From assembly GCA_040757595.1 (NCBI GenBank), contig JBFLWP010000005.1, forward strand, positions 62,001-126,000: DNA of 64,000 nucleotides, in the 5' to 3' direction. Positions 1 through 64,000 of this stretch are shown here, in pieces. Numbering within the stretch: position 1 is the stretch's first letter; each line of letters opens with the position of its first letter. A program made the position numbers and the translations under genes. This DNA is from Nitrospirota bacterium (GTDB lineage Bacteria > Nitrospirota > Nitrospiria > Nitrospirales > Nitrospiraceae). The notes beneath the pieces are model-generated. The model had not been told where the DNA came from, searched no databases, and saw only the letters and a program-made list of their open reading frames with translations.

Positions 1-223
1 AAGGCACCGCTGTTGCAGTAACTCCTTTCCGTCTGTTGCTACTCGAAGACATTGCCGGACGGTCCGCAAGCGGCTAACTGACCAGTGCGGTGGAGCTTTG
101 ATCGGGCATCCGCTCAATCGAGGATCTTCGTGACGGAAAATTGTCTTCCCTCAGGACGGACGTCGGCACTTTCGGCCTGCTCAAGGCCATGCTCCTCGCA
201 CAGGCCGGCATGAGGATGCACCC

Positions 224-2761
224 ATGGCGAACCCAACGATGCACATCCCGCCATCGTTTTCGGGCGCGGCGTGGCGTCTTCGCCCCCTGGCCCGATTCGG
301 GCTGCTCGGTTTGGGGCTCGGACTTGCCGCGGTGCTGTTCGAGCCCGCTGTCTGGAGGACCGATTTCGCCTCCGGGCTCCTTTCTCACGGCCACTGCTAC
401 CTGTGGAGGCCGGGTCTGGTCTGGCTCCACGTGGTGTCCGACAGCCTGATCGGGTTGTCCTACTTGGTCATCTCCATCACGCTCACCTATCTGGTCTATC
501 GCGCGCGCCAAGACGTCCCGTTCGGCTGGATGCTCCTGGCTTTCGGCTTCTTCATCGTGGCCTGCGGCGGCACGCACCTGATGGAGGTCTGGACCGTCTG
601 GAATCCGCTCTACTGGTTGGCCGGCAACGTGAAGGCGTTGACGGCGGCGGCCTCGGTGGCCACGGCCGTCGTGCTGCCTCCCGTGGTGCCGAAGGTTCTG
701 GCGTTGATCCATGAGGCCAAGCTTTCCGAAGAGCGGCGCAGGCAGGTTCAACAGGCCAACGCCGAACTGAGGGCGCTCAACGAGAAGCTCACCGAGTACA
801 ACCGGCTCAAGACGGAGTTTTTCGCCAACGTCAGCCATGAGCTTCGGACGCCCCTGACCCTGGTGCTGGGGCCGACCGAGAAGCTGCTGCGATCCGGCGG
901 GCTGACCGAGCCCCAACGTCAAGACCTTCAGGTCGTCGAGCGGAACGCCCGCATCCTGCACAAGCAGGTCAACGACCTGCTCGACGTGTCCAAGCTGGAT
1001 GCCGGGAAGATGAAGCTGGCCTACGTCGAGACCGACCTGGCGCGGCTGATCCGCGCGACCGCCGACGATTTTATGGTGCTGGCTCGGGAGCGGCAGGTTG
1101 CGTTTTCGGTTGAGACCCCGCCGACCGTCATGGCTCAGGTGGACATCGAGAAGGTCCAGCGCGTTCTGGTCAACCTCCTCTCCAACGCCTTCAAGTTCAC
1201 CCCGGCCGGCGGGTCCGTGATCGGTCTCCTCCGGACGGGCGGGGATGAGGCGGTCCTGGAGGTCCAGGACGGCGGGCCAGGAGTACCTCCGCACCTCCGC
1301 GAGGCGATCTTCGAGCGATTCCGTCAGGGGGAGGGAGGACCGACCAGGACGTTTGGCGGTACGGGGCTTGGACTGGCCATCGTCAAGGAATTCATCGAAC
1401 TGCACGGCGGCTCCGTCTCGGTCGGCGACGCGCCGGACGGAGGCGCGCTGTTCACCGTCCGGTTGCCGCTTATGGCGCCGCCGGGAGCCGCGGTGCGTCG
1501 CGCTGCGGATCGGCCGGATGAGGCCGACGCGCTCCTCCGCGCGGCGGTCGAAGAGCTGCGGCTGCGGGCCGAGGCTGCCCCGGCCGTTTCGGGGGCGGAT
1601 CGTCCGCTGGTCCTCGTCGTCGAGGACAACCGGGACATGAACCGGCTCCTCGTCGAATGGCTGGCCCCAGACTACCGGACCGTGTCCGCATTCGACGGTC
1701 TGGAAGGGCTCGAGAAGGCCCTCGAGCTGCGTCCCGATCTGATCCTGAGCGACGTGATGATGCCGAAGATGAGCGGCGGTGAACTGATGCGCGCCGTCCG
1801 GGTCTCCCCCGAGCTCTGCGACGTTCCCATCATCATCCTGACGGCAAGGGCCGATGATGAGCTGCGCGTGGGGCTTTTGCGCGAGCGCGCCCAGGACTAT
1901 CTGACCAAGCCGATCCTGATGGAGGAATTGCGGGCGCGGGTCGGCAATCTGGTCGCCGTCAAACGCGCGCGGGACCTGATGCAGCGGGAGCTGTCGAGCC
2001 AGGAGCAGAACGTCGCCGCCCTGGCCAACGAGATCGTGCTGGGCAAGCGCCAAATCGAGCGCTCACTGCAGGCCTTGAAGGAATCCGAGAAACAGCTCGC
2101 GGAGGCCCTGAGAGAAAAGGAGGTGCTCCTGAAAGAGGTCCACCATCGGGTCAAGAACAATCTCCAGATCATCTCCAGCCTGCTCAAGCTCCAGGCGGCT
2201 TCGATCCAGGACCGGCAGGTCCTGGATCTGTTCCGGGAAAGCCAGCGACGGGTCAAGGCCATCGCGCTGCTCCATGACATGCTGTGCGGCGGTCGGGAAG
2301 GCCAGGTGGACATGGCCCTGTACATCCGCCAGTTGGCGCGTCACCTCCGCGAGGCCTACGGGATCGGAGCGGATGGGCCGAGAATCGGCATCGAGGTGGA
2401 CCAGGTTTCCTTCAACATGGACATGGCGATGCGGTGCGGGCTCATCATCGGGGAGCTGCTCTCCAATTCCCTCCGGCACGCTTTTCCAGACGGTCGAAGC
2501 GGGACGGTCACGGTCGCGCTGGCCGTCGAGGCCGGTGGGCGTTTGCGGATCAGCGTCGGCGACGACGGGGTCGGATCGAGTCAGCCGCTCGATCCCGCCC
2601 AATCTCAAACTCTGGGGCTCCAACTGGTCTCCATGCTGGTGAGGGACCTGGAAGGAACGGTGGAGATGCGCAGCGCCCGCGGGACGACGATCACGATTCT
2701 CCGTCCGTTCTCCAAAGGGGAGGGCGCCGGCCATGCCCAAGAAACAAATCCTCATCGTTGA
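224..2761 (+). CDS. Hybrid histidine kinase with ethylene-receptor-like sensor domain
   Basis: An 845-residue membrane sensor kinase. Residues about 65-160 form three membrane helices that resemble the ETR1 ethylene-binding domain: Asp73, Tyr80 and the motif FIVACGGTHL with Cys114 and His118, the pair that binds Cu(I) in plant and cyanobacterial receptors. A linker coiled coil leads to a HisKA domain (SHELRTP, His205) and an HATPase domain. A receiver follows (phospho-acceptor Asp in LILSDVMMPK), and then a second kinase module of HisKA_2 type (EVHHRVKNNLQ) with its own HATPase. Two kinase cores in one chain is unusual. The ATG at 224 is the first in-frame start before the membrane region. 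The 3' end overlaps the next regulator by 29 bases, so the two are probably coupled. Ligand binding is inferred from the motif only. Confidence 0.9.
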   Translation: MANPTMHIPPSFSGAAWRLRPLARFGLLGLGLGLAAVLFEPAVWRTDFASGLLSHGHCYLWRPGLVWLHVVSDSLIGLSYLVISITLTYLVYRARQDVPFGWMLLAFGFFIVACGGTHLMEVWTVWNPLYWLAGNVKALTAAASVATAVVLPPVVPKVLALIHEAKLSEERRRQVQQANAELRALNEKLTEYNRLKTEFFANVSHELRTPLTLVLGPTEKLLRSGGLTEPQRQDLQVVERNARILHKQVNDLLDVSKLDAGKMKLAYVETDLARLIRATADDFMVLARERQVAFSVETPPTVMAQVDIEKVQRVLVNLLSNAFKFTPAGGSVIGLLRTGGDEAVLEVQDGGPGVPPHLREAIFERFRQGEGGPTRTFGGTGLGLAIVKEFIELHGGSVSVGDAPDGGALFTVRLPLMAPPGAAVRRAADRPDEADALLRAAVEELRLRAEAAPAVSGADRPLVLVVEDNRDMNRLLVEWLAPDYRTVSAFDGLEGLEKALELRPDLILSDVMMPKMSGGELMRAVRVSPELCDVPIIILTARADDELRVGLLRERAQDYLTKPILMEELRARVGNLVAVKRARDLMQRELSSQEQNVAALANEIVLGKRQIERSLQALKESEKQLAEALREKEVLLKEVHHRVKNNLQIISSLLKLQAASIQDRQVLDLFRESQRRVKAIALLHDMLCGGREGQVDMALYIRQLARHLREAYGIGADGPRIGIEVDQVSFNMDMAMRCGLIIGELLSNSLRHAFPDGRSGTVTVALAVEAGGRLRISVGDDGVGSSQPLDPAQSQTLGLQLVSMLVRDLEGTVEMRSARGTTITILRPFSKGEGAGHAQETNPHR

Positions 2762-3731
2762 GGACGAACCGGTCATTGCACTGGACATTCAGTACAGCCT
2801 GACCAAGGCCGGCTATTCGGTGACGGGGATTGCGGTCTCGGTTGACGGCGCGCTCAGCAAGATCACCGACGATGCGCCGGACCTCGTGTTGATGGACATC
2901 GTGATCAAAGGGGACACGGACGGGATCGAGGCCGCCCGCCTGATCAGGGAGCAGCACGACATTCCAGTGGTCTTTCTGACGGCCTACGGCGACGATGAGA
3001 CTCTGCAGCGGGCCAAGCAGGCCTGCCCGTTCGGGTTCGTGCTCAAGCCGTTCGAGGACCGGGACCTGCGTGCGGCCGTCGAGGTGGCGTTGTCCAAGCA
3101 CGAGGCCGACCAGCGGGTCAAGGAGCGGGTGCGGTGGCTGGACGCCACGATCCGCGGCCTCGGCGATGGCGTGATCGCCACGGACCGGCAGGGGCGCGTT
3201 TCGTTCATGAACTCCGTCGCGGAGGCCATCACTGGCTGGTCCCAGGCCGAGGCCGTCGGAAGGGCGATCGCGAGCGCATTTGATGTCCGGCGTGCCGGAT
3301 CCCGGATCGTGGTTGAGGCGTTCGTCGCCGAGGCTGTGGAAGAGCGTCGCCCGGTGGGGTTGCCCGGCCGGACCTCGCTCATCGCCAGAGACGGCGTCGA
3401 GCATCCGATCTCCGGCAGCGTCACCCCGGTTTGGGATGCGCGGGGAAACGTCGTCGGCGCGGTCGTCGCGTTCTACGACGTCCTGCTGCGCAGCCAGGGA
3501 GAGGGGAACGTCGAGGGCCAGACGCGGGAGTTGCAGGACGCGATGCGCGTTCTCAGAATCCTGAAAGGCCTGCTCCCCATCTGTGCGTCCTGCAAGAGGA
3601 TCAGGGATCAACACGGTGACTGGAAGACGATCGAGACCTATTTTGGCGAACGCTCGGAGATCCAGTTCAGCCACGGGATCTGTCCGATGTGCCTCGACAG
3701 ACTGTATCCGGGAATCGGGCGAGAACCATGA
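2733..3731 (+). CDS. Response regulator with PAS domain and Cys-rich C-terminus
   Basis: A 332-residue protein with an N-terminal receiver domain (acidic ILIVEDE start, phospho-acceptor Asp in LVLMDIVIKG, and a Lys in VLKPFEDRD). A PAS domain follows at about residues 130-250. The C-terminal segment carries CASCKRIRD, then FSHGICPMC. This Cys-containing tail recurs in bacterial two-component proteins, but I cannot assign its function. There is no DNA-binding or catalytic output domain. The gene overlaps the hybrid kinase by 29 bases and is the likely phosphotransfer partner of its second (HisKA_2) kinase module. Confidence 0.87.
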   Translation: MPKKQILIVEDEPVIALDIQYSLTKAGYSVTGIAVSVDGALSKITDDAPDLVLMDIVIKGDTDGIEAARLIREQHDIPVVFLTAYGDDETLQRAKQACPFGFVLKPFEDRDLRAAVEVALSKHEADQRVKERVRWLDATIRGLGDGVIATDRQGRVSFMNSVAEAITGWSQAEAVGRAIASAFDVRRAGSRIVVEAFVAEAVEERRPVGLPGRTSLIARDGVEHPISGSVTPVWDARGNVVGAVVAFYDVLLRSQGEGNVEGQTRELQDAMRVLRILKGLLPICASCKRIRDQHGDWKTIETYFGERSEIQFSHGICPMCLDRLYPGIGREP

Positions 3732-3944
3732 GGGCGCTCGCCGATCAAAAGGGGAATCGGCCTCCCTTGCCCGCGGGGACGGATTGTGCTTTGATTCGCG
3801 CCGAGTCGGTTGGCCGCCACGTGCGCGCGCCCTTTCGATCGGGAAGCTTTGTAGGACGAACACCGATTCTCAACGAGCCGGTTTTGGCGGATTCTATGGG
3901 GTTGTTATCCGTCGGGTGTACGGACTGCGGACGACCGGAACGCG

Positions 3945-4577
3945 ATGTTCAAGATACTCATCGCCGACAGCCACGAGGTGTCACGCCTCGGGTTAAGGCA
4001 ACTCCTCTCGCACGAACCTGACCTGACAGTCGCGGCCGAGGCGCTCACGGCTCAGGATCTCCTCAAGCTGGCCGCGAAGCAGGACTTGGACGCGGTCGTG
4101 CTCGATTTGAACCTGGGGAACAAGGGCGGACTGGATCTGTTGAAAGAACTCAGGCGCGTCCGCCCGGACCTGCCGGTTCTGGTTTTCACGGGGCATCCGG
4201 AGCAGCAGTATGGCCTGCGCGCGATCAAGGCCGGCGCCAGGGGCTATGTTTCCAAGGCGAGACCGGCCAAAGAGATCGTCAAAGCCCTCAGGACCGTCTG
4301 TTCAGGCGGCAATTCCGTGAGCGAGTTGCTGGCTGATCGCCTGGCGATGGAGCGGAGGGCGGGCGCCTACGAACACCTCCATGACGGACTGTCCAACCGA
4401 GAGTTCGAGGTTCTCCTGTTGATCGCCTCGGGCTACACGGTCACCGAGATTGCCCGTCGCCTGGCCCTGAGCGTCAAGACCGTGAGCACGCACCGAACCA
4501 GGATTCTGGAGAAGATGGGGATGAAGAGGAACCAGGAGCTGATCCGGTACGCGTTCAGCCAAGGCCTGGTGAACTGA
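3945..4577 (+). CDS. NarL/FixJ-family response regulator
   Basis: A 210-residue two-domain regulator. The receiver (residues 1-120) has the Asp pair near the N-terminus and a phospho-acceptor Asp in VVLDLNLG. The LuxR-type helix-turn-helix (residues about 145-205) has LSNREFEVLLLIASG and the recognition segment VKTVSTHRTRIL. It is a predicted transcription factor activated by phosphorylation. The 213-base gap upstream suggests a separate promoter, although it lies in the same direction as the kinase pair. The output domain is HTH, not ANTAR, so this is not the expected reader of the leaders at 9.4 and 10.5 kb. Confidence 0.9.
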   Translation: MFKILIADSHEVSRLGLRQLLSHEPDLTVAAEALTAQDLLKLAAKQDLDAVVLDLNLGNKGGLDLLKELRRVRPDLPVLVFTGHPEQQYGLRAIKAGARGYVSKARPAKEIVKALRTVCSGGNSVSELLADRLAMERRAGAYEHLHDGLSNREFEVLLLIASGYTVTEIARRLALSVKTVSTHRTRILEKMGMKRNQELIRYAFSQGLVN

Positions 4578-4663
4578 GCCGGCTTCGTTCGGCGTGGTAG
4601 CGCCAAAGCGGGGAGTCCGAGGCCTGCGCAGGGACGATCCGGGCGGGGAGGCCGCGCGAGCGG

Positions 4664-5011
4664 CTAGGTGCTGTACCGGAGGCGGGTGCCGAGCTCCACG
4701 GAGAGCTTGATCTCCTCGGCAGACAGACACTTGGGAAAGTAGGCGCCGGAAACCTGAGCCCCGTTGAGACTGGCGCCTTCCAAACAGGCGCCCCGGAAGT
4801 CGATCCCGCGAAGATCCGCCTGGCGGAAGTAGCAGTCGCTGAAGTCCAGCCCGTCCGCATCAATCCCGCGCAGGTCCAGGTTCCGGAAGTCGCAGGCCGT
4901 CAGGTCCGGCTTGTCGCCAGCGGCCTTTTTTCTGTTGAACTCCGCGAGGTTTCCCGCCCGGAGCAGCTGGTACATCGGGTCGTCGGAGATCCGCAGTTTC
5001 TTCGGTTCCAT
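4664..5011 (-). CDS. Pentapeptide-repeat protein
   Basis: A 115-residue protein. Residues about 35-95 contain A(D/N)LxG-like pentapeptide units (for example LDLRGIDADGLDFSD), which build a right-handed beta helix. It has no signal peptide. Family members range from topoisomerase-protecting DNA mimics to proteins of unknown role, and nothing here allows a choice. It is transcribed against its neighbours as a single gene. Confidence 0.8.
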   Translation of the reverse strand: MEPKKLRISDDPMYQLLRAGNLAEFNRKKAAGDKPDLTACDFRNLDLRGIDADGLDFSDCYFRQADLRGIDFRGACLEGASLNGAQVSGAYFPKCLSAEEIKLSVELGTRLRYST

Positions 5012-5184
5012 GGGGCACCCTCCGCGAGCGGCCGTACACCGCGCACGTCCTCTATCGGAGGAATCCAGAAATTTCTTGAGGCGCGCCGGGCAGGCCCGTT
5101 GATTTGCACGGACCGGCGGCGGTATCGTGTGGCTCGGTCATAACGGGCTGAGAACCAACACCGCCAGCGTCCCGGAGGTGTCCC

Positions 5185-5544
5185 ATGGGACCGACCAAGG
5201 TGATCGTGAAAAGCGGCGCCCTCTACGATGCCAACACCGGCAGGCTGATCAAGGACGGTCTGGCGACCCCGCAGGCGGTTCGGGACTACGCGGCCCGGCA
5301 TTACGTCGCCGTCCCCGAGACGGATCAGGCTGGCCGGCCTTGGGAGTTCGAGGGCCAACCGGTCTACTGCCTGCGTGGAACGCAGTACGAGACGCTCGAC
5401 GGTCGCCGGCTGCCCCTCGCCCGCTGTCCGGACTGCGGCGGGATGGGAGTGCGGATTGAGGAGGCGACGGTGGATTCGGATTGCATCCGGTGCACGGCCT
5501 GCGGGCATGAGTTCGACGCCAGGCTGGAGATGATGGAGAGCTGA
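5185..5544 (+). CDS. Hypothetical protein with C-terminal zinc-ribbon-like cysteines
   Basis: A 119-residue cytoplasmic protein that I do not recognise. The C-terminal third has CPDCGG and, after a short loop, CIRCTACG, a plausible zinc ribbon. The ATG at 5185 is preceded by GGAGGTG at good spacing, which supports this start. The stop lies 7 bases before the mutY-like gene, so co-transcription is likely. Confidence 0.7.
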   Translation: MGPTKVIVKSGALYDANTGRLIKDGLATPQAVRDYAARHYVAVPETDQAGRPWEFEGQPVYCLRGTQYETLDGRRLPLARCPDCGGMGVRIEEATVDSDCIRCTACGHEFDARLEMMES

Positions 5545-5551
5545 ACGGCCG

Positions 5552-6295
5552 ATGGCTCGGCGAAGAGGCGCGACCCTCAAATCGGCCAGGCGGGCAAAGG
5601 CCGGGAAGCGAGCGGGGCGCCAGGCGCCCGTCTCCATCGAGCCGGGCCTCAAGCGCCGGTTCCAGACCAGGCTTCTGAAGTGGTACCGGCAGCATGGCCG
5701 CGACCTGCCCTGGCGCAAGACGTCCGATCCCTATGAAATCCTGGTCTCCGAGGTCATGCTTCAGCAGACCCAGGTGGACCGGGTCGTCCCCAAGTATCAC
5801 GAGTTCCTTGAGCGTTATCCGAGCTTCCGGCACCTGGCCGAAGCGCCGGTGGAGGAGGTTCGGGCTGCCTGGTATCCCCTCGGGTACAACGTCCGGCCCT
5901 ACCGCCTTCACAGCATCGCGCGAGAGGCCGTGGCCCGGTATGGAGGGACGCTGCCGAGGGACCCGGATGCGCTGCTCTCATTCAAAGGGATCGGCCGCTA
6001 CACGGCCGGGGCGGTCCGGTCCTTCGCCTTCAACGAAGACGCACCCATCCTGGACACGAACGTCATCCGGGTGCTGCATCGGGTGTTCCTGGGAAGCGGG
6101 GACCCGAAAACGCAGAAGTCCCGTCTCTGGGCCCTCTCCGAGGCCTTGATCCCGAAGGGGAAGGGCTACGACTTCAACCAGGCCATCATGGACTTCGGCG
6201 CCATCGTCTGCACCGCCCGCCATCCCTACTGCCTGCTCTGTCCCATGCGGGACTTCTGCAAGAGCTACCCGTTCGATTCCGGACGTGACAAGTGA
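5552..6295 (+). CDS. mutY: Short MutY-type A/G-specific adenine glycosylase
   Basis: A 247-residue HhH-GPD base-excision glycosylase. It has LPWR, SEVMLQQTQV (catalytic Glu), the helix-hairpin-helix region FKGIGRYTAGAV and the catalytic Asp in LDTNVIRVLHR. The iron-sulphur loop CTARHPYCLLCPMRDFC gives C-X6-C-X2-C-X5-C, as in MutY. MutY normally has a C-terminal NUDIX-like domain that recognises 8-oxoguanine and runs to about 350 residues. Here the protein ends right after the cluster. A separate NUDIX hydrolase gene follows. The last codons and stop lie in a repeat-cassette arm. Another HhH-GPD specificity, such as a mismatch thymine glycosylase, cannot be excluded. Confidence 0.85.
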   Translation: MARRRGATLKSARRAKAGKRAGRQAPVSIEPGLKRRFQTRLLKWYRQHGRDLPWRKTSDPYEILVSEVMLQQTQVDRVVPKYHEFLERYPSFRHLAEAPVEEVRAAWYPLGYNVRPYRLHSIAREAVARYGGTLPRDPDALLSFKGIGRYTAGAVRSFAFNEDAPILDTNVIRVLHRVFLGSGDPKTQKSRLWALSEALIPKGKGYDFNQAIMDFGAIVCTARHPYCLLCPMRDFCKSYPFDSGRDK

Positions 6296-6368
6296 CGGGT
6301 GACACGTGATGAGACGGAAATGAGCAGGATGAGACAGACCGATCACTCGTCACGTGTCACGCGTCACG
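6283..6368. repeat. Intergenic inverted short-word repeat cassette (GTGAC type)
   Basis: The left arm at 6283-6314 repeats the word GTGACN(2-4). The right arm at 6341-6368 repeats CGTCAC and is close to its reverse complement, so a long imperfect hairpin can form. The cassette contains the stop of the mutY-like gene and the first codons of the next gene. Confidence 0.75.
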
Positions 6369-6787
6369 ACATCATTCAAGTCGCGGCCGGCTTGATCCGC
6401 CGCGACGGCCGGTACCTCATCACGCGCAGGAACCGGGAGGCCCACCTCGGAGGGCTCTGGGAGTTTCCCGGCGGCAAGCGGGAGCCGGACGAGTCGCTCG
6501 AGGAATGTCTCCGCCGGGAGCTGCGCGAGGAGCTGGGGATCGAGATCACGGCACCGACTCTTTTTCGGGTCGTCCGGCATGACTATCCGGAGAAGCGCGT
6601 CGAGCTGCACTTCTTTCTCTGCTCGATCGAGACCGGCCTGGAACGCCCGCTGGGCTGCGCCGACCTGCGCTGGATGACGCCGGCGGAGATGCCCCGGTTC
6701 GACTTTCCGCCCGCTGACCGGCCGGTGATCGAGTCGCTGCAAAAAGACGTCGTGCGTCGTCCGCAAAGGCAGATCCGACCCGAGTGA
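6329..6787 (+). CDS. MutT-type NUDIX hydrolase
   Basis: A protein of about 152 residues with a complete NUDIX box (GKREPDE, then RELREELGI, fitting GX5EX7REUXEEXGU). It probably hydrolyses oxidised nucleoside triphosphates such as 8-oxo-dGTP, completing an oxidised-guanine repair pair with the adjacent glycosylase. It could also be another small NUDIX specificity. In-frame ATGs lie at 6299, 6320 and 6329. I chose 6329, but all are weakly supported because the first 12 or so residues are encoded by a repeat-cassette arm. The conserved domain starts at IIQVAAGLI. Confidence 0.83.
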   Translation: MRQTDHSSRVTRHDIIQVAAGLIRRDGRYLITRRNREAHLGGLWEFPGGKREPDESLEECLRRELREELGIEITAPTLFRVVRHDYPEKRVELHFFLCSIETGLERPLGCADLRWMTPAEMPRFDFPPADRPVIESLQKDVVRRPQRQIRPE

Positions 6788-6828
6788 CGAGCGACGAGTG
6801 GCGAACGACGAATAACGGATGACGGCGT
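6784..6828. repeat. Single-arm short-word repeat (GACGAG type)
   Basis: The gap between the NUDIX and acetyltransferase genes is filled with variants of the word CGACGAGTGGC/CGACGAATAAC. It has the same character as the two-armed cassettes, but no matching opposite arm is visible. Confidence 0.55.
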
Positions 6829-6832
6829 TGCG

Positions 6833-7387
6833 ATGCTGCGCTTTCCGCTGGATGCGAAGCTCAAGGACGGGACGCCCATCCAGCTCGTGCTGGCCGATCA
6901 GGACGACGTGGAGCCCTTGCGGAGCCTGTACCGGATCATCGTGGCGGAGGGCACCTCCTATCCGCACGAACGGCCGCCGGATCGCGAGGACTTCCTGGAC
7001 TACTGGTTCCGGGGGAAGAGCACCGTCGCCGCCTACGTCCGGACCGGAGGCCGGAACGGCGAGAGCGAGCTGATCGGGGCCTTCTATCTCAAGCCGAACT
7101 GGCCGGGGCGGGCCAGGCAGGTGGCCAACGCCGGATTCGTCGTGGCGCCTCAGTGGCGGAACAGGGGGCTGGGCTGGCTGCTGGGCGCCACCATGCTGCA
7201 GTATGCCAGGGATCTCGGCTACAAGAGCGTCATCTTCAACCTGGTCTTCTCCGAGAACCTGATCGCACGGCACCTCTGGCGGAAGCTGGGATTCGAGGAA
7301 CTGGCCGTGATTCCCGGGGCCGTCCGCAAGGACGACGGGACCTACCAGGACGCGGTCGTCATGTGGAGATCGTTGCTGGAGCGGTGA
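6833..7387 (+). CDS. GNAT-family N-acetyltransferase
   Basis: A 184-residue acetyl-CoA-dependent acyltransferase. Motif A is AGFVVAPQWRNRGLG (the R/Q-x-x-G-x-G/A pyrophosphate loop), followed by LGYKSVIFNLVFSEN and the C-terminal LWRKLGFEEL typical of GNAT folds. The substrate is unknown. It lies between two repeat cassettes in a co-directional run of repair and nuclease genes. Confidence 0.85.
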   Translation: MLRFPLDAKLKDGTPIQLVLADQDDVEPLRSLYRIIVAEGTSYPHERPPDREDFLDYWFRGKSTVAAYVRTGGRNGESELIGAFYLKPNWPGRARQVANAGFVVAPQWRNRGLGWLLGATMLQYARDLGYKSVIFNLVFSENLIARHLWRKLGFEELAVIPGAVRKDDGTYQDAVVMWRSLLER

Positions 7388-7475
7388 TGGGTGAAGGGTG
7401 ATGTGTGATGAGTAGCAAGGGATCAAGCTCCTCCAGGAATTTGCCCCCCATCACTCGTTGCCCATCACCCATCAC
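7384..7475. repeat. Intergenic inverted short-word repeat cassette (GTGATGG type)
   Basis: The left arm at 7384-7412 is made of GTGATGGGTGA-like words. The right arm at 7449-7475 is made of CCCATCAC words and is nearly its reverse complement. The 36-base loop is unrelated to either arm. The stop of the acetyltransferase gene lies in the left arm. Confidence 0.75.
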
Positions 7476-7484
7476 GAAGCCTCT

Positions 7485-8195
7485 ATGAAAGTCGTCCTCG
7501 ACATCGAGACCGTCCAGCCCTCCCGCGAGGAGTGGGCGCGGCTCGTCGGGCTCGGAGAGCCGGGCGAGGCGCTGCTCGAAGCGGCGGACAACCTGTTCGA
7601 CCGGGCCGAAGCCTCGGAGAAGAAACGGCTGGAGGACGAGCAGTATGCCCGCTCGGCCTTCGACGGGACCTTCAGCCGCATCGTCTGCATCGGACTCGTG
7701 CTCCTCTCCGACTCGCTGGAGCCGCAGGGGGCCGTGGCCTGGTACGGGGGCAACGAAAGGGAGTTGCTCCAGCAGTTCTGGGCCAGGCTGGGGCAGGCCA
7801 GGCCGGTTCTCTACGTCACCCACAACGGGCTCGGGTTCGATCTCCCGTTCATCAGAAAACGCTCCGTCATCCATCAGGTCAAGCCGAGCCTGGAGATCCC
7901 CCTGGCCAAATTCCGCACCGACCCGGTCTACGACACGATGGCGGTCTGGAGCAACTGGGAGCAGCGGGGGTGGGTCAAGCTGGACGTGCTGGCCAGGGCG
8001 CTGAACGTGGAGACGAAGTCGGGGAGCGGAAGGCAGGTGGCGGACATGTGGGCGAGGGGGCAGGGGCGCGAGATCGCGGAATATTGTTTGCAGGATACCT
8101 ACGTCACCTATGCCTGCTATTGCCGCATGAACTTCCGTGAGCCGCTGTCCCGCGAGGTCGTGCTGGCGAAGAAAGAGTTGATCGAAACGCGGTGA
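7485..8195 (+). CDS. Predicted PolB-like 3'-5' exonuclease
   Basis: A 236-residue protein of the DEDD exonuclease superfamily. Exo I is VVLDIETV, Exo II is in THNGLGFDLPF, and the C-terminal part EIAEYCLQDTYVTY carries the last acidic residue. It resembles the stand-alone family related to the PolB exonuclease domain. It should degrade single-stranded DNA or RNA from the 3' end with two metal ions. I start it at the ATG at 7485, which begins directly at the conserved strand. An upstream TTG at 7458 would only add repeat-encoded residues. Confidence 0.83.
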   Translation: MKVVLDIETVQPSREEWARLVGLGEPGEALLEAADNLFDRAEASEKKRLEDEQYARSAFDGTFSRIVCIGLVLLSDSLEPQGAVAWYGGNERELLQQFWARLGQARPVLYVTHNGLGFDLPFIRKRSVIHQVKPSLEIPLAKFRTDPVYDTMAVWSNWEQRGWVKLDVLARALNVETKSGSGRQVADMWARGQGREIAEYCLQDTYVTYACYCRMNFREPLSREVVLAKKELIETR

Positions 8196-8216
8196 GGCGG
8201 ACCGGTCTGCAGGGCG

Positions 8217-9257
8217 TCACCGGGCCTGGGCTGGCGCCGGCTGCTTTTTTCTCTTCTTGTCCTTCTGCTGGTCTATCTGGCGCTGCGCGTCCTGCTCGGC
8301 CAACTGTTTCTTGATCGTCTGCAGCTCCTCCTTCAGCGCCTCCATCTCCTTGTCCTTCTTGAGCATGAGCTCCTTCACCGACTGGATGTCCTGGGCGGGC
8401 GTCCCCTGTGGAGCCGGCCTCTCTTGAGCCCGTTCAGGGGTGGGCTGAGCCGGCGCGGGCGCCGGGGGCTTGCTCCCTTCCCGGTCTGGCGGCGGACCCG
8501 GCTGGGGAGCGGGCGGGAGGCGGACGGGCAGTTTGGCCAGGAGCTCGTAATCCAGGATGATCGGCGTCAGGTGAGGCTCCCCGAAGAACCCCCGTTCCTG
8601 GTAGGACTCGGGACGCAACGCGGCCTTCGGGGCGAAGAGGAACTCCACCCGGTCGAGGCTGCTCGCGTCGGGGAGACGGCGGTTCGGCATGTTGATGTTG
8701 TCGGGGCGGATCTGCTTCTGTCGAAACTCGGTGACGGTCAGGTGCAGAGAGAGGCCGTAGACGAAGAGCGCGGCGGAGGTGCTCTCCAGCTTGGGGCCGT
8801 ACGTGGGGAGTTCGGACGAGCCGACCGCGGCTCCGCCGGTTTCCGAGAAGGTCAACAGCTTGCCCGGGGATCTGGGGCGATGGGCGACGCGGAAGCGGAC
8901 CTGCTGGGTCGGCTTCGCCTGCGAGAGCGCCGTGACGATCAGCGGGGCAAGGAAGGCGACGTCCTCGTCAGAAAAAACCCGCTGGATCTTGTCTTCGGAT
9001 TCGAAAAGCGTCTGCACCGTGGTCTGACGGCCCTGCACCAGAACCCCGCGCAGGGCACGGGCGATCGTCTCTTGCGGCATTGAAACCGGATGAGCCGCCT
9101 CGAGGTAGGGGTTGGCCATCGGCTCCAGGTAGACGCCTCCCCGCTGGCTCTCGTGGACGACGAGGTCAGGGCGGGGAGACGTGGCGCAGCCGGCGACGAG
9201 GAGGCAAGCCGCGACGGCCAGGCTGAACCCCTTCCAAGCCGGTGCGGGTCTGTCCAT
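8217..9257 (-). CDS. Hypothetical lipoprotein with C-terminal coiled coil
   Basis: A predicted lipoprotein of about 346 residues. The N-terminus has a short basic segment, a hydrophobic stretch and the lipobox LVAGC. The middle is an unrecognised domain of about 190 residues. A Pro-rich linker follows (about residues 240-290), then a charged coiled coil and a Lys-rich tail (KKRKK). The ATG at 9257 gives a proper signal peptide; a GTG at 9272 is possible. Longer upstream extensions would put non-signal sequence in front. It is probably an envelope-anchored protein, and its function is unknown. It diverges from the first attenuator leader. Confidence 0.72.
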   Translation of the reverse strand: MDRPAPAWKGFSLAVAACLLVAGCATSPRPDLVVHESQRGGVYLEPMANPYLEAAHPVSMPQETIARALRGVLVQGRQTTVQTLFESEDKIQRVFSDEDVAFLAPLIVTALSQAKPTQQVRFRVAHRPRSPGKLLTFSETGGAAVGSSELPTYGPKLESTSAALFVYGLSLHLTVTEFRQKQIRPDNINMPNRRLPDASSLDRVEFLFAPKAALRPESYQERGFFGEPHLTPIILDYELLAKLPVRLPPAPQPGPPPDREGSKPPAPAPAQPTPERAQERPAPQGTPAQDIQSVKELMLKKDKEMEALKEELQTIKKQLAEQDAQRQIDQQKDKKRKKQPAPAQAR

Positions 9258-9349
9258 TCCTTGCTTGTTCACGTGAGGCTCGCGCCTGAGCTCCGGACCT
9301 GGGAAAGGCCGACAGTGTATCACAAGAAGCGAGGGACACAAACCGGGGG

Positions 9350-9379
9350 TTGACAGAGGGGCGGGTTTTGCTCTACAAA
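9350..9379 (+). promoter_or_regulatory. Sigma70-type promoter of the first attenuator leader
   Basis: TTGACA at 9350-9355, an 18-base spacer, then TACAAA at 9374-9379. The predicted start near 9386 lies just before the first hairpin of the leader. The same layout (TTGACA, 18-base spacer) precedes the second leader. Confidence 0.6.
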
Positions 9380-9401
9380 CATCGCCATTGAGCTTGGCGC
9401 G

Positions 9402-9494
9402 GGGACGGTGCGACAACGGCGTCGCGTCCCGCTTGGCGACTTAGGACAACGGCGTCCTCTTGGTCCGGCATTCGGACCGGGAGGGCGTTTTTTT
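9402..9494 (+). promoter_or_regulatory. ANTAR-target-like double-hexaloop attenuator leader (1)
   Basis: Hairpin P1 has inner stem GCGAC/GUCGC around loop AACGGC (9415-9420) and outer stem GGGAC/GUCCC (9402-9430). Hairpin P2 has stem AGGAC/GUCCU around the same loop AACGGC (9448-9453). Both loops carry A at position 1 and G at position 4, the hallmark of ANTAR-protein targets. The 3' strand of P2 (9454-9458) is also part of the 5' strand of the following terminator, so the two structures exclude each other. The predicted action is that an ANTAR regulator binding P1/P2 prevents termination. The regulator is not in the window. Confidence 0.75.
9453..9494 (+). terminator. Intrinsic terminator in leader 1
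   Basis: A 15-bp hairpin with three G-U pairs: 9453-9467 pairs with 9473-9487 around loop GCATT, followed by seven T at 9488-9494. It lies upstream of the lipoprotein gene, so it acts as a conditional terminator. Confidence 0.88.
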
Positions 9495-9561
9495 ATGCTC
9501 GGAGAGCGGCCCGAAGGGTCTTTTGCAGAGGCCGCCGCGGAGCATCAGTGGAGAGCAGGCA

Positions 9562-9933
9562 ATGAGTCCCAGGATAGCGGTGATCCTGTTGCTCGCAGGG
9601 TTGCTCTGCGGCTGTGCCGCGTCATTTCGCGATGAGGCTCTGGTGAGAGACGCGATGCGGGAACGCGAGGCGGCCTATGCGGAACTCACCCAGGCCATGA
9701 CAACCTATTGCTCGGCGAGACATGCCTCGTTCGAAGCCAGACAAGCTTGCGAGATTGATAAGCGCCTGGAATTCTCGCGCTTCAATCCGGTGGAACGGAA
9801 GGCGGAAGAACCGCTCCCGACGGCTTCTGGCCTGAGGGGGAACGGGGCCCTTCCGTTCGTCAGATGTGAGCATGCCGGGGGGCGGGTGACCTGCCAACGG
9901 CTCTTCGCGGCATCACCGGGCGACCTGCACTAG
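9562..9933 (+). CDS. Small lipoprotein under attenuator control
   Basis: A 123-residue predicted lipoprotein (MSPRIAVILLLAGLLCGCAA, lipobox LLCGC). The mature part is unrecognised and has four cysteines besides the lipidated one. The ATG at 9562 is preceded by GGAG and gives a clean signal peptide. It is the only gene between leader 1 and a convergent gene, so the attenuator controls this lipoprotein alone. That links it to the same signal as the porin/urea-transport operon. A nitrogen-related envelope role is inference. Confidence 0.75.
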   Translation: MSPRIAVILLLAGLLCGCAASFRDEALVRDAMREREAAYAELTQAMTTYCSARHASFEARQACEIDKRLEFSRFNPVERKAEEPLPTASGLRGNGALPFVRCEHAGGRVTCQRLFAASPGDLH

Positions 9934-9957
9934 CCATCCGCCCCGTCGGGCAATCCC

Positions 9958-10302
9958 TCAGTACACCTGGTTGTGCGGCAGTTGGCTCCGATACTCGCGC
10001 GCCATCTGGTCCGCTTCGTCTGCCGCCGAACGCATCTCCTTGGCCATCTCCCGGCTCCGCTTCGCCTGCTCGGAATCCTGCCCGCCCTGCTTGGCATGCC
10101 ACCCGGCCTCCAGTTCCAGGCGCGCGGCCATGTTCCGAAACATCGCCGCCTGCCGACGATATTCGAAAGCCAGGTCGGCGGGCGACTTGGAGAGAGAGAC
10201 ATCCGGCGTCGCCTTACGCTCCGGCGGTCCTGCCGGACAGCCGGCCACGATCACGGCGCTGAGGAGCAAACCGCTTCCCAGGAGGAAAGATAGGGGCTTC
10301 AT
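9958..10302 (-). CDS. Small hypothetical lipoprotein
   Basis: A 114-residue predicted lipoprotein. It starts MKPLSFLLGSGLLL and has lipobox VAGC. The rest is a charged helical segment rich in Ala, Glu, Arg and Met, probably a coiled coil. AGGAGG lies a few bases before the ATG. A TATAAT (minus strand, 10372-10377) is a possible -10 element. It is convergent with the attenuator-controlled lipoprotein and lies between the two leaders. Confidence 0.75.
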   Translation of the reverse strand: MKPLSFLLGSGLLLSAVIVAGCPAGPPERKATPDVSLSKSPADLAFEYRRQAAMFRNMAARLELEAGWHAKQGGQDSEQAKRSREMAKEMRSAADEADQMAREYRSQLPHNQVY

Positions 10303-10466
10303 GGCATGACCCTCCTTTCTGGGCAGGCTCAAGGTTCCCCGATCCCGGCGATCTACTACGGAAATAATAGCATTATACTCCTGCGGTTCCCCAAAGGGGT
10401 AGCCAGCCGGGAGGACCGCCTTTCGGCTGAACCGGGGACGCGCCGAGAGATCCTGCGAAATCTCCC

Positions 10467-10496
10467 TTGACATGCTCGAAGCAGGAGGATTATAAG
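10467..10496 (+). promoter_or_regulatory. Sigma70-type promoter of the porin/urt operon
   Basis: TTGACA at 10467-10472, an 18-base spacer, then TATAAG at 10491-10496. Transcription would start near 10503, just ahead of the second leader. Confidence 0.7.
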
Positions 10497-10513
10497 CGGT
10501 TCGTCGCGCAGGG

Positions 10514-10625
10514 CCGACGGGCGGAGACAAGGGCGTCTCCGTTCGGAAGCGCGGCATCACAGAGGCACAAGGACAATGGCGTCCTTTTGGTCCAGTGGAG
10601 GACCGGAAGGGCGCCTTTCTTTTTT
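10514..10625 (+). promoter_or_regulatory. ANTAR-target-like double-hexaloop attenuator leader (2)
   Basis: P1 has stem GGAGAC/GUCUCC at 10523-10540 around loop AAGGGC, with an outer CCGA/UCGG helix. P2 has stem AAGGAC/GUCCUU at 10569-10586 around loop AAUGGC. Loop position 1 is A and position 4 is G in both. Across the two leaders all four loops read AANGGC closed by GAC/GUC, while the outer stem bases differ and stay paired. P2's 3' strand is reused by the terminator. It should control the porin and the downstream urea transporter. Confidence 0.8.
10578..10625 (+). terminator. Intrinsic terminator in leader 2
   Basis: A 16-bp hairpin pairing 10578-10593 with 10600-10615 (including G-U pairs) around a six-base loop, followed by TTTCTTTTTT. 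It lies about 70 bases before the porin start and is mutually exclusive with hairpin P2. Confidence 0.88.
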
Positions 10626-10696
10626 CTACAGGCCGCCCGCCGGTCGTGGTGTGCATTGGGGCGATGTTTGCCCAAAGACAGGAGGAGGGCGGCGAA

Positions 10697-12145
10697 ATGG
10701 AACGGGAAGGATGGAAGGGCAGCCGGGTGTGGCTGCTCGCCGTCGCGTTGGTCCTGCTTGCGGGACCGGTCGTTGCGGCGGAGAAAAGCGCGGAAGAGGC
10801 GGAGGGGGCCGGGCGGCTGCTGCGGAAGGAGCAGTCCCCGCCCAGCGGCCCGCAGCCGGGGGTTCCCGCAACGGGACAGGAGGTCGCGCCGCAAAAGGCG
10901 GAAGGAGCCGGGCAGCTCATCCGGGAGGAGGAGCACGGCCAGCACCTGTGCGCCGGCTGTTTGAGCACCCTGTACGAAGAGGGCAGCAAGGGGTCGCTCG
11001 AACCCTACGGCCGCGTCGAATTGGACGGGATCTACAGCAGCCGGAACAACAACCCCTTGGACCCGGGACAGTTCAACGGGTACGCCACCGCGGCGGGCAA
11101 GAACGCCAACGCGTCGAGCACGCTCAATCCCCGTTACAGCGTGTTCGGCGTCAAGGCCGAGCGGACGGACGGGAAGCACAGCCTGACCGGCGTGGTCGAA
11201 ATCGACTTCTACGGGCAGACGGACAACGCCGGCAACCTCCCGCCGCGTTTGCGCTTGGCCAACGTGAGGTACACCTACGACAAGACCAGCGTCACGGCCG
11301 GCATGGACTGGACGCCGATCATGTCGCTGCACCCGGATCTGATCGACTTCTCGATCATGGGCTACGGCGGCAACCTCTGGCAGCGTCTCCCGCAGGTCAC
11401 GGTGCGGCACCAGTTCAGCGAGAACGTCGAGGGGTTGCTCACGGTCCTGCGGTTCGAGCGCGGCCTGTCCGCGATCCAGACGAACCAGCAATCGAGACCG
11501 AGCCCCGGCGGGCCGTCCTGCACCGCGGGGAGCTTCGCGTCGAGCAACTGCGTCTTCAGCGATCCCGTGCAGCATCCCTACTATGGCGGCCGGTTGGCCT
11601 ATACCGGGACTGGGAACATGCAGGGCTTCATGATCGCCGGCAGCGTAGCCTACCGGTACTACCGGTCCGCTCCCATGCCCAGCAATGCGGCGTTTCAATC
11701 GGGCCGGGACATCAACTCCTACCTGATCGGCGGTGAGCTCGTGGTGCCGATCACCAAGACCTTGAAGTTCTCCGGCGAGATCGCCTATGGCCAGGCGCTG
11801 GGGGTCGAGTTCTTCCGGTACAACCAGGAGCTGAACCTGACGACCGGCAAGCCGATCCGGGCGATGATGGGCTGGGGCCAGCTCAGCTACGCGCCGGCCA
11901 AAGGCTATACCTTCCTGGCCGGCTACGGATTCGACAATCCGAACAAGGACGACCTGCAGGGCAGCACGACCAGCGTCGACGTCCAGTACCTCTCGAACCA
12001 GCGGATGTACGCGACGATGGTCAAGCAAATTTGGGCCGACTTCTACCTGGGCGCCGAGTTCCAGAACCTCTGGACGCAGTGGGCGGGCACCTTCGAGCGG
12101 TTCTCGGGACAGCAATACAACCTGTCGGTCTGGTACAACTTCTGA
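10697..12145 (+). CDS. Outer-membrane porin of the urea uptake operon
   Basis: A 482-residue protein with a signal peptide (SRVWLLAVALVLLAGPVVAA) and a short charged, helical N-terminal region. About 380 residues of alternating amphipathic strands follow, ending in aromatic YNF with the terminal Phe typical of beta-barrel outer-membrane proteins. The ATG at 10697 has GGAGG upstream. It is the first gene behind leader 2 and lies 32 bases before urtA, so it probably lets urea or related small amides through the outer membrane. Substrate specificity is inferred from context. Confidence 0.85.
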   Translation: MEREGWKGSRVWLLAVALVLLAGPVVAAEKSAEEAEGAGRLLRKEQSPPSGPQPGVPATGQEVAPQKAEGAGQLIREEEHGQHLCAGCLSTLYEEGSKGSLEPYGRVELDGIYSSRNNNPLDPGQFNGYATAAGKNANASSTLNPRYSVFGVKAERTDGKHSLTGVVEIDFYGQTDNAGNLPPRLRLANVRYTYDKTSVTAGMDWTPIMSLHPDLIDFSIMGYGGNLWQRLPQVTVRHQFSENVEGLLTVLRFERGLSAIQTNQQSRPSPGGPSCTAGSFASSNCVFSDPVQHPYYGGRLAYTGTGNMQGFMIAGSVAYRYYRSAPMPSNAAFQSGRDINSYLIGGELVVPITKTLKFSGEIAYGQALGVEFFRYNQELNLTTGKPIRAMMGWGQLSYAPAKGYTFLAGYGFDNPNKDDLQGSTTSVDVQYLSNQRMYATMVKQIWADFYLGAEFQNLWTQWAGTFERFSGQQYNLSVWYNF

Positions 12146-12177
12146 GCCGGGCCGAAGGCCTGGAAGGAGCGACAACC

Positions 12178-13551
12178 ATGAGCGAGATGGAACCGAAGAG
12201 CGCGAGCGAGCGAAACGACGGGCAGGGCGAATCCCACGGGCAGGGCCAATCCCGGCGCGAGTTCCTGGTCGCCGGCACCAGGACGGCCGCGGGCCTGGGC
12301 GTGGCGGCCCTGCTAGGGAACCTCGGAAACTGGGCCCTGTCCTACGCGGCGGACAAGGCGCCGATCAAGATCGGCGTGCTCCACTCGCTGAGCGGGACGA
12401 TGGCGATCAGCGAGGTCTCGCTGCGGGACGTGGTCCTGATGGCGGTGGAGGAGATCAACGCCAAGGGGGGCGTGCTGGGCCGCAAGATCCAGCCGGTCGT
12501 GGTGGACCCGGCCTCCAACTGGGATCTGTTCGCCGAGAAGGCCAAGCAACTGCTCCTCGTGGACAAGGTGGCGGTGGTGTTCGGCTGCTGGACTTCGGTG
12601 AGTCGGAAGTCCGTGCTGCCGGTCTTCGAGAAGAACAACGGGCTGCTCTTCTACCCCGTGCAGTATGAAGGGGAGGAGTGCTCCCACAACGTGTTCTATA
12701 CCGGGGCGGCGGTGAACCAGCAGGCCGTGCCGGCGGTGGAATACCTGATGAGCAAGGAGGGGGGCGGGTACAAGAAGTTCTACCTCCTCGGCAGCGATTA
12801 CGTGTACCCGCGCACGACGAACAAGATTTTGCGGGCCATGCTGCTGGCCAAGAAGGTGCCGCCGGCCAACATCATGGAGGAGTACACGCCGTTCCACCAC
12901 CAGGATTACCAGACCATCGTCGGGAAGATCAAAAAGTTCGCGGCGGGCGGCGGGGCCTGCGTGATCAGCACGATCAACGGCGACAGCAACGTGCCCTTCT
13001 ACAAGGAGTTCGCGAACCAGGGGCTGCGGGCGGAGGACGCGCCGATCATGGCCTTCAGCGTGGCGGAAGACGAGCTGCGCGGGATGGACACGACCGCGCT
13101 GGTCGGGCACCTGGCGGCCTGGAATTACTACCAGAGCGTGGACACGCCGCAGAACAAGCAGTTCGTGGCCAACTTCAAGGCCTACTGCAAGAAGAACAAC
13201 CTGCCGGACGGCGACAAGCGGGTCACGGACGATCCGATGGAGGCCGCCTATTTCGGCGTCCATATCTGGAAGCAGGCGGTGGAGAAGGCCGGCTCCACGG
13301 AAGTGGACAAGGTCCGCAAGGCGGTCTACGGGCAGAAGTTCCTGGCTCCCGGCGGGGAAATCAAGATGGATGAAGCGAACCACCACACCTGGAAGCCGGT
13401 GCTGATCGGGGAGATCCTGAAGGACGGCCAGTTCAAAATCGTGTCGCGCTCGAAAGGCCTGGTGAAGCCGGAGCCCTGGAGCGAGTACACGAATCCGGAC
13501 AAGGGGTGCGACTGGATCAAGCACCAGGGAACCTATCAGAAGAAGAAGTGA
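12178..13551 (+). CDS. urtA: Urea ABC transporter substrate-binding protein UrtA
   Basis: A 457-residue periplasmic binding protein with a twin-arginine signal (SRREFLVAG at residues 25-33) and a mature part starting near KIGVLHSLSGTMA. The conserved CWTSVSRKSVLPVFE and NGLLFYPVQYEG segments are typical of UrtA. It is related to the amide sensors AmiC and NasS. GGAAGGAG precedes the ATG at 12178. It delivers urea to UrtBC. A GC-rich hairpin follows directly downstream. Confidence 0.95.
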   Translation: MSEMEPKSASERNDGQGESHGQGQSRREFLVAGTRTAAGLGVAALLGNLGNWALSYAADKAPIKIGVLHSLSGTMAISEVSLRDVVLMAVEEINAKGGVLGRKIQPVVVDPASNWDLFAEKAKQLLLVDKVAVVFGCWTSVSRKSVLPVFEKNNGLLFYPVQYEGEECSHNVFYTGAAVNQQAVPAVEYLMSKEGGGYKKFYLLGSDYVYPRTTNKILRAMLLAKKVPPANIMEEYTPFHHQDYQTIVGKIKKFAAGGGACVISTINGDSNVPFYKEFANQGLRAEDAPIMAFSVAEDELRGMDTTALVGHLAAWNYYQSVDTPQNKQFVANFKAYCKKNNLPDGDKRVTDDPMEAAYFGVHIWKQAVEKAGSTEVDKVRKAVYGQKFLAPGGEIKMDEANHHTWKPVLIGEILKDGQFKIVSRSKGLVKPEPWSEYTNPDKGCDWIKHQGTYQKKK

Positions 13552-13563
13552 GTCATGGGGACG

Positions 13564-13595
13564 GGGGCGCCTCGCCTCGGCGGCGACGGCGCCCC
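13564..13595 (+). promoter_or_regulatory. GC-rich intercistronic hairpin between urtA and urtB
   Basis: GGGGCGCC (13564-13571) pairs with GGCGCCCC (13588-13595), and TCGCC with GGCGA inside, giving 13 bp with one bulged C and a five-base loop. No T tract follows. It probably protects the 3' end of the abundant urtA message or reduces read-through into urtB. Confidence 0.6.
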
Positions 13596-13622
13596 GGGTC
13601 CTTTCGCTGCGCGGACCAGGCG

Positions 13623-15179
13623 ATGACACGCATTTTCAGCACGTTGTTCGGAATGCTGCTCCTCCTCCTGGCCTGTTTCCCGGCCGGGGCGGAGGAGACG
13701 GCGACGGAGACGGAGATCGAGCAGGCCTTGGCCGACCTCTCCGGCCAGGACCAAGTCGCGCAGGAAGCGGCGGTCCGGACCCTGGTCGAGAGGGGGGAGG
13801 CAAGCCTCCTGCCGAGGCTGGAGGAACTCCGGCTCAGCGCCGACCGGAGCCTGCGGCTTCTCATCAAGCCGGTCATTGATCTGCTGAAGAGCCGGGCCAA
13901 TCTCGCGAGCGAGGATCCCGACACGAGGCGTTCCGCTGCGACCGACCTGGGGATGATGGGGAAGCCGGCCGCCATTCCCTGGCTGGAGGCGGCGCTGAAG
14001 ACGGAGCCGGACCGGTGGGTGCGCTATACGATCGAAGAGGCGATCGGTCTGCTCAGGCTGGCGAGCGACGATCCGGCGACGAAGGTCGCGGCGGCCACCA
14101 GGCTGGGCGAGCTCCGCAGCCAGAACGCCTTGCCGGCCTTGAAGGAGCTGGTGAGCGCGTCGGCGGTTCCCGTCGAGGGCCCTGCGCTCGGCGGGCAGGC
14201 AGCGCCACAAGGGCAAGGGGAAGTGGCGAAGGCCGCGGCCCAAGCGGTCGAGCGGATCGAAACCTGGGGAAGCTGGGTCAGCGCCATCGAGACCCTGTTC
14301 CGCGGGATCAGCCTGAGCTCGATTCTCCTGCTCATGGCCCTGGGCCTGGCCATCATCTTCGGCCTCATGGGCGTGATCAACATGGCCCACGGCGAGCTGA
14401 TGATGCTGGGGGCCTATGCGACCTTTCTCACCCAGGAAGGGTTCAAGGTCTATCTTCCGGCCGGTCTCTTCGACTATTATTTTCTCGCGGCCATGCCTTG
14501 CTCGTTCCTCGCGGCGGGGCTGTTCGGCCTGTTTCTGGAGGCGACGCTGATCCGGTTCCTCTACGGTCGGCCGCTGGAGACGCTGCTCGCGACCTGGGGC
14601 GTGAGCCTGATCCTCATTCAGGCGGCGCGGGTGATCTTCGGGGACTTGACGTCCGTGGTGGCGCCGAGCTGGCTGAGCGGCGGGGCCCAGGTCCTCGTGG
14701 GGGTGCAGTTGCCCTACAACCGGCTCTTCATCATCGCGCTCTCCGCGCTGTGCGTGGCCGGGATCTACCTGTTCCTGTTCAAAACCGGGATCGGGCTCAA
14801 GGTGCGCGCCGTCATGCAGAATCGCAGCATGAGCGCCTGCCTGGCCATCCCGACGAGAAAAGTGGACGCGTACACGTTCGCCTTCGGCTCCGGCCTGGCC
14901 GGTCTGGCCGGCTGCGCGCTGACGTTGATCGGCAACGTGGAGCCGGGGCTGGGCCAGAACTACATCGTGGACTCGTTCATGGTGGTCGTTACCGGCGGCG
15001 TCGGCAAGCTGGCCGGCACGATCGTCGCCGCGCTGGGCATCGGGGGGCTGAACAAGCTGCTCGAGCCCAGCTTCGGGGCCGTGTACGGCAAGGTCCTGAT
15101 CCTCGTCCTCGTGATCCTGTTCCTCCAGCGACGGCCGTCCGGTCTCTTCACGATCAAGGGACGGCAGCTCGAAACGTGA
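13623..15179 (+). CDS. urtB: Urea ABC transporter permease UrtB
   Basis: A 518-residue inner-membrane permease of the branched-chain amino acid (LivH) type. The N-terminus has a signal-like hydrophobic segment and about 190 periplasmic residues with HEAT-like helical repeats, as usual for UrtB. The channel region starts near SSILLLMALGLAIIFGLMGV, with the family signature GLMGVINMAHGELMMLGAY. The ATG at 13623 is the first start that yields the leader peptide. It forms the channel with UrtC. Confidence 0.93.
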   Translation: MTRIFSTLFGMLLLLLACFPAGAEETATETEIEQALADLSGQDQVAQEAAVRTLVERGEASLLPRLEELRLSADRSLRLLIKPVIDLLKSRANLASEDPDTRRSAATDLGMMGKPAAIPWLEAALKTEPDRWVRYTIEEAIGLLRLASDDPATKVAAATRLGELRSQNALPALKELVSASAVPVEGPALGGQAAPQGQGEVAKAAAQAVERIETWGSWVSAIETLFRGISLSSILLLMALGLAIIFGLMGVINMAHGELMMLGAYATFLTQEGFKVYLPAGLFDYYFLAAMPCSFLAAGLFGLFLEATLIRFLYGRPLETLLATWGVSLILIQAARVIFGDLTSVVAPSWLSGGAQVLVGVQLPYNRLFIIALSALCVAGIYLFLFKTGIGLKVRAVMQNRSMSACLAIPTRKVDAYTFAFGSGLAGLAGCALTLIGNVEPGLGQNYIVDSFMVVVTGGVGKLAGTIVAALGIGGLNKLLEPSFGAVYGKVLILVLVILFLQRRPSGLFTIKGRQLET

Positions 15180-15191
15180 TCGGCAGCGCTG

Positions 15192-15265
15192 GTCATGCGT
15201 CATCCGTCACTGGTCGTTCGCGGGAAAGCGACGCTCTGATTTGCGAATGACGGATGACGCATGAC
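15192..15265. repeat. Perfect 18-bp inverted repeat cassette between urtB and urtC
   Basis: GTCATGCGTCATCCGTCA at 15192-15209 is the exact reverse complement of 15248-15265, with a 38-base loop. Each arm is built from the word GTCATNCGTCA. It is the cleanest example of the short-word cassettes in the window. Confidence 0.85.
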
Positions 15266-15283
15266 GATTCCCCCGAGAACGGC

Positions 15284-16432
15284 ATGACACAGTCGGATCT
15301 GAACGCCCGGGCCCAGGATGGCGAACGGCACCGAGAAGGCCTGTCCTTCTGGCTGGCCGGCTTCCTGCTGCTCCTCGTCCTGCCCCTGTTGAACGTGCTG
15401 CCCGGACCGGACTCCTGGCTGTACGTCTCGGATTTCACGCTGAACCGGTTCGGCAAGTTCCTGGCCTTCGCGATTCTCGCACTCGGCCTGGACCTCATCT
15501 GGGGCTATACGGGCATCCTGAGCCTGGGGCACGGAGTGTTCTTTGGGCTGGGGGCCTACGCGATCGGCATGCACCTGATGCTCTCGATCGGCACCGAGAG
15601 CGTCTACGGCAGCACGTTGCCGGACTTCATGGTCTGGAACCAGGTCAAGGATCTGCCGCTCTTCTGGAAGCCCTTCTACAGCTTCGGGGTCGCCGCAGTC
15701 GCGGCGATCCTGCTGCCGACGTTGTTCGCCCTCGTCTTCGGCTTCCTGGCCTTCCGCAGCCGCATCCGCGGCGTCTACTTCTCGATCATCACCCAGGCCC
15801 TGGCCCTCTCGGCCTGGCTGGTGTTCAACCGGAACGAGACGAACTTGGGCGGCACCAACGGGCTGACCGACTTCAAAACCGTGCTCGGATTCCGTCTGAG
15901 CGATCCGGGAACGCAGCGGGCCCTCTACGTCCTGACCGTCCTTTGCCTGGGCGCCTCGTATCTCCTCTGCCGCTGGATCATCCGGTCCCGGACCGGCAAG
16001 GTGCTGGTGGCGATCCGAGACAGCGAGCAACGGGTGCTCTTCTCCGGGTATTCGCCGGCCAACTTCAAACTGTTCGTCTTCGTGGTTTCGGCGGCGCTGG
16101 CCGGTCTGGCCGGCGCGCTCTACGTGCCGCAGGTGGGAATCATCACGCCGGCTCAGATCGGCGTCCTCCCGTCGATCGAGATGGTGATCTGGGTGGCGGT
16201 CGGCGGGCGCGGCACCCTGGCCGGCGCGGTGCTGGGCGCGGTCGGCGTGAACTGGGCGCGGAGCGTGCTGACCAACTCGTTCCCCGACCTCTGGCCGTTT
16301 TTCCTGGGCGGGCTCTTCGTCGCGGTCGTCCTCCTGTTTCCGGAAGGGCTCGTGGGGGTGATCCGCAAGCTTGGCGCCGGCTGGATCGGCTCCAGCCGTT
16401 CGGTGGTGCCGGCCGCTGAACGGCAGTCATGA
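15284..16432 (+). CDS. urtC: Urea ABC transporter permease UrtC
   Basis: About 382 residues, LivM-type permease with roughly ten membrane helices. It has LGLDLIWGYTGILSLGHGVFFGLGAY and the EAA-like loop around IRDSEQRVLFSGY. I place the start at ATG 15284. An in-frame ATG at 15254 lies inside the right arm of the inverted repeat and would add ten repeat-encoded residues. Confidence 0.92.
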   Translation: MTQSDLNARAQDGERHREGLSFWLAGFLLLLVLPLLNVLPGPDSWLYVSDFTLNRFGKFLAFAILALGLDLIWGYTGILSLGHGVFFGLGAYAIGMHLMLSIGTESVYGSTLPDFMVWNQVKDLPLFWKPFYSFGVAAVAAILLPTLFALVFGFLAFRSRIRGVYFSIITQALALSAWLVFNRNETNLGGTNGLTDFKTVLGFRLSDPGTQRALYVLTVLCLGASYLLCRWIIRSRTGKVLVAIRDSEQRVLFSGYSPANFKLFVFVVSAALAGLAGALYVPQVGIITPAQIGVLPSIEMVIWVAVGGRGTLAGAVLGAVGVNWARSVLTNSFPDLWPFFLGGLFVAVVLLFPEGLVGVIRKLGAGWIGSSRSVVPAAERQS

Positions 16433-16463
16433 GTGAAGGGTCGGTAGCGTTTAGTTGCCCGAC

Positions 16464-16500
16464 GACTCAAAACTGAGAACTGACAACAGAAAACTGAAAA
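16464..16500. repeat. Single-arm short-word repeat (AACTGA type)
   Basis: Tandem variants of AACTGAGAACTGACAAC fill the gap before urtD. The same word reappears at 47.8 kb. No opposite arm is visible here. Confidence 0.6.
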
Positions 16501-16506
16501 CCGCCC

Positions 16507-17280
16507 ATGACCGAACGGGGCTCGATCATCTATCTGGATGGCGTGACCGTTGATTTCGACGGCTTCAAAGCCCTCCGGGACCTGAACTTCATCGTGAACT
16601 ATCACGAGCTCCGCGTCGTGATCGGCCCCAACGGGGCCGGCAAAACCACGCTGCTCGACGTCGTCTCGGGCAAGGTCAAGCCCGTCTCGGGCCGCGTCAT
16701 CTTCGGGAAGGACACGGACCTGGTTCCGCTGCGGGAGCACGAGATCGCCGGCTTGGGGATCGGGCGCAAGTTCCAGACCCCGTCGGTCTACGGCAACCTC
16801 ACGGTCTGGGAGAATCTGGATCTGTCCCTCCGCCGGACGAGCAGAGGGGTCTTTGCGACGCTCTGGGCCAGGTCCAGCCGGGCGGAGGGCGAAAAAGTCG
16901 AGGAAGTGTTGGAGACGATCGGGCTGACCGAGAAGCGGCACGTCCGGGCCGGGGCCTTGTCGCACGGGGAGAAACAGTGGCTGGAGATCGGCATGGTGCT
17001 GCTTCAGGACCCGGCGCTGCTCCTCGTGGACGAGCCGGTGGCCGGCATGACCGACCAGGAGACCGAACGGACCGGGCAGCTCCTCCAGTCGCTGGCCGAT
17101 CGCCATTCGATCATCGTGATCGAGCACGACATGGAGTTCGTGCGGCAGATCGCCAAGACCGTCACGGTCCTGCACGAAGGGGCCGTGCTGTGCGAGGGGC
17201 CGGTGGAGACGATCCAGTCGGACCCGCGGGTGGTGGAGATCTACCTGGGCCGCCAAAAAGAGGCGCATGCCCGAGCGTGA
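16507..17280 (+). CDS. urtD: Urea ABC transporter ATP-binding protein UrtD
   Basis: A 257-residue ABC ATPase of the LivG type. Walker A is GPNGAGKTTLLD, the signature is LSHGEKQWLEIG, Walker B is ALLLVDEPVAGM, and the switch His is in IVIEHDMEFV. LSHGEKQWLEI in place of the canonical LSGGQ is normal for UrtD. It couples ATP hydrolysis to urea import with UrtE. Confidence 0.95.
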   Translation: MTERGSIIYLDGVTVDFDGFKALRDLNFIVNYHELRVVIGPNGAGKTTLLDVVSGKVKPVSGRVIFGKDTDLVPLREHEIAGLGIGRKFQTPSVYGNLTVWENLDLSLRRTSRGVFATLWARSSRAEGEKVEEVLETIGLTEKRHVRAGALSHGEKQWLEIGMVLLQDPALLLVDEPVAGMTDQETERTGQLLQSLADRHSIIVIEHDMEFVRQIAKTVTVLHEGAVLCEGPVETIQSDPRVVEIYLGRQKEAHARA

Positions 17281-17350
17281 AACGTGACTCGTGAAGCGTA
17301 TCTCGTCCTCGAATTCTGACGCTTCACGAAATACGAGATGCGAGCGACGA
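17280..17350. repeat. Intergenic short-word repeat cassette (CGTGAAGCG type)
   Basis: The left part at 17280-17310 has CGTGAAACGTGACTCGTGAAG. The right part at 17319-17345 contains GACGCTTCACGAAATACGAG, partly its reverse complement. It lies between urtD and urtE. Confidence 0.65.
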
Positions 17351-17357
17351 GAGCCCC

Positions 17358-18065
17358 GTGCTTAAACTCGATAACCTGAACGTCTATTACGGGGAGAGCC
17401 ACATTCTCCGGAATGTCTCGCTGGGGGTCGGGCCGGGACAGGTGGTCTGCCTCATGGGACGAAACGGGGTCGGCAAGACCACCCTGCTCAAGACGATCAT
17501 GGGGCTCCTGCCATCCCGGACCGGACGCGTCCAGTTCGACGGGACGGACGTTTCGCAGGAATCCCCGGATCGCCGGGTCCGACGGGGCATCGCGTACGTT
17601 CCGCAGGGGCGCGAGATCTTCCCGCACCTCACGGTCCGTGAGAACCTGCGGCTCGGCTACGAAGCGGGCGCGACGAAGAACGGGAATCAGGAGAAGGACG
17701 CGTTCGACGAGGTCTTCGCCCTGTTCCCGGCCCTGGCCTCGATGCTGGACCGGGCGGGAGGCGTCCTCAGCGGCGGGCAGCAGCAGCAATTGGCGATCGG
17801 GCGGGCCCTGCTCTCACGGCCCAAGCTGCTCCTCCTGGACGAGCCGACCGAGGGGATCCAGCCCTCCATCGTCGAGCAGATCGAGCAGGTGATCGAGGGC
17901 TTCAAGGAGCGGCGGCGGTTCGCGATCCTGCTGGTCGAGCAGTACATGGAGTTCGCGGCGCGGCTGGCCGATTCCTACGTCATCATGGCCAAAGGGGCGG
18001 TGGTGGCGTCGGGGCGGACGTCGGAGTTGAGCGAGGAGCAGGTCAAGCGGCATTTGATCGTGTGA
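17358..18065 (+). CDS. urtE: Urea ABC transporter ATP-binding protein UrtE
   Basis: A 235-residue ABC ATPase of the LivF type. Walker A is GRNGVGKTTLLK, the signature is LSGGQQQQLAIGRAL, Walker B is LLLLDEPTEGIQPS, and the H-loop residue is replaced as usual in this family (LLVEQYMEF). The start is a GTG at 17358. It is the last transporter gene, and ureA follows 132 bases downstream behind its own promoter-like sequence. Confidence 0.95.
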   Translation: MLKLDNLNVYYGESHILRNVSLGVGPGQVVCLMGRNGVGKTTLLKTIMGLLPSRTGRVQFDGTDVSQESPDRRVRRGIAYVPQGREIFPHLTVRENLRLGYEAGATKNGNQEKDAFDEVFALFPALASMLDRAGGVLSGGQQQQLAIGRALLSRPKLLLLDEPTEGIQPSIVEQIEQVIEGFKERRRFAILLVEQYMEFAARLADSYVIMAKGAVVASGRTSELSEEQVKRHLIV

Positions 18066-18109
18066 TGGCGGTGGGTAGCTGACGAAGAAAACCGGAGGCA
18101 GAATCCATC

Positions 18110-18138
18110 TTCACATTGACCGCGAATGTCGCTATGAT
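18110..18138 (+). promoter_or_regulatory. Candidate promoter of the urease operon
   Basis: TTCACA at 18110-18115, a 17-base spacer, and TATGAT at 18133-18138, about 60 bases before ureA. It would let urease be expressed without the attenuated urt transcript. Confidence 0.5.
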
Positions 18139-18197
18139 CCCGTACCGTATTGCTCCGAACCGCCGTTCGCCATCAGCCGATTGCCCTTGGTGAGCCC

Positions 18198-18500
18198 ATG
18201 CACCTGACGCCGCGTGAACAAGAAAAGCTGTTGATCTATGTGGCCGCCCAACTGGCCAGGGAGCGGAAGGCGAGGGGGCTGAAGCTGAACCATCCGGAAG
18301 CGGTGGCGTATTTGACCGCGGCGATCCTGGAGGGGATCAGGGACGGCCGTTCCGTGGCCGACCTCATGAGCCACGGAGCGACGCTCCTGACCAGGGACGA
18401 CGTGATGCCAGGCGTTCCCGAAATGCTGCCCGAGCTGCAGGTGGAGGGGACCTTTCCTGACGGGACAAAATTGGTCACGGTTCACCAGCCGATTCGGTAG
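18198..18500 (+). CDS. ureA: Urease gamma subunit UreA
   Basis: A 100-residue structural subunit. It starts [20 protein letters not shown] and ends with the conserved [15 protein letters not shown], the full usual length. It assembles with UreB and UreC into the nickel urease that hydrolyses urea to ammonia and carbamate. The ATG at 18198 fits the family start. Confidence 0.96.
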
Positions 18501-18535
18501 GAAAGTTCCAGTCATTCTTTAATTTAGGAGCGACC

Positions 18536-19030
18536 GTGGCGGCGAGACGAGGGCGAAGAAGTTCCGGCAAGGTCAAGGCCCGGCCGAAGGCCGGTGCGAG
18601 GTCGAAGGTTCGGGTTCGGAAAGCCGCCCTCTCCCGGAGCTCCCTCCAGCCTGCCGCGGTGATCCCAGGCGAGCTGTTCCTGGCCAAGGCCGACGTCGTC
18701 GCTTTCGAAGGTCGTGCCACCATCGAGCTGACCGTTGCGAACGCCGGCGATAGGCCGGTCCAGGTGGGCTCCCACTGTCATTTCTTCGAAGCGAACCGGG
18801 CGCTCAAGTTCGATCGGGAAAGGGCCTACGGGTTCCGGCTTCAGGTGCCGGCCGGCACGGCCGTGCGGTTCGAGCCGGGCGAAGAAAAGAAGGTGACGCT
18901 CGTCGCGATCGGCGGGAACCGGATCGCTTACGGGATCAACGGCCTGGTCAACGGCCCGCTGGACGATCAGCAGGTAAAGACGGCCGCGTTGCGCCGCGCC
19001 GAAGAGCAGGGATTTTCCGCTCAACCGTGA
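18536..19030 (+). CDS. ureB: Urease beta subunit UreB with basic N-terminal extension
   Basis: A 164-residue protein. Residues about 40-150 are the UreB fold ([44 protein letters not shown]). The first 35 residues are an Arg/Lys-rich extension ([19 protein letters not shown]) absent from typical UreB of about 105 residues. The start is a GTG at 18536 with AGGAG seven bases upstream, so the extension appears to be really translated. The stop lies in an 8-bp hairpin (19027-19047). Confidence 0.93.
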
Positions 19031-19062
19031 AGCGAAATACGCTTCACGAGCGACGATTCACG
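19027..19062. repeat. Short hairpin repeat between ureB and ureC
   Basis: GTGAAGCG at 19027-19034 pairs with CGCTTCAC at 19040-19047 around a five-base loop, followed by another CGATTCACG word. The ureB stop codon is in the left arm. Confidence 0.6.
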
Positions 19063-19070
19063 GGAGCACC

Positions 19071-20797
<1,727 letters not shown>

Positions 20798-20798
<1 letters not shown>

Positions 20799-21574
20799 TG
20801 GCTCGAGGCACGAGGCGAGAGGCTATGGGCGGGAGCAAAGAAAAGGGCCTGCGTATCTCAACCCCCTCGCCTCTTGCCCCTTGCCCCTCACCCCTTCTTT
20901 CACTTCTCCGCGGGCTCCGGTTCGTGGACAGTTTTTTCCCGTCCGGCGGCTACGCCTTCTCCTCCGGTCTGGAAGCGGCCGTGCAGGGCGGTGCCGTGCG
21001 CGACGCGCGCGAGCTGTCACGCTACGTCGAAGACCTGCTCGGGAACGGGCTGGGCCGGTGCGAGGCAGTGGCGGTGGCGAGGGCGTGGGATGCCCAGGCG
21101 CGAGGCGCGGGGCACGAGGCGATAGGGGCAGACGAAGAACTCGATGCGATGAAGCTGTGCCGCGAGACCCGCAAGGCCAGCCGGCAGATGGGCCGGCAGG
21201 TGATCCGGATCGCGGCGGAGCGGATGGTCGAATCGGCGATCCTGCGAGGCTACCGGGAGGCGGTCGCTGCAGGTCGCACGCCGGGACATCTGGCCGTGGC
21301 CCTCGGTCTGACCCTGGCTGCCTGCGGCTGGCAGAGGGAGGAGGCGGTCGCCGCCTATCTGTATCAAGGGGCGGTCGGACTCGTCTCCGCTTCCTTGAAG
21401 CTCCTGCCGATCGGGCAGAAGGAGGCCCAGCGGCTGCTGGACGACTGGCTCCCGTTGATTGACGAGTTGAGTCGGGCTTCGGGCGGCGCCGACACGATGA
21501 TCTCCTGGACGCCGGTCCAGGACATCTACGCGATGCGCCACAGCCGACTGGCTTCCCGGCTGTTTCGCTCTTAG
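20798..21574 (+). CDS. ureF: Urease accessory protein UreF
   Basis: An all-helical nickel-insertion factor that bridges UreD and UreG. Conserved VDSFFPSGGYAFSSGLEAAV and the C-terminal PVQDIYAMRHSRLASRLFRS identify it. The ATG at 20798 overlaps the ureC stop; another ATG is at 20825. About 35 N-terminal residues before the UreF core are encoded by a repeat cassette. A second repeat-like stretch (21098-21130, ARGAGHEAIGADEE) sits inside the coding region, in frame. The gene ends in a perfect 15-bp hairpin. Confidence 0.92.
20801..20894. repeat. Short-word repeat cassette inside the 5' end of ureF (CGAGGC type)
   Basis: The left arm at 20801-20824 has CGAGGCACGAGGCGAGAGGC. The right arm at 20863-20894 has CCCTCGCCTCTTGCCCC-like words. 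The arms are roughly reverse complements. The cassette is translated as the UreF N-terminal extension. Confidence 0.7.
21098..21130. repeat. Repeat-like insert within ureF
   Basis: CGCGAGGCGCGGGGCACGAG and the following GCGATAGGGGC match the words of the cassette at the ureF start. The stretch stays in frame between conserved UreF helices and encodes about 12 residues. Confidence 0.5.
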
Positions 21575-21587
21575 CGAAACAGCCGGG
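21555..21587 (+). promoter_or_regulatory. Perfect 15-bp hairpin containing the ureF stop codon
   Basis: CCCGGCTGTTTCGCT (21555-21569) is the exact reverse complement of 21573-21587, with loop CTT. The TAG stop spans loop and stem. There is no T tract on either strand, so an RNA-stability or translation role is likelier than termination. Confidence 0.65.
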
Positions 21588-21594
21588 AGCGTAT

Positions 21595-21716
21595 AGCTGA
21601 TAGCCTATGGCTTATGGTAGGAGCGGAGACGGGGCCGGATTTCTTGTCATCGGCCATCAGCTTTAGCTCCGGTTGTCTGCCATACGCCGTACGCCATACG
21701 CTGTAAGCCATAAGCT
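21595..21716. repeat. Intergenic short-word repeat cassette (AGCCATAAGC type)
   Basis: The left arm at about 21595-21617 reads AGCTGATAGCCTATGGCTTA. The right arm at about 21680-21716 is a run of GCCATACGC/GCCATAAGC words, its rough reverse complement. It lies between ureF and ureG. Confidence 0.72.
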
Positions 21717-21722
21717 CTTCTC

Positions 21723-22394
21723 ATGCACGATCATCACCACCATCATGAAGGCAACGGAAAGCCGACCAGGGCCAGGGAGGCGGGCGTCCCGGTGATCGGA
21801 ATCGGCGGGCCGGTCGGGTCGGGGAAGACCGCGCTCGTGGCGGCCCTCTGCCTGGCGCTCCGGGACAGGTACAGCCTGGGCGTCGTGACCAACGACATCT
21901 TCACGAAGGAGGATGCGGAGTTCCTCACCAAGCGCGGGGTGCTGCCGGCGGAGCGGATCATCGGCGTCGAGACCGGCGGCTGTCCGCACACGGCGATCCG
22001 GGAAGACGCCTCCCACAACCAGGAGGCGGTGGACGAGCTGGTGCGGCGGATCCCCGACGTGCGCCTGATCTTCGTGGAGAGCGGGGGGGACAACCTGGCT
22101 GCCACCTTCAGTCCCGAGCTGGCCGACCACGTGATCTACGTGATCGACGTGGCGGCGGGAGACAAGATTCCCCGCAAGGGCGGTCCGGGGATCACCAGGT
22201 CGGATCTCCTCGTCATCAACAAGGTGGACCTGGCGCCGCACGTGGGCGCGGACCTGTCCGTCATGGACCGGGACAGTCGGCTCATGCGGGGGGAGCGGCC
22301 CTTCATCTTCACCAACCTCCTGACCGGCGAGGGGCTCGCCCGCGTGGTCGAGTGGGTCGAGCTCAGGCTCCCGCAACGGGCGAGGCGACCATGA
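21723..22394 (+). CDS. ureG: Urease accessory GTPase UreG with His-rich N-terminus
   Basis: A 223-residue SIMIBI GTPase that powers nickel delivery to apo-urease. The P-loop is [12 protein letters not shown], the metal-binding Cys-Pro-His motif is in [11 protein letters not shown], the switch region is VESGGDNL, and the guanine-specificity motif is VINKVDLA. The N-terminus [10 protein letters not shown] is a nickel-binding His cluster. No ureE is present in the cluster, so this tail may substitute for UreE's nickel-storage role (inference). It shares ATGA with ureD. Confidence 0.95.
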
Positions 22395-23308
22395 TCGTCA
22401 CTCGTCATCCGTCATTCGGAGCGGGCCGGTCCGGGCGACGAGTGACGAATGACGAGCAACGGGCCACGCCGTCCGATGTGGGGCGGGTGGGGGAGCTGGT
22501 CCTGGACTATGACCGGCACGGTCGGGAGACCCTCCTCGCCCGCTCCCATTGCCGCAGCCCCTGGCATCTCCTGCCTCCGATCCAACTGGACGACACAGGC
22601 GCATCCTATACGTTGCTCGTGAATCCTTCAGGCGGCCTGGTCGGCGGCGATCGCCTGTCCGTTAAGGCCAGGCTGGGGCCGGGGACCCACGTCCTCGTTT
22701 CCACCCCCTCGGCGAACCGGGTCTACCGGTCCCTGTCCGAACCCTCCGTCCAGACCGTCGAACTGACCGTCGGGAGCGGGGCGGTGCTGGAATGGGTGCC
22801 GGAGGTGACGATCCCCTTCGCCGGTTCCCGGCTCCACCAACGGATTCACGTCACGCTGGCCGAAGGGGCGACGCTGCTGCTCTGGGACGTGCTGGCCTCC
22901 GGCCGCATCGCGAGGGGGGAGCGATGGGCCTTCACCGACCTGGCCAACGAGATCCGGATCGAGACAGCCGACGGGAAGGTCTCACTGGAGCGGGTTCACC
23001 TGGTTCCCGGCGACGAGCCGGACTGGGTCGGACTGGCCGGAGACTGGAACTATGTCGGTTCGTTCTACGTGGTGGGGGATCAGATCGGTGCGGAGGTCTG
23101 GAAGAAGCTGGAAGACCGGATGGGCCTGGTTCTGGAAGAGAAAGGTCCGGCAGTTCTCGGCGGCCTGTCCGAACCGCCCGTGCCCGGCCTCCTGGTGAAG
23201 CTGGTGGCCAAGTCCGCTCCGGCCCTGACCGACACGCTCGAGCCCCTGTGGAGCGAAGTTCGATCCTGCCTGTGGAACCGGCCCCTGCCAGCCCTGCGCC
23301 GCTCCTGA
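22391..23308 (+). CDS. ureD: Urease accessory protein UreD
   Basis: A 305-residue scaffold that binds apo-urease and UreFG during nickel insertion. It has [28 protein letters not shown], and [20 protein letters not shown], all conserved in UreD (UreH). The start ATG at 22391 overlaps the ureG stop by ATGA. About 25 residues before the UreD core are encoded by a repeat cassette ([20 protein letters not shown]), an extension not usual for the family. Confidence 0.93.
22396..22467. repeat. Short-word repeat cassette inside the 5' end of ureD (GTCACTCGTCA type)
   Basis: The left arm at 22396-22421 is GTCACTCGTCATCCGTCATT. The right arm at 22437-22462 is CGACGAGTGACGAATGACGA, a near reverse complement. 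It is fully translated as the UreD N-terminus. Confidence 0.72.
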
Positions 23309-23355
23309 ACTTCAACAAGAAGCGAGGCGGTGGCAGAAAGGCGCGTGATGCGGAC

Positions 23356-23439
23356 CTACCAGATGTCCAGGCCCATCAGGATCAGCCCGATCATCAGCCA
23401 ACCGAACAACCCGACTGAAATGATCCGCTCCAGGCTCAT
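23356..23439 (-). CDS. 27-residue single-helix membrane peptide
   Basis: The peptide MSLERIISVGLFGWLMIGL continues to LILMGLDIW and then stops. It has a short polar start followed by one hydrophobic helix of about 20 residues. GGAG lies seven bases before the ATG. It sits between the ends of ureD and miaB, in the miaB direction. The good ribosome-binding site and clean single-helix composition support a real small protein. Function is unknown. Confidence 0.5.
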   Translation of the reverse strand: MSLERIISVGLFGWLMIGLILMGLDIW

Positions 23440-23511
23440 CTGGTGACTCCGGCCACGTCCGTTGGTTGACCCATACGGAATCCCAAGCAAGGCCGGTGCC
23501 CGGATGAGTCC

Positions 23512-23539
23512 TACTTGGGCCTCTGCAGATCCCCAAGTA
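23512..23539. repeat. Inverted repeat TACTTGGG/CCCAAGTA
   Basis: A perfect 8-bp inverted repeat with a 12-base loop in the miaB downstream region. It is flanked by A-rich sequence on one side only, and no clear terminator is formed on either strand. Confidence 0.4.
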
Positions 23540-23610
23540 AAAACCTGGTTTGGCAGGGGTCTGAGGGAGCCAGGAGTCGGTCGGTGTACAAAGTTCGTTC
23601 GCCGGTGTTC

Positions 23611-23662
23611 AATTCCCGTCACTGGAAACCGGCTCTGGGGAATAACCTGACAGACGGGAATT
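23611..23662 (-). repeat. Inverted repeat at the end of miaB
   Basis: AATTCCCGTC (23611-23620) and GACGGGAATT (23653-23662) form a 10-bp stem with a 32-base loop. The upper arm includes two bases of the miaB stop codon. No T tract follows. Confidence 0.45.
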
Positions 23663-25013
23663 ACGAAGGGGAAGTCGCCGGCTGGCCGAATAGAGTGGTC
23701 GCCGATGCGCTTGCGATCCTGATCGGGAGGAGATCGCCCGGGCCGGTGGCCAAGCCGTTCTTGTCCCAGACGGCCGTCAGGTTTCCGTCCGTCTTCCCCA
23801 TCCACTGGGCTTCCGACTTCTTCGCGTTGCCCTCCACCAGCACCTCGACGGTTCGACCGACCAATTCCCGGTTCTTCCGCAGCGAGATGGCCTTCTGGAG
23901 CTCGACCAGCCTGGCGACGCGGGAAGACTTGGCCTCCTCCGGGACGTCGTCCGGATATTTCCTGGCGGCGATCGTGTTCTTCCGCTCCGAATACTTGAAG
24001 ATGAAGGCCGAGTGGTAGCCGACCTCCTCCACGATCCGGCGGGTGTCCAGGAATTCCTCCTCGGTCTCGGAGCAGAATCCGCAGATGATGTCGGTCGTCA
24101 ACACGATCTCGGGGCAGCGGCGGCGGATCTCGTCCACCAGATCCAGATACTCCCGGCTGGTGTAGGTGCGGTTCATCAGCCCCAGGATCCGGTCGTTGCC
24201 GGACTGGAGCGGGAGGTGGATGTGCTTGCAGACCTTCGGATGGCCGGCCACCGCCTCCAACAGGGCCGGAGGAAAGTCCTTGGGATGGGGAGAGGTGAAC
24301 CGGACCCGCTCGATGCCCGGCAGGTCCGCAACGGCCGTGAGGAGGCGGGCGAAGTCCCAGTCGCCAGATTGATAGGAGTTCACGTTCTGGCCCAGCAGCG
24401 TGACCTGCTTGTACCCTTGGGCGATCAGGTGCTCGGCCTCCCGGACGATGCCCTGCGGGTCGCGGGACCGCTCGCGCCCCCTCGTATAGGGCACGACGCA
24501 GAAGGTGCAGAAGTTGTCGCAGCCGCGCATGACGGCGAGCCAGGCGTTCACCCCCTCGGTCCGCTCGGGCAGGATGTCCTCGTAGGTCTCGTATTCGGAG
24601 AGGTCCGTCGCCAGGCCCTTCTCCGAAAGCCCCTGCTCCTGGACCTCGATCGCCCGCTTGATCAGGGAGGGCAGGCGGCGATAGGAGTCCGGCCCGGCCA
24701 ACAGGTCCACGACGGACTCTGCCTCGAACAGGTCCTGTTTCAGGTTCTGGGCCATGCAGCCGAGGACGCCGACCACCAGGGCGCGCTGCCGCTTGACGGC
24801 CTTCAGATCGGCCAGGTGGCCGTAGACCCGATTGTGCGCGTTCTCCCTGATCGCGCAGGTGTTCATCAGGACCACGTCGGCCCGCTCGCGGTCTTCCGTG
24901 AAGGCGAACCCATCGGCCTTGAGCAGCGAGCGCACCAGCTCGGTGTCGTACTCGTTCATCTGACAGCCGAAGGTCTCGATGTAGACCTGATGGGGGCGCT
25001 TGCCATCGCTCAT
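23661..25013 (-). CDS. miaB: tRNA-2-methylthio-N6-dimethylallyladenosine synthase MiaB
   Basis: A 450-residue radical-SAM methylthiotransferase that modifies A37 of tRNAs reading UNN codons. The N-terminal UPF0004 domain binds the auxiliary cluster (ETFGCQMNEYDTE, NTCAIRENA, GCMAQ). The radical-SAM motif is CDNFCTFC. The C-terminal TRAM domain starts near GRTVEVLVEG. QMNEYDTE and the SERKNT segment favour MiaB over MtaB or RimO. One base separates it from the upstream lipoprotein stop, so translation is probably coupled. Confidence 0.95.
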   Translation of the reverse strand: MSDGKRPHQVYIETFGCQMNEYDTELVRSLLKADGFAFTEDRERADVVLMNTCAIRENAHNRVYGHLADLKAVKRQRALVVGVLGCMAQNLKQDLFEAESVVDLLAGPDSYRRLPSLIKRAIEVQEQGLSEKGLATDLSEYETYEDILPERTEGVNAWLAVMRGCDNFCTFCVVPYTRGRERSRDPQGIVREAEHLIAQGYKQVTLLGQNVNSYQSGDWDFARLLTAVADLPGIERVRFTSPHPKDFPPALLEAVAGHPKVCKHIHLPLQSGNDRILGLMNRTYTSREYLDLVDEIRRRCPEIVLTTDIICGFCSETEEEFLDTRRIVEEVGYHSAFIFKYSERKNTIAARKYPDDVPEEAKSSRVARLVELQKAISLRKNRELVGRTVEVLVEGNAKKSEAQWMGKTDGNLTAVWDKNGLATGPGDLLPIRIASASATTLFGQPATSPS

Positions 25014-25014
25014 G

Positions 25015-25413
25015 TCACTTCCGCCGTTCCAGCGTCCAGCTCTTCTGCCCGTCGCCGCATGAGAGGGTCCCGTCCTGTTTCAGCTCGCCGGTGACCGTCC
25101 GCCAGGTCCCGTCCGGCATCCACTGGCGGGCGGTGAATCGGCTTCCCTCCTCGGAGATCAGCCGGAGAATCGGGTCTCCGTCGCGGAGGCCTCTGCCCTC
25201 GGCCTCCTGGCCCCGCACGTGGACCGCACGACCCAACGAGCCGTTCAGCTCGATGTCGTAGGGGAGCTGGGCGCTGCTCCACGTGCCGTCGAAGGTGCCG
25301 GTCGGGAGGACCGGCTGGTGCACGCAGCCTGCGGCGAGGGCCGCCGATCCCAACAGGATGCCCGCCAAAGCCATCAGGCCCGATTTCGATCTCCGGTGTG
25401 GCATTTCATTCAT
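25015..25413 (-). CDS. Hypothetical lipoprotein
   Basis: A 132-residue predicted lipoprotein with a basic N-terminus, hydrophobic SGLMALAGILLGSAALAAGC, and the lipobox Cys at residue 30. The mature domain of about 100 residues looks like a small beta-rich fold (GTFDGTWSSAQLPYDIEL, DGTWRTVTGELKQDGTLSC) but is unrecognised. It lies between mtaB and miaB in one operon. Confidence 0.75.
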   Translation of the reverse strand: MNEMPHRRSKSGLMALAGILLGSAALAAGCVHQPVLPTGTFDGTWSSAQLPYDIELNGSLGRAVHVRGQEAEGRGLRDGDPILRLISEEGSRFTARQWMPDGTWRTVTGELKQDGTLSCGDGQKSWTLERRK

Positions 25414-25423
25414 CGTTCAGCGT

Positions 25424-26779
25424 TCATCGGTCAACGTTGGGCATCTCCCCCACCGCCAGTCCGTCCATCGCGCCGGTGACGTCCACCTCGGCAAGCCGGT
25501 TGGAGAGGTCTCGATCGGCGCTGACGCCGACCCGAACGTAGTTGCCGGTCAACCCCGTCCAGAATCCGTTGGCTTCGCGGGTCTCGAAGAGGACCGAGAC
25601 GGAACTGCCGATGTGCCTCTGGTAGAAGGCCAGCCGCTTGGCCCGCGAAAGCTCGGACAGGGTGCGGCTGCGGGCCTTGACCAGGGCGGGGGGCGCGGGA
25701 TCGGGCAGGCGGGCCGCCGCCGTGCCAGGCCGCCCGGAATAGCTGAAGACGTGGAAGTACGAGAAGGGCAGGTCCGTCGCCACGGCCAGGGTGTTCGCGA
25801 AGGCCCGCTCGTCTTCGCCGGGAAAGCCCACCATCAGGTCCGTGCCCAGGGCGATGTCCGGCACCAGGCGAGCCGCCCGTTCGACCAGCTTCGCATAGTC
25901 CCGCACCGTATAGCGCCGGTTCATGGCCTCCAGGAGGCCGTCGTCGCCGCTCTGCAGCGGGACGTGCAGGTGGCGGCAGAGCTTCGGGGAGGAGACCAGG
26001 TGCTCCAGCAGCCCGTCCGGAATCGTGGTCGGCTCGATCGAGGAGATCCTGATCCGTTCGATGCCCGCGACCCGCTCCAGAGCCCGGATCAGGTCGAGGA
26101 GCGAGCGGCCGCCGCAGTCGTACCGGCCGATGTTGACGCCGGTGAGGACGATCTCCTGGTGTCCGCGGGCGGCCAGCTCTTCGGCCTCGCGGAGGGCGTC
26201 CTCCCACCGGCGGCTGCGCTCGCGCCCGCGGGCGAAGGGGATGAGGCAGAAGGAGCACATGAAGTTGCAGCCGTCCTGAACCTTGAGGTTGGCCCGCGTG
26301 GATTCGTAGTCCCCCGCACCGGCCAGCGCGAACTCCTCCCGCTCGATCTGTCTCGTGTGGAGGAGCTGCGGGTCCGGCTGCTTGGCGAGCGCTCGCGGCG
26401 CCGGCAGGTAGTCTGCCAGGTTCATCTTGAACTGGTTGCCCACGATCAGGTCAATGCCGGGAGTCCGGCGCAGCGCTTCGGAGCCGGTCTGGGCGTAGCA
26501 GCCGGTCACGGCGACGAAGGCGTGGGGGGAGTGGCGCAGGGTCCGGCGGACCAGATAACGACAGTCCTTCTCCGCCTCCTCGGTGACCGAGCAGGTGTTC
26601 AGGACGAGCAGGTCGGTCGGCTGCCCGAACTCGACCAGCCGGTACCCGTCCCGCTTCAGCCGGTCGGCCAGCAGCGCGGTCTCTGCCTGGTTGAGGCGGC
26701 AGCCGAGGGTGTGCACCGTGGCCCGGGGCCGTTGGAGTTCCGCTTCCATCGTCGGTGAGACCGTCATGGCGGAAGGCAT
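25424..26779 (-). CDS. mtaB: tRNA N6-threonylcarbamoyladenosine (t6A37) methylthiotransferase MtaB
   Basis: A 451-residue radical-SAM methylthiotransferase. The N-terminal domain has TLGCRLNQAET, NTCSVTEEAEKDCR and TGCYAQ. The radical-SAM motif is CNFMCSFC, with the family segment IPFARGRERSR, and a TRAM-like C-terminus follows. LNQAET and CSVTEEAEK distinguish MtaB from MiaB. It modifies t6A37 to ms2t6A in tRNAs that read ANN codons. It pairs with miaB in the same operon. The start could be ATG 26779 or an internal ATG about 10 codons later. Confidence 0.93.
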   Translation of the reverse strand: MPSAMTVSPTMEAELQRPRATVHTLGCRLNQAETALLADRLKRDGYRLVEFGQPTDLLVLNTCSVTEEAEKDCRYLVRRTLRHSPHAFVAVTGCYAQTGSEALRRTPGIDLIVGNQFKMNLADYLPAPRALAKQPDPQLLHTRQIEREEFALAGAGDYESTRANLKVQDGCNFMCSFCLIPFARGRERSRRWEDALREAEELAARGHQEIVLTGVNIGRYDCGGRSLLDLIRALERVAGIERIRISSIEPTTIPDGLLEHLVSSPKLCRHLHVPLQSGDDGLLEAMNRRYTVRDYAKLVERAARLVPDIALGTDLMVGFPGEDERAFANTLAVATDLPFSYFHVFSYSGRPGTAAARLPDPAPPALVKARSRTLSELSRAKRLAFYQRHIGSSVSVLFETREANGFWTGLTGNYVRVGVSADRDLSNRLAEVDVTGAMDGLAVGEMPNVDR

Positions 26780-26836
26780 TATATGAACGGGGAATGAGAA
26801 AGGGCAAGCAGGCCCGGCGATCCCTGTCCGTGACGA

Positions 26837-26865
26837 TTGACTCCGGTTCCCCGGGCCGGTAAGAT
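26837..26865 (+). promoter_or_regulatory. Sigma70-type promoter before the secreted protein gene
   Basis: TTGACT at 26837-26842, a 17-base spacer, and TAAGAT at 26860-26865. It is directed into the gene at 26943, divergent from mtaB. Confidence 0.6.
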
Positions 26866-26942
26866 GCCTTCCACTGTGCCGGCTGCCTGGTACGGCGCCG
26901 TGCTGGTGATCTTCTCGTCGGCTTCAAGCGAGGAGGGACGGA

Positions 26943-27347
26943 ATGAAAAGAACGGGACCGTGGCTGCTCGCGTTGCTCGGACTGACCCTCATGGTGCCCC
27001 GCGCCGCCTGGACCAAGGAAAGCCTGCCGATCGAGCCGGAACTCGGCACGCGCGTGGACGAGCTCTACGACCATGAGGCCCGCCTCTTCATCATGCTCTA
27101 CTCCCTGAAGGGCGACGGCCAAGTGGATTACATCACCGGCCGGGCCGTGGTCGAGCACGCGCGGAGCCACTACGGGAACCCGGTCTATTACACCGAGCCG
27201 TTTCCGTTGTTCTACTGGTGGAACCACACGATGTGGAACGATCCGGAGCAGGACGGGGTGAACGGGAACGAGCGAGTGTATCTTGAGAACGTCGAGTTCG
27301 ACCAGAGCCGCTACAAGCCGTGCCTCTTCAACGGCCAGCCCTGCTGA
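26943..27347 (+). CDS. Hypothetical secreted protein
   Basis: A 134-residue protein with a Sec signal (MKRTGPWLLALLGLTLMVPR, cleavage near AAWT). The mature part is rich in Tyr, Trp and acidic residues (PLFYWWNHTMWNDPEQDG), with two Cys close to the C-terminus. GAGGAGGGACGG precedes the ATG. No family is recognised. A periplasmic location is likely. Confidence 0.75.
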   Translation: MKRTGPWLLALLGLTLMVPRAAWTKESLPIEPELGTRVDELYDHEARLFIMLYSLKGDGQVDYITGRAVVEHARSHYGNPVYYTEPFPLFYWWNHTMWNDPEQDGVNGNERVYLENVEFDQSRYKPCLFNGQPC

Positions 27348-27466
27348 GGCTTGACTGGCCAGGCTGCCCCCATCTCTCAGCTCGTCTCCCGTGACGGCTC
27401 GAACCCCATGCAGACGCCCGCTCGCCGGAAGCCGCGCCGTTGCCGCAAGCCGGCCGTCGGCCTGAC

Positions 27467-28711
27467 ATGTGGCGCTCCCTCCTCGGGGTCTTTGCCTCAG
27501 GCCGCGTCGGCGTCATGCTGCCGCTGGGATTCGCTTCGGGCCTCCCCCTCGCCCTGACCTCCGGCACCCTTCAGGCCAGGCTTACGACGGAGGGAGTGGA
27601 CCTGCGAACGATCGGCGTGCTCACGCTGGTGGGGCTGCCCTACACGCTCAAATTTCTCTGGGCGCCGGTGATGGACCGGTTCGTGCCGCCCTGGCTGGGA
27701 CGGAGGCGGGGCTGGATGCTGCTGACCCAGGCCGGTCTCCTGGCCGGCATCCTGGCCATGGCCTGGACGCCGGCCGGCACGGTCCCCTGGCTGGTGGGGG
27801 CCGTCGCGCTGGCCGTGGCCTTCGCCTCCGCCTCCCAGGACATCGTGTTCGACGCCTACCGGACCGACCTGCTCCGGCCGGCCGAGCGGGGAGCCGGGGC
27901 AGCCCTGTCCGTGACCGGCTACCGGATCGGCCTGCTCGTGTCCGGCGCGCTGGCGCTGATCCTCTCCGACCACCTTGGCTGGCGGACCACCTACCTGCTC
28001 ATGGCCGCCTGCATGGGGATCGGGCTCGTCGCGACCCTGATGAGTCCGGACCTCCTTGAGGAGGCGGCGACGCCGAAGAGCCTGGCCGAGGCGGTGCGCG
28101 GGCCCATGCGGGAGTTCTTCGCCCGTCCGGCGGTCCTCGGCCTGCTGCTCCTGATCGTGCTCTACAAGCTCGGCGACGCCTTCGCCGGCAGCCTGACCAC
28201 GGCCTTCCTGATCCGGGGGGTGGACTTCTCCCCGACGGACGTCGGGCTCGTCAACAAGGGGATGGGGCTGGCGGCCACGATCCTGGGCGCGCTGGCGGGA
28301 GGCGCGCTGCTGGCGAGGATCGGGCTCTTCCGGGCGCTGCTTTTCTTCGGGCTGCTCCAGGCCCTGTCCAACCTGGCCTTCATGGTTCTGGCCTGGACGG
28401 GCAAGAACTATGCGGGCATGGTGGCCGCCGTCGCGGTCGAAAACCTTTCGGGCGGGATGGGGACCGCGGCCTTCGTGGCGCTCTTGATGGCCCTGTGCGA
28501 CCACCGGTATAGTGCCACCCAGTTCGCGCTCCTGTCCGCCCTGGCCGCGGTGGGACGGGTCTTCGTCGGGCCTCCGTCCGGCTTCCTGGTGGAGGCGGTC
28601 GGGTGGCCGACCTTCTTCTTCCTGACGTTCCTCGCCGCGCTGCCGGGACTCTGGCTCCTCTGGGTCTTGCAGGATCGTCTCCTCGCGATCCAGGGAGGGG
28701 GGAGGCCGTGA
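27467..28711 (+). CDS. AmpG-like major facilitator permease
   Basis: A 414-residue transporter with about 12 membrane helices. The opening GFASGLPLALTSGTLQARL and GLPYTLKFLWAPVMDRFVPP match the AmpG/muropeptide permease family. The GRRRGWMLLTQ loop and DIVFDAYRTDLL fit as well. It probably imports anhydromuropeptides released in cell-wall turnover. The ATG at 27467 starts directly before the first helix. The next gene begins right after the stop (28713). Confidence 0.85.
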   Translation: MWRSLLGVFASGRVGVMLPLGFASGLPLALTSGTLQARLTTEGVDLRTIGVLTLVGLPYTLKFLWAPVMDRFVPPWLGRRRGWMLLTQAGLLAGILAMAWTPAGTVPWLVGAVALAVAFASASQDIVFDAYRTDLLRPAERGAGAALSVTGYRIGLLVSGALALILSDHLGWRTTYLLMAACMGIGLVATLMSPDLLEEAATPKSLAEAVRGPMREFFARPAVLGLLLLIVLYKLGDAFAGSLTTAFLIRGVDFSPTDVGLVNKGMGLAATILGALAGGALLARIGLFRALLFFGLLQALSNLAFMVLAWTGKNYAGMVAAVAVENLSGGMGTAAFVALLMALCDHRYSATQFALLSALAAVGRVFVGPPSGFLVEAVGWPTFFFLTFLAALPGLWLLWVLQDRLLAIQGGGRP

Positions 28712-28712
28712 G

Positions 28713-30110
28713 ATGAAATCGTCGGGGCTGACCGAGGCCATCGCCCGCCCGATCCGGGACCGGCTCCTGACGGTCCGGCTCCTGCCGGGGCAGATCGTGG
28801 CCCTGGCCGGGATGGCCGTCATCCTCGTCGGGGCGCTCCTGCTGATGCTGCCCTTCGCGACGGTTCCCGGCGCGCACCTCCGGTTCATTGACGCGGTGTT
28901 TACCGCCACCTCCGCGGTCTGCGTGACCGGCCTGGTCGTGCTGGACACGCCCAAGGACTTCACGACCTTCGGCCAGGTCGTGATCATGCTGCTGATCCAA
29001 TTGGGCGGGTTGGGCTATTCGACGATGGCGACCCTGCTCCTGCTCGCCATCGGGCAGCGGATCGGCTTGCGCGAGCGGATGCAGATGGCGGAAGCGCTGA
29101 GCACGATCGACCTGGAGGGGCTGGTCCGGTTCGTCAAGGTCATCGTCCTCTTGACCGTCAGCGTCGAAGGGATCGGCGCCCTCCTCCTGGCCGTCCGCTT
29201 CTGGGCCGACATGGACCCGGCGTCGGCGCTCTACTTCGGTCTCTTCCACTCGATCTCGGCCTTCAACAACGCCGGCTTTTCCCTCTTCTCCGACAGCCTG
29301 ATCCGCTACCGCTCCGACCTGACCGTGAACCTGGTCGTCACGACTCTGATCATCCTGGGCGGGATCGGCTTCCTGGTCTTCCGGGACGTGCTCGACAATC
29401 TGAAGGGCTCGCGGTTCCGCCTCCAGACCCACACGAAGCTGGCGGGGCTCGTGACGATCATCCTGCTGGTCGTAGGGACGGTCGGTATCTGGACCCTGGA
29501 GCTGGGCAACGCAAGGACGTTCGGATCTCTTCCGCCGGGGGAACAGGGGCTGGTTTCCTACTTCCATTCGGTCTCGGCCAGGACGGCCGGCTTCAACACG
29601 GTCGACCTGTCCGGGATGCGGGACGCGACGCTCTATTTCGTCATCCTGCTGATGGCCATCGGAGGGTCGCCGGGAAGCTCGGCGGGCGGGATCAAGACGA
29701 CCGCCTTCGGGATCGTCTGTCTCTCGACCTGGTCCATCCTCCGCCAGCGGGAGGACGTGGAGGTCTTCCACCGGCGGATTCCCCACGACCTCGTCGTGCG
29801 GGCCACCTGCCTGGCGATCCTGGCCATGGGGACGGTCACCCTCTTCACCCTGCTCCTGGCCCACGTCGAGGGCCGGTCCTTCCTCGCCCTCATGTTCGAG
29901 GTGACCTCGGCGATCGGGACCGTCGGTCTGTCGGTGGGGGATGGGGGCGTGCGGAGCCTCTCGGCCCTCTTCACGGACCTGGGCAAGACGGTGATCATCG
30001 CGACGATGTTGCTCGGGCGGTTCGGCCCCCTGATCGTCGGGCTCTTCGCGATCAGGACCTCGGCCCAGATCCGCTACCGGCTGCCCGAGTCCAAGGTCGT
30101 GATCGGCTAA
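28713..30110 (+). CDS. TrkH/KtrB-family potassium channel subunit
   Basis: A 465-residue membrane protein with four MPM repeats. Filter segments are TSAVCVTGLVV, SISAFNNAGFS, SARTAGFNTVD and TSAIGTVGLS, each with the conserved Gly. Length and spacing fit KtrB better than TrkH. The regulatory KtrA/TrkA ring subunit normally found beside it is absent from this window, so it must be encoded elsewhere or the channel acts alone. It starts one base after the AmpG-like gene stop. Confidence 0.9.
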   Translation: MKSSGLTEAIARPIRDRLLTVRLLPGQIVALAGMAVILVGALLLMLPFATVPGAHLRFIDAVFTATSAVCVTGLVVLDTPKDFTTFGQVVIMLLIQLGGLGYSTMATLLLLAIGQRIGLRERMQMAEALSTIDLEGLVRFVKVIVLLTVSVEGIGALLLAVRFWADMDPASALYFGLFHSISAFNNAGFSLFSDSLIRYRSDLTVNLVVTTLIILGGIGFLVFRDVLDNLKGSRFRLQTHTKLAGLVTIILLVVGTVGIWTLELGNARTFGSLPPGEQGLVSYFHSVSARTAGFNTVDLSGMRDATLYFVILLMAIGGSPGSSAGGIKTTAFGIVCLSTWSILRQREDVEVFHRRIPHDLVVRATCLAILAMGTVTLFTLLLAHVEGRSFLALMFEVTSAIGTVGLSVGDGGVRSLSALFTDLGKTVIIATMLLGRFGPLIVGLFAIRTSAQIRYRLPESKVVIG

Positions 30111-30154
30111 CGGAAGGCCGTGATCGGTGATGGGTGATGAGTGACGCGTCACGG

Positions 30155-30445
30155 TCATTTCAGCCTCCGCTGCAGGTAGAGGATGAACACCGTCAGGGTC
30201 GGGAGGGGGGCGAAGAGGAAGGGGAGCAGCCACAGCCAGACGTTCTTGCCCCTGACCCGAGCCTGGTCGATCATCCAGACGAAGACCCAGATCACGAGGC
30301 CGGTGAAGTTCAGCAGGATCCAGAAGGTCGTGTGGGCCTTGAGCAGGCTGGCCTCGGCCGGGGGCCTCTGGGCCAGAAAGAGCAGGAGCAGGAGAACGAA
30401 GGCGGCAAGCAATCCGAAGACGAGGCGTTTGCTCCAGACGTACAT
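30155..30445 (-). CDS. Small two- or three-helix membrane protein
   Basis: A 96-residue protein. Helices lie at about residues 8-26 (LVFGLLAAFVLLLLLFLAQ), 39-58 (TFWILLNFTGLVIWVFVWMI) and 70-90 (VWLWLLPFLFAPLPTLTVFI). GGGAG lies just upstream of the ATG at 30445. It is unrecognised and transcribed against its neighbours. Confidence 0.7.
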   Translation of the reverse strand: MYVWSKRLVFGLLAAFVLLLLLFLAQRPPAEASLLKAHTTFWILLNFTGLVIWVFVWMIDQARVRGKNVWLWLLPFLFAPLPTLTVFILYLQRRLK

Positions 30446-30560
30446 GGCAAGCTCCCTTAGCCGGTTCACCGCGGATGATCGGAACGGACGCAGCAGCCTA
30501 GGCGACGGAGGGTCCGTTGTCAAACCAGCCGGCATGCCGGCTGGGTGAGAGGCGCCAACC

Positions 30561-30941
30561 GTGAGCACCGGAACTCTCGCGCTCATCGTCCTGCTCCTGG
30601 CGGTCGCGGTCGGCCTCGCCGCCACCAACCCTACCATGGACGACTACGGACGGTTCCTGGAGACCACCCTGGGCCAGGCGCTGAGCCGGATCGAGCAGGA
30701 CCAGAACCGCCAGGGGGACCTCGTCAGGGAGCTGCTCCGGTCGCGGGGCAAGCAGGTGATCGACTCCCTCGTCAAGCCCAACACCAGCCGGAGGAGCTAC
30801 GGGCTCTTCACGGTCTTCGAGACCAGGGTCCTGGATTCACGGGTCCTGGTGCTCGGGGTGGCGAGGACTTTCGTCCCGCTCGAAGGGGTAGAGGAGCTGA
30901 CCCTGAGGGTCGGCCGGCTGGAGCTCTGGCCGGTCCGGTAA
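30561..30941 (+). CDS. DUF4359-like secreted or membrane-anchored protein
   Basis: A 126-residue protein. One N-terminal hydrophobic segment (TLALIVLLLAVAVGLAATNP) is followed at once by TNPTMDDYGRFLE, reminiscent of DUF4359 proteins, which share the TNP(x)4-Y pattern. The start is a GTG at 30561. Function is unknown. The family assignment is from memory of the motif. Confidence 0.65.
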   Translation: MSTGTLALIVLLLAVAVGLAATNPTMDDYGRFLETTLGQALSRIEQDQNRQGDLVRELLRSRGKQVIDSLVKPNTSRRSYGLFTVFETRVLDSRVLVLGVARTFVPLEGVEELTLRVGRLELWPVR

Positions 30942-31050
30942 AAAACCCTGCCCGATTTCCCCATTCCCCCTGTGCATAACCTGTTTGATCCAGACGAGGA
31001 AACCGCTCCCTGAGCGGAAAACATGGTTATCCACAGGCTGTTCATAATAA

Positions 31051-31098
31051 CCACAACATTTAGTATTGACAAAGCCTAAAATCCGCCATATATTGCGG
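31051..31098 (+). promoter_or_regulatory. nrdJ promoter with tandem NrdR-type boxes
   Basis: TTGACA at 31066-31071, a 17-base spacer, and TATATT at 31089-31094. Two sites resembling the NrdR consensus core CWAYATATWG are present: CAACATTTAG at 31054-31063 and CCATATATTG at 31086-31095, 32 bases apart, about three helical turns. The first adjoins the -35 and the second covers the -10, a layout that suits repression by NrdR. Confidence 0.72.
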
Positions 31099-31226
31099 CC
31101 CGTCGGTCTTCAGCCCTTGCCCTTGGCACCGGTTCGAGAGGCTCTCAGATGGCCCAATCTGATCCTCAGGACATGCACGTCGGGCAGTCAGACAACGAAC
31201 CATCCAACAGTCTATGAGCGGGGATT

Positions 31227-31257
31227 GCGGACAGTCGGTGTTCGCTTTTTCTTTTTT
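31227..31257 (+). terminator. Intrinsic terminator in the nrdJ leader
   Basis: GCGGACA (31227-31233) pairs with UGUUCGC (31239-31245) around loop GUCGG, then TTTTTCTTTTTT. It sits about 125 bases after the predicted transcription start and 26 bases before the GTG start of nrdJ, so it acts as a leader attenuator. The leader shows no cobalamin-box sequence that I can recognise. Confidence 0.7.
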
Positions 31258-31283
31258 GTGCCAACCAGCAGGAGGGAGATGAC

Positions 31284-34200
31284 GTGAGGATTGAGCGCCG
31301 CTTCACGCAGAAGGGGCAGGGCCCCTATGCCGGCATCAGCTTCGTGAAACGCTCCTCGGAGATCAGGAATCCCGATGGCTCGGTCGTCTTCAGGCTGGAT
31401 GACATCGCGGTTCCGGAGCACTGGTCCCAGTTGGCGGTTGACATCCTGGCGCAGAAGTATTTCCGCAAGGCCGGGGTCCCCCAGGTTGGCCCGGACGGCA
31501 AGCCGCTCGTCGGCTCCGACGGCAAGCCGGTGCTCGGAGGGGAGCGGGACGCGCGGCAGGTCTTCGATCGGCTGGCCGGCTGCTGGACCCACTGGGGCAA
31601 GAGCCACGGCTACTTCAAGACGGAGGAGGACGCCGCCGCCTTCTACGACGAGCTCTGCCACATGCTGGCCAGGCAGATGGCGGCACCCAACTCCCCCCAG
31701 TGGTTCAATACGGGCCTGCACCATGCCTACGGCCTCTCCGGCCCGGCCCAGGGCCACTACTACGTGGACCCGAAGACGAAGAAGATGGTCAAGGCCTCCA
31801 ACGCCTTCGAGCATCCTCAGCCCCACGCCTGCTTTATCCAGTCCATCGCGGACGACCTCGTCAACGAGAACGGGATCATGGACCTCTGGGTGCGGGAGGC
31901 GCGGCTGTTCAAGTACGGATCCGGCACCGGGACCAACTTCTCGCGGCTGCGCGGGGAGAACGAGCCCCTCTCCGGCGGGGGCAAGTCCTCGGGCCTCATG
32001 TCCTTCCTCAAGATCGGCGACCGGGCCGCCGGGGCGATCAAGTCCGGCGGCACCACGAGGCGCGCGGCCAAGATGGTCTGCCTGGACCTGGACCATCCGG
32101 ACGTGGAGGAGTTCATCAACTGGAAGGTGATCGAGGAGCAGAAGGTGGCCGCCATGGTCACCGGCTCCAAGATCTGCGCGAAGCGGCTCAACGAGGTGCT
32201 GAAGGCCTGTCACGTTTCGGACGGGAACGGCGGCGCGAGGGTCGAGACCGATCCTGAGCGGAACCCCGGCTTGAAGCAGGCGATCCATGCCGCCAGACAG
32301 TCGGCGGTGCCGGAGGCCTACATCCAGCGGATGTTCGCCTACGCGCACGAGGGGTTCACCCACTTCGTCTTCCACGAGTACGACACGAACTTCGAGGGCA
32401 GGGCCTACCAGACCGTCTCCGGCCAGAACTCCAACAACAGCATCCGCGTCCCGGACGGGTTCTTCGAGGCCCTGGAGAAGGACGGGGACTGGGAGCTCAG
32501 GCGCCGGACGGACGGCAAGGTCGCCAAGAGGGTCAAGGCCCGCGACCTCTGGGATCAGATCGCCTGGGCCGCCTGGCTCTGCGCGGACCCGGGCCTGCAG
32601 TACGACACCACGATCAACGAGTGGCACACCTGCCCGGAGGACGGCCGGATCAACGCGTCGAATCCCTGCGTAACCGGCGATACGCTGGTGGCCACGGCCG
32701 AAGGGTGGCGGCGGATCGACGAGTTGGTGGGCAAGACGGCCCGGATCATCGGAGCCGACGGCCAGCCCCACCTGGTGACCAGGGTGTTCCCCACTGGCCG
32801 GAAGCCGGTCTTCACGCTTACGACCCGATCCGGCTATCGGGTGCGGATCACCGGCGATCACCTGGTCCTGACCGTGGACCGTGGCGACGTGCCGGTCAGC
32901 GATCTGACGACCGAAGACCGGCTGTTCCTCCAGGGACCCGGATTCGGCCGCCGTACGATGCCAGCCGACCTGGCGCTCGGAATCGGCGTGGCGGTCGGGG
33001 ACGGATGTCTCACCCGCTCCGTCATCCGTGGGCACGAGGAAGAGAACGTCATCCTGACGATGCATCCCAACGAGTCCGCTGTGCTGGCCTCGATCGCCGG
33101 GGCGGTCAACCTCCAGAAAGCCGCGCTCAAGGCTGTCGGGTCGGGCGGGCGCAACGACGGGGTGCATGTGACGCGGAGCGCGACCGGTGCCAGGCTCTCC
33201 TTCGGTTCTCGCCCCGTGGTGGACCTGTTCCGCCAGTTCGCGGTTCTGGACGAGGGATCGGAAAACAAGCGTTTCACGCAGGCAGTCTTCGACCTGGATA
33301 AGCCAACCCTCGCACCGCTACTACGTGGGCTCTTCACGGCGGACGGGACCGTCGCCAATTACGGCGAGAAGTCCCAGGACGTCTCCCTGCACTCTACCTC
33401 GCTGGAGTTGCTCCGGCAGGTCCAACTGCTGCTCCTTTCGTTCGGGATCAAGTCCAAGTTGTACGAGAACAGGAGAGGCGGGGAAGGCGCCTCGGTCCTG
33501 CCTGACGGGAAAGGCGGGACCAAAGCCTATCCGGTTCAGGAGGTCCATTCACTCCGCATCAGCCGCTCCTCGCGTTTTCTGTTCGAGCGCGAGATCGGGT
33601 TCCACCCGGAGAGCCCCAAGTCGGCCGCGTTGGCGAAGCTGAACGCCGAGGTCGGGGCCTATCGGGACGAGTTCACGGATGCGGTGGCGTCGGTGGAGTC
33701 GGCCGGCGAAGAGGAAGTCTTCGACCTGGCCGAGGAGGCCACGCGCCACTTCGTTGCCGCAGGTCTCGTCGTTCATAACTGCTCCGAGTACATGTTCCTG
33801 GACGACACGGCGTGTCTGGCTGGAGACATGCGGATCGCGACGCGCGAGGGGCTTGTACCGGTCGCCGAGTTGTACCGTCGCCAGCAGGAAGGTGAGGCGA
33901 TCTTTATCAAGACTGAGCTGGCGACCGAAGCGGCTGACCACCGCCAGCTGGCGTACCATCCGGCCATCGTCGTCAAAACAGGTCGCAAGCAAGTTTATCG
34001 AGTCAAGCTCTCGACTGGCCAGGAGTTGCGGCTCACGGACGACCATCGAGTGCTTACCGAAAATGGCTGGAAAGAGGTCCGCCATCTCGTCATCAACGAG
34101 GATGCCATCGAAATGCAGCGCGAGTCGGCCCCGATCGATTTCGGGGCATGCGGGGAGGCTGAGATTGAGCGCGCGCTTTTCCTCGGATGGCTGCTGGGGG

Positions 34201-37200
34201 ACGGGGTCTTCACCGAGGAGTCCGGCGCGCATCTGGTCTTTGGCCCGGAGGACGTTCATGCGCGCGAGCGGCTTGGAACTTACTTCCAGCGGCTCCACCG
34301 CGAGCATGGAGGCCAGGAGCGCGGCATCCATATTCATGAACAGAAGGACGGTGTCTGCCAGATCGGAACGACCGCCAAGACAGTCGCGGGGTACCTGAAG
34401 TCGCTCGGAATGAAGCCCGCCACGGCGATCTCCAAGCGGGTGCCCGACCCCCTCTTCACGGCCCCCAAGGCTGTGCAGGCCGCTTTCATCGGCGCCCTGT
34501 TCAGCGCCGATGGCTGTGTGGACGTCAAGGAGACTCCGGATGCTTCGTTCTTCTCCGTCCACCTGGCGTCCAGTTCACGCGAGCTGCTGCGCGATGTGCA
34601 GGTCCTCCTCGCGGACTTCGGTATCCGGTCCTATATCGGCTGGTATCATCCGGCGAGCCGGAAAAATGCCCAAGGCCAACTCCGGATCTACGGATACCAG
34701 GCGTACAAGTTCTGCCATCTCATCGGGTTCCCGCTGTCCCCAAGAAAGGCCAAGGAGGCGATGACCGTTGCCGAGCAGCCCTGGCGCGGGAACGTGAACG
34801 AAGGACGGCGGGCTCGAGTGGTGGACATCGTCCAGGAAGGGATCGAGGACGTCTACGACGTCTCTGAGCCGGTGACCCATTCCCTGATCGCCGAGGGCTT
34901 GATCGTTCATAACTGCAACCTGGCGAGTCTCAACCTGGGCGAGTTCTACACGGAGGACGGGCAGTTCCTGCTCGAGGACTTCCGCCACGCGGTGCGGCTC
35001 TGGACGATCGTGCTGGAGATCAGCGTGCTGATGGCCTCCTTCCCGAGCAAGGCGATCGCGGAGAAGAGCTACGTCTTCCGCACGCTGGGGCTGGGCTATG
35101 CGAACCTGGGCACGATCCTCATGCGGCTCGGCATCCCCTACGACTCGCCGAGGGCGCGGGCCATCTGCGGGGCGCTCACCGCGATCCTGACCGGGGAGTC
35201 CTATGCGACCTCGGCGGAGATGGCGGCGGAATTGGGTCCCTTCGAAGGGTACAAGAAGAACCGGGAGCCCATGCTGCGGGTGATCCGCAACCACCGGCGG
35301 GCCGCCTACAACGCGATGCCGGAGGAGTACGAGGGGCTCACGATCACGCCGCAGGGCATCCAGGCGGAGCACTGTCCGCCGGACCTGCTGCTGGGGGCCA
35401 GGCGGGCCTGGGACCGGGCGGTGGAGCTGGGATCGGCCTACGGGTTCCGCAACGCGCAGGTGACGTGCATCGCGCCGACCGGGACGATCGGGCTCGTGAT
35501 GGACTGCGACACGACCGGCATCGAGCCGGACTTCGCGCTCGTGAAGTTCAAGAAGCTGGCCGGCGGCGGCTATTTCAAGATCATCAACCAGAGCCTGCCG
35601 CCCGCGCTGGCCACGCTGGGCTACAGCGAGGCGCAGATCCAGGACATCGTGACCTACTGCACGGGGCGCGGGACGCTCAACGGCGCGCCCTTCATCAACC
35701 ACGAGTCGCTGCAGGCCAAGGGCTTCGACGGGGCCGCGCTGGACCGGCTGGAGGCGGCGCTGGGCCAGGCCTTCGAGATCCAGTTCGCGTTCAACAAGTG
35801 GACGCTGGGGGAGGCCTTCTGCCGGGAGAAGCTCGGCTTCACCGACGCGCAGCTCAACGACCCGGCCTTCACCATGCTCAAGGCCCTGGGCTTCACCCAG
35901 GAGCAGATCCTCGCGGCCAACGACTACTGCTGCGGGACGATGACGGTGGAGGGGGCGCCGCACCTCCTGCCGGAGCACCTGCCGGTCTTTGACTGCGCCA
36001 ACCGCTGCGGCCGGACCGGCAAGCGGTTCATCCCGGTGGACGCGCACATCCGCATGATGGCGGCGGCCCAGCCCTTCATCAGCGGGGCGATCAGCAAGAC
36101 GATCAACATGCCCGCCGAGGCGACCGTGGAGGACGTCAAGGCAGCCTACCTGCTCTCCTGGCGGCTGATGGTCAAGGCCGTGGCCCTCTACCGCGACGGG
36201 TCCAAGCTGAGCCAGCCGCTGAACGCCTCCTCCGATTCGGGGGCGCTGGCGGAGGCGGTCGTGGCCGGGGACGTGCTGGCCACGGCCGAGAAGGTGACCG
36301 AGAAGGTCCTGGTGCGGTTCCTGGCCAAGCGCCGGCGGATGCCGGAGCGGCGGGTGGGGTACACCCAGAAGGCGATCGTGGGCGGCCACAAGATATACCT
36401 CCGCACCGGCGAGTACGCCGACGGCACGCTGGGGGAGATCTTTCTCGACATGCACAAGGAGGGGGCGGCCTTCCGGAGCCTGATGAACTGCTTTCACGGG
36501 GAAACACGATTCTTCCACAAGAACCAGTTAGTGGCACTCCAGGACGCTGTTGGGGAAGAGGTACTCGTCACATGTGCCGATGGCAAGCAACGCCATGCCA
36601 AGGTTGAGCATTTTGGCCAGCAGAACTTTGTGGAGGTAGTCCTCAAGCCCGTTGATGGCCGAAGCACGGGCTTCCGACGCGTGTTTAAGGCTACGCGCGA
36701 CCATCGTTGGATACTCGCAGACGGAACGGTCACGACACAGCTTCGAGTGGGCGATGTCTTGGCAGCCATGGCCGAAGTGCCCATAGAAGATACTAACGAC
36801 GAAGGGTTTATGCATGGCTTTGTGTTCGGTGATGGATGGCGCCACACCTATTACCCGGAACGTCACATGTTGCAGCTCTGTGGCGACAAAGACCACAAGC
36901 ACTTCGAGCGCCTGAAGCGCCAGGCAGATTGTGTCAGTTATCCTCCGTCTATGGGGGGCAATGCCCGCTTGACCTTCATCCGCGACGCGAATCTGAAAGC
37001 CCTACCGGATGACTCCAAGGTCGGGCACGACTACATCACGTCGTTCATTCAAGGCTGGATCGCGGCAGATGGTGGCAAGGGCAAATACGATAGCATCCTC
37101 CTCTGCACCCAGAACCAAGAGGCTGCCGAATGGTTGCTGGCGCGGGCACCGTTTTATGGGTACACAGTCGTAGGCTACAGCGTGAACGACGCCGATACGA

Positions 37201-37919
37201 ATTACGGTTCACGCAAGGCCCCGCTGCATCGCATCACGATGCGGCCAGGGACAATGGGGTATCGAGTGACGGAAATCATTGACAGGGGGGAGGTCGGCAA
37301 TGCGTTCTGCGTGGTGGAGCCGGAGACAAAGACCTTCTTGCTGGAAGGCGGCGTGGTCACAGGGAACTGCTTCGCGATCGCGATCTCGCTCGGGCTCCAG
37401 CACGGGGTCCCGCTGGAGGAGTTCGTCGAGGCCTTCCTGTTCACGCGCTTCGAGCCGAACGGGCCGGTCAAATTGAACGACCGGATCAAGATGTCCACCT
37501 CGATCATTGATTACGTGTTCCGCGAGCTGGCGATCACGTACCTGGGCCGGAGCGACCTGGCGCAGGTCCAGCCCGACGACCTCCGCATGGACACGGTGAA
37601 GAAGGACGAGCCGGTCTGCGAGGACAGCGAGCCGGTGGACGTGCACGATCTGGAGCCGGCCGGGATCGCGCCCCTCATGCCGGCGCGGCAGGGGAACGGC
37701 ACGAGCCCCGGGGCCAACGGACAGGGCAACGGCCACGGCAACGGCGGCGTGGCGCTCGAAGTCCGGCGCGAGACGCTGACCTACACGACCGAAATCCAGC
37801 GGGCGCGGCTCAAGGGCTACGAGGGCGACCCCTGTCCTGAGTGCAAGGAGTTCAAGCTGGTCCGCAACGGCACCTGCCTCAAGTGCATGGGCTGCGGGGC
37901 GACCAGCGGCTGTTCGTGA
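31284..37919 (+). CDS. nrdJ: Adenosylcobalamin-dependent ribonucleotide reductase with three inteins
   Basis: A 2211-codon gene. Removing three inteins (residues 462-832, 844-1210, 1736-2028) leaves about 1180 residues, normal for the long class II enzyme that reduces ribonucleotides with a B12-generated thiyl radical. Extein motifs are [29 protein letters not shown], the spliced active site [16 protein letters not shown] and [20 protein letters not shown]. The C-terminus has CPECKEF then CLKCMGC, the zinc/redox tail. The start is GTG at 31284 with GGAGGGAG upstream. Intein 1 is inserted directly before the catalytic Cys of NPCSE, and only 11 residues separate it from intein 2. It is controlled by NrdR-like boxes and a leader terminator. 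Confidence 0.96.
32667..33779 (+). mobile_element. Intein 1 of NrdJ (371 residues)
   Basis: It starts at Cys462 ([20 protein letters not shown]), has the block B histidine in ITGDHLVL, and ends VVHN before Cys833 of the host. Endonuclease-type motifs [11 protein letters not shown] and [11 protein letters not shown] indicate a LAGLIDADG homing domain. The penultimate His and terminal Asn are present, so splicing should be complete. Insertion is at the NP/C junction of the catalytic loop. Confidence 0.93.
33813..34913 (+). mobile_element. Intein 2 of NrdJ (367 residues)
   Basis: It starts at Cys844 ([20 protein letters not shown]), has block B in [13 protein letters not shown], and ends LIVHN before CNLASLNL. 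The LAGLIDADG pair is [11 protein letters not shown] and [11 protein letters not shown]. Splicing residues are canonical. It begins only 11 residues after intein 1 ends. Confidence 0.93.
36489..37367 (+). mobile_element. Intein 3 of NrdJ (293 residues), penultimate Gly
   Basis: It starts at Cys1736 ([18 protein letters not shown]), has block B in ATRDHRWIL, and ends GGVVTGN before CFAIAISLG. The usual penultimate His is Gly. Endonuclease-like motifs are HGFVFGDGW and [11 protein letters not shown]. It is visibly less GC-rich than the exteins and inteins 1-2, which suggests a later arrival from another source. Confidence 0.92.
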
Positions 37920-37936
37920 AGTCGGAGGAGAGGACG

Positions 37937-38350
37937 ATGAGCACGGTTGTACGTGAAGTTCCCAGGCAATCGCCCCACGACTACATCGTGAGCCTGGTCG
38001 CGCAGCGCTGGGCCAAGGCGGTGGAGTCCCGGATCACGGTCAACATCGGCGCCCCGCCGAACGGGCTGGTCGGGGAGCGGCGGAAGTACCCGGACATCGT
38101 CGGCTGGCGGTTCCGGCCGGACCAGAACAACGAGGTCGAGTGGATCGCCGAGGTGGAGACCGAACAGTCCCTCTCCCAGCCGGGCGCGCGGGAGCGGCTC
38201 AAGGACTATGCGGCCCTGAACGTGCCCTTCTACCTGTTCGTCCCCAAGGGCTACCGGACGGTGGCCCAGGTGCTGGGGGTGCGGGCCGGGATCCAGCTCA
38301 ACGGCATCTACGAATACACCCTGGTGAACGATGCGCTGCAGATTTCGTGA
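37937..38350 (+). CDS. Hypothetical protein downstream of nrdJ, PD-(D/E)XK-like
   Basis: A 137-residue protein. The order PDIVGWRF, then EWIAEVETEQSL, then YLFVPKGY resembles the Asp...Glu-x-Glu/Lys pattern of PD-(D/E)XK nuclease folds, but the catalytic Lys position is not convincing. The start ATG at 37937 follows GGAGGAGAGG. It lies 17 bases after nrdJ, so it is probably co-transcribed. Function is unknown. Confidence 0.65.
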   Translation: MSTVVREVPRQSPHDYIVSLVAQRWAKAVESRITVNIGAPPNGLVGERRKYPDIVGWRFRPDQNNEVEWIAEVETEQSLSQPGARERLKDYAALNVPFYLFVPKGYRTVAQVLGVRAGIQLNGIYEYTLVNDALQIS

Positions 38351-38641
38351 GCGGAAAAACTGGTGCGGCAGGCCCAGGGCGCCCCGCAAGGCGGGCTCGC
38401 GCCCCTACAACCCCTTCTGCCTGCTCATGCGGCAGAAGATGCCGCGCCGGATCGCCCGCCGCCTCGTGAAGTAGGGCGGCCGGAAACAGCGCTCGCGCCA
38501 GTCCAGGGGGGGATGCCGGCCGACCGTTTGTTTGCGATCCGCACCGTCGTCTTTTTGACTGGGCTATTGGGTAGAAAGATGGTTGGTGACATGGTTAGGC
38601 CGGTATCTTGAGTATTTGGGAGGAGAAGGAGGTGAGACCCC
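38351..38641. other. Intergenic region before the restriction-modification island
   Basis: 291 bases without a supported gene. GC content falls along it from host-like to AT-richer. The last 20 bases carry an unusually strong ribosome-binding sequence (AAGGAGGTGA). A TTGACT at about 38556 lacks a convincing -10 partner. Confidence 0.5.
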
Positions 38642-38776
38642 ATGGCTCACCGGAAGGTGACGAGCGCTGCTGCTGCCAGCAAGGCGGCCAGGATTCTGCG
38701 GAATCCCAGAGCCAGTAAAGCCGCCAAGTCCGCTGCTGGCAGTGCCCTCAGCCAAAGACCTGGTAGGAGGCACTGA
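38642..38776 (+). CDS. 44-residue basic Ala/Ser/Lys-rich protein
   Basis: The protein begins MAHRKVTSAAAASKAARIL and ends SALSQRPGRRH. Eleven Arg/Lys residues and an Ala/Ser-rich repeat-like layout (ASKAARILRNPRASKAAKSA) suggest a small nucleic-acid-binding helix. Similar short proteins ending in KSAAGSALSQ are, as far as I recall, widespread without known function. AAGGAGGTGA lies seven bases before the ATG, nearly a perfect match to the 16S tail. It leads the restriction-modification island. Confidence 0.65.
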   Translation: MAHRKVTSAAAASKAARILRNPRASKAAKSAAGSALSQRPGRRH

Positions 38777-38986
38777 GCATATCTAATCGTCCAGCGCACG
38801 GGCGATAGTGGGGGATGCTGGTTATCTGTATCCCCCTTCTCGACCTAGGGTAGGAGTATGGGTAGAATAGCTTCCGCGCATTTGGTGCAGGACACTGTGA
38901 AGCGAAGTGGAAAGATAGAAAGTGACCCTAGACGCAACAAGTGCGTCCAGCGCGTCAGCCTGCGCAATAATCCACGCAGTTTCTGG

Positions 38987-39934
38987 ATGTGCAGTGAAGG
39001 AGGATTGACCACTCTTCCAGCCTTCAGTCATCTCCCAAAACCATATTATCGTACAGAACTAGGAACAGCGTACCTTGGGAACGCGCTGGAGCTTGTCCGC
39101 AAGGTTCCTGATAACTCTGTAAACCTGATTCTGACCTCGCCGCCGTTTGCGCTAACTCGGAAGAAAGAATATGGAAATTTCTCGGCTGATGAATACGTGG
39201 AATGGTTTGTGGAATTCGCAAAGGAGTTTCGCAGAGTTCTCAGTGAAGATGGTTCTTTTGTGCTTGATCTTGGGGGAGCTTATCTGCCCGGATTCCCCGT
39301 ACGTACGATTTATCAGTACGAGTTGTTGATTCGCCTCTGCAAGGAAGTCGGGTTCTACCTGGCTCAGGAGATGTTTCACTATAATCCTGCCAGGCTTCCA
39401 GCTCCTGCCGAGTGGGTTAATGTGCGACGTGTGCGCGTAAAAGACAGCGTCAACGTCGTGTGGTGGTTGTCGAAAGGAAGGGCCCCTAAAGCTGATAATC
39501 GCAAGGTCTTGCGGCCCTATGGTGACAGCATGAAGCATCTTCTCCGTAACGGTTACAAAGCCAAGTTACGACCAAGCGGTCATGACATTTCAACAAAGTT
39601 TTTGAAGGACAACCAGGGAGCTATTCCTCCAAACCTTCTAGAGCTTGCGAACACAGAGTCGAATAGTTCCTACTTGCGCAGTTGCAAAGAGAATGGCGTG
39701 AAGCCACATCCAGCGAGATTCCCGGCTGGGTTCCCGGAATTCTTTGTTAAGCTAACCACCGATGCCTTTGATGTTGTGCTTGACCCTTTTGCAGGATCGA
39801 ACACCACAGGTTGGGTTGCAGAGAGGCTTAAACGGAAGTGGATTGCCTTTGAGCTTCGCGAGGACTACCTTTTTGCAAGTCAGTTCCGCTTTGAGTCGCC
39901 CAATGGTCTGTTCCCTCTTTTGTCCTCCTCGTGA
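38987..39934 (+). CDS. DNA methyltransferase, probably N4-cytosine type
   Basis: A beta-class amino-methyltransferase of about 315 residues. The catalytic motif TSPPF (in NLILTSPPFALTRK) comes first and the SAM-binding motif VVLDPFAGSNTTG last, the order of the beta class. SPPF/Y favours N4-methylcytosine. The ATG at 38987 is next to the conserved start; ATG 38858 would add 43 unrelated residues. GC content is lower than the surroundings. It is paired with the HNH endonuclease 23 bases downstream. Confidence 0.88.
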   Translation: MCSEGGLTTLPAFSHLPKPYYRTELGTAYLGNALELVRKVPDNSVNLILTSPPFALTRKKEYGNFSADEYVEWFVEFAKEFRRVLSEDGSFVLDLGGAYLPGFPVRTIYQYELLIRLCKEVGFYLAQEMFHYNPARLPAPAEWVNVRRVRVKDSVNVVWWLSKGRAPKADNRKVLRPYGDSMKHLLRNGYKAKLRPSGHDISTKFLKDNQGAIPPNLLELANTESNSSYLRSCKENGVKPHPARFPAGFPEFFVKLTTDAFDVVLDPFAGSNTTGWVAERLKRKWIAFELREDYLFASQFRFESPNGLFPLLSSS

Positions 39935-39957
39935 ACCTCGTGTGAGATCGCAGTCTG

Positions 39958-40953
39958 ATGCCTCGGCTGAGGAAGCCTGAACTGCTGGAAAAAGTACTTG
40001 CTGCGATCAGGTTGTGCGGTTGGCAGTTCATCGTCTTAACCCCCGGCCATCCCTTTCGCATTCGAATCTACCGAGACAGCGAGGCATACACATTTCGAGT
40101 CTATATCTGGAATCTGACCCATGGTGGTGGCCCTGCACGACCGCCAGATGAGTATAGAATCCAGATCACGGGCATCACTCGGTTTGAGCGCGAACCCTAT
40201 GGAAAGACGCTCATTCTCGGATGGTGGGCTGAAGCTGATGTGTTTGCCGGGTTCGACTACAGGAAGCACTCCGGTCCGCTCGGCGCATCGCCGTCGATCC
40301 AGATAAGGGAATCTTTCCTTCGAGAGGCCTATGAGAGGGGCTTTTCGCCCTGCGACAAAGGAAATAGGGAAGTTGCCATCGCCTTTAAGCCGAGCCTTTT
40401 TTGTGAGTATGTGCGTTCTTTGGAGGACCTGCACGATGCTGGCAGGGTCAGAACTGATCTCGACGCTCTTAGGGCGGTTGCTGAAAATCCCCTGGTCGTT
40501 AACGATTCGGATTTAGAGAATGTAACAGCAGCACGTAGGAAGGCTATCGCCTCTGTTCTTCGAAATCTCCGGGACACCTCGTTTCAAGACCGTGTTCTTA
40601 CAAGTTACTCGCATCGTTGCGCGATGTGTGGGCTGCAGATGGATCTCGTAGAGGCCGCGCACATCGTCCCTGTTAGAGCTCCCAACAGCACGGATGAGAC
40701 CTGTAATGGCCTAGCACTATGTGCGCTTCACCATAAAGCGTATGACAGATCCGTCCTCGATGTCTCCGACACCTACAGAGTCGTCGTAAGCAACAGAGAA
40801 AAAGACCGGCTTACGAGTATAGGACACGATGGTGGATTAGATAGTTTTGTAGAAGCCCTGCGACCTCTGATACTACTACCACCTGCAATTGGTGACCGCC
40901 CACGTATTGAATACCTCAGGAGGAGTCGAGAAATTAGGAGATGGGTTCCATAA
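39958..40953 (+). CDS. HNH restriction endonuclease
   Basis: A 331-residue protein. The N-terminal 200 residues are unrecognised and likely hold the recognition domain. The C-terminal HNH module has CAMCGLQMDLVEAAHIVPV, then CNGLALCALHHKAYD (zinc Cys pair, catalytic His, Asn and His). Its position after an N4C-type methyltransferase makes it the restriction partner of a type II system. Codon use and base composition match the methyltransferase, not the host. Confidence 0.85.
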   Translation: MPRLRKPELLEKVLAAIRLCGWQFIVLTPGHPFRIRIYRDSEAYTFRVYIWNLTHGGGPARPPDEYRIQITGITRFEREPYGKTLILGWWAEADVFAGFDYRKHSGPLGASPSIQIRESFLREAYERGFSPCDKGNREVAIAFKPSLFCEYVRSLEDLHDAGRVRTDLDALRAVAENPLVVNDSDLENVTAARRKAIASVLRNLRDTSFQDRVLTSYSHRCAMCGLQMDLVEAAHIVPVRAPNSTDETCNGLALCALHHKAYDRSVLDVSDTYRVVVSNREKDRLTSIGHDGGLDSFVEALRPLILLPPAIGDRPRIEYLRRSREIRRWVP

Positions 40954-41002
40954 GGCATGCCCCTAAGAGAGGCCGGTGGTCCCCCGACGAAAGGATTTTG
41001 CG

Positions 41003-41209
41003 ATGGGAAGAAAGACAAAGGTCATGAGGAGGACGTGGAAAGTGGTGCTGGAGAGCGAACCATACGGAAGGGAAGAATTCGACGAAGACTCTTCCTTCGC
41101 TTCCGCACTCGCCAAGTTTAACAGACTTGCTGGTTCTGCGGAGGAAGAGTTCAGAAAGGATCGGATCCAGCGCGAAGTCTCCCTTGTGTGTGTGTGTGTT
41201 ATTGGCTGA
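41003..41209 (+). CDS. Small hypothetical protein ending in a TG-repeat tract
   Basis: A 68-residue charged protein (MGRKTKVMRRTWKVVLESEP) with AAAGGA before the ATG. The C-terminal codons run through a (TG)7 tract at 41185-41198 (VCVCVIG). It is unrecognised. It closes the AT-richer island. Confidence 0.5.
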   Translation: MGRKTKVMRRTWKVVLESEPYGREEFDEDSSFASALAKFNRLAGSAEEEFRKDRIQREVSLVCVCVIG

Positions 41210-41322
41210 GGCGAGTTTAAATATGCCGGCAGACTTGGAAGTTCGCATGATCAGTTGCCAAGACCTGAGTAATCTGGCTACCATGTCCTTGCTGGCGGTG
41301 AGCTCTCAGAATCAGCCCTGCA

Positions 41323-41610
41323 ATGAATCCGGATCGGGCACAAGTGGAACGGGACTGGCGGACCCGCGGGTTCAGTTGCGGGCTTTGGACCGATCCGCCG
41401 GGACAGGTCTGGGAGGATTATGTCCACGGGGTGGATGAGTTGCTGATGGTCCTGGAAGGGGAGCTGGAGCTGGAAATGCAAGGCCGGACGTTCCGGCCGA
41501 AGGTGGGGGAGGAGGTCTTCATCCCGGCCCGTGTGACCCATTCGGTGCGGAACGTGGGCGGCACGACCGCCAGGTGGCTGTACGGATACAGGCACGAGGC
41601 GAGGGGCTAG
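41323..41610 (+). CDS. Single-domain cupin protein
   Basis: A 95-residue small beta barrel. Motif 1 is weak (DYVHGVDELLMVLEGELELE) and motif 2 is EEVFIPARVTHSVRNVG, with one clear His. Metal binding and substrate are unknown. The 3' end runs into short CGAGG/CTAGAGG words (41588-41630) like the repeat cassettes. Confidence 0.8.
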   Translation: MNPDRAQVERDWRTRGFSCGLWTDPPGQVWEDYVHGVDELLMVLEGELELEMQGRTFRPKVGEEVFIPARVTHSVRNVGGTTARWLYGYRHEARG

Positions 41611-41630
41611 AGGCTAGAGGGCGGCCTGGG
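41588..41630. repeat. Single-arm short-word repeat (CGAGGCG/GCTAGAG type)
   Basis: CACGAGGCGAGGGGCTAGAG and the following GCTAGAGG repeat one word between the cupin and ACT genes. No opposite arm is visible. Confidence 0.5.
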
Positions 41631-41647
41631 AAAGCGGAGAGAAGACG

Positions 41648-42064
41648 ATGCCGAAGACGACGCAGATCGTGATCAGCGAGGAGAGCAAGCCGGGCATTCT
41701 GGCGAAGGTGGCCGCGACGCTTGGGGCGGCCGGGGTGAACATCAAGGCCTTCTCGGCGCCGGAAGTGACCCAGAGCGGCAAGGGGCAGCTACGGCTGATC
41801 GTGGACCATCTGGAGAAGGCCCGGGCCGTGTTCAAGGCGGAACAGATCGAGTTCCGCGAGGAGCCGGCCCTGGTCTTGAGTCTGGAGAACAAGCCCGGCG
41901 CCCTGAGCGAGGTAGCCCAGCACCTGAAGCAGGCCAGGATCAACATCGAATGTGCCTACCTGACCCCGTCCCGCGAGGGCCGGCGCGCGATCGTGATCAT
42001 GACCGTTTCCGACACGGACAAGGCGCTGGCGGTTCTGCGGGACCAGTCGCTCGACGAGATTTAA
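41648..42064 (+). CDS. Tandem ACT-domain protein
   Basis: A 138-residue protein of two ACT domains: ISEESKPGILAKVAATLGAAGVNI (residues 9-32) and LENKPGALSEVAQHLKQARINI (residues 79-100). Such stand-alone pairs bind amino acids and act as sensors. The ligand is unknown. It ends two bases before the RlpA gene. Confidence 0.85.
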   Translation: MPKTTQIVISEESKPGILAKVAATLGAAGVNIKAFSAPEVTQSGKGQLRLIVDHLEKARAVFKAEQIEFREEPALVLSLENKPGALSEVAQHLKQARINIECAYLTPSREGRRAIVIMTVSDTDKALAVLRDQSLDEI

Positions 42065-42066
42065 GG

Positions 42067-42741
42067 ATGATGTCCCGCCGGGGAACCAGCAGCCTCCTCG
42101 TCCTTCTCTTTCCAGTCCTCCTCTGGCTGGTCCACGGCTGCGCCGGCCGCCCAGCCGCCCGAGCCCCCTATCCGGCCGGTTACCCGATCGGCTATGTGGA
42201 ACGGGGCGTCGCCTCCTGGTACGGACCTGGGTTCCACGGAAACAAGACCGCCAGCGGGGAGCGGTACAACATGCACCAGTTGACCGCGGCCCACCGGACC
42301 CTGCCCCTGGGCTCCGTCGCAGTCGTCCGCACCCTCTCCAACGGCCGGACCGTCACGGTCCGGATCAACGACCGGGGTCCCTTCGCCAAGGGGCGGATCC
42401 TCGACCTCTCCTTTGCCGCGGCCCAGGCTCTTGGCCTGACCGGGCCAGGCACCGACGAGGTGGAACTGCGTGTCATCCGATACGAGGGCCGGCCCGGCGC
42501 GATGGGTTACCTGCGGGTCCAGGTTGGCTCCTTCGCGGAACGGGCCAACGCCCAGGGGCTGGCGGCCAGGCTCAAGGACCAGTATCCGGACGTGCGGATC
42601 ATGGAGGTGGAGCTGCCGTCCGGGAGACGCTACCGGGTGCTGGTCGGGCAGTTCACCTCCGAGAGCCAGGCCGAGGGGGTGGCCAGGAGGCTGGGTTCCC
42701 TTCTCGACCTAGACCCCCTGGTGCTCCGGGACGACACCTGA
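42067..42741 (+). CDS. rlpA: RlpA-family septal ring lipoprotein with SPOR domain
   Basis: A 224-residue predicted lipoprotein (hydrophobic LLVLLFPVLLWLVHGC). The double-psi beta-barrel domain (residues about 45-135) has VASWYGPGFHGNKTASGERY and VRINDRGPFAKGRILDLS, with the catalytic-type Asp. A SPOR domain follows (about 150-220, YLRVQVGSFAERANAQGLAA), which binds denuded septal peptidoglycan. It probably acts in daughter-cell separation as a lytic transglycosylase. The start is ATG 42067 (or 42070). Confidence 0.9.
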   Translation: MMSRRGTSSLLVLLFPVLLWLVHGCAGRPAARAPYPAGYPIGYVERGVASWYGPGFHGNKTASGERYNMHQLTAAHRTLPLGSVAVVRTLSNGRTVTVRINDRGPFAKGRILDLSFAAAQALGLTGPGTDEVELRVIRYEGRPGAMGYLRVQVGSFAERANAQGLAARLKDQYPDVRIMEVELPSGRRYRVLVGQFTSESQAEGVARRLGSLLDLDPLVLRDDT

Positions 42742-42967
42742 AAATTTTCATATCCAATTGTTTTTATTTAACTTTTAACTATCGGCATTGATTGGATTCG
42801 GAACCTATGGTACAACTATGGCCCCATGGATGACGGTGGGCCCATAGGATCCCAGTCGGTCGTTCCACCCCTCAGTTCCCCTGTTTCCGCCCTTTCCGCC
42901 GGCCGGAGGAAGACCGGGCCTCGGCCCAGCCTTTCCTCCTTGGTCGTTCTCCCGTAAACGGAACTTT
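42742..42967 (+). promoter_or_regulatory. AT-rich region with candidate promoter before the CNNM/CorC gene
   Basis: Bases 42742-42790 are markedly AT-rich. TTGATT at about 42788, a 17-base spacer and TACAAC form a weak sigma70-like promoter. CTATGG and CCATAG words (42805-42850) form an imperfect inverted repeat in the leader, of unknown role. Confidence 0.4.
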
Positions 42968-44215
42968 ATGGAGTTTCTGATCCTCTTCACCCTGATTTTT
43001 CTGTCTGCCGTGATCTCGGCAGCCGAGATCGGCTTTTTCTCGGTCAACGAGACCAGGCTCCGGGCCCTGGCCGAGCAGGGGGGCAAGCGTGCGGCCACGG
43101 CCCTCTTTCTCCGGTCCAACCCGCAGCGGCTTCTCTCGACGATCATGATCGGGGACAACTTGGTCAACATCGGGGCCGCCTCGTTCGCGACGATCCTGAC
43201 GATCCGGTACTTCGGCTCGGAGGCCGTGGCGATTGCCACGGGCATCCTGACCTTTCTCATCCTCATCTTCGGCGACATCGTGCCCAAGACCCTCGCGGCC
43301 AAACACTCGATCCCGATCGTGCTCACCATGGCCTATCCGGTCTACTGGATCGAGCAACTCCTGTCGCCGGTCCTCTTCGTGCTGGAACCGATGATCGCCA
43401 AGCTGACGGGGGGCAAGGGCCTGACGGTCCCGTTCGTGACCGAAGAGGAGCTCAAGATCATGCTGGACGTCGGGGGGAAGGCGGGGGTGATCGAGACCGA
43501 AGAGGTCAAGATGATCAAGAACGTCTTCCACCTGAACGACATCATGGCGGAGGACGTGATGACCCCCCGCATCTACGTCTTCGCGCTGGACGGGAGCCTC
43601 AAGCTCAAGGACGCGCAGGAGCGGCTCTTCGCGTCCAAGTACTCCCGCGTGCCCCTCTACGACGGGACTCTGGACAACATCACCGGCATCCTCTACAAGA
43701 CCAAGGCGCTGATGGAGCTGGCCCAGGGCCACTGCGACGTCCAACTCAAGGCCATCGCCCACCCGGCCATCTTCGTTCCCCGGAGCAAACCCGCCGACGA
43801 CCTGATGAAGCAATTCCAGCAGGAGAAGCGCCACATGGCGATCGTCGTGAACGAGTTCGGTGGCGTCATGGGCCTGGTCACGCTGGAGGACCTGCTCGAG
43901 GAGGTGGTCGGGGAGATCATGGACGAGACCGACATCACCGAGGAGCTGATCAAGCGGATCGGGAAGAACCAGATCCTGGTCCACGGGCGGACCGAGGTGC
44001 GCCGGATCAACGAGTTCCTGAAGGTCGGCCTGAACGAGGAGGCGAACACGATCAGCGGCCTGATCCAGGAGCAGCTCGGCCGGATTCCGGCCGTGGGGGA
44101 GGAGGTCCGGGCCGGCCAGTGCCGGCTGATCGTGCACGAGGCCGATCCCCGGTCCATCAAGAGCGTGATGATCCTGAAAGAGGAGCGGGCCGAACGGGTG
44201 GAAGCGCCGGAGGAG

Positions 44216-44242
<27 letters not shown>
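42968..44242 (+). CDS. CNNM/CorC-family membrane protein (DUF21-CBS-CorC_HlyC)
   Basis: A 424-residue protein. The DUF21 membrane region (residues 1-150, GDNLVNIGAASFATILTI and FGDIVPKTLAAKHS) is followed by a CBS pair (about 195-320, VMTPR and VVNEFGGVMGLVTLEDLLEE). A C-terminal CorC_HlyC domain (about 340-410) completes it. Family members are linked to magnesium or cobalt efflux, and the hemolysin label is historical. Its 3' end overlaps the convergent diguanylate cyclase gene by 27 bases. Confidence 0.9.
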
Positions 44243-47739
<3,497 letters not shown>

Positions 47740-47815
47740 TCAGCTTTCAGCAATCAGCGGACTTTTGCAAGCTGACCTCTGAAAACTGACAACTTAAAAC
47801 TGATAACCGATGGTC
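47740..47815. repeat. Intergenic short-word repeat cassette (CAGC/ACTGAAAAC type)
   Basis: The left arm at 47740-47765 has CAGCTTTCAGCAATCAGC. The right arm at 47775-47812 has GCTGACCTCTGAAAACTGAC and further AACTGATAAC words. The arms are partial reverse complements, and the AACTGA word also occurs at 16.5 kb. Confidence 0.68.
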
Positions 47816-47817
47816 CC

Positions 47818-49824
47818 TCATCCCTCCCTGATGAACTTCGCCGCGTAGCTCCGGATCTCGTGGCCGTTCAGAACGTGGAACCGGCGCAGCCGGTCCACGG
47901 TCTGTCCCGAGAACCGGTTGAGCGGGATCACGATCAGCCGGCGGTTGAAGGACCGGACGATCCGGCGCCAGATCGCCTTCGGCTGGATCGGGGAGACCAG
48001 GACGATGTGCGGCTCCTGCGAATGGAGTGCCGCGCCGGCGATCAGCCGTTCTTCCAGCGTCTGGGCGAAGTCCAGCCGGGCGTCCTCCCAGATGTTGGGA
48101 ATCTGGCGGGGCGGGTAGAGGAACAGGGCTCCGCCGTACCGGGACTGACCGATGCCGGGCCCGACCATTTGATCCTGGAACGGACTGGCATAGAAGCAGA
48201 GGGTGGACTCCTCTTCATGCTCCGCATACCAGGTGGCCCGCCAGGGGTAGACCTCCGGGTCGGCTGGCGTCTCGAAGAGAAAGGCGACCACCTCCACCGT
48301 GCCCCTGGCCGGGGGAATCTCCTTCACGTAGATGTCGAAGCGGAGGCGCCGCCCGATCCCGGGCCCGGCGCGAGGCGCCGCTCCTGCCGCGGACCGGATC
48401 GCTTTCATTCCCCCGTGCCAGTTTCTCATGGTTTCGCGCAGATCAATGCCGTCCTTCACGGAGCTCGTGAACTTTTCCACTCGGGCGAGGTCGGCTCCAA
48501 GGAGCGCCCGGGCCTGTTCCCGCACGTGCCGGGTGAAGCTTTCGATCCGATCGTCCTCCGGGGGCCAGGAACATTGGCGGTAGGGATTCCAGAGGTAGGC
48601 CCACCGGCGGCTCCTCGTCCGGTTCGGCGTCGGCTTGAGGGGGAGGGAGCGCCAGACGAGCGGTTGGCCCTGGAGCCGGTTCTTGGCCAGGGCGACCGTG
48701 CCGTCGGGGAGTTCCAGCTTTCCGAGCCCGGCAGAGACGGCCGGCTTGGCCAAGGGGCCCTCCTGGTCCGGCTGGAACGAATAGGACTTGGCCGTCTCCA
48801 GCAGGGTGATGGCGAATTCATCGCCGGCCGTTTGCTTGGCGGCCAGCACGAGGCTGTAGAGATCCGGGGTCAGGCGGCGGTCCAGCAGCGCCAGGTTCCG
48901 GACATACTGGAGGTAGAGCTGTAGAAGCTGGGGCGTGACCCAATTCAGGACCGGCTGGCTTTCGGAGCCCCGTTGGGCCAGCCACCGGGAGCGGGCTTCC
49001 AGCAGCAACTCTTTGACTCCGTCAATCGAGAGGTGCCGGTCGGAGCGGAGCTCGGCGCGCCGCTTCTCGTAGAGTTCGGTCAGGTACGGCAGCTCTCCGA
49101 GGACGAAATAGAGGGTGGAGGGCTCGACCGGGTAGGCGGAGGGACGGGCCCGGGCTGCCTCAGGCGCGACGTAGGGGGCCCGTTCCCGGTAGGCCTCCCG
49201 CAGCCAGGGCCAGTCCGCGACGTGGCAGAGGCAGAGGATGGCCTCGTGGTCCAGCTCCAGTTCGTGGAGACGAAAGGCCATCCAGGCGAGGCGGTCCCAC
49301 CGCTGGCTGGGTCTGGCCGGAGCAGGCAGGCCGGGCAGCATGGCCGAGGCGAAGGCCGCCAGCGGCACCTGCTTGAGCGCATAGGGGTCCGGCGCGGGGA
49401 AGGAAGTCGGCTCGAAGCAGGCGACCTCCCGGTCAATGTAGGCCCGTTCGATGTCCTCCCCCATGGCGACGCGCAGGCCCATGATGACGGCCTGGCAGGG
49501 GTCCACTGGGACGAAATTCACGACCGGCGCGCCCTCCCGATCTTCCTCCGGTTGGAGGATCAGGCCGATCCGCGGCAGGTCCTCGACGGCCGCCTCGAGG
49601 GCCGGCTCAAACGAGGGAGGCAGGGGCAGGGCCAGGCAGTCCCAACGGCGGGCGATCAGGGTCTCGCGCACTTCCTGGGCCAGGTCGCCGCTCCCGTGGA
49701 GGATCGGCAGCACCTGGATCCTGGGCGAGAGCTGCAGCACCCGGTTCGTGATGTCGTCGTCGGCAGGAAGCATGGGAGCGACCGTTCGCTGCGATTCCAC
49801 CGCCGGCGGGCGGCCTGGCCTCAT
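47818..49824 (-). CDS. Unrecognised 668-residue partner of a MoxR-type ATPase
   Basis: A large, mainly helical cytoplasmic protein that I cannot assign to a family. The C-terminal 200 residues look alpha/beta ([58 protein letters not shown]). MoxR ATPases usually pair with a VWA-domain protein. The final strands could be a degenerate VWA fold, but no DxSxS metal site is visible. The start ATG overlaps the ATPase stop by ATGA, so the two are made together. A bipartite AAA-chaperone system is the best inference. Confidence 0.75.
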
Positions 49825-50774
49825 CGGTCGGGATGCAGCGGATCATCCCCTTCGAAGAAGAAATCCCCCAGCCCGCGGGGCAGGGCCTGGTCGCCGAGCG
49901 CCCGCTTCCTGCGCCGGGCCAGCCCCTCCAGATCCAGGGCTTCCTCGCCCAGGACCTTCACCACCGCCTCCCGCCAGGCCTCGTCCTTAGCCAGCGGGTG
50001 GGTCTGGTCCTGCGCCAGCCGCTTGAGCGCGTACTGCAGCAGGTGGAGCCCGTCCCGCACCGAATAGTCGAGGGCGAGCTGATGGGCCTCCTGCAGGAAG
50101 TCCACGGTCAGGGCCAGCATCTCGGCCGGGGCAAAGGGCAGGTGATAGCGCAGGATGGCCAGCTCGTCCTCCCGGCGGGGAAAGCCCATGTGCAGCGTGG
50201 GCTGGAGCCGGGACAGGATGTAGTCCGGCACCTCGTAGGTCGAGGCGTCCTCGTTCATCGTCACGCAGCAGCGGAACGACGGGTCGGCCTTGATCACGAT
50301 GCCCGCGACGATGGACTCGACGCAGCGCCGGTGGTCCAGCAGGGGGGCGAGCGAGGCCCAGCTCTTCTCGTTCATGCGGTTGCCTTCGTCCAGCACGCAG
50401 ACCCCGCCGGTCAGGATCGCGGACACCAGCGGAGAGGCGTGGTAGGCGATCGTGCCGGATTCCGCCAGGACCGGCGTGACCAGCAGGTCTTCGGGCCGCG
50501 TGTCCGCCGTGCACTGGAAGATGTAGAGGTCCTGCTTGCGCTCCTTGGCTCCGGCCATCGCGAGGGTGGTCTTCCCGATGCCCGGGTGGCCGGTGATGCG
50601 GGGGGAGAGCGCCGAGTCCCGGGCGTCGATCACGAGCCAGCAGGCCAGCAACTGCTTGAGGATCTCCCGCTCGCCGATCCATTCCTGGCCGGTGTCCATC
50701 GGCTGGGCCAAGCGGAGCGTGACGCCGTCCACGACGACCGTTCGCTGGGATCCGAGCTCGGACTTGCGGGACAT
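49821..50774 (-). CDS. MoxR-type AAA ATPase
   Basis: A 317-residue AAA+ protein. Walker A is [11 protein letters not shown], Walker B is [13 protein letters not shown], sensor 1 is in [17 protein letters not shown], and the Arg finger region is [19 protein letters not shown]. The layout fits the MoxR/RavA group, which remodels or activates partner proteins. I start it at ATG 50774 (MSRKSELGS), where the domain begins. It is the first gene of a two-gene operon with the 668-residue protein. Confidence 0.83.
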
Positions 50775-50977
50775 GGGGACCGACGCCGCTCCTTTCCAGC
50801 GCGCCGCGCGCGCTCGGCTGAAACCGTAACATACCCTCGCGGGAGGGTCAAACGCGGAAACTCCCGTCCGGTGTGCGGTTCGAGCGCCTTTCGCTTTGAC
50901 ATTCGACGGCGCCGGTTCTATCCTTGGGGTTCCCGATCGGAGCGCACCAATATCACGAAGAGGAGACGGATACACGT

Positions 50978-51562
50978 ATGAAACGGCTTACCGTGAAGTC
51001 CCTTGCCCTGTTCTGCGCGAGCTGGGTCCTGCTGGCCGGCTGTGTGATGACCGAGAAGTACGAGGCGGAAAAGGCCCGCGCGATGAACTTCCAGCGGCTC
51101 CTGGCCCAGGAGGAGAAGCGGACGGGCGAGATGGACAGCGAGCTCAAGCGCCTGAAGCGGGAGAGCGCCGACCTCGAGGCCAGGAACCGGGAGTTGACCG
51201 CCCAGCTCCAGGCGGTTCGGGAGCAATTGGCCAGGGTGCAGGAAGAGATGGCCTTGCGGGAAGCCGCCATGACGAAGAAGGCCGCGGAGTCCGCCAAAGC
51301 TCCCAAGGGCAGGCGGGCGGACAGGGGCGACAAGGACTTGCTGGGGACCTTGGAGGAGCCGCCGGCCGAGGTTGCGACACCGGAGCCGAGCGGCACGGTC
51401 ACGGTGGGCGGGACCGCACGTTACCACGAGGTCAAGCCGGGCGAGACCCTCTTCAGCATTGCCAAGCGGTACGGGACCGACGTGAAAACGCTCAAGAGCT
51501 GGAACAGCCTGCGCAGCAATTCCATTGAAGTGGGCCAGAGGCTCGTGGTTGGGCGCGAATAG
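50978..51562 (+). CDS. LysM-domain lipoprotein with coiled coil
   Basis: A 194-residue protein with a lipoprotein signal ([22 protein letters not shown]). A coiled coil of about 75 residues follows, then a Lys-rich linker and a C-terminal LysM domain ([20 protein letters not shown]). The lipid anchor plus peptidoglycan-binding LysM suggests an outer-membrane-to-wall linker. GAGGAG lies upstream of the ATG at 50978. It is divergent from the MoxR operon. Confidence 0.87.
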
Positions 51563-51600
51563 GTGAATGGTGATCCGTGAACCGTGAGAGCGGGGAGCGA
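51563..51600. repeat. Single-arm short-word repeat (GTGAACCG type)
   Basis: GTGAATGGTGATCCGTGAAC and the following CGTGAGAGCGGGGAGCGAG are tandem variants of one word after the LysM gene. Confidence 0.5.
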
Positions 51601-51682
51601 GCACCTAGACAGGCGCGGCTGGCCTCAATTGGTTGACTTCTGGGGACGAGGGTGTAACTTACGGAAAACAACGGTCCCACGG

Positions 51683-54085
51683 ATGCTCCTCCTCAATCCT
51701 TCGGCAAGACGCGAAAAGGCCTATGCGGACGGCAATTGGGACAAGGTCATCTCGATTGCCCTCAAACAGCTCAAGAGCGATCCGGAGGACATCAAGGCCC
51801 TGAATGACCTCGCCGATGCCTATTACCAGAAGGGCATGATCGACGAGGCTTACGAAACCTGCCGGCAGATCAACTCCTCCCATCCGGTGTCCGATTTCCA
51901 GCGGCAATTCGCCACCCTCGGCCTCCGGTACATGCGGTATCACCTGGTCCTGGGGACGATCCTGTACAAGAAGGGGCGCTACGACGAGGCCCTCCAGCTG
52001 CTCAACCACCTGAAGTTCCTCAAAGGGCATCTCTCCGACAAATTCCACCTGTCCGCTCAAATCCACCTTGCCCGAGGCAACGTGGACCAGGCGGTCGCCG
52101 AATACGAGCAGATGTGGAAGTGGCGCCCCGACCGGACGCCGAAGGTCCTCAAGAACCTCGGTTTGCTCACGACGAAGCACCCGCGGCACGCAAAAGCCCA
52201 GCGGCTCTACATCGAGATCCTCAAGAAGAGCGATCAGCTCAACGCCCGCGTCGCCCAGTGGGAAAAGTCCGCGCAGAGCGGCAAGGCCGATCCTTCCGAC
52301 TTGTACCGGCTGGGGTACTATTATCAGTCCGAAGGGAAGGATCAGAAGGCCGTCGAGCTCTTTCTGCAGTACCGGCAGAGCCGTCCGGACGACCCGGAAA
52401 TCCATTGGCACCTCGGCGACCTCTACGGAGAGCGCGGTGAGGGCGTGAAGGCGATGCAGCAGTACCGGAGGGTCGTCGAACTCAGTCCGGAAAAGCTGGA
52501 CATGGTCGTCGCCAAGCTCGACGGGCTGGTCCGGTACGCGAACGAGCGGGAGAAGCCCGCGATCGTCTGCGAAGTCATTTCGCTGCATCTCAGCACGGGC
52601 AAGCTGAAGGCCGTCCGCGAGAAGCTGGAGCAACTGGCCCCGGCCGTTCAGGTGGACCGGGAGCTGAGGGGGAAGGTCGCGGCGATGCTGGTCGCCAGCC
52701 TGGAGCGCTACATGGAGACGGGCGAGCTGGACGCGGCCAGAACGGTCCAGGAACAGTTGCTCCTGCTCGATCCGACGAATCCCGGCTTTCAGGCGCGCTT
52801 GCGCGAGATGGACGAGCTCCTGGGTCAGAAGAGGATCCAGGAGATGGAAGAGATCCTCCGGATGGGGCTGCTGGCCCCTCACGAGACGACCCGGGTCCTC
52901 TTCGAGCTCGGAGAGGCCTATCGCAAGCGCGGGGAACCGGACGAGAAACAGCTCTCGGTCTACCAGCAATTGGCTCGGTCCGAGTCTCCTTACCAGGCCG
53001 ACGCGCTGTTGCGGCTCGGCCTGATCTTTCTGCGAAAGGGATTGGACGATCTCGCCGAGGGCCAGTTCGCGAAGCTGCAGCAGATGGCAATTCCCAACGA
53101 GAAGCGGGCGCAGTGCTTCTACCAGATCGGCCTGGCCTACGAAGGTCAGGACGTTCTGGACAGGGCGCGGGAGTATTACAAGAAGACCCTGGAGATCGAC
53201 GCCACCTACCAGGACGTGGCCAGACGGCTGGAGCACTTTCCCAGGCTCACCCCGTCCCTGGCCTCGACGCAGACCGTTTCGCAGAAGGATCCCACCGCCG
53301 TCCTCCAGGAGCGCTACGAAGCGGTCACCAGGATCGGGACCGGCGGAATGGGGACGGTCTTTCGCGCGGTGGACCGCGTGCTTCGCCGCACCGTGGCCCT
53401 CAAATTCATGAAAGAGGACTTCCAGCGCGACCCCGAGGCGGTGGCGCGATTCATCCGGGAGGCCCAGGCGGCGAGCAACCTGCGGCATCCGGGCATCGTG
53501 GCGATCTATGACATCCACGTCCAGGAACCGATCTACATCGCCATGGAGTATGTGGAGGGCGGAACCTTGCGCGACCTCTTGCGGCAGCGGAACCTGCCCG
53601 TGGAGGAGATCAGGGCGATCGCGCTCCAGCTCTGCGACGCGTTCGGGTACGCCCACGGCAACGGGGTGGTGCACCGGGACATCAAGCCGGACAATATTCT
53701 CATGGCTTCCGACGGGAAGGTGAAAATCGCCGATTTCGGGCTGGCCCGGGTTGCGGAGGGAAGCACGGCGATGACGAGGACGGGGACGGTCATGGGGACC
53801 CCCAAGTACATGGCGCCCGAGCAGATCCAGGGCAAGGCCGCCGACGCGCGAACGGACATCTACGCCTTCGGCGTGATGCTGTACGAGCTGCTGACGGGAA
53901 AGGTCCCGTTCAGCGACGGGGACGTGGCGTACCGGCAGATCCACGAGATGCCCCTGTCGCCGCGCCTGCTCAACGCGGACGTCCCGGAGCAGTTCGACAC
54001 GGTCGTCATGACCTGCCTGCAAAAGAAGCCGGAAGGCCGGTTCCCGTCCATGGAGGAGGTCGGCCGGGCCCTCCAGGGCCCGTGA
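51683..54085 (+). CDS. TPR-repeat Ser/Thr protein kinase
   Basis: An 800-residue cytoplasmic protein. Residues 1-530 are TPR-like helical repeats (for example EDIKALNDLADAYYQKGMID and DPEIHWHLGDLYGERGEG). A Hanks-type kinase domain (about 545-800) closes the protein: GTGGMGTVF, VALKFMKE, VVHRDIKPDN, ADFGLA and GTPKYMAPEQ are all present, so it is predicted active. Most bacterial Ser/Thr kinases carry the kinase N-terminally; here the order is reversed. No membrane segment is seen. It lies 77 bases ahead of a cyclase gene, suggesting one pathway. Confidence 0.9.
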   Translation: MLLLNPSARREKAYADGNWDKVISIALKQLKSDPEDIKALNDLADAYYQKGMIDEAYETCRQINSSHPVSDFQRQFATLGLRYMRYHLVLGTILYKKGRYDEALQLLNHLKFLKGHLSDKFHLSAQIHLARGNVDQAVAEYEQMWKWRPDRTPKVLKNLGLLTTKHPRHAKAQRLYIEILKKSDQLNARVAQWEKSAQSGKADPSDLYRLGYYYQSEGKDQKAVELFLQYRQSRPDDPEIHWHLGDLYGERGEGVKAMQQYRRVVELSPEKLDMVVAKLDGLVRYANEREKPAIVCEVISLHLSTGKLKAVREKLEQLAPAVQVDRELRGKVAAMLVASLERYMETGELDAARTVQEQLLLLDPTNPGFQARLREMDELLGQKRIQEMEEILRMGLLAPHETTRVLFELGEAYRKRGEPDEKQLSVYQQLARSESPYQADALLRLGLIFLRKGLDDLAEGQFAKLQQMAIPNEKRAQCFYQIGLAYEGQDVLDRAREYYKKTLEIDATYQDVARRLEHFPRLTPSLASTQTVSQKDPTAVLQERYEAVTRIGTGGMGTVFRAVDRVLRRTVALKFMKEDFQRDPEAVARFIREAQAASNLRHPGIVAIYDIHVQEPIYIAMEYVEGGTLRDLLRQRNLPVEEIRAIALQLCDAFGYAHGNGVVHRDIKPDNILMASDGKVKIADFGLARVAEGSTAMTRTGTVMGTPKYMAPEQIQGKAADARTDIYAFGVMLYELLTGKVPFSDGDVAYRQIHEMPLSPRLLNADVPEQFDTVVMTCLQKKPEGRFPSMEEVGRALQGP

Positions 54086-54161
54086 CCCGAGCCGATTCTT
54101 CTCGTCGCATGTCGGGGCCCTCTCGTCCACCCATTCCGAAAGCCAGCGGGGAATACCAGCG

Positions 54162-55925
54162 ATGACGTCCTGCCCCCACTGCGGTCAGGAGCAGGCCGGC
54201 GCGACCTATTGCGACCACTGCCGGGTGCACATCGGGCTGTACCGCGACGTGAAGCAGGCCCTGGCCTCGCTGGAGTCGGGGCTCGGCGAGGTCCGGCAAC
54301 TCTCCTCGGCCCCGAAGCCGGGCGTGGCTCCTTCCACGGACCCTCTGAAGAAGCTCGTCGAGGCGTACCAGACGTTGCGGAAGAGCTTCGAGGGCCTGAG
54401 CCGAGCCCAGCGGGAGATGGCGACGCTGGCGGAGGTCGGCCGGATGGTCAACTCGGTCCTCGCGATGGACCGGCTGCTCGACCTGATCATGGACATGGCG
54501 GTGAAGGTGATGAACGCCGAGCGAGGGTTCCTGATGCTGGAGGACCCGGAGACCGGCGAGTTGGCGATCGTGGTCGCCCGGAACATGGAGGCGGCGCTTC
54601 AGGACAAGCAGCAGTGGAAGATCAGCAGCAACATCTGCAGCCGTGTGGCCAAGGAGGGGCAGCCCATCCTTGCCACCGACGCGCAGAAGGAGGACCAATT
54701 CCAGGGGATGCAGAGCGTGATGGCGCAGCACGTCCGCTCGCTCCTGTGCGTGCCCATGCAACTGAAGACGGGGGAAGTGATCGGGGTGATCTACGTGGAC
54801 AACCGCATGGTCTCCGGCGCCTTCTCGGCCGAGAGCCTGGAGTTCCTCACGGGATTCGCCCACCAGGCGGCCATCGCGGTCGAGAACGCCCGGCTCTACG
54901 AGAACGTCCAGAAGGAGACGAAGGCCCGCCTGAACCTCCAGCGGTACCTCTCGCCCAACCTGGTGGACGACGTCATGAGCCGCAAGGAGGTGCTGGCGCT
55001 GGGCGGGCAGCGGGTCGTCTGCTCCGTGCTCTTCGCCGACCTCTGCGGGTTCACCCCGCTCTCCCAACGGCTCGATCCGGAGAAGGTCGTGCAGTTTCTG
55101 AACGAGTACTTTTCCGCGATGGCCGACGTCATTTTCGAGCACCACGGGACCCTCGACAAGTTCATCGGCGACGCCATCATGGCCGTCTTCGGGGCGCCGG
55201 TGCCGACCCCCGCCCACGCCTCGAACGCCGTGTCGGCCGCGCTCGCCATGCAGCGGGAAGCCAGGCGGCTCCAGGAGAAGGCCGGCCGGGAGGGAGGCCA
55301 GACGCTGGAGCTGCGGATCGGCATCAACAGCGGGGAGGTGATCGCGGGCAACATCGGATCGCCTTCCCGGATCGAGTACACGGTCATCGGCGATCAGGTG
55401 AACCTCGCGGCCCGCTTGGAGCCCCTAGCGCCCGCGGGCGGGATTCTGATCAGCGGCTCGACCTATCGGTACGTGAAGGATCTGGTGAAGGTGCAGAGGC
55501 TCCCGGATGTCGAGGTGAAGGGCCGGACCGGGCTGGTGGAGGTGTATCAAGTCCAGGATCTGCTGGCCCAGGAGGCGAAACCCGAGGCGAAGGACCTCCG
55601 GCGGCACGCGCGGCAGGACGTTTCGCTCTTCGCCATCTATCGGGATCGGCGACAGAGCCGGATGTTCCAGGGGTCGGTCAAGAACATCAGCCTGGGGGGA
55701 ATCCAGCTCAGCACGAGGGAGGAATTCCCGGCCGGGTCGGAAATCGTCCTGTCGTTCAGCCTGCCCAACGGCGAAAAGCTCGGGGAGATCGAGGCTCGCG
55801 TGGTCCGGACTCAGCAGTTGGTGGACGATCGGGGAAAAAGCTATTTCAAGCTGGGCGTTCAATTTACCAAGTGCGCGGAAGAGGATCGGGAGAAGATCGG
55901 CCGAGTGAGCCGCCAGCCTTCCTGA
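54162..55925 (+). CDS. Zinc-ribbon/GAF/class III nucleotidyl cyclase with PilZ domain
   Basis: A 587-residue protein. A short zinc ribbon (CPHC ... CDHC, residues 4-20) leads to a GAF domain (about 95-245) and a class III cyclase (about 275-450). Metal-binding Asps are in SVLFADLCGFT and KFIGDAIMAVFG, and the later motif is YTVIGDQVNLAARLE. A PilZ domain closes the protein, with the cyclic di-GMP signature RRHAR plus NISLGGIQLS. It would make cAMP (or cGMP) under control of a GAF ligand and cyclic di-GMP. The combination is uncommon to my knowledge. It sits directly downstream of the TPR kinase. Confidence 0.88.
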   Translation: MTSCPHCGQEQAGATYCDHCRVHIGLYRDVKQALASLESGLGEVRQLSSAPKPGVAPSTDPLKKLVEAYQTLRKSFEGLSRAQREMATLAEVGRMVNSVLAMDRLLDLIMDMAVKVMNAERGFLMLEDPETGELAIVVARNMEAALQDKQQWKISSNICSRVAKEGQPILATDAQKEDQFQGMQSVMAQHVRSLLCVPMQLKTGEVIGVIYVDNRMVSGAFSAESLEFLTGFAHQAAIAVENARLYENVQKETKARLNLQRYLSPNLVDDVMSRKEVLALGGQRVVCSVLFADLCGFTPLSQRLDPEKVVQFLNEYFSAMADVIFEHHGTLDKFIGDAIMAVFGAPVPTPAHASNAVSAALAMQREARRLQEKAGREGGQTLELRIGINSGEVIAGNIGSPSRIEYTVIGDQVNLAARLEPLAPAGGILISGSTYRYVKDLVKVQRLPDVEVKGRTGLVEVYQVQDLLAQEAKPEAKDLRRHARQDVSLFAIYRDRRQSRMFQGSVKNISLGGIQLSTREEFPAGSEIVLSFSLPNGEKLGEIEARVVRTQQLVDDRGKSYFKLGVQFTKCAEEDREKIGRVSRQPS

Positions 55926-56012
55926 GTTCCCGCCCTCCGACCCTGAGCATCCTCACATGGCCTCTCCGGTCGGTTCGTTGACTTTTTCCAAATGCGCATG
56001 CTAGCTTTCCGC

Positions 56013-57539
56013 ATGGAAAAGCCTGCCTTTTCATTGAGTTTCGATGAGTTTCGGGCCCTCGCTTCCCGCGGGAACCTGATTCCCCTCTATCGCGAAATCC
56101 TGGCCGATTTCGAGACACCGGTCTCGGCCCTCACCAAGATCGATCACGGCCCGTCCGCCTATCTCCTGGAGAGCGTGGAGGGCGGGGAGAACTGGGCCCG
56201 CTACTCCTTCCTGGGCAGCGGGTCGCCGGTTGTCATCCGGGAAGACCGCGGCTCGTTGCTGGTCACGCGGGGCTCCAGGACCGAGCGGATCCCGCTTCGA
56301 GAGAAGACCGGCGAGACTCCGCTCGATCGCCTGCGCGACATCATGGCCGAGTACCGGCCGGTCACGGTGCCGGGCCTCCCGCGGTTCGTGGGCGGGGCGG
56401 TCGGGTACCTGGGCTACGACGTCGTCCGGTACTTCGAGGACCTGCCCCAGCGCCGCAAGGACACGCTGGGCCTGCCGGACCTGGCGTTCCTGCTCACCGA
56501 GACCCTGCTGATCTTCGACAACGTGGCGCAGAAGATCAAGGTGGTCGCGAACGCCCACGTGCCGTCCGGCCGGGAGCCGGAGCTGAAGCGCGCCTATGCC
56601 GACGCGACGGCCCGCATCGAGAAGATGATCGCGCGGCTCAAGCGGCCGCTGCGCCGCCTGGCCCCCGCGCGGCGCCGGCCTCCCGCCGCCAGCCAGGCTG
56701 GCCCCCGGTTCACTCCGAACATGAGCCAGGCGGATTTCGAGAAGATGGTGATGCGGACCAAGGAGTACATCCGGGCCGGCGACATCATCCAGACCGTCCT
56801 GTCCCAGCGGTGGGAGACCAGGATCCGGACGAAACCGTTCGAGATCTACCGGGCGCTGCGCGTGGTCAATCCCTCTCCGTACATGTACTACCTGAGAGTC
56901 GGCGGGGTGGAGCTGGTGGGATCCTCGCCGGAGACGCTGGTCCGTTGCGAGGACGGCCGCGTCTCGGTCAGGCCGATTGCGGGCACCAGGCGCCGCGGCG
57001 CGACCGAGGAGCAGGACCGGGCGTTGGAGCGGGAGCTGCTCGCGGACGAGAAGGAGCGGGCGGAGCACGTGATGCTCGTGGACCTGGGCCGGAACGACAT
57101 CGGCCGGGTGGCCAAGAGCGGCACGGTCAAGGTGGACGCCCTGATGACGATCGAGCGCTACTCCCACGTGATGCACATCGTGTCCGAGGTGAACGGGGAG
57201 CTGGCTCCGTCCCGGTCGGCCTACGACGTGATGAAGGCCTGCTTCCCCGCCGGCACCGTCTCGGGCGCGCCCAAGATCCGCGCGATGGAGATCATCGAGG
57301 AGCTGGAGCCGACGAGGCGCGGGCCCTACGCGGGCGCGGTGGGATACTTCGGCTTCTCGGGCAACATGGACACCTGCATCAACATCCGCACGGTCGTGAT
57401 CAAGGGGCGACAGGCCTACATCCAGGCCGGGGCTGGGATCGTGGCCGATTCGGACCCGGAGCGGGAGTACGAGGAGACCTGCAACAAGGCGCGGGCCATG
57501 ATGCAGGCCATCGAGCTGGCGGAACGGGGCCTGGAATGA
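56013..57539 (+). CDS. trpE: Anthranilate synthase component I TrpE
   Basis: A 508-residue chorismate-utilising enzyme. It opens the tryptophan pathway by aminating chorismate with ammonia from TrpG. Conserved blocks are LLESVEGGENWARYSFLGSG (feedback-site region), PSPYMYYLRVGGVELVGSSP, PIAGTRRRGATEEQD, LVDLGRNDIGRV and FPAGTVSGAPKIRAMEIIEE. Starts at 55992 and 56013 are possible. 56013 fits the family and lies about where transcription from TTGACT (55978) with an extended -10 would begin. First gene of the trp operon. Confidence 0.95.
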   Translation: MEKPAFSLSFDEFRALASRGNLIPLYREILADFETPVSALTKIDHGPSAYLLESVEGGENWARYSFLGSGSPVVIREDRGSLLVTRGSRTERIPLREKTGETPLDRLRDIMAEYRPVTVPGLPRFVGGAVGYLGYDVVRYFEDLPQRRKDTLGLPDLAFLLTETLLIFDNVAQKIKVVANAHVPSGREPELKRAYADATARIEKMIARLKRPLRRLAPARRRPPAASQAGPRFTPNMSQADFEKMVMRTKEYIRAGDIIQTVLSQRWETRIRTKPFEIYRALRVVNPSPYMYYLRVGGVELVGSSPETLVRCEDGRVSVRPIAGTRRRGATEEQDRALERELLADEKERAEHVMLVDLGRNDIGRVAKSGTVKVDALMTIERYSHVMHIVSEVNGELAPSRSAYDVMKACFPAGTVSGAPKIRAMEIIEELEPTRRGPYAGAVGYFGFSGNMDTCINIRTVVIKGRQAYIQAGAGIVADSDPEREYEETCNKARAMMQAIELAERGLE

Positions 57540-57542
57540 GAC

Positions 57543-57646
57543 AGTGATGGGTGATGGGTCATGGGTGATAAGTAAAGGCGGAAGCCGACGCGGGGAGCCA
57601 GATATTCTGGCTCATCACGCGTCACGCATCACTGATCACGGTTTCT
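57543..57646. repeat. Intergenic inverted short-word repeat cassette between trpE and trpG
   Basis: The left arm at 57544-57573 is made of GTGATGGGTGATGGGTCATG words. The right arm at 57612-57640 is made of CATCACGCGTCACGCATCAC words, roughly its reverse complement. Confidence 0.75.
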
Positions 57647-57649
57647 GAC

Positions 57650-58213
57650 ATGCTGTTGATGGTCGACAACTACGATTCCTTCACCTACAACCTCGTCCAG
57701 TATTTCGGCGAGCTGGGGGAGGACGTCCGGGTGTACCGGAACGACAAGATCACGGTCGAAGAGATCGAGGCCCTGCGGCCGCAACGGCTCGTGATCTCGC
57801 CAGGCCCCTGCACGCCCAAGGAGGCCGGCGTCTCGGTAGAGACGATCCGCCATTTCGCCGGCCATCTGCCGGTGTTGGGCGTCTGCCTGGGGCACCAGTC
57901 GCTCGCCGTGGCCTTCGGCGGGGAGGTGATCCGGGCCGACCGGCTGATGCACGGCAAGACCTCCATGATCCACCACGACGGGAAGACCATCTTCCGGGAT
58001 CTGCCGAACCCTTTCGAGGCGACCCGCTATCACTCGCTGCTGGTCAACCGGGCCAACCTGCCCGATTGTCTGGAGGTGTCGGCGGAGACGGCGGAAGGGG
58101 AGATCATGGGGCTGCGCCACAGGACCCTCTGCGTCGAGGGCGTCCAATTCCACCCCGAATCCATTCTCACGGCGGCCGGCATGGATCTCTTACGCAACTT
58201 CTTGAAGCTGTGA
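57650..58213 (+). CDS. trpG: Anthranilate synthase glutamine amidotransferase TrpG (PabA-like)
   Basis: A 187-residue class I amidotransferase. The catalytic Cys is in [10 protein letters not shown], and the His-Glu pair in GVQFHPES. It begins [20 protein letters not shown], typical of TrpG/PabA. It supplies ammonia to TrpE and may also serve p-aminobenzoate synthesis. Full length. Confidence 0.95.
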
Positions 58214-58214
58214 A

Positions 58215-58305
58215 ACTTAGGCGCGGGGTGCGAGGCGAGGGGCGCGAGCTCGTCCGCGGCATCTTGTCCACGCCTCTAGCCCAGCGCCTCGCGCCTCGTG
58301 CCTGA
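58215..58305. repeat. Intergenic short-word repeat cassette between trpG and trpD (GCGAGGCG type)
   Basis: The left arm at 58220-58252 has GCGCGGGGTGCGAGGCGAGG. The right arm at 58274-58302 has CTAGCCCAGCGCCTCGCGCC and CTCGTGCC, a rough reverse complement. It is the same word family as the ureF cassette. Confidence 0.72.
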
Positions 58306-58309
58306 CACC

Positions 58310-59329
58310 ATGATCAAGGACGCCATCGCCAAGCTCGCCGACCGGAACGACCTCTCGGACAAGGAGGCCGAGGAGGTCATGCTGGAGATCATGGACGGGG
58401 CCGCCACGCCCGCGCAGATCGCCGCCTACCTGATGGGGCTCCGCATGAAGGGCGAGACGGTGGACGAGATCGTCGGCTCGGCCCGGGCCATGCGGTCCCG
58501 GGCCGTCCGCCTCCGGGCGGCCGATCCGTTGGTCGTGGACACCTGCGGGACCGGCGGCGACCGGGCCCACACCTTCAACATCTCCACCACCGCGGCCTTC
58601 GTCGTGGCCGGCGGCGGGCTGACCGTCGCGAAGCACGGGAACCGTTCCGTCTCCTCCCGCTCCGGCAGCGCCGACGTGCTGGCGGCGCTCGGCGTCAAGA
58701 TCGATCTTCCGCCCGACCGGGTGACGGACTGTGTGAACGAAGTCGGGATCGGATTCCTCTTCGCCCCGCTCTTCCACGGAGCCATGAAACATTGCGCCGC
58801 GCCTCGCCAGGAGATGGGGATCCGGACCCTGCTGAACATCCTCGGCCCTTTGACCAATCCGGCCGGGGCCACCATCCAGGTGCTGGGGGTCTACGACGGG
58901 AACCTGACCGAGCTGCTGGCCAAGGTGCTGGTCCGGCTGGGCACGCAACATTGCTTCGTCGTGCACGGGATGGACGGGCTGGACGAGGTGACGCTGACCG
59001 AGCGGACCCGCGTGTCGGAGGGGAAGGCCGGGGTGGTTTCCAGCTATGTCGTGGAGCCGGAGGACTTCGGGCTTAGCCGTGTGCCGCTCCGGGACCTGAC
59101 CGGGGGCACGGCGGAGGAGAACGCGGAGATCACCAGGGAGATTCTGCGGGGACGGAAGGGACCCAAGCGGGACATCGTCTGCATGAACGCGGCGCCGGCC
59201 TTCGTGGCCTGCGGCAAGGCCAAGACCCTACGGGAAGGGGTGGAGCTGGCCGGGAAGGTCATCAACGGCGGGGCGGCCTTTGAAAAGCTGGAGCGGCTCA
59301 TCGCGTTCACAAATAGGCGTGACACGTGA
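58310..59329 (+). CDS. trpD: Anthranilate phosphoribosyltransferase TrpD
   Basis: A 339-residue enzyme that joins anthranilate to phosphoribosyl pyrophosphate. The PRPP loop is DTCGTGGDRAHTFNIST, and KHGNRSVSSRSGSADVLAALG and NILGPLTNP are conserved. Start ATG 58310 lies just outside the repeat; a GTG at 58298 lies within it. The last codons and stop are inside the next cassette. Confidence 0.95.
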   Translation: MIKDAIAKLADRNDLSDKEAEEVMLEIMDGAATPAQIAAYLMGLRMKGETVDEIVGSARAMRSRAVRLRAADPLVVDTCGTGGDRAHTFNISTTAAFVVAGGGLTVAKHGNRSVSSRSGSADVLAALGVKIDLPPDRVTDCVNEVGIGFLFAPLFHGAMKHCAAPRQEMGIRTLLNILGPLTNPAGATIQVLGVYDGNLTELLAKVLVRLGTQHCFVVHGMDGLDEVTLTERTRVSEGKAGVVSSYVVEPEDFGLSRVPLRDLTGGTAEENAEITREILRGRKGPKRDIVCMNAAPAFVACGKAKTLREGVELAGKVINGGAAFEKLERLIAFTNRRDT

Positions 59330-59417
59330 TAGGTGACGCGTGACGAGTAAAGAAGGGACATACAGCGGCGATCTACGCGCTGACTTCCTGTCACGTGTCA
59401 CGCGTCACGCGTCACGG
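59319..59417. repeat. Intergenic inverted short-word repeat cassette between trpD and trpC
   Basis: The left arm at 59319-59347 is GTGACACGTGATAGGTGACG plus CGTGACGAG. The right arm at 59390-59417 is GTCACGTGTCACGCGTCACG plus CGTCACG. The trpD stop codon is in the left arm. It closely resembles the cassette at 6.3 kb. Confidence 0.78.
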
Positions 59418-59422
59418 TTCCA

Positions 59423-60247
59423 ATGATGATCCTGGATCGGATTCTGGAGCACAAGAGGGCGGAGCTGCGGCACAAGCAGAGCCGCGGCTACCTGGCCGAG
59501 CTCAAGGCCCGGATCAGGGACCGGGCAGTGCCGCGCGGCTTCGAAGCGGCGCTCCGGGCGACCCGTCCGCCGGCCAGCCCCTCCCTCATCGCCGAGGTCA
59601 AGAAGGCCTCCCCCAGTCTCGGCCTGCTCCGCCCTGAGTTCAAGGACCGTTTCGAGCCGGTGAAGATCGCCGAACAGTACAAGGAACACGGAGCCTCGGC
59701 CGTCTCCGTGCTGACCGACGAGACCTTCTTCCAGGGGAGCTTGGAATATCTCAGGACGATCAAGGATCAGGTCGGGCTGCCCGCCCTGAACAAGGAGTTC
59801 ATGGTCGGGGAGGTGCAGTTCTACGAGGCGCGGGCCTACGGGGCCGATGCGGTGCTCCTGATCGTGGCCGCGCTTGAGCGGAGGCAGTTGATTGACTTCT
59901 TCGCCCTCGCCCAGGAATTGAGGCTGGACGTCCTGATCGAGACGCACCGTGAGAAGGAGCTGGACACGGTCCTGGAATGGCTGCCGGACGCGCGGCTGAT
60001 CGGGATCAACAACCGGGACCTGAAGACCTTTGCGACTGACCTGGGCGTGACCGAGCGGCTGGCGAAGCGCGTCCCCTCCGGCAAGCTGATCGTGTCCGAG
60101 AGCGGCATCCACAAGCGCGACGACGTGAAGCGGCTCCTGGACGCCGGCGTCCACGCGATGCTGGTCGGGGAGTCGCTGATCAAGGCCGAGGACACGGGCG
60201 CGAAGATCAAGGAGTTGCTGGGAAAAGGTGAACCCCCCGAAAGATGA
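59423..60247 (+). CDS. trpC: Indole-3-glycerol-phosphate synthase TrpC
   Basis: A 274-residue TIM barrel that forms the indole ring. IAEVKKASPSLGLLRPEF is the N-terminal signature, with the catalytic Lys in NKEFMVGEVQFYEARA and Glu in VSESGIHKRDDV. Start 59423 or the next ATG (59426). The stop shares ATGA with the following VOC gene. Confidence 0.95.
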   Translation: MMILDRILEHKRAELRHKQSRGYLAELKARIRDRAVPRGFEAALRATRPPASPSLIAEVKKASPSLGLLRPEFKDRFEPVKIAEQYKEHGASAVSVLTDETFFQGSLEYLRTIKDQVGLPALNKEFMVGEVQFYEARAYGADAVLLIVAALERRQLIDFFALAQELRLDVLIETHREKELDTVLEWLPDARLIGINNRDLKTFATDLGVTERLAKRVPSGKLIVSESGIHKRDDVKRLLDAGVHAMLVGESLIKAEDTGAKIKELLGKGEPPER

Positions 60248-61032
60248 TCCTCGGCGTTGACCATGTGCTGATCGCGGTGGAGGATTTGGAGAAGGCGATG
60301 GAGGTCTATCGCCGGCTGGGGTTTCAGGTCCTTCGCGGCGGGGAGCATCCTTCCGTCGGGACGCACAATGCGCTGGTTCCGCTGGCGGACGGAAGCTATT
60401 TGGAGCTGATCGGGGTCAAGAAGCCGGAGCTGGCCCGGGAGTTTCCGTTCGGCAGACAGGTGCTGGAGGCCTTGGCGCGGCCGAACCGGCTCGCCGGGTT
60501 TGTCCTGGAAGTCACGGACTATCACGGCGACGTCCAGGCGATCAGGGAGCGCGGGCTGGCGATCGCCAAAGCGCCTCCGGGCGGCCGAGTCCGGCCAGAC
60601 GGGCAGCAGGTCTCCTGGCGGACGGCCCATCCGGAAAGCGCGACGCTGCCGTTTCTGATTCAAGATGCCACGCCGCGCGAGCTCCGTGTCCCGCCTCCGA
60701 CTGAGGGCCTCGGCCGTTCAACGAAGATCGGCTGGGTGGCAGTCGGGGCGGCGGATCTCCAGCCGGCCATCACGGCCTATACCCAGCTCCTTGGAGAGCG
60801 GCCGGTGGAAAGCCGATTTCTGCTCCAACGGGGGGCGATCCATCTCTCCCAGAGCTTTTCCGGCGACGGGGTGCAGATGGTGACGTTGCTCGCCGAGGAT
60901 CTGGCGCGTCTCGCAGGCGAATGGCAAGCTCAGGCCATTCCCTTTTATGACGAGGGCCTCCGCGGGAGCGGGCGGGTGCTGGTTCCGCGGGACACGGGCG
61001 GGGCGCGACTCAGCTTCTGCCAGGCCCGCTAG
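60244..61032 (+). CDS. VOC-superfamily (glyoxalase-like) protein in the trp operon
   Basis: A 262-residue two-module vicinal-oxygen-chelate protein. It begins ILGVDHVLIAVEDLEKAMEV, and a second half begins IGWVAVGAADLQPAITAYTQ. His and Glu residues typical of metal sites occur (DHVLIAV, YLELIGV). It resembles glyoxalase-like domain proteins of unknown substrate. ATGA overlap with trpC means coupled translation, although it is not a known tryptophan enzyme. Confidence 0.83.
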   Translation: MILGVDHVLIAVEDLEKAMEVYRRLGFQVLRGGEHPSVGTHNALVPLADGSYLELIGVKKPELAREFPFGRQVLEALARPNRLAGFVLEVTDYHGDVQAIRERGLAIAKAPPGGRVRPDGQQVSWRTAHPESATLPFLIQDATPRELRVPPPTEGLGRSTKIGWVAVGAADLQPAITAYTQLLGERPVESRFLLQRGAIHLSQSFSGDGVQMVTLLAEDLARLAGEWQAQAIPFYDEGLRGSGRVLVPRDTGGARLSFCQAR

Positions 61033-61052
61033 AGCGGTATCGAGGCAAGAGG

Positions 61053-61826
61053 GTGGACAGGAGAGAGACCTACACGCCCGGGTACAGCGACATCGCCGTC
61101 CGGTACATGCAGCGGCGGTATGCGGCCCGGGACGCCGCGTTCCTGCTCCCGTGTCTCAAGCCGGGGATGAGGCTGCTCGATTGCGGCTGCGGACCGGGCA
61201 CGATCACGGTCGGGCTGGCCGAGGCGGTCGCGCCTGGCGAGGTGGTGGGAGTGGACATCGAGGAGAGTCAACTCGCCGCAGCCAGGCAAGTGGCCAAGGC
61301 CAAGGGGCTGGGCAACCTCCGGTTCGAAACAGCCAGCGTCTACAAGCTGCCCTTTCCGGACCGGTCCTTCGACGCGGTCCATTCCCACGCCCTCTTCGAG
61401 CATCTGGGCGACCCTCTGGCTGCCGCAAAGGAATTGCGCCGGGTCTTGAAGCCCGGCGGCATCGTCGGGATCGCCACCCCAGATTGGAGCGGGAACCTCA
61501 TGGCGCCCAGGGATCCGGCCATGGAAAAGGCGATCGAGGCCTACCGGCAGCTCCAGCGGAAGAACGGCGGCAATCCGTTCATGGGGAGGGAGCTCGGCAA
61601 GCTGCTGAAGGAAGCTGGCTTTGCCCGGATCAGCCTGTCCGCCATGTATGATTGTTACGAGACGATGGAGGCGATCACCGAGCTGCTCGCCCAGCGGCTG
61701 GAGGCCGAGCGGAGCCGGGTGCCGGACGTGGAGCGACACTGTCGGGCCATGAGGGAATGGGCGAAGCAGCCGGACGCCCTGTTCGCCCAGAGCTTCGTGG
61801 AGGCCATCGGCTACGCGGACTCATGA
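61053..61826 (+). CDS. SAM-dependent methyltransferase in the trp operon
   Basis: A 257-residue class I methyltransferase. Motif I is LLDCGCGPGTITVGLA, the ribose-binding acidic end of strand 2 is VVGVDIEESQL, and post-motif segments are DAVHSHALFEHLGDP and LRRVLKPGGIVGIATP. It resembles the UbiE/small-molecule group; the substrate is unknown. The start is a GTG at 61053. Its stop overlaps the trpF start (ATGA), so it is translated with trpF. Confidence 0.87.
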   Translation: MDRRETYTPGYSDIAVRYMQRRYAARDAAFLLPCLKPGMRLLDCGCGPGTITVGLAEAVAPGEVVGVDIEESQLAAARQVAKAKGLGNLRFETASVYKLPFPDRSFDAVHSHALFEHLGDPLAAAKELRRVLKPGGIVGIATPDWSGNLMAPRDPAMEKAIEAYRQLQRKNGGNPFMGRELGKLLKEAGFARISLSAMYDCYETMEAITELLAQRLEAERSRVPDVERHCRAMREWAKQPDALFAQSFVEAIGYADS

Positions 61827-62458
61827 GCGTCGTCAAGGTCAAGATCTGCGGGATCACGAACCGGGAGGACGCAAGGGCCGCGGTTGAGGCTGGCGCCGAT
61901 GCCCTGGGGTTCATTTTCCATCGGGAGAGCCCCCGGTACGTGGAAGCCGATGTCGTCTGCCGGATCGTGGCCGGGCTGCCGCCATTCGTCCTGCCGGTCG
62001 GGGTCTTCGTGAACGAGGACCTCAAGAAGGTTCGCGACCTCATGGATGGTTGCGGGCTGGCCCTGGCCCAGTTGCACGGAGAGGAGACCTCGGCCTACTG
62101 CGAATCCCTGGGCCGGCCGGTCATGAAGGGCCTGAGACTTCGCGACCGGGGGAGCCTGCTCGCTCTCGCGGAATACAAGGGCCGCGCGCTTGTCCGGGCC
62201 TTCGTCGTGGACGCCTTCTCCCAGGCCGCCTACGGGGGGACCGGGCAGGTGGCTGACTGGAACCTGGCCGCGGAAGTTGCGCGGAGCGCGCCGGTCCTGC
62301 TGGCCGGCGGACTCACCGCTCAGAACGTAGGAGAGGCGATCAGGCAAGTCCGGCCCTACGGGGTGGACGTGAGCAGCGGGGTGGAGGCCAGCCCGGGCAG
62401 GAAGGATCCGGCCAGGATCGCGGCGTTCATCCAGGCGGTAAAACTTGCGTCCACCTGA
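61823..62458 (+). CDS. trpF: Phosphoribosylanthranilate isomerase TrpF
   Basis: A 211-residue TIM barrel. It begins VKICGITNREDARAAVEAGAD with the catalytic Cys, and has the Asp in FVVDAFSQAAYGGTGQ. LLAGGLTAQNVGEAI and GVDVSSGVEASPGRKDPARI are the phosphate-binding loops. It follows the methyltransferase with an ATGA overlap. Confidence 0.95.
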   Translation: MSVVKVKICGITNREDARAAVEAGADALGFIFHRESPRYVEADVVCRIVAGLPPFVLPVGVFVNEDLKKVRDLMDGCGLALAQLHGEETSAYCESLGRPVMKGLRLRDRGSLLALAEYKGRALVRAFVVDAFSQAAYGGTGQVADWNLAAEVARSAPVLLAGGLTAQNVGEAIRQVRPYGVDVSSGVEASPGRKDPARIAAFIQAVKLAST

Positions 62459-62473
62459 CCGCGGGTCTATACT
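62445..62473 (+). promoter_or_regulatory. Candidate internal promoter before trpB
   Basis: TTGCGT at 62445-62450, a 17-base spacer and TATACT at 62468-62473, partly inside the end of trpF. It would let trpBA be transcribed separately from the upstream part of the operon. Confidence 0.5.
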
Positions 62474-62513
62474 GCGCCTACACTTTCAGGCCTTTTTCTA
62501 AGGTATCCTCCCG

Positions 62514-63707
62514 ATGCACGCCTTGCCGGACAATCGAGGCCGTTTCGGCCAGTACGGCGGTCGCTACGTGCCCGAAACGCTCATGCCGGCCCTCCTGGAG
62601 CTGGAGGAGGCCTACCTCGCCACCCGTCGGGACCGGAAATTCCAAGCCGAGCTGGCCCATTACCTGAAACTCTACGTCGGCCGGCCCACGCCCCTCTATT
62701 TCGCCGAGCGGCTGACCAGGCGTCTGGGCGGCGCGAAGATCTACCTGAAGCGGGAGGACCTCTGCCACACCGGCGCCCACAAGATCAACAACACGATCGG
62801 GCAGGGGCTCCTGACCAGGCGGATGCACAAGGAGCGCGTGATCGCCGAGACCGGCGCCGGCCAGCACGGGGTCGCCGTGGCCACCGTGGCGGCCCTGTTC
62901 GGCCTGACCTGCGAAGTCTACATGGGCACGGAGGACATGCAGCGGCAGGCGCTGAACGTCTTCCGGATGCGGCTGCTCGGCGCGACCGTGACCGGCGTGG
63001 ACGCGGGGAGCCGCACGCTCAAAGACGCGATCAGCGAAGCCATGCGCGACTGGACCACGAACGTCCGCACGACCCACTACATCCTCGGGTCCGTCCTGGG
63101 CGCCCATCCCTATCCGATGATGATCCGCGACTTCCAATCCGTGATCGGGAAGGAGGCCCGGATGCAGATCCTGGCCGCCGAGGGCCGGCTGCCGGACTAT
63201 CTCGTCGCCTGCGTCGGGGGCGGGAGCAACTCGATCGGGCTGTTTTATCCTTTCCTCAAGGACCGGCGCGTGAAGATGGTCGGGGTGGAGGCGGGCGGGA
63301 CGGGGATCGAGAGCGGGAAACACGCGGCCCGGTTCGCCACGGGCCGGCCCGGAGTCCTGCAGGGCACCATGACCTACCTGTTGCAGGACGACGACGGGCA
63401 GATCAACCTGACCCATTCCGTCTCGGCCGGGCTGGACTATGCGGCGGTGGGACCGGAGCACAGCTTCTATCGGGACGCCGGCCGCATCCAGTACACCTGG
63501 GCGACCGACGAGGAGGCGCTGGCGGCCTTCGACCTGCTGGCCAGGGAGGAGGGGATCGTGCCGGCGCTGGAGAGCGCCCACGCGGTGGCGGAAGCCGTCA
63601 AGCTGGCGCCCAGGCTCAGGAAGAGTCAGGTCGTCATCGTGAACCTCTCCGGCCGCGGCGACAAGGACGTGCAGCAGGTGGCCCGCATTCGCGGCGTCAC
63701 CCTATAA
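62514..63707 (+). CDS. trpB: Tryptophan synthase beta subunit TrpB
   Basis: A 397-residue PLP enzyme that condenses indole and serine. The PLP Lys is in [15 protein letters not shown], the catalytic Glu in [14 protein letters not shown], and the phosphate loop is [15 protein letters not shown]. The start motif [17 protein letters not shown] marks the canonical TrpB1 type. Full length. Confidence 0.97.
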
Positions 63708-63709
63708 GG

Positions 63710-63804
63710 ACGTGACAGGTGACACGTGACAGGTGTAAAGCAAAAAAAATCTACGCCCCGTGACTCCCAGAACTCGTCACGCGTCGTGGATCACGCGTCA
63801 CGTG
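63710..63804. repeat. Intergenic inverted short-word repeat cassette between trpB and trpA
   Basis: The left arm at 63710-63735 is GTGACAGGTGACACGTGACA. The right arm at 63773-63804 has CTCGTCACGCGTCGTGGATC and CACGCGTCACGTG. The right arm supplies the likely GTG start and first codons of trpA. Confidence 0.75.
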
Positions 63805-64000
63805 AGCCGAACCGCTTAGAGAAAAAGTTCGGCGAACTGCGGGCCAAGGGCGAGAAGGCCCTGATCGCCTACGTCATGGCGGGCGATCCGTCGCTCCAGG
63901 AGACGGAGACGCTCGTCCTGGCGCTGGAGCAGGCCGGGGCGGACATCATCGAGCTGGGCGTGCCCTTCTCCGATCCGATCGCCGACGGGCCGGTGATCCA
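63786..64000 (+). CDS. trpA: Tryptophan synthase alpha subunit TrpA (5' part, cut by window end)
   Basis: The first about 71 codons are visible. [20 protein letters not shown], then [20 protein letters not shown] and [17 protein letters not shown], show the catalytic Glu and Asp region of the alpha subunit that cleaves indoleglycerol phosphate. No ATG is in frame after the upstream stop. GTG at 63786 inside the repeat arm is the most plausible start; another GTG lies at 63726. Confidence 0.88.

Follow-up and report, generated by a model that had tools for sequence, protein, structure and literature searches.

A GAF-GAF-ANTAR protein and paired-hairpin leaders probably control porin-urtABCDE and other nitrogen-supply genes in Nitrospiraceae

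How does a Nitrospirota bacterium switch on its urea-uptake genes? To our knowledge, the control of nitrogen acquisition in nitrite-oxidising and comammox Nitrospira is hardly understood. The locus that raises the question lies in a window of 64,000 nucleotides (positions 62,001 to 126,000 of contig JBFLWP010000005.1, assembly GCA_040757595.1), from whose first letter window coordinates are counted here. The operon is on the plus strand and begins with an outer-membrane porin of 482 amino acids (10697-12145), which is assigned by context and has no Pfam or NCBIfam match. The porin is followed by urtA, the binding protein of a urea ABC transporter (12121-13551; TIGR03407 above cut-off), urtB, a permease with N-terminal HEAT repeats (HEAT_2) ahead of the permease domain (13578-15179; TIGR03409 above cut-off), urtC, a permease (15254-16432; BPD_transp_2 and operon position), and the ATPases urtD (16507-17280) and urtE (17358-18065), both assigned from ABC_tran matches and operon position. 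The window also has a match to the Rfam 5' ureB sRNA family (RF02514, 86.5 bits, 19217-19512, minus strand) antisense to the urease large-subunit gene, which probably reflects coding conservation.

The original prediction placed an ANTAR-type antitermination leader before the porin gene, and its promoter, both hairpins with their hexaloops, 16-bp terminator and shared arm all proved correct to the position. The promoter, TTGACA-18-TATAAG (10467-10496, plus strand, like all features of this leader), was checked letter by letter; TTGACA occupies 10467-10472 and TATAAG 10491-10496, with a spacer of 18 nt. By its sequence this is a strong sigma-70-type promoter, and transcription is predicted to start near 10503. 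Hairpin 1, the putative recruitment hairpin, has its core at 10523-10540 and the hexaloop AAGGGC at 10529-10534; it is supported by the fold and by covariation in relatives, and reaches -13.6 kcal/mol when its outer pairs are included. A 28-nt linker (10541-10568) separates it from hairpin 2, the putative antiterminator (10569-10586, hexaloop AATGGC at 10575-10580, -6.5 kcal/mol). The intrinsic terminator (10578-10626) consists of a 16-bp stem (10578-10615, -29.9 kcal/mol) and, directly 3' of it, TTTCTTTTTT, a T tract with one interrupting C. It is supported by folding, by conservation in relatives and by a terminator scan that recovered it. As the 5' arm of the terminator contains the whole 3' arm of hairpin 2, 10581-10586 (10569-10586 overlapping 10578-10615), the two structures are mutually exclusive. 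The 141-nt leader folds with z = -4.35, and none of 200 shuffles was equally stable. The Shine-Dalgarno region of the porin gene is at 10680-10689.

The window holds a second complete ANTAR-type leader (9350-9489, plus strand), which was absent from the original prediction. Its promoter is TTGACA-18-TACAAA (9350-9379), both hairpin 1 (9410-9425) and hairpin 2 (9443-9458) have the loop AACGGC, and a terminator found by the terminator scan (9451-9489) overlaps hairpin 2. Our covariance model matches this leader with E 4e-9, the leader being part of the training set. Downstream is a gene for a small lipoprotein-like product of 123 amino acids (9562-9933, plus strand; no Pfam or NCBIfam match).

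The leader is conserved among relatives. We searched for the porin in 100 related genomes and found it in 26, and about 25 readable Nitrospiraceae genomes carry the same leader upstream of porin-urt, in the orthologous place. In an alignment of 27 leaders from porin and lipoprotein genes, A1 and G4 are invariant in the loops of both hairpins; lack of loop conservation in related strains, which the original prediction had named as evidence against itself, was thus not seen. Inner stem pairs do not vary, and compensatory changes occur in the outer pairs of hairpin 1, with 33 cells changed on both sides compared with 15.5 in shuffles, and none of 500 shuffles attained the covariation score. Covariation was also found in a wider set of 34 leaders, selected partly by motif. 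TTGACA is exact and followed by a spacer of 17-18 nt in all 26 leaders with readable upstream DNA, and the loop-to-loop distance in relatives is 33-49 nt. A search of Rfam returned no matching family for the leader; a covariance model built from the 27 leaders does match. Twenty-six of 28 porin records from named GTDB genomes are labelled Nitrospira, Nitrospirae, Nitrospirota or Nitrospiraceae and one is labelled Nitrosospira; the leader model has a match in 24 of the 27 that were searched.

Which protein might act on such a leader? The absence of any ANTAR-domain protein would have spoken against the original prediction, and the source genome has exactly one ANTAR match (G000:C1:52272-52427, minus strand, E 5.7e-22). 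It belongs to a protein of 421 amino acids in which two GAF domains precede a C-terminal ANTAR domain. The ANTAR domain scores 76.3 bits against PF03861 (curated cut-off 27.3) and aligns with the solved ANTAR domains of EutV (6wsh), NasR (4akk), Rv1626 and AmiR. As read from the alignment, the protein retains R142, K143, E146, K149, E160, M172 and R175 of EutV, has F in place of Y164, and differs at R168, N173 and R177. The roles of the compared residues in RNA binding have been described for EutV (PMC8934654), and the change of three RNA-contact residues counts against our best explanation.

The receiver domain of the NasT/AmiR/EutV REC-ANTAR type is absent from this protein, which has the two GAF domains instead; no second ANTAR protein was found in the genome, and no Pfam match to the NIT nitrate-sensing domain of the NasR type was found in this one. 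Thus, the NasT/AmiR-type regulator that had been expected gives way to a one-component GAF-GAF-ANTAR protein. The first GAF domain is most like those of PtsP and NifA, and the PtsP GAF domain binds glutamine (PMC4848567). The second GAF domain weakly matches the nitrate sensor NreA, far under the cut-off. Sixteen relatives have the ANTAR gene on the same strand as the porin and 1-2.5 kb upstream. In the source genome it is on a different contig from porin-urt, directly before nadE-amt, and this separation counts against our best explanation.

The ANTAR gene and the leaders have also been lost together. In genus g6, six ammonia monooxygenase (AMO)-positive genomes have neither the ANTAR gene nor a leader or T tract before nadE. 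They have kept nadE itself, which directly follows aroB, where relatives have the ANTAR gene and leader, and the motif is absent from these genomes except for one chance-like match in G034. Two AMO-negative genomes of the same genus retain both ANTAR and the motif. In genus g10, five AMO-positive genomes retain ANTAR, and leaders were found in G036, G041, G056 and G059. The complete ANTAR-positive genome G053 is the fifth; no leader was found in it, which counts against our best explanation. The six AMO-positive g6 genomes are probably comammox clade A, and the distribution agrees with clade A having lost the system and clade B having kept it, the clade names being our own inference. The joint loss was probably a single event in one clade, which also counts against our best explanation. 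Of the family's genomes with a completeness of 90% or more, 40 of 41 with ANTAR and 0 of 6 without it have leaders (hypergeometric 6.5e-7, a value that takes no account of descent; the six form one clade); these leaders were scored by the model or manually, with manual checks in chosen genomes. In family f2 of the order, ANTAR is present and the leader model has no matches, and this too counts against our best explanation.

The covariance model finds three sites in the source genome, before porin-urt, before the small lipoprotein gene (window 9406-9462) and before a gene for a hybrid histidine kinase. The porin-urt and lipoprotein leaders were in the training set, whereas the kinase leader (L095, G000:C12:34378-34446, minus strand) is an independent find; it precedes a dCache-PAS-GAF hybrid histidine kinase, and a similar kinase and leader occur in G041. 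A relaxed pattern adds a fourth leader, before nadE-amt (G000:C1:52115-52180, minus strand). Its loop 2, GACGAC, lacks A1, which relatives retain, and this counts against our best explanation. Other pattern matches in the source genome, C1:165952 and C4:139687, were rejected as chance-like, a control giving two as well, and the match at C3:30347 was also chance-like.

Among relatives, leaders were found ahead of porin-urt, urt with a different porin, nadE-amt-glnB, nrt-cynS, amt, an FNT-type transporter, the lipoprotein gene and a kinase gene; urtA, urtB, nadE and amt were tested with models, and glnB, glnD, glnA, nrt, cynS and FNT were named by eye from the sequence. G001 has four leaders in a region of about 40 kb that also holds the ANTAR gene, urt, urease, nadE-amt-glnB-glnD-glnA, nrt-cynS and amt. 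The model is insensitive at its cut-off of E 0.01, and missed G010, G011, G029, G054 and G057, each of which has a nadE leader. We also observed two pairs of ANTAR-like hairpins in series in each of two genomes (L113, G009:C11:85939-86112, minus strand; G011:C1:1731431-1731588), the G009 set preceding a nitrate/nitrite-type transporter gene. Judged by the genes that it precedes, the switch is not urea-specific. As the regulon concerns nitrogen supply in general, the signal points to the nitrogen status of the cell and not to urea. The UrtA/AmiC/NasS-like sensor that had been suggested is not supported by these results: the putative regulator is a one-component protein, its first GAF domain is like those of PtsP and NifA, and the regulon serves general nitrogen supply.

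Based on these findings, we propose a model for the porin-urt leader. We consider it highly probable that this is an ANTAR antitermination leader and that the GAF-GAF-ANTAR protein, on nitrogen shortage, drives read-through here and across the regulon. RNA synthesis would begin near 10503 and, by default, stop at the terminator (10578-10626). When the cell is short of nitrogen, the GAF-GAF-ANTAR protein would become competent to bind RNA; by analogy with EutV and NasR, hairpin 1 would recruit it and it would then stabilise hairpin 2. A stabilised hairpin 2 would block the terminator, since its 3' arm belongs to the terminator's 5' arm. The terminator would thus fail to form in time and RNA polymerase would proceed into porin-urtABCDE. 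The leaders of the other nitrogen-supply genes may be switched by the same protein. ANTAR-type dual-hairpin control of porin-urtABCDE, the core of the original prediction, is supported by the architecture, the conservation of A1 and G4 and the ANTAR gene in the genome. From GAF similarity and the gene set, our guess is that the signal is nitrogen status, perhaps read as glutamine or 2-oxoglutarate, and that this is more likely than urea.

The same leader and protein could respond to a specific nitrogen compound, such as urea, nitrite, nitrate or cyanate, instead of general status. There is precedent in the sensor domain of NasR, which senses nitrate directly (PMC7496416), and the distant resemblance of the second GAF domain to NreA, below the cut-off as it is, leans the same way. 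However, the targets comprise uptake of urea, ammonium and nitrite/cyanate, NAD synthesis and PII, which no single substrate fits, and the first GAF domain resembles PtsP and NifA. We therefore regard a specific compound as unlikely.

Much less likely is a leader that acts as an ordinary attenuator or a constitutive terminator under another regulator (for example, the receiver output of the hybrid kinase, Rho or ribosome events), with hairpins that ANTAR proteins do not recognise. Unsystematic inspection brought no conserved leader peptide to notice. The ANTAR-positive genome G053, with no leader detected, would suit this explanation, but it does not account for loops in which A1 and G4 are invariant while the stems covary, for the linkage of the ANTAR gene to the porin, or for the joint loss of gene and leader. 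The idea that chance placed the hairpins beside an ordinary terminator draws on the frequency of lone A1/G4 hexaloop hairpins in G+C-rich DNA. It is in effect already excluded by conservation in about 25 genomes, by a pattern control near zero (1 control match compared with 30 matches in 22 genomes) and by the model E of 1e-11 in the source genome, for a model whose training leaders included that of the window.

The porin leaders may hold a further element, again absent from the original prediction. Segment X (GCCCGCCGGTC, 10635-10645, plus strand) lies downstream of the T tract, is complementary to the 3' arm of the terminator, and could form a third pairing in read-through RNA. It is conserved in porin leaders and is not found in other leaders. 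Of 23 porin leaders tested for pairing of X with the terminator 3' arm, 22 had z values between about -2 and -6.6, compared with a range of -1.9 to 1.6 for 18 leaders of other genes. Only base composition was preserved in the shuffles, and the z values of the porin leaders are not independent, as these leaders are related to one another. Alternatively, segment X could pair with the Shine-Dalgarno region. If X otherwise pairs there, ANTAR binding would also open translation of the porin. With constrained folding, the Shine-Dalgarno region became more accessible in L006, L016, L020, L021 and L029, but not in others, including the window leader. Thus, a three-state switch, in which the freed terminator 3' arm pairs with X so that ANTAR binding both prevents termination and opens porin translation, is a tentative idea that we think is probably wrong. 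Such coupling of antitermination and translation via X is not described in the ANTAR papers covered here.

If our model is correct, one RNA-binding protein and its easily recognised leaders would give a testable nitrogen regulon in these nitrifiers. The regulon includes urea and cyanate supply, the basis of cross-feeding with ammonia oxidisers. A function would be assigned to a GAF-GAF-ANTAR protein. The two groups of complete nitrifiers differ in regulation, one having lost the ANTAR gene and leaders and the other mostly retaining both. The island seen in G001 corresponds to the nitrogen assimilation cluster that a review describes for canonical Nitrospira (amt, glnA, glnB, glnD, nadE, cynS, nirC, urt and ure), parts of which are absent in comammox (Koch review, PMC6311188). 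In the parts of the review covered here, no ANTAR regulator or leader is named for this cluster. More widely, the open-access literature searched, apart from the supplementary tables of the 2012 survey, gave no link between ANTAR and Nitrospira.

Among known systems, the EutV-controlled eutP leaders of Enterococcus faecalis are alike in having two hexaloop hairpins with conserved A1 and G4, the second overlapping an intrinsic terminator (PMC3369931, PMC8934654). The ANTAR domains are homologous, with most RNA-contact residues kept and three changed; however, EutV is a REC-ANTAR two-component regulator with an ethanolamine regulon, whereas here a GAF-GAF-ANTAR protein would serve a nitrogen-supply regulon. 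The linker also differs, being 28 nt here and 5-12 nt in the E. faecalis eut leaders, where induction in vivo was much weaker with a 14-nt linker and antitermination in vitro was eliminated by adding 20 nt (PMC3369931, PMC8934654). That our linker exceeds the EutV-type range counts against our best explanation. Nevertheless, the general search motif of Ramesh 2012 permits a variable linker (PMC3369931), so the long linker is a difference that does not disqualify the leader from the wider ANTAR family.

The NasR-controlled nasF leader of Klebsiella oxytoca (PMC7496416) is similar in that a one-component sensor-ANTAR protein controls nitrogen assimilation by paired-hairpin antitermination, but NasR has a NIT nitrate-sensing domain, whereas the protein described here has two GAF domains and a broad putative regulon. 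Also similar are the nitrogen regulons under ANTAR control that were predicted for Desulfotomaculum and Pelobacter, with several leaders per genome before nitrogen genes (PMC3369931). These lie outside the phylum, their regulator is not known to be GAF-GAF-ANTAR, and segment X is not described in the parts of the survey covered here. The ANTAR targets listed in the survey include PII, transporters for ammonium and for urea, and glutamine synthetase, and GAF-ANTAR proteins are treated there as uncharacterised (PMC3369931). A urea transporter under ANTAR control, which the original prediction had offered as new to this phylum, thus falls in a target class that was already listed in 2012, while its link to Nitrospira is unreported in the open-access literature covered. 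Compared with these systems, the Nitrospira regulon, the GAF-GAF type of regulator, its loss in one comammox group, the long linker and the porin-specific segment X appear to be new.
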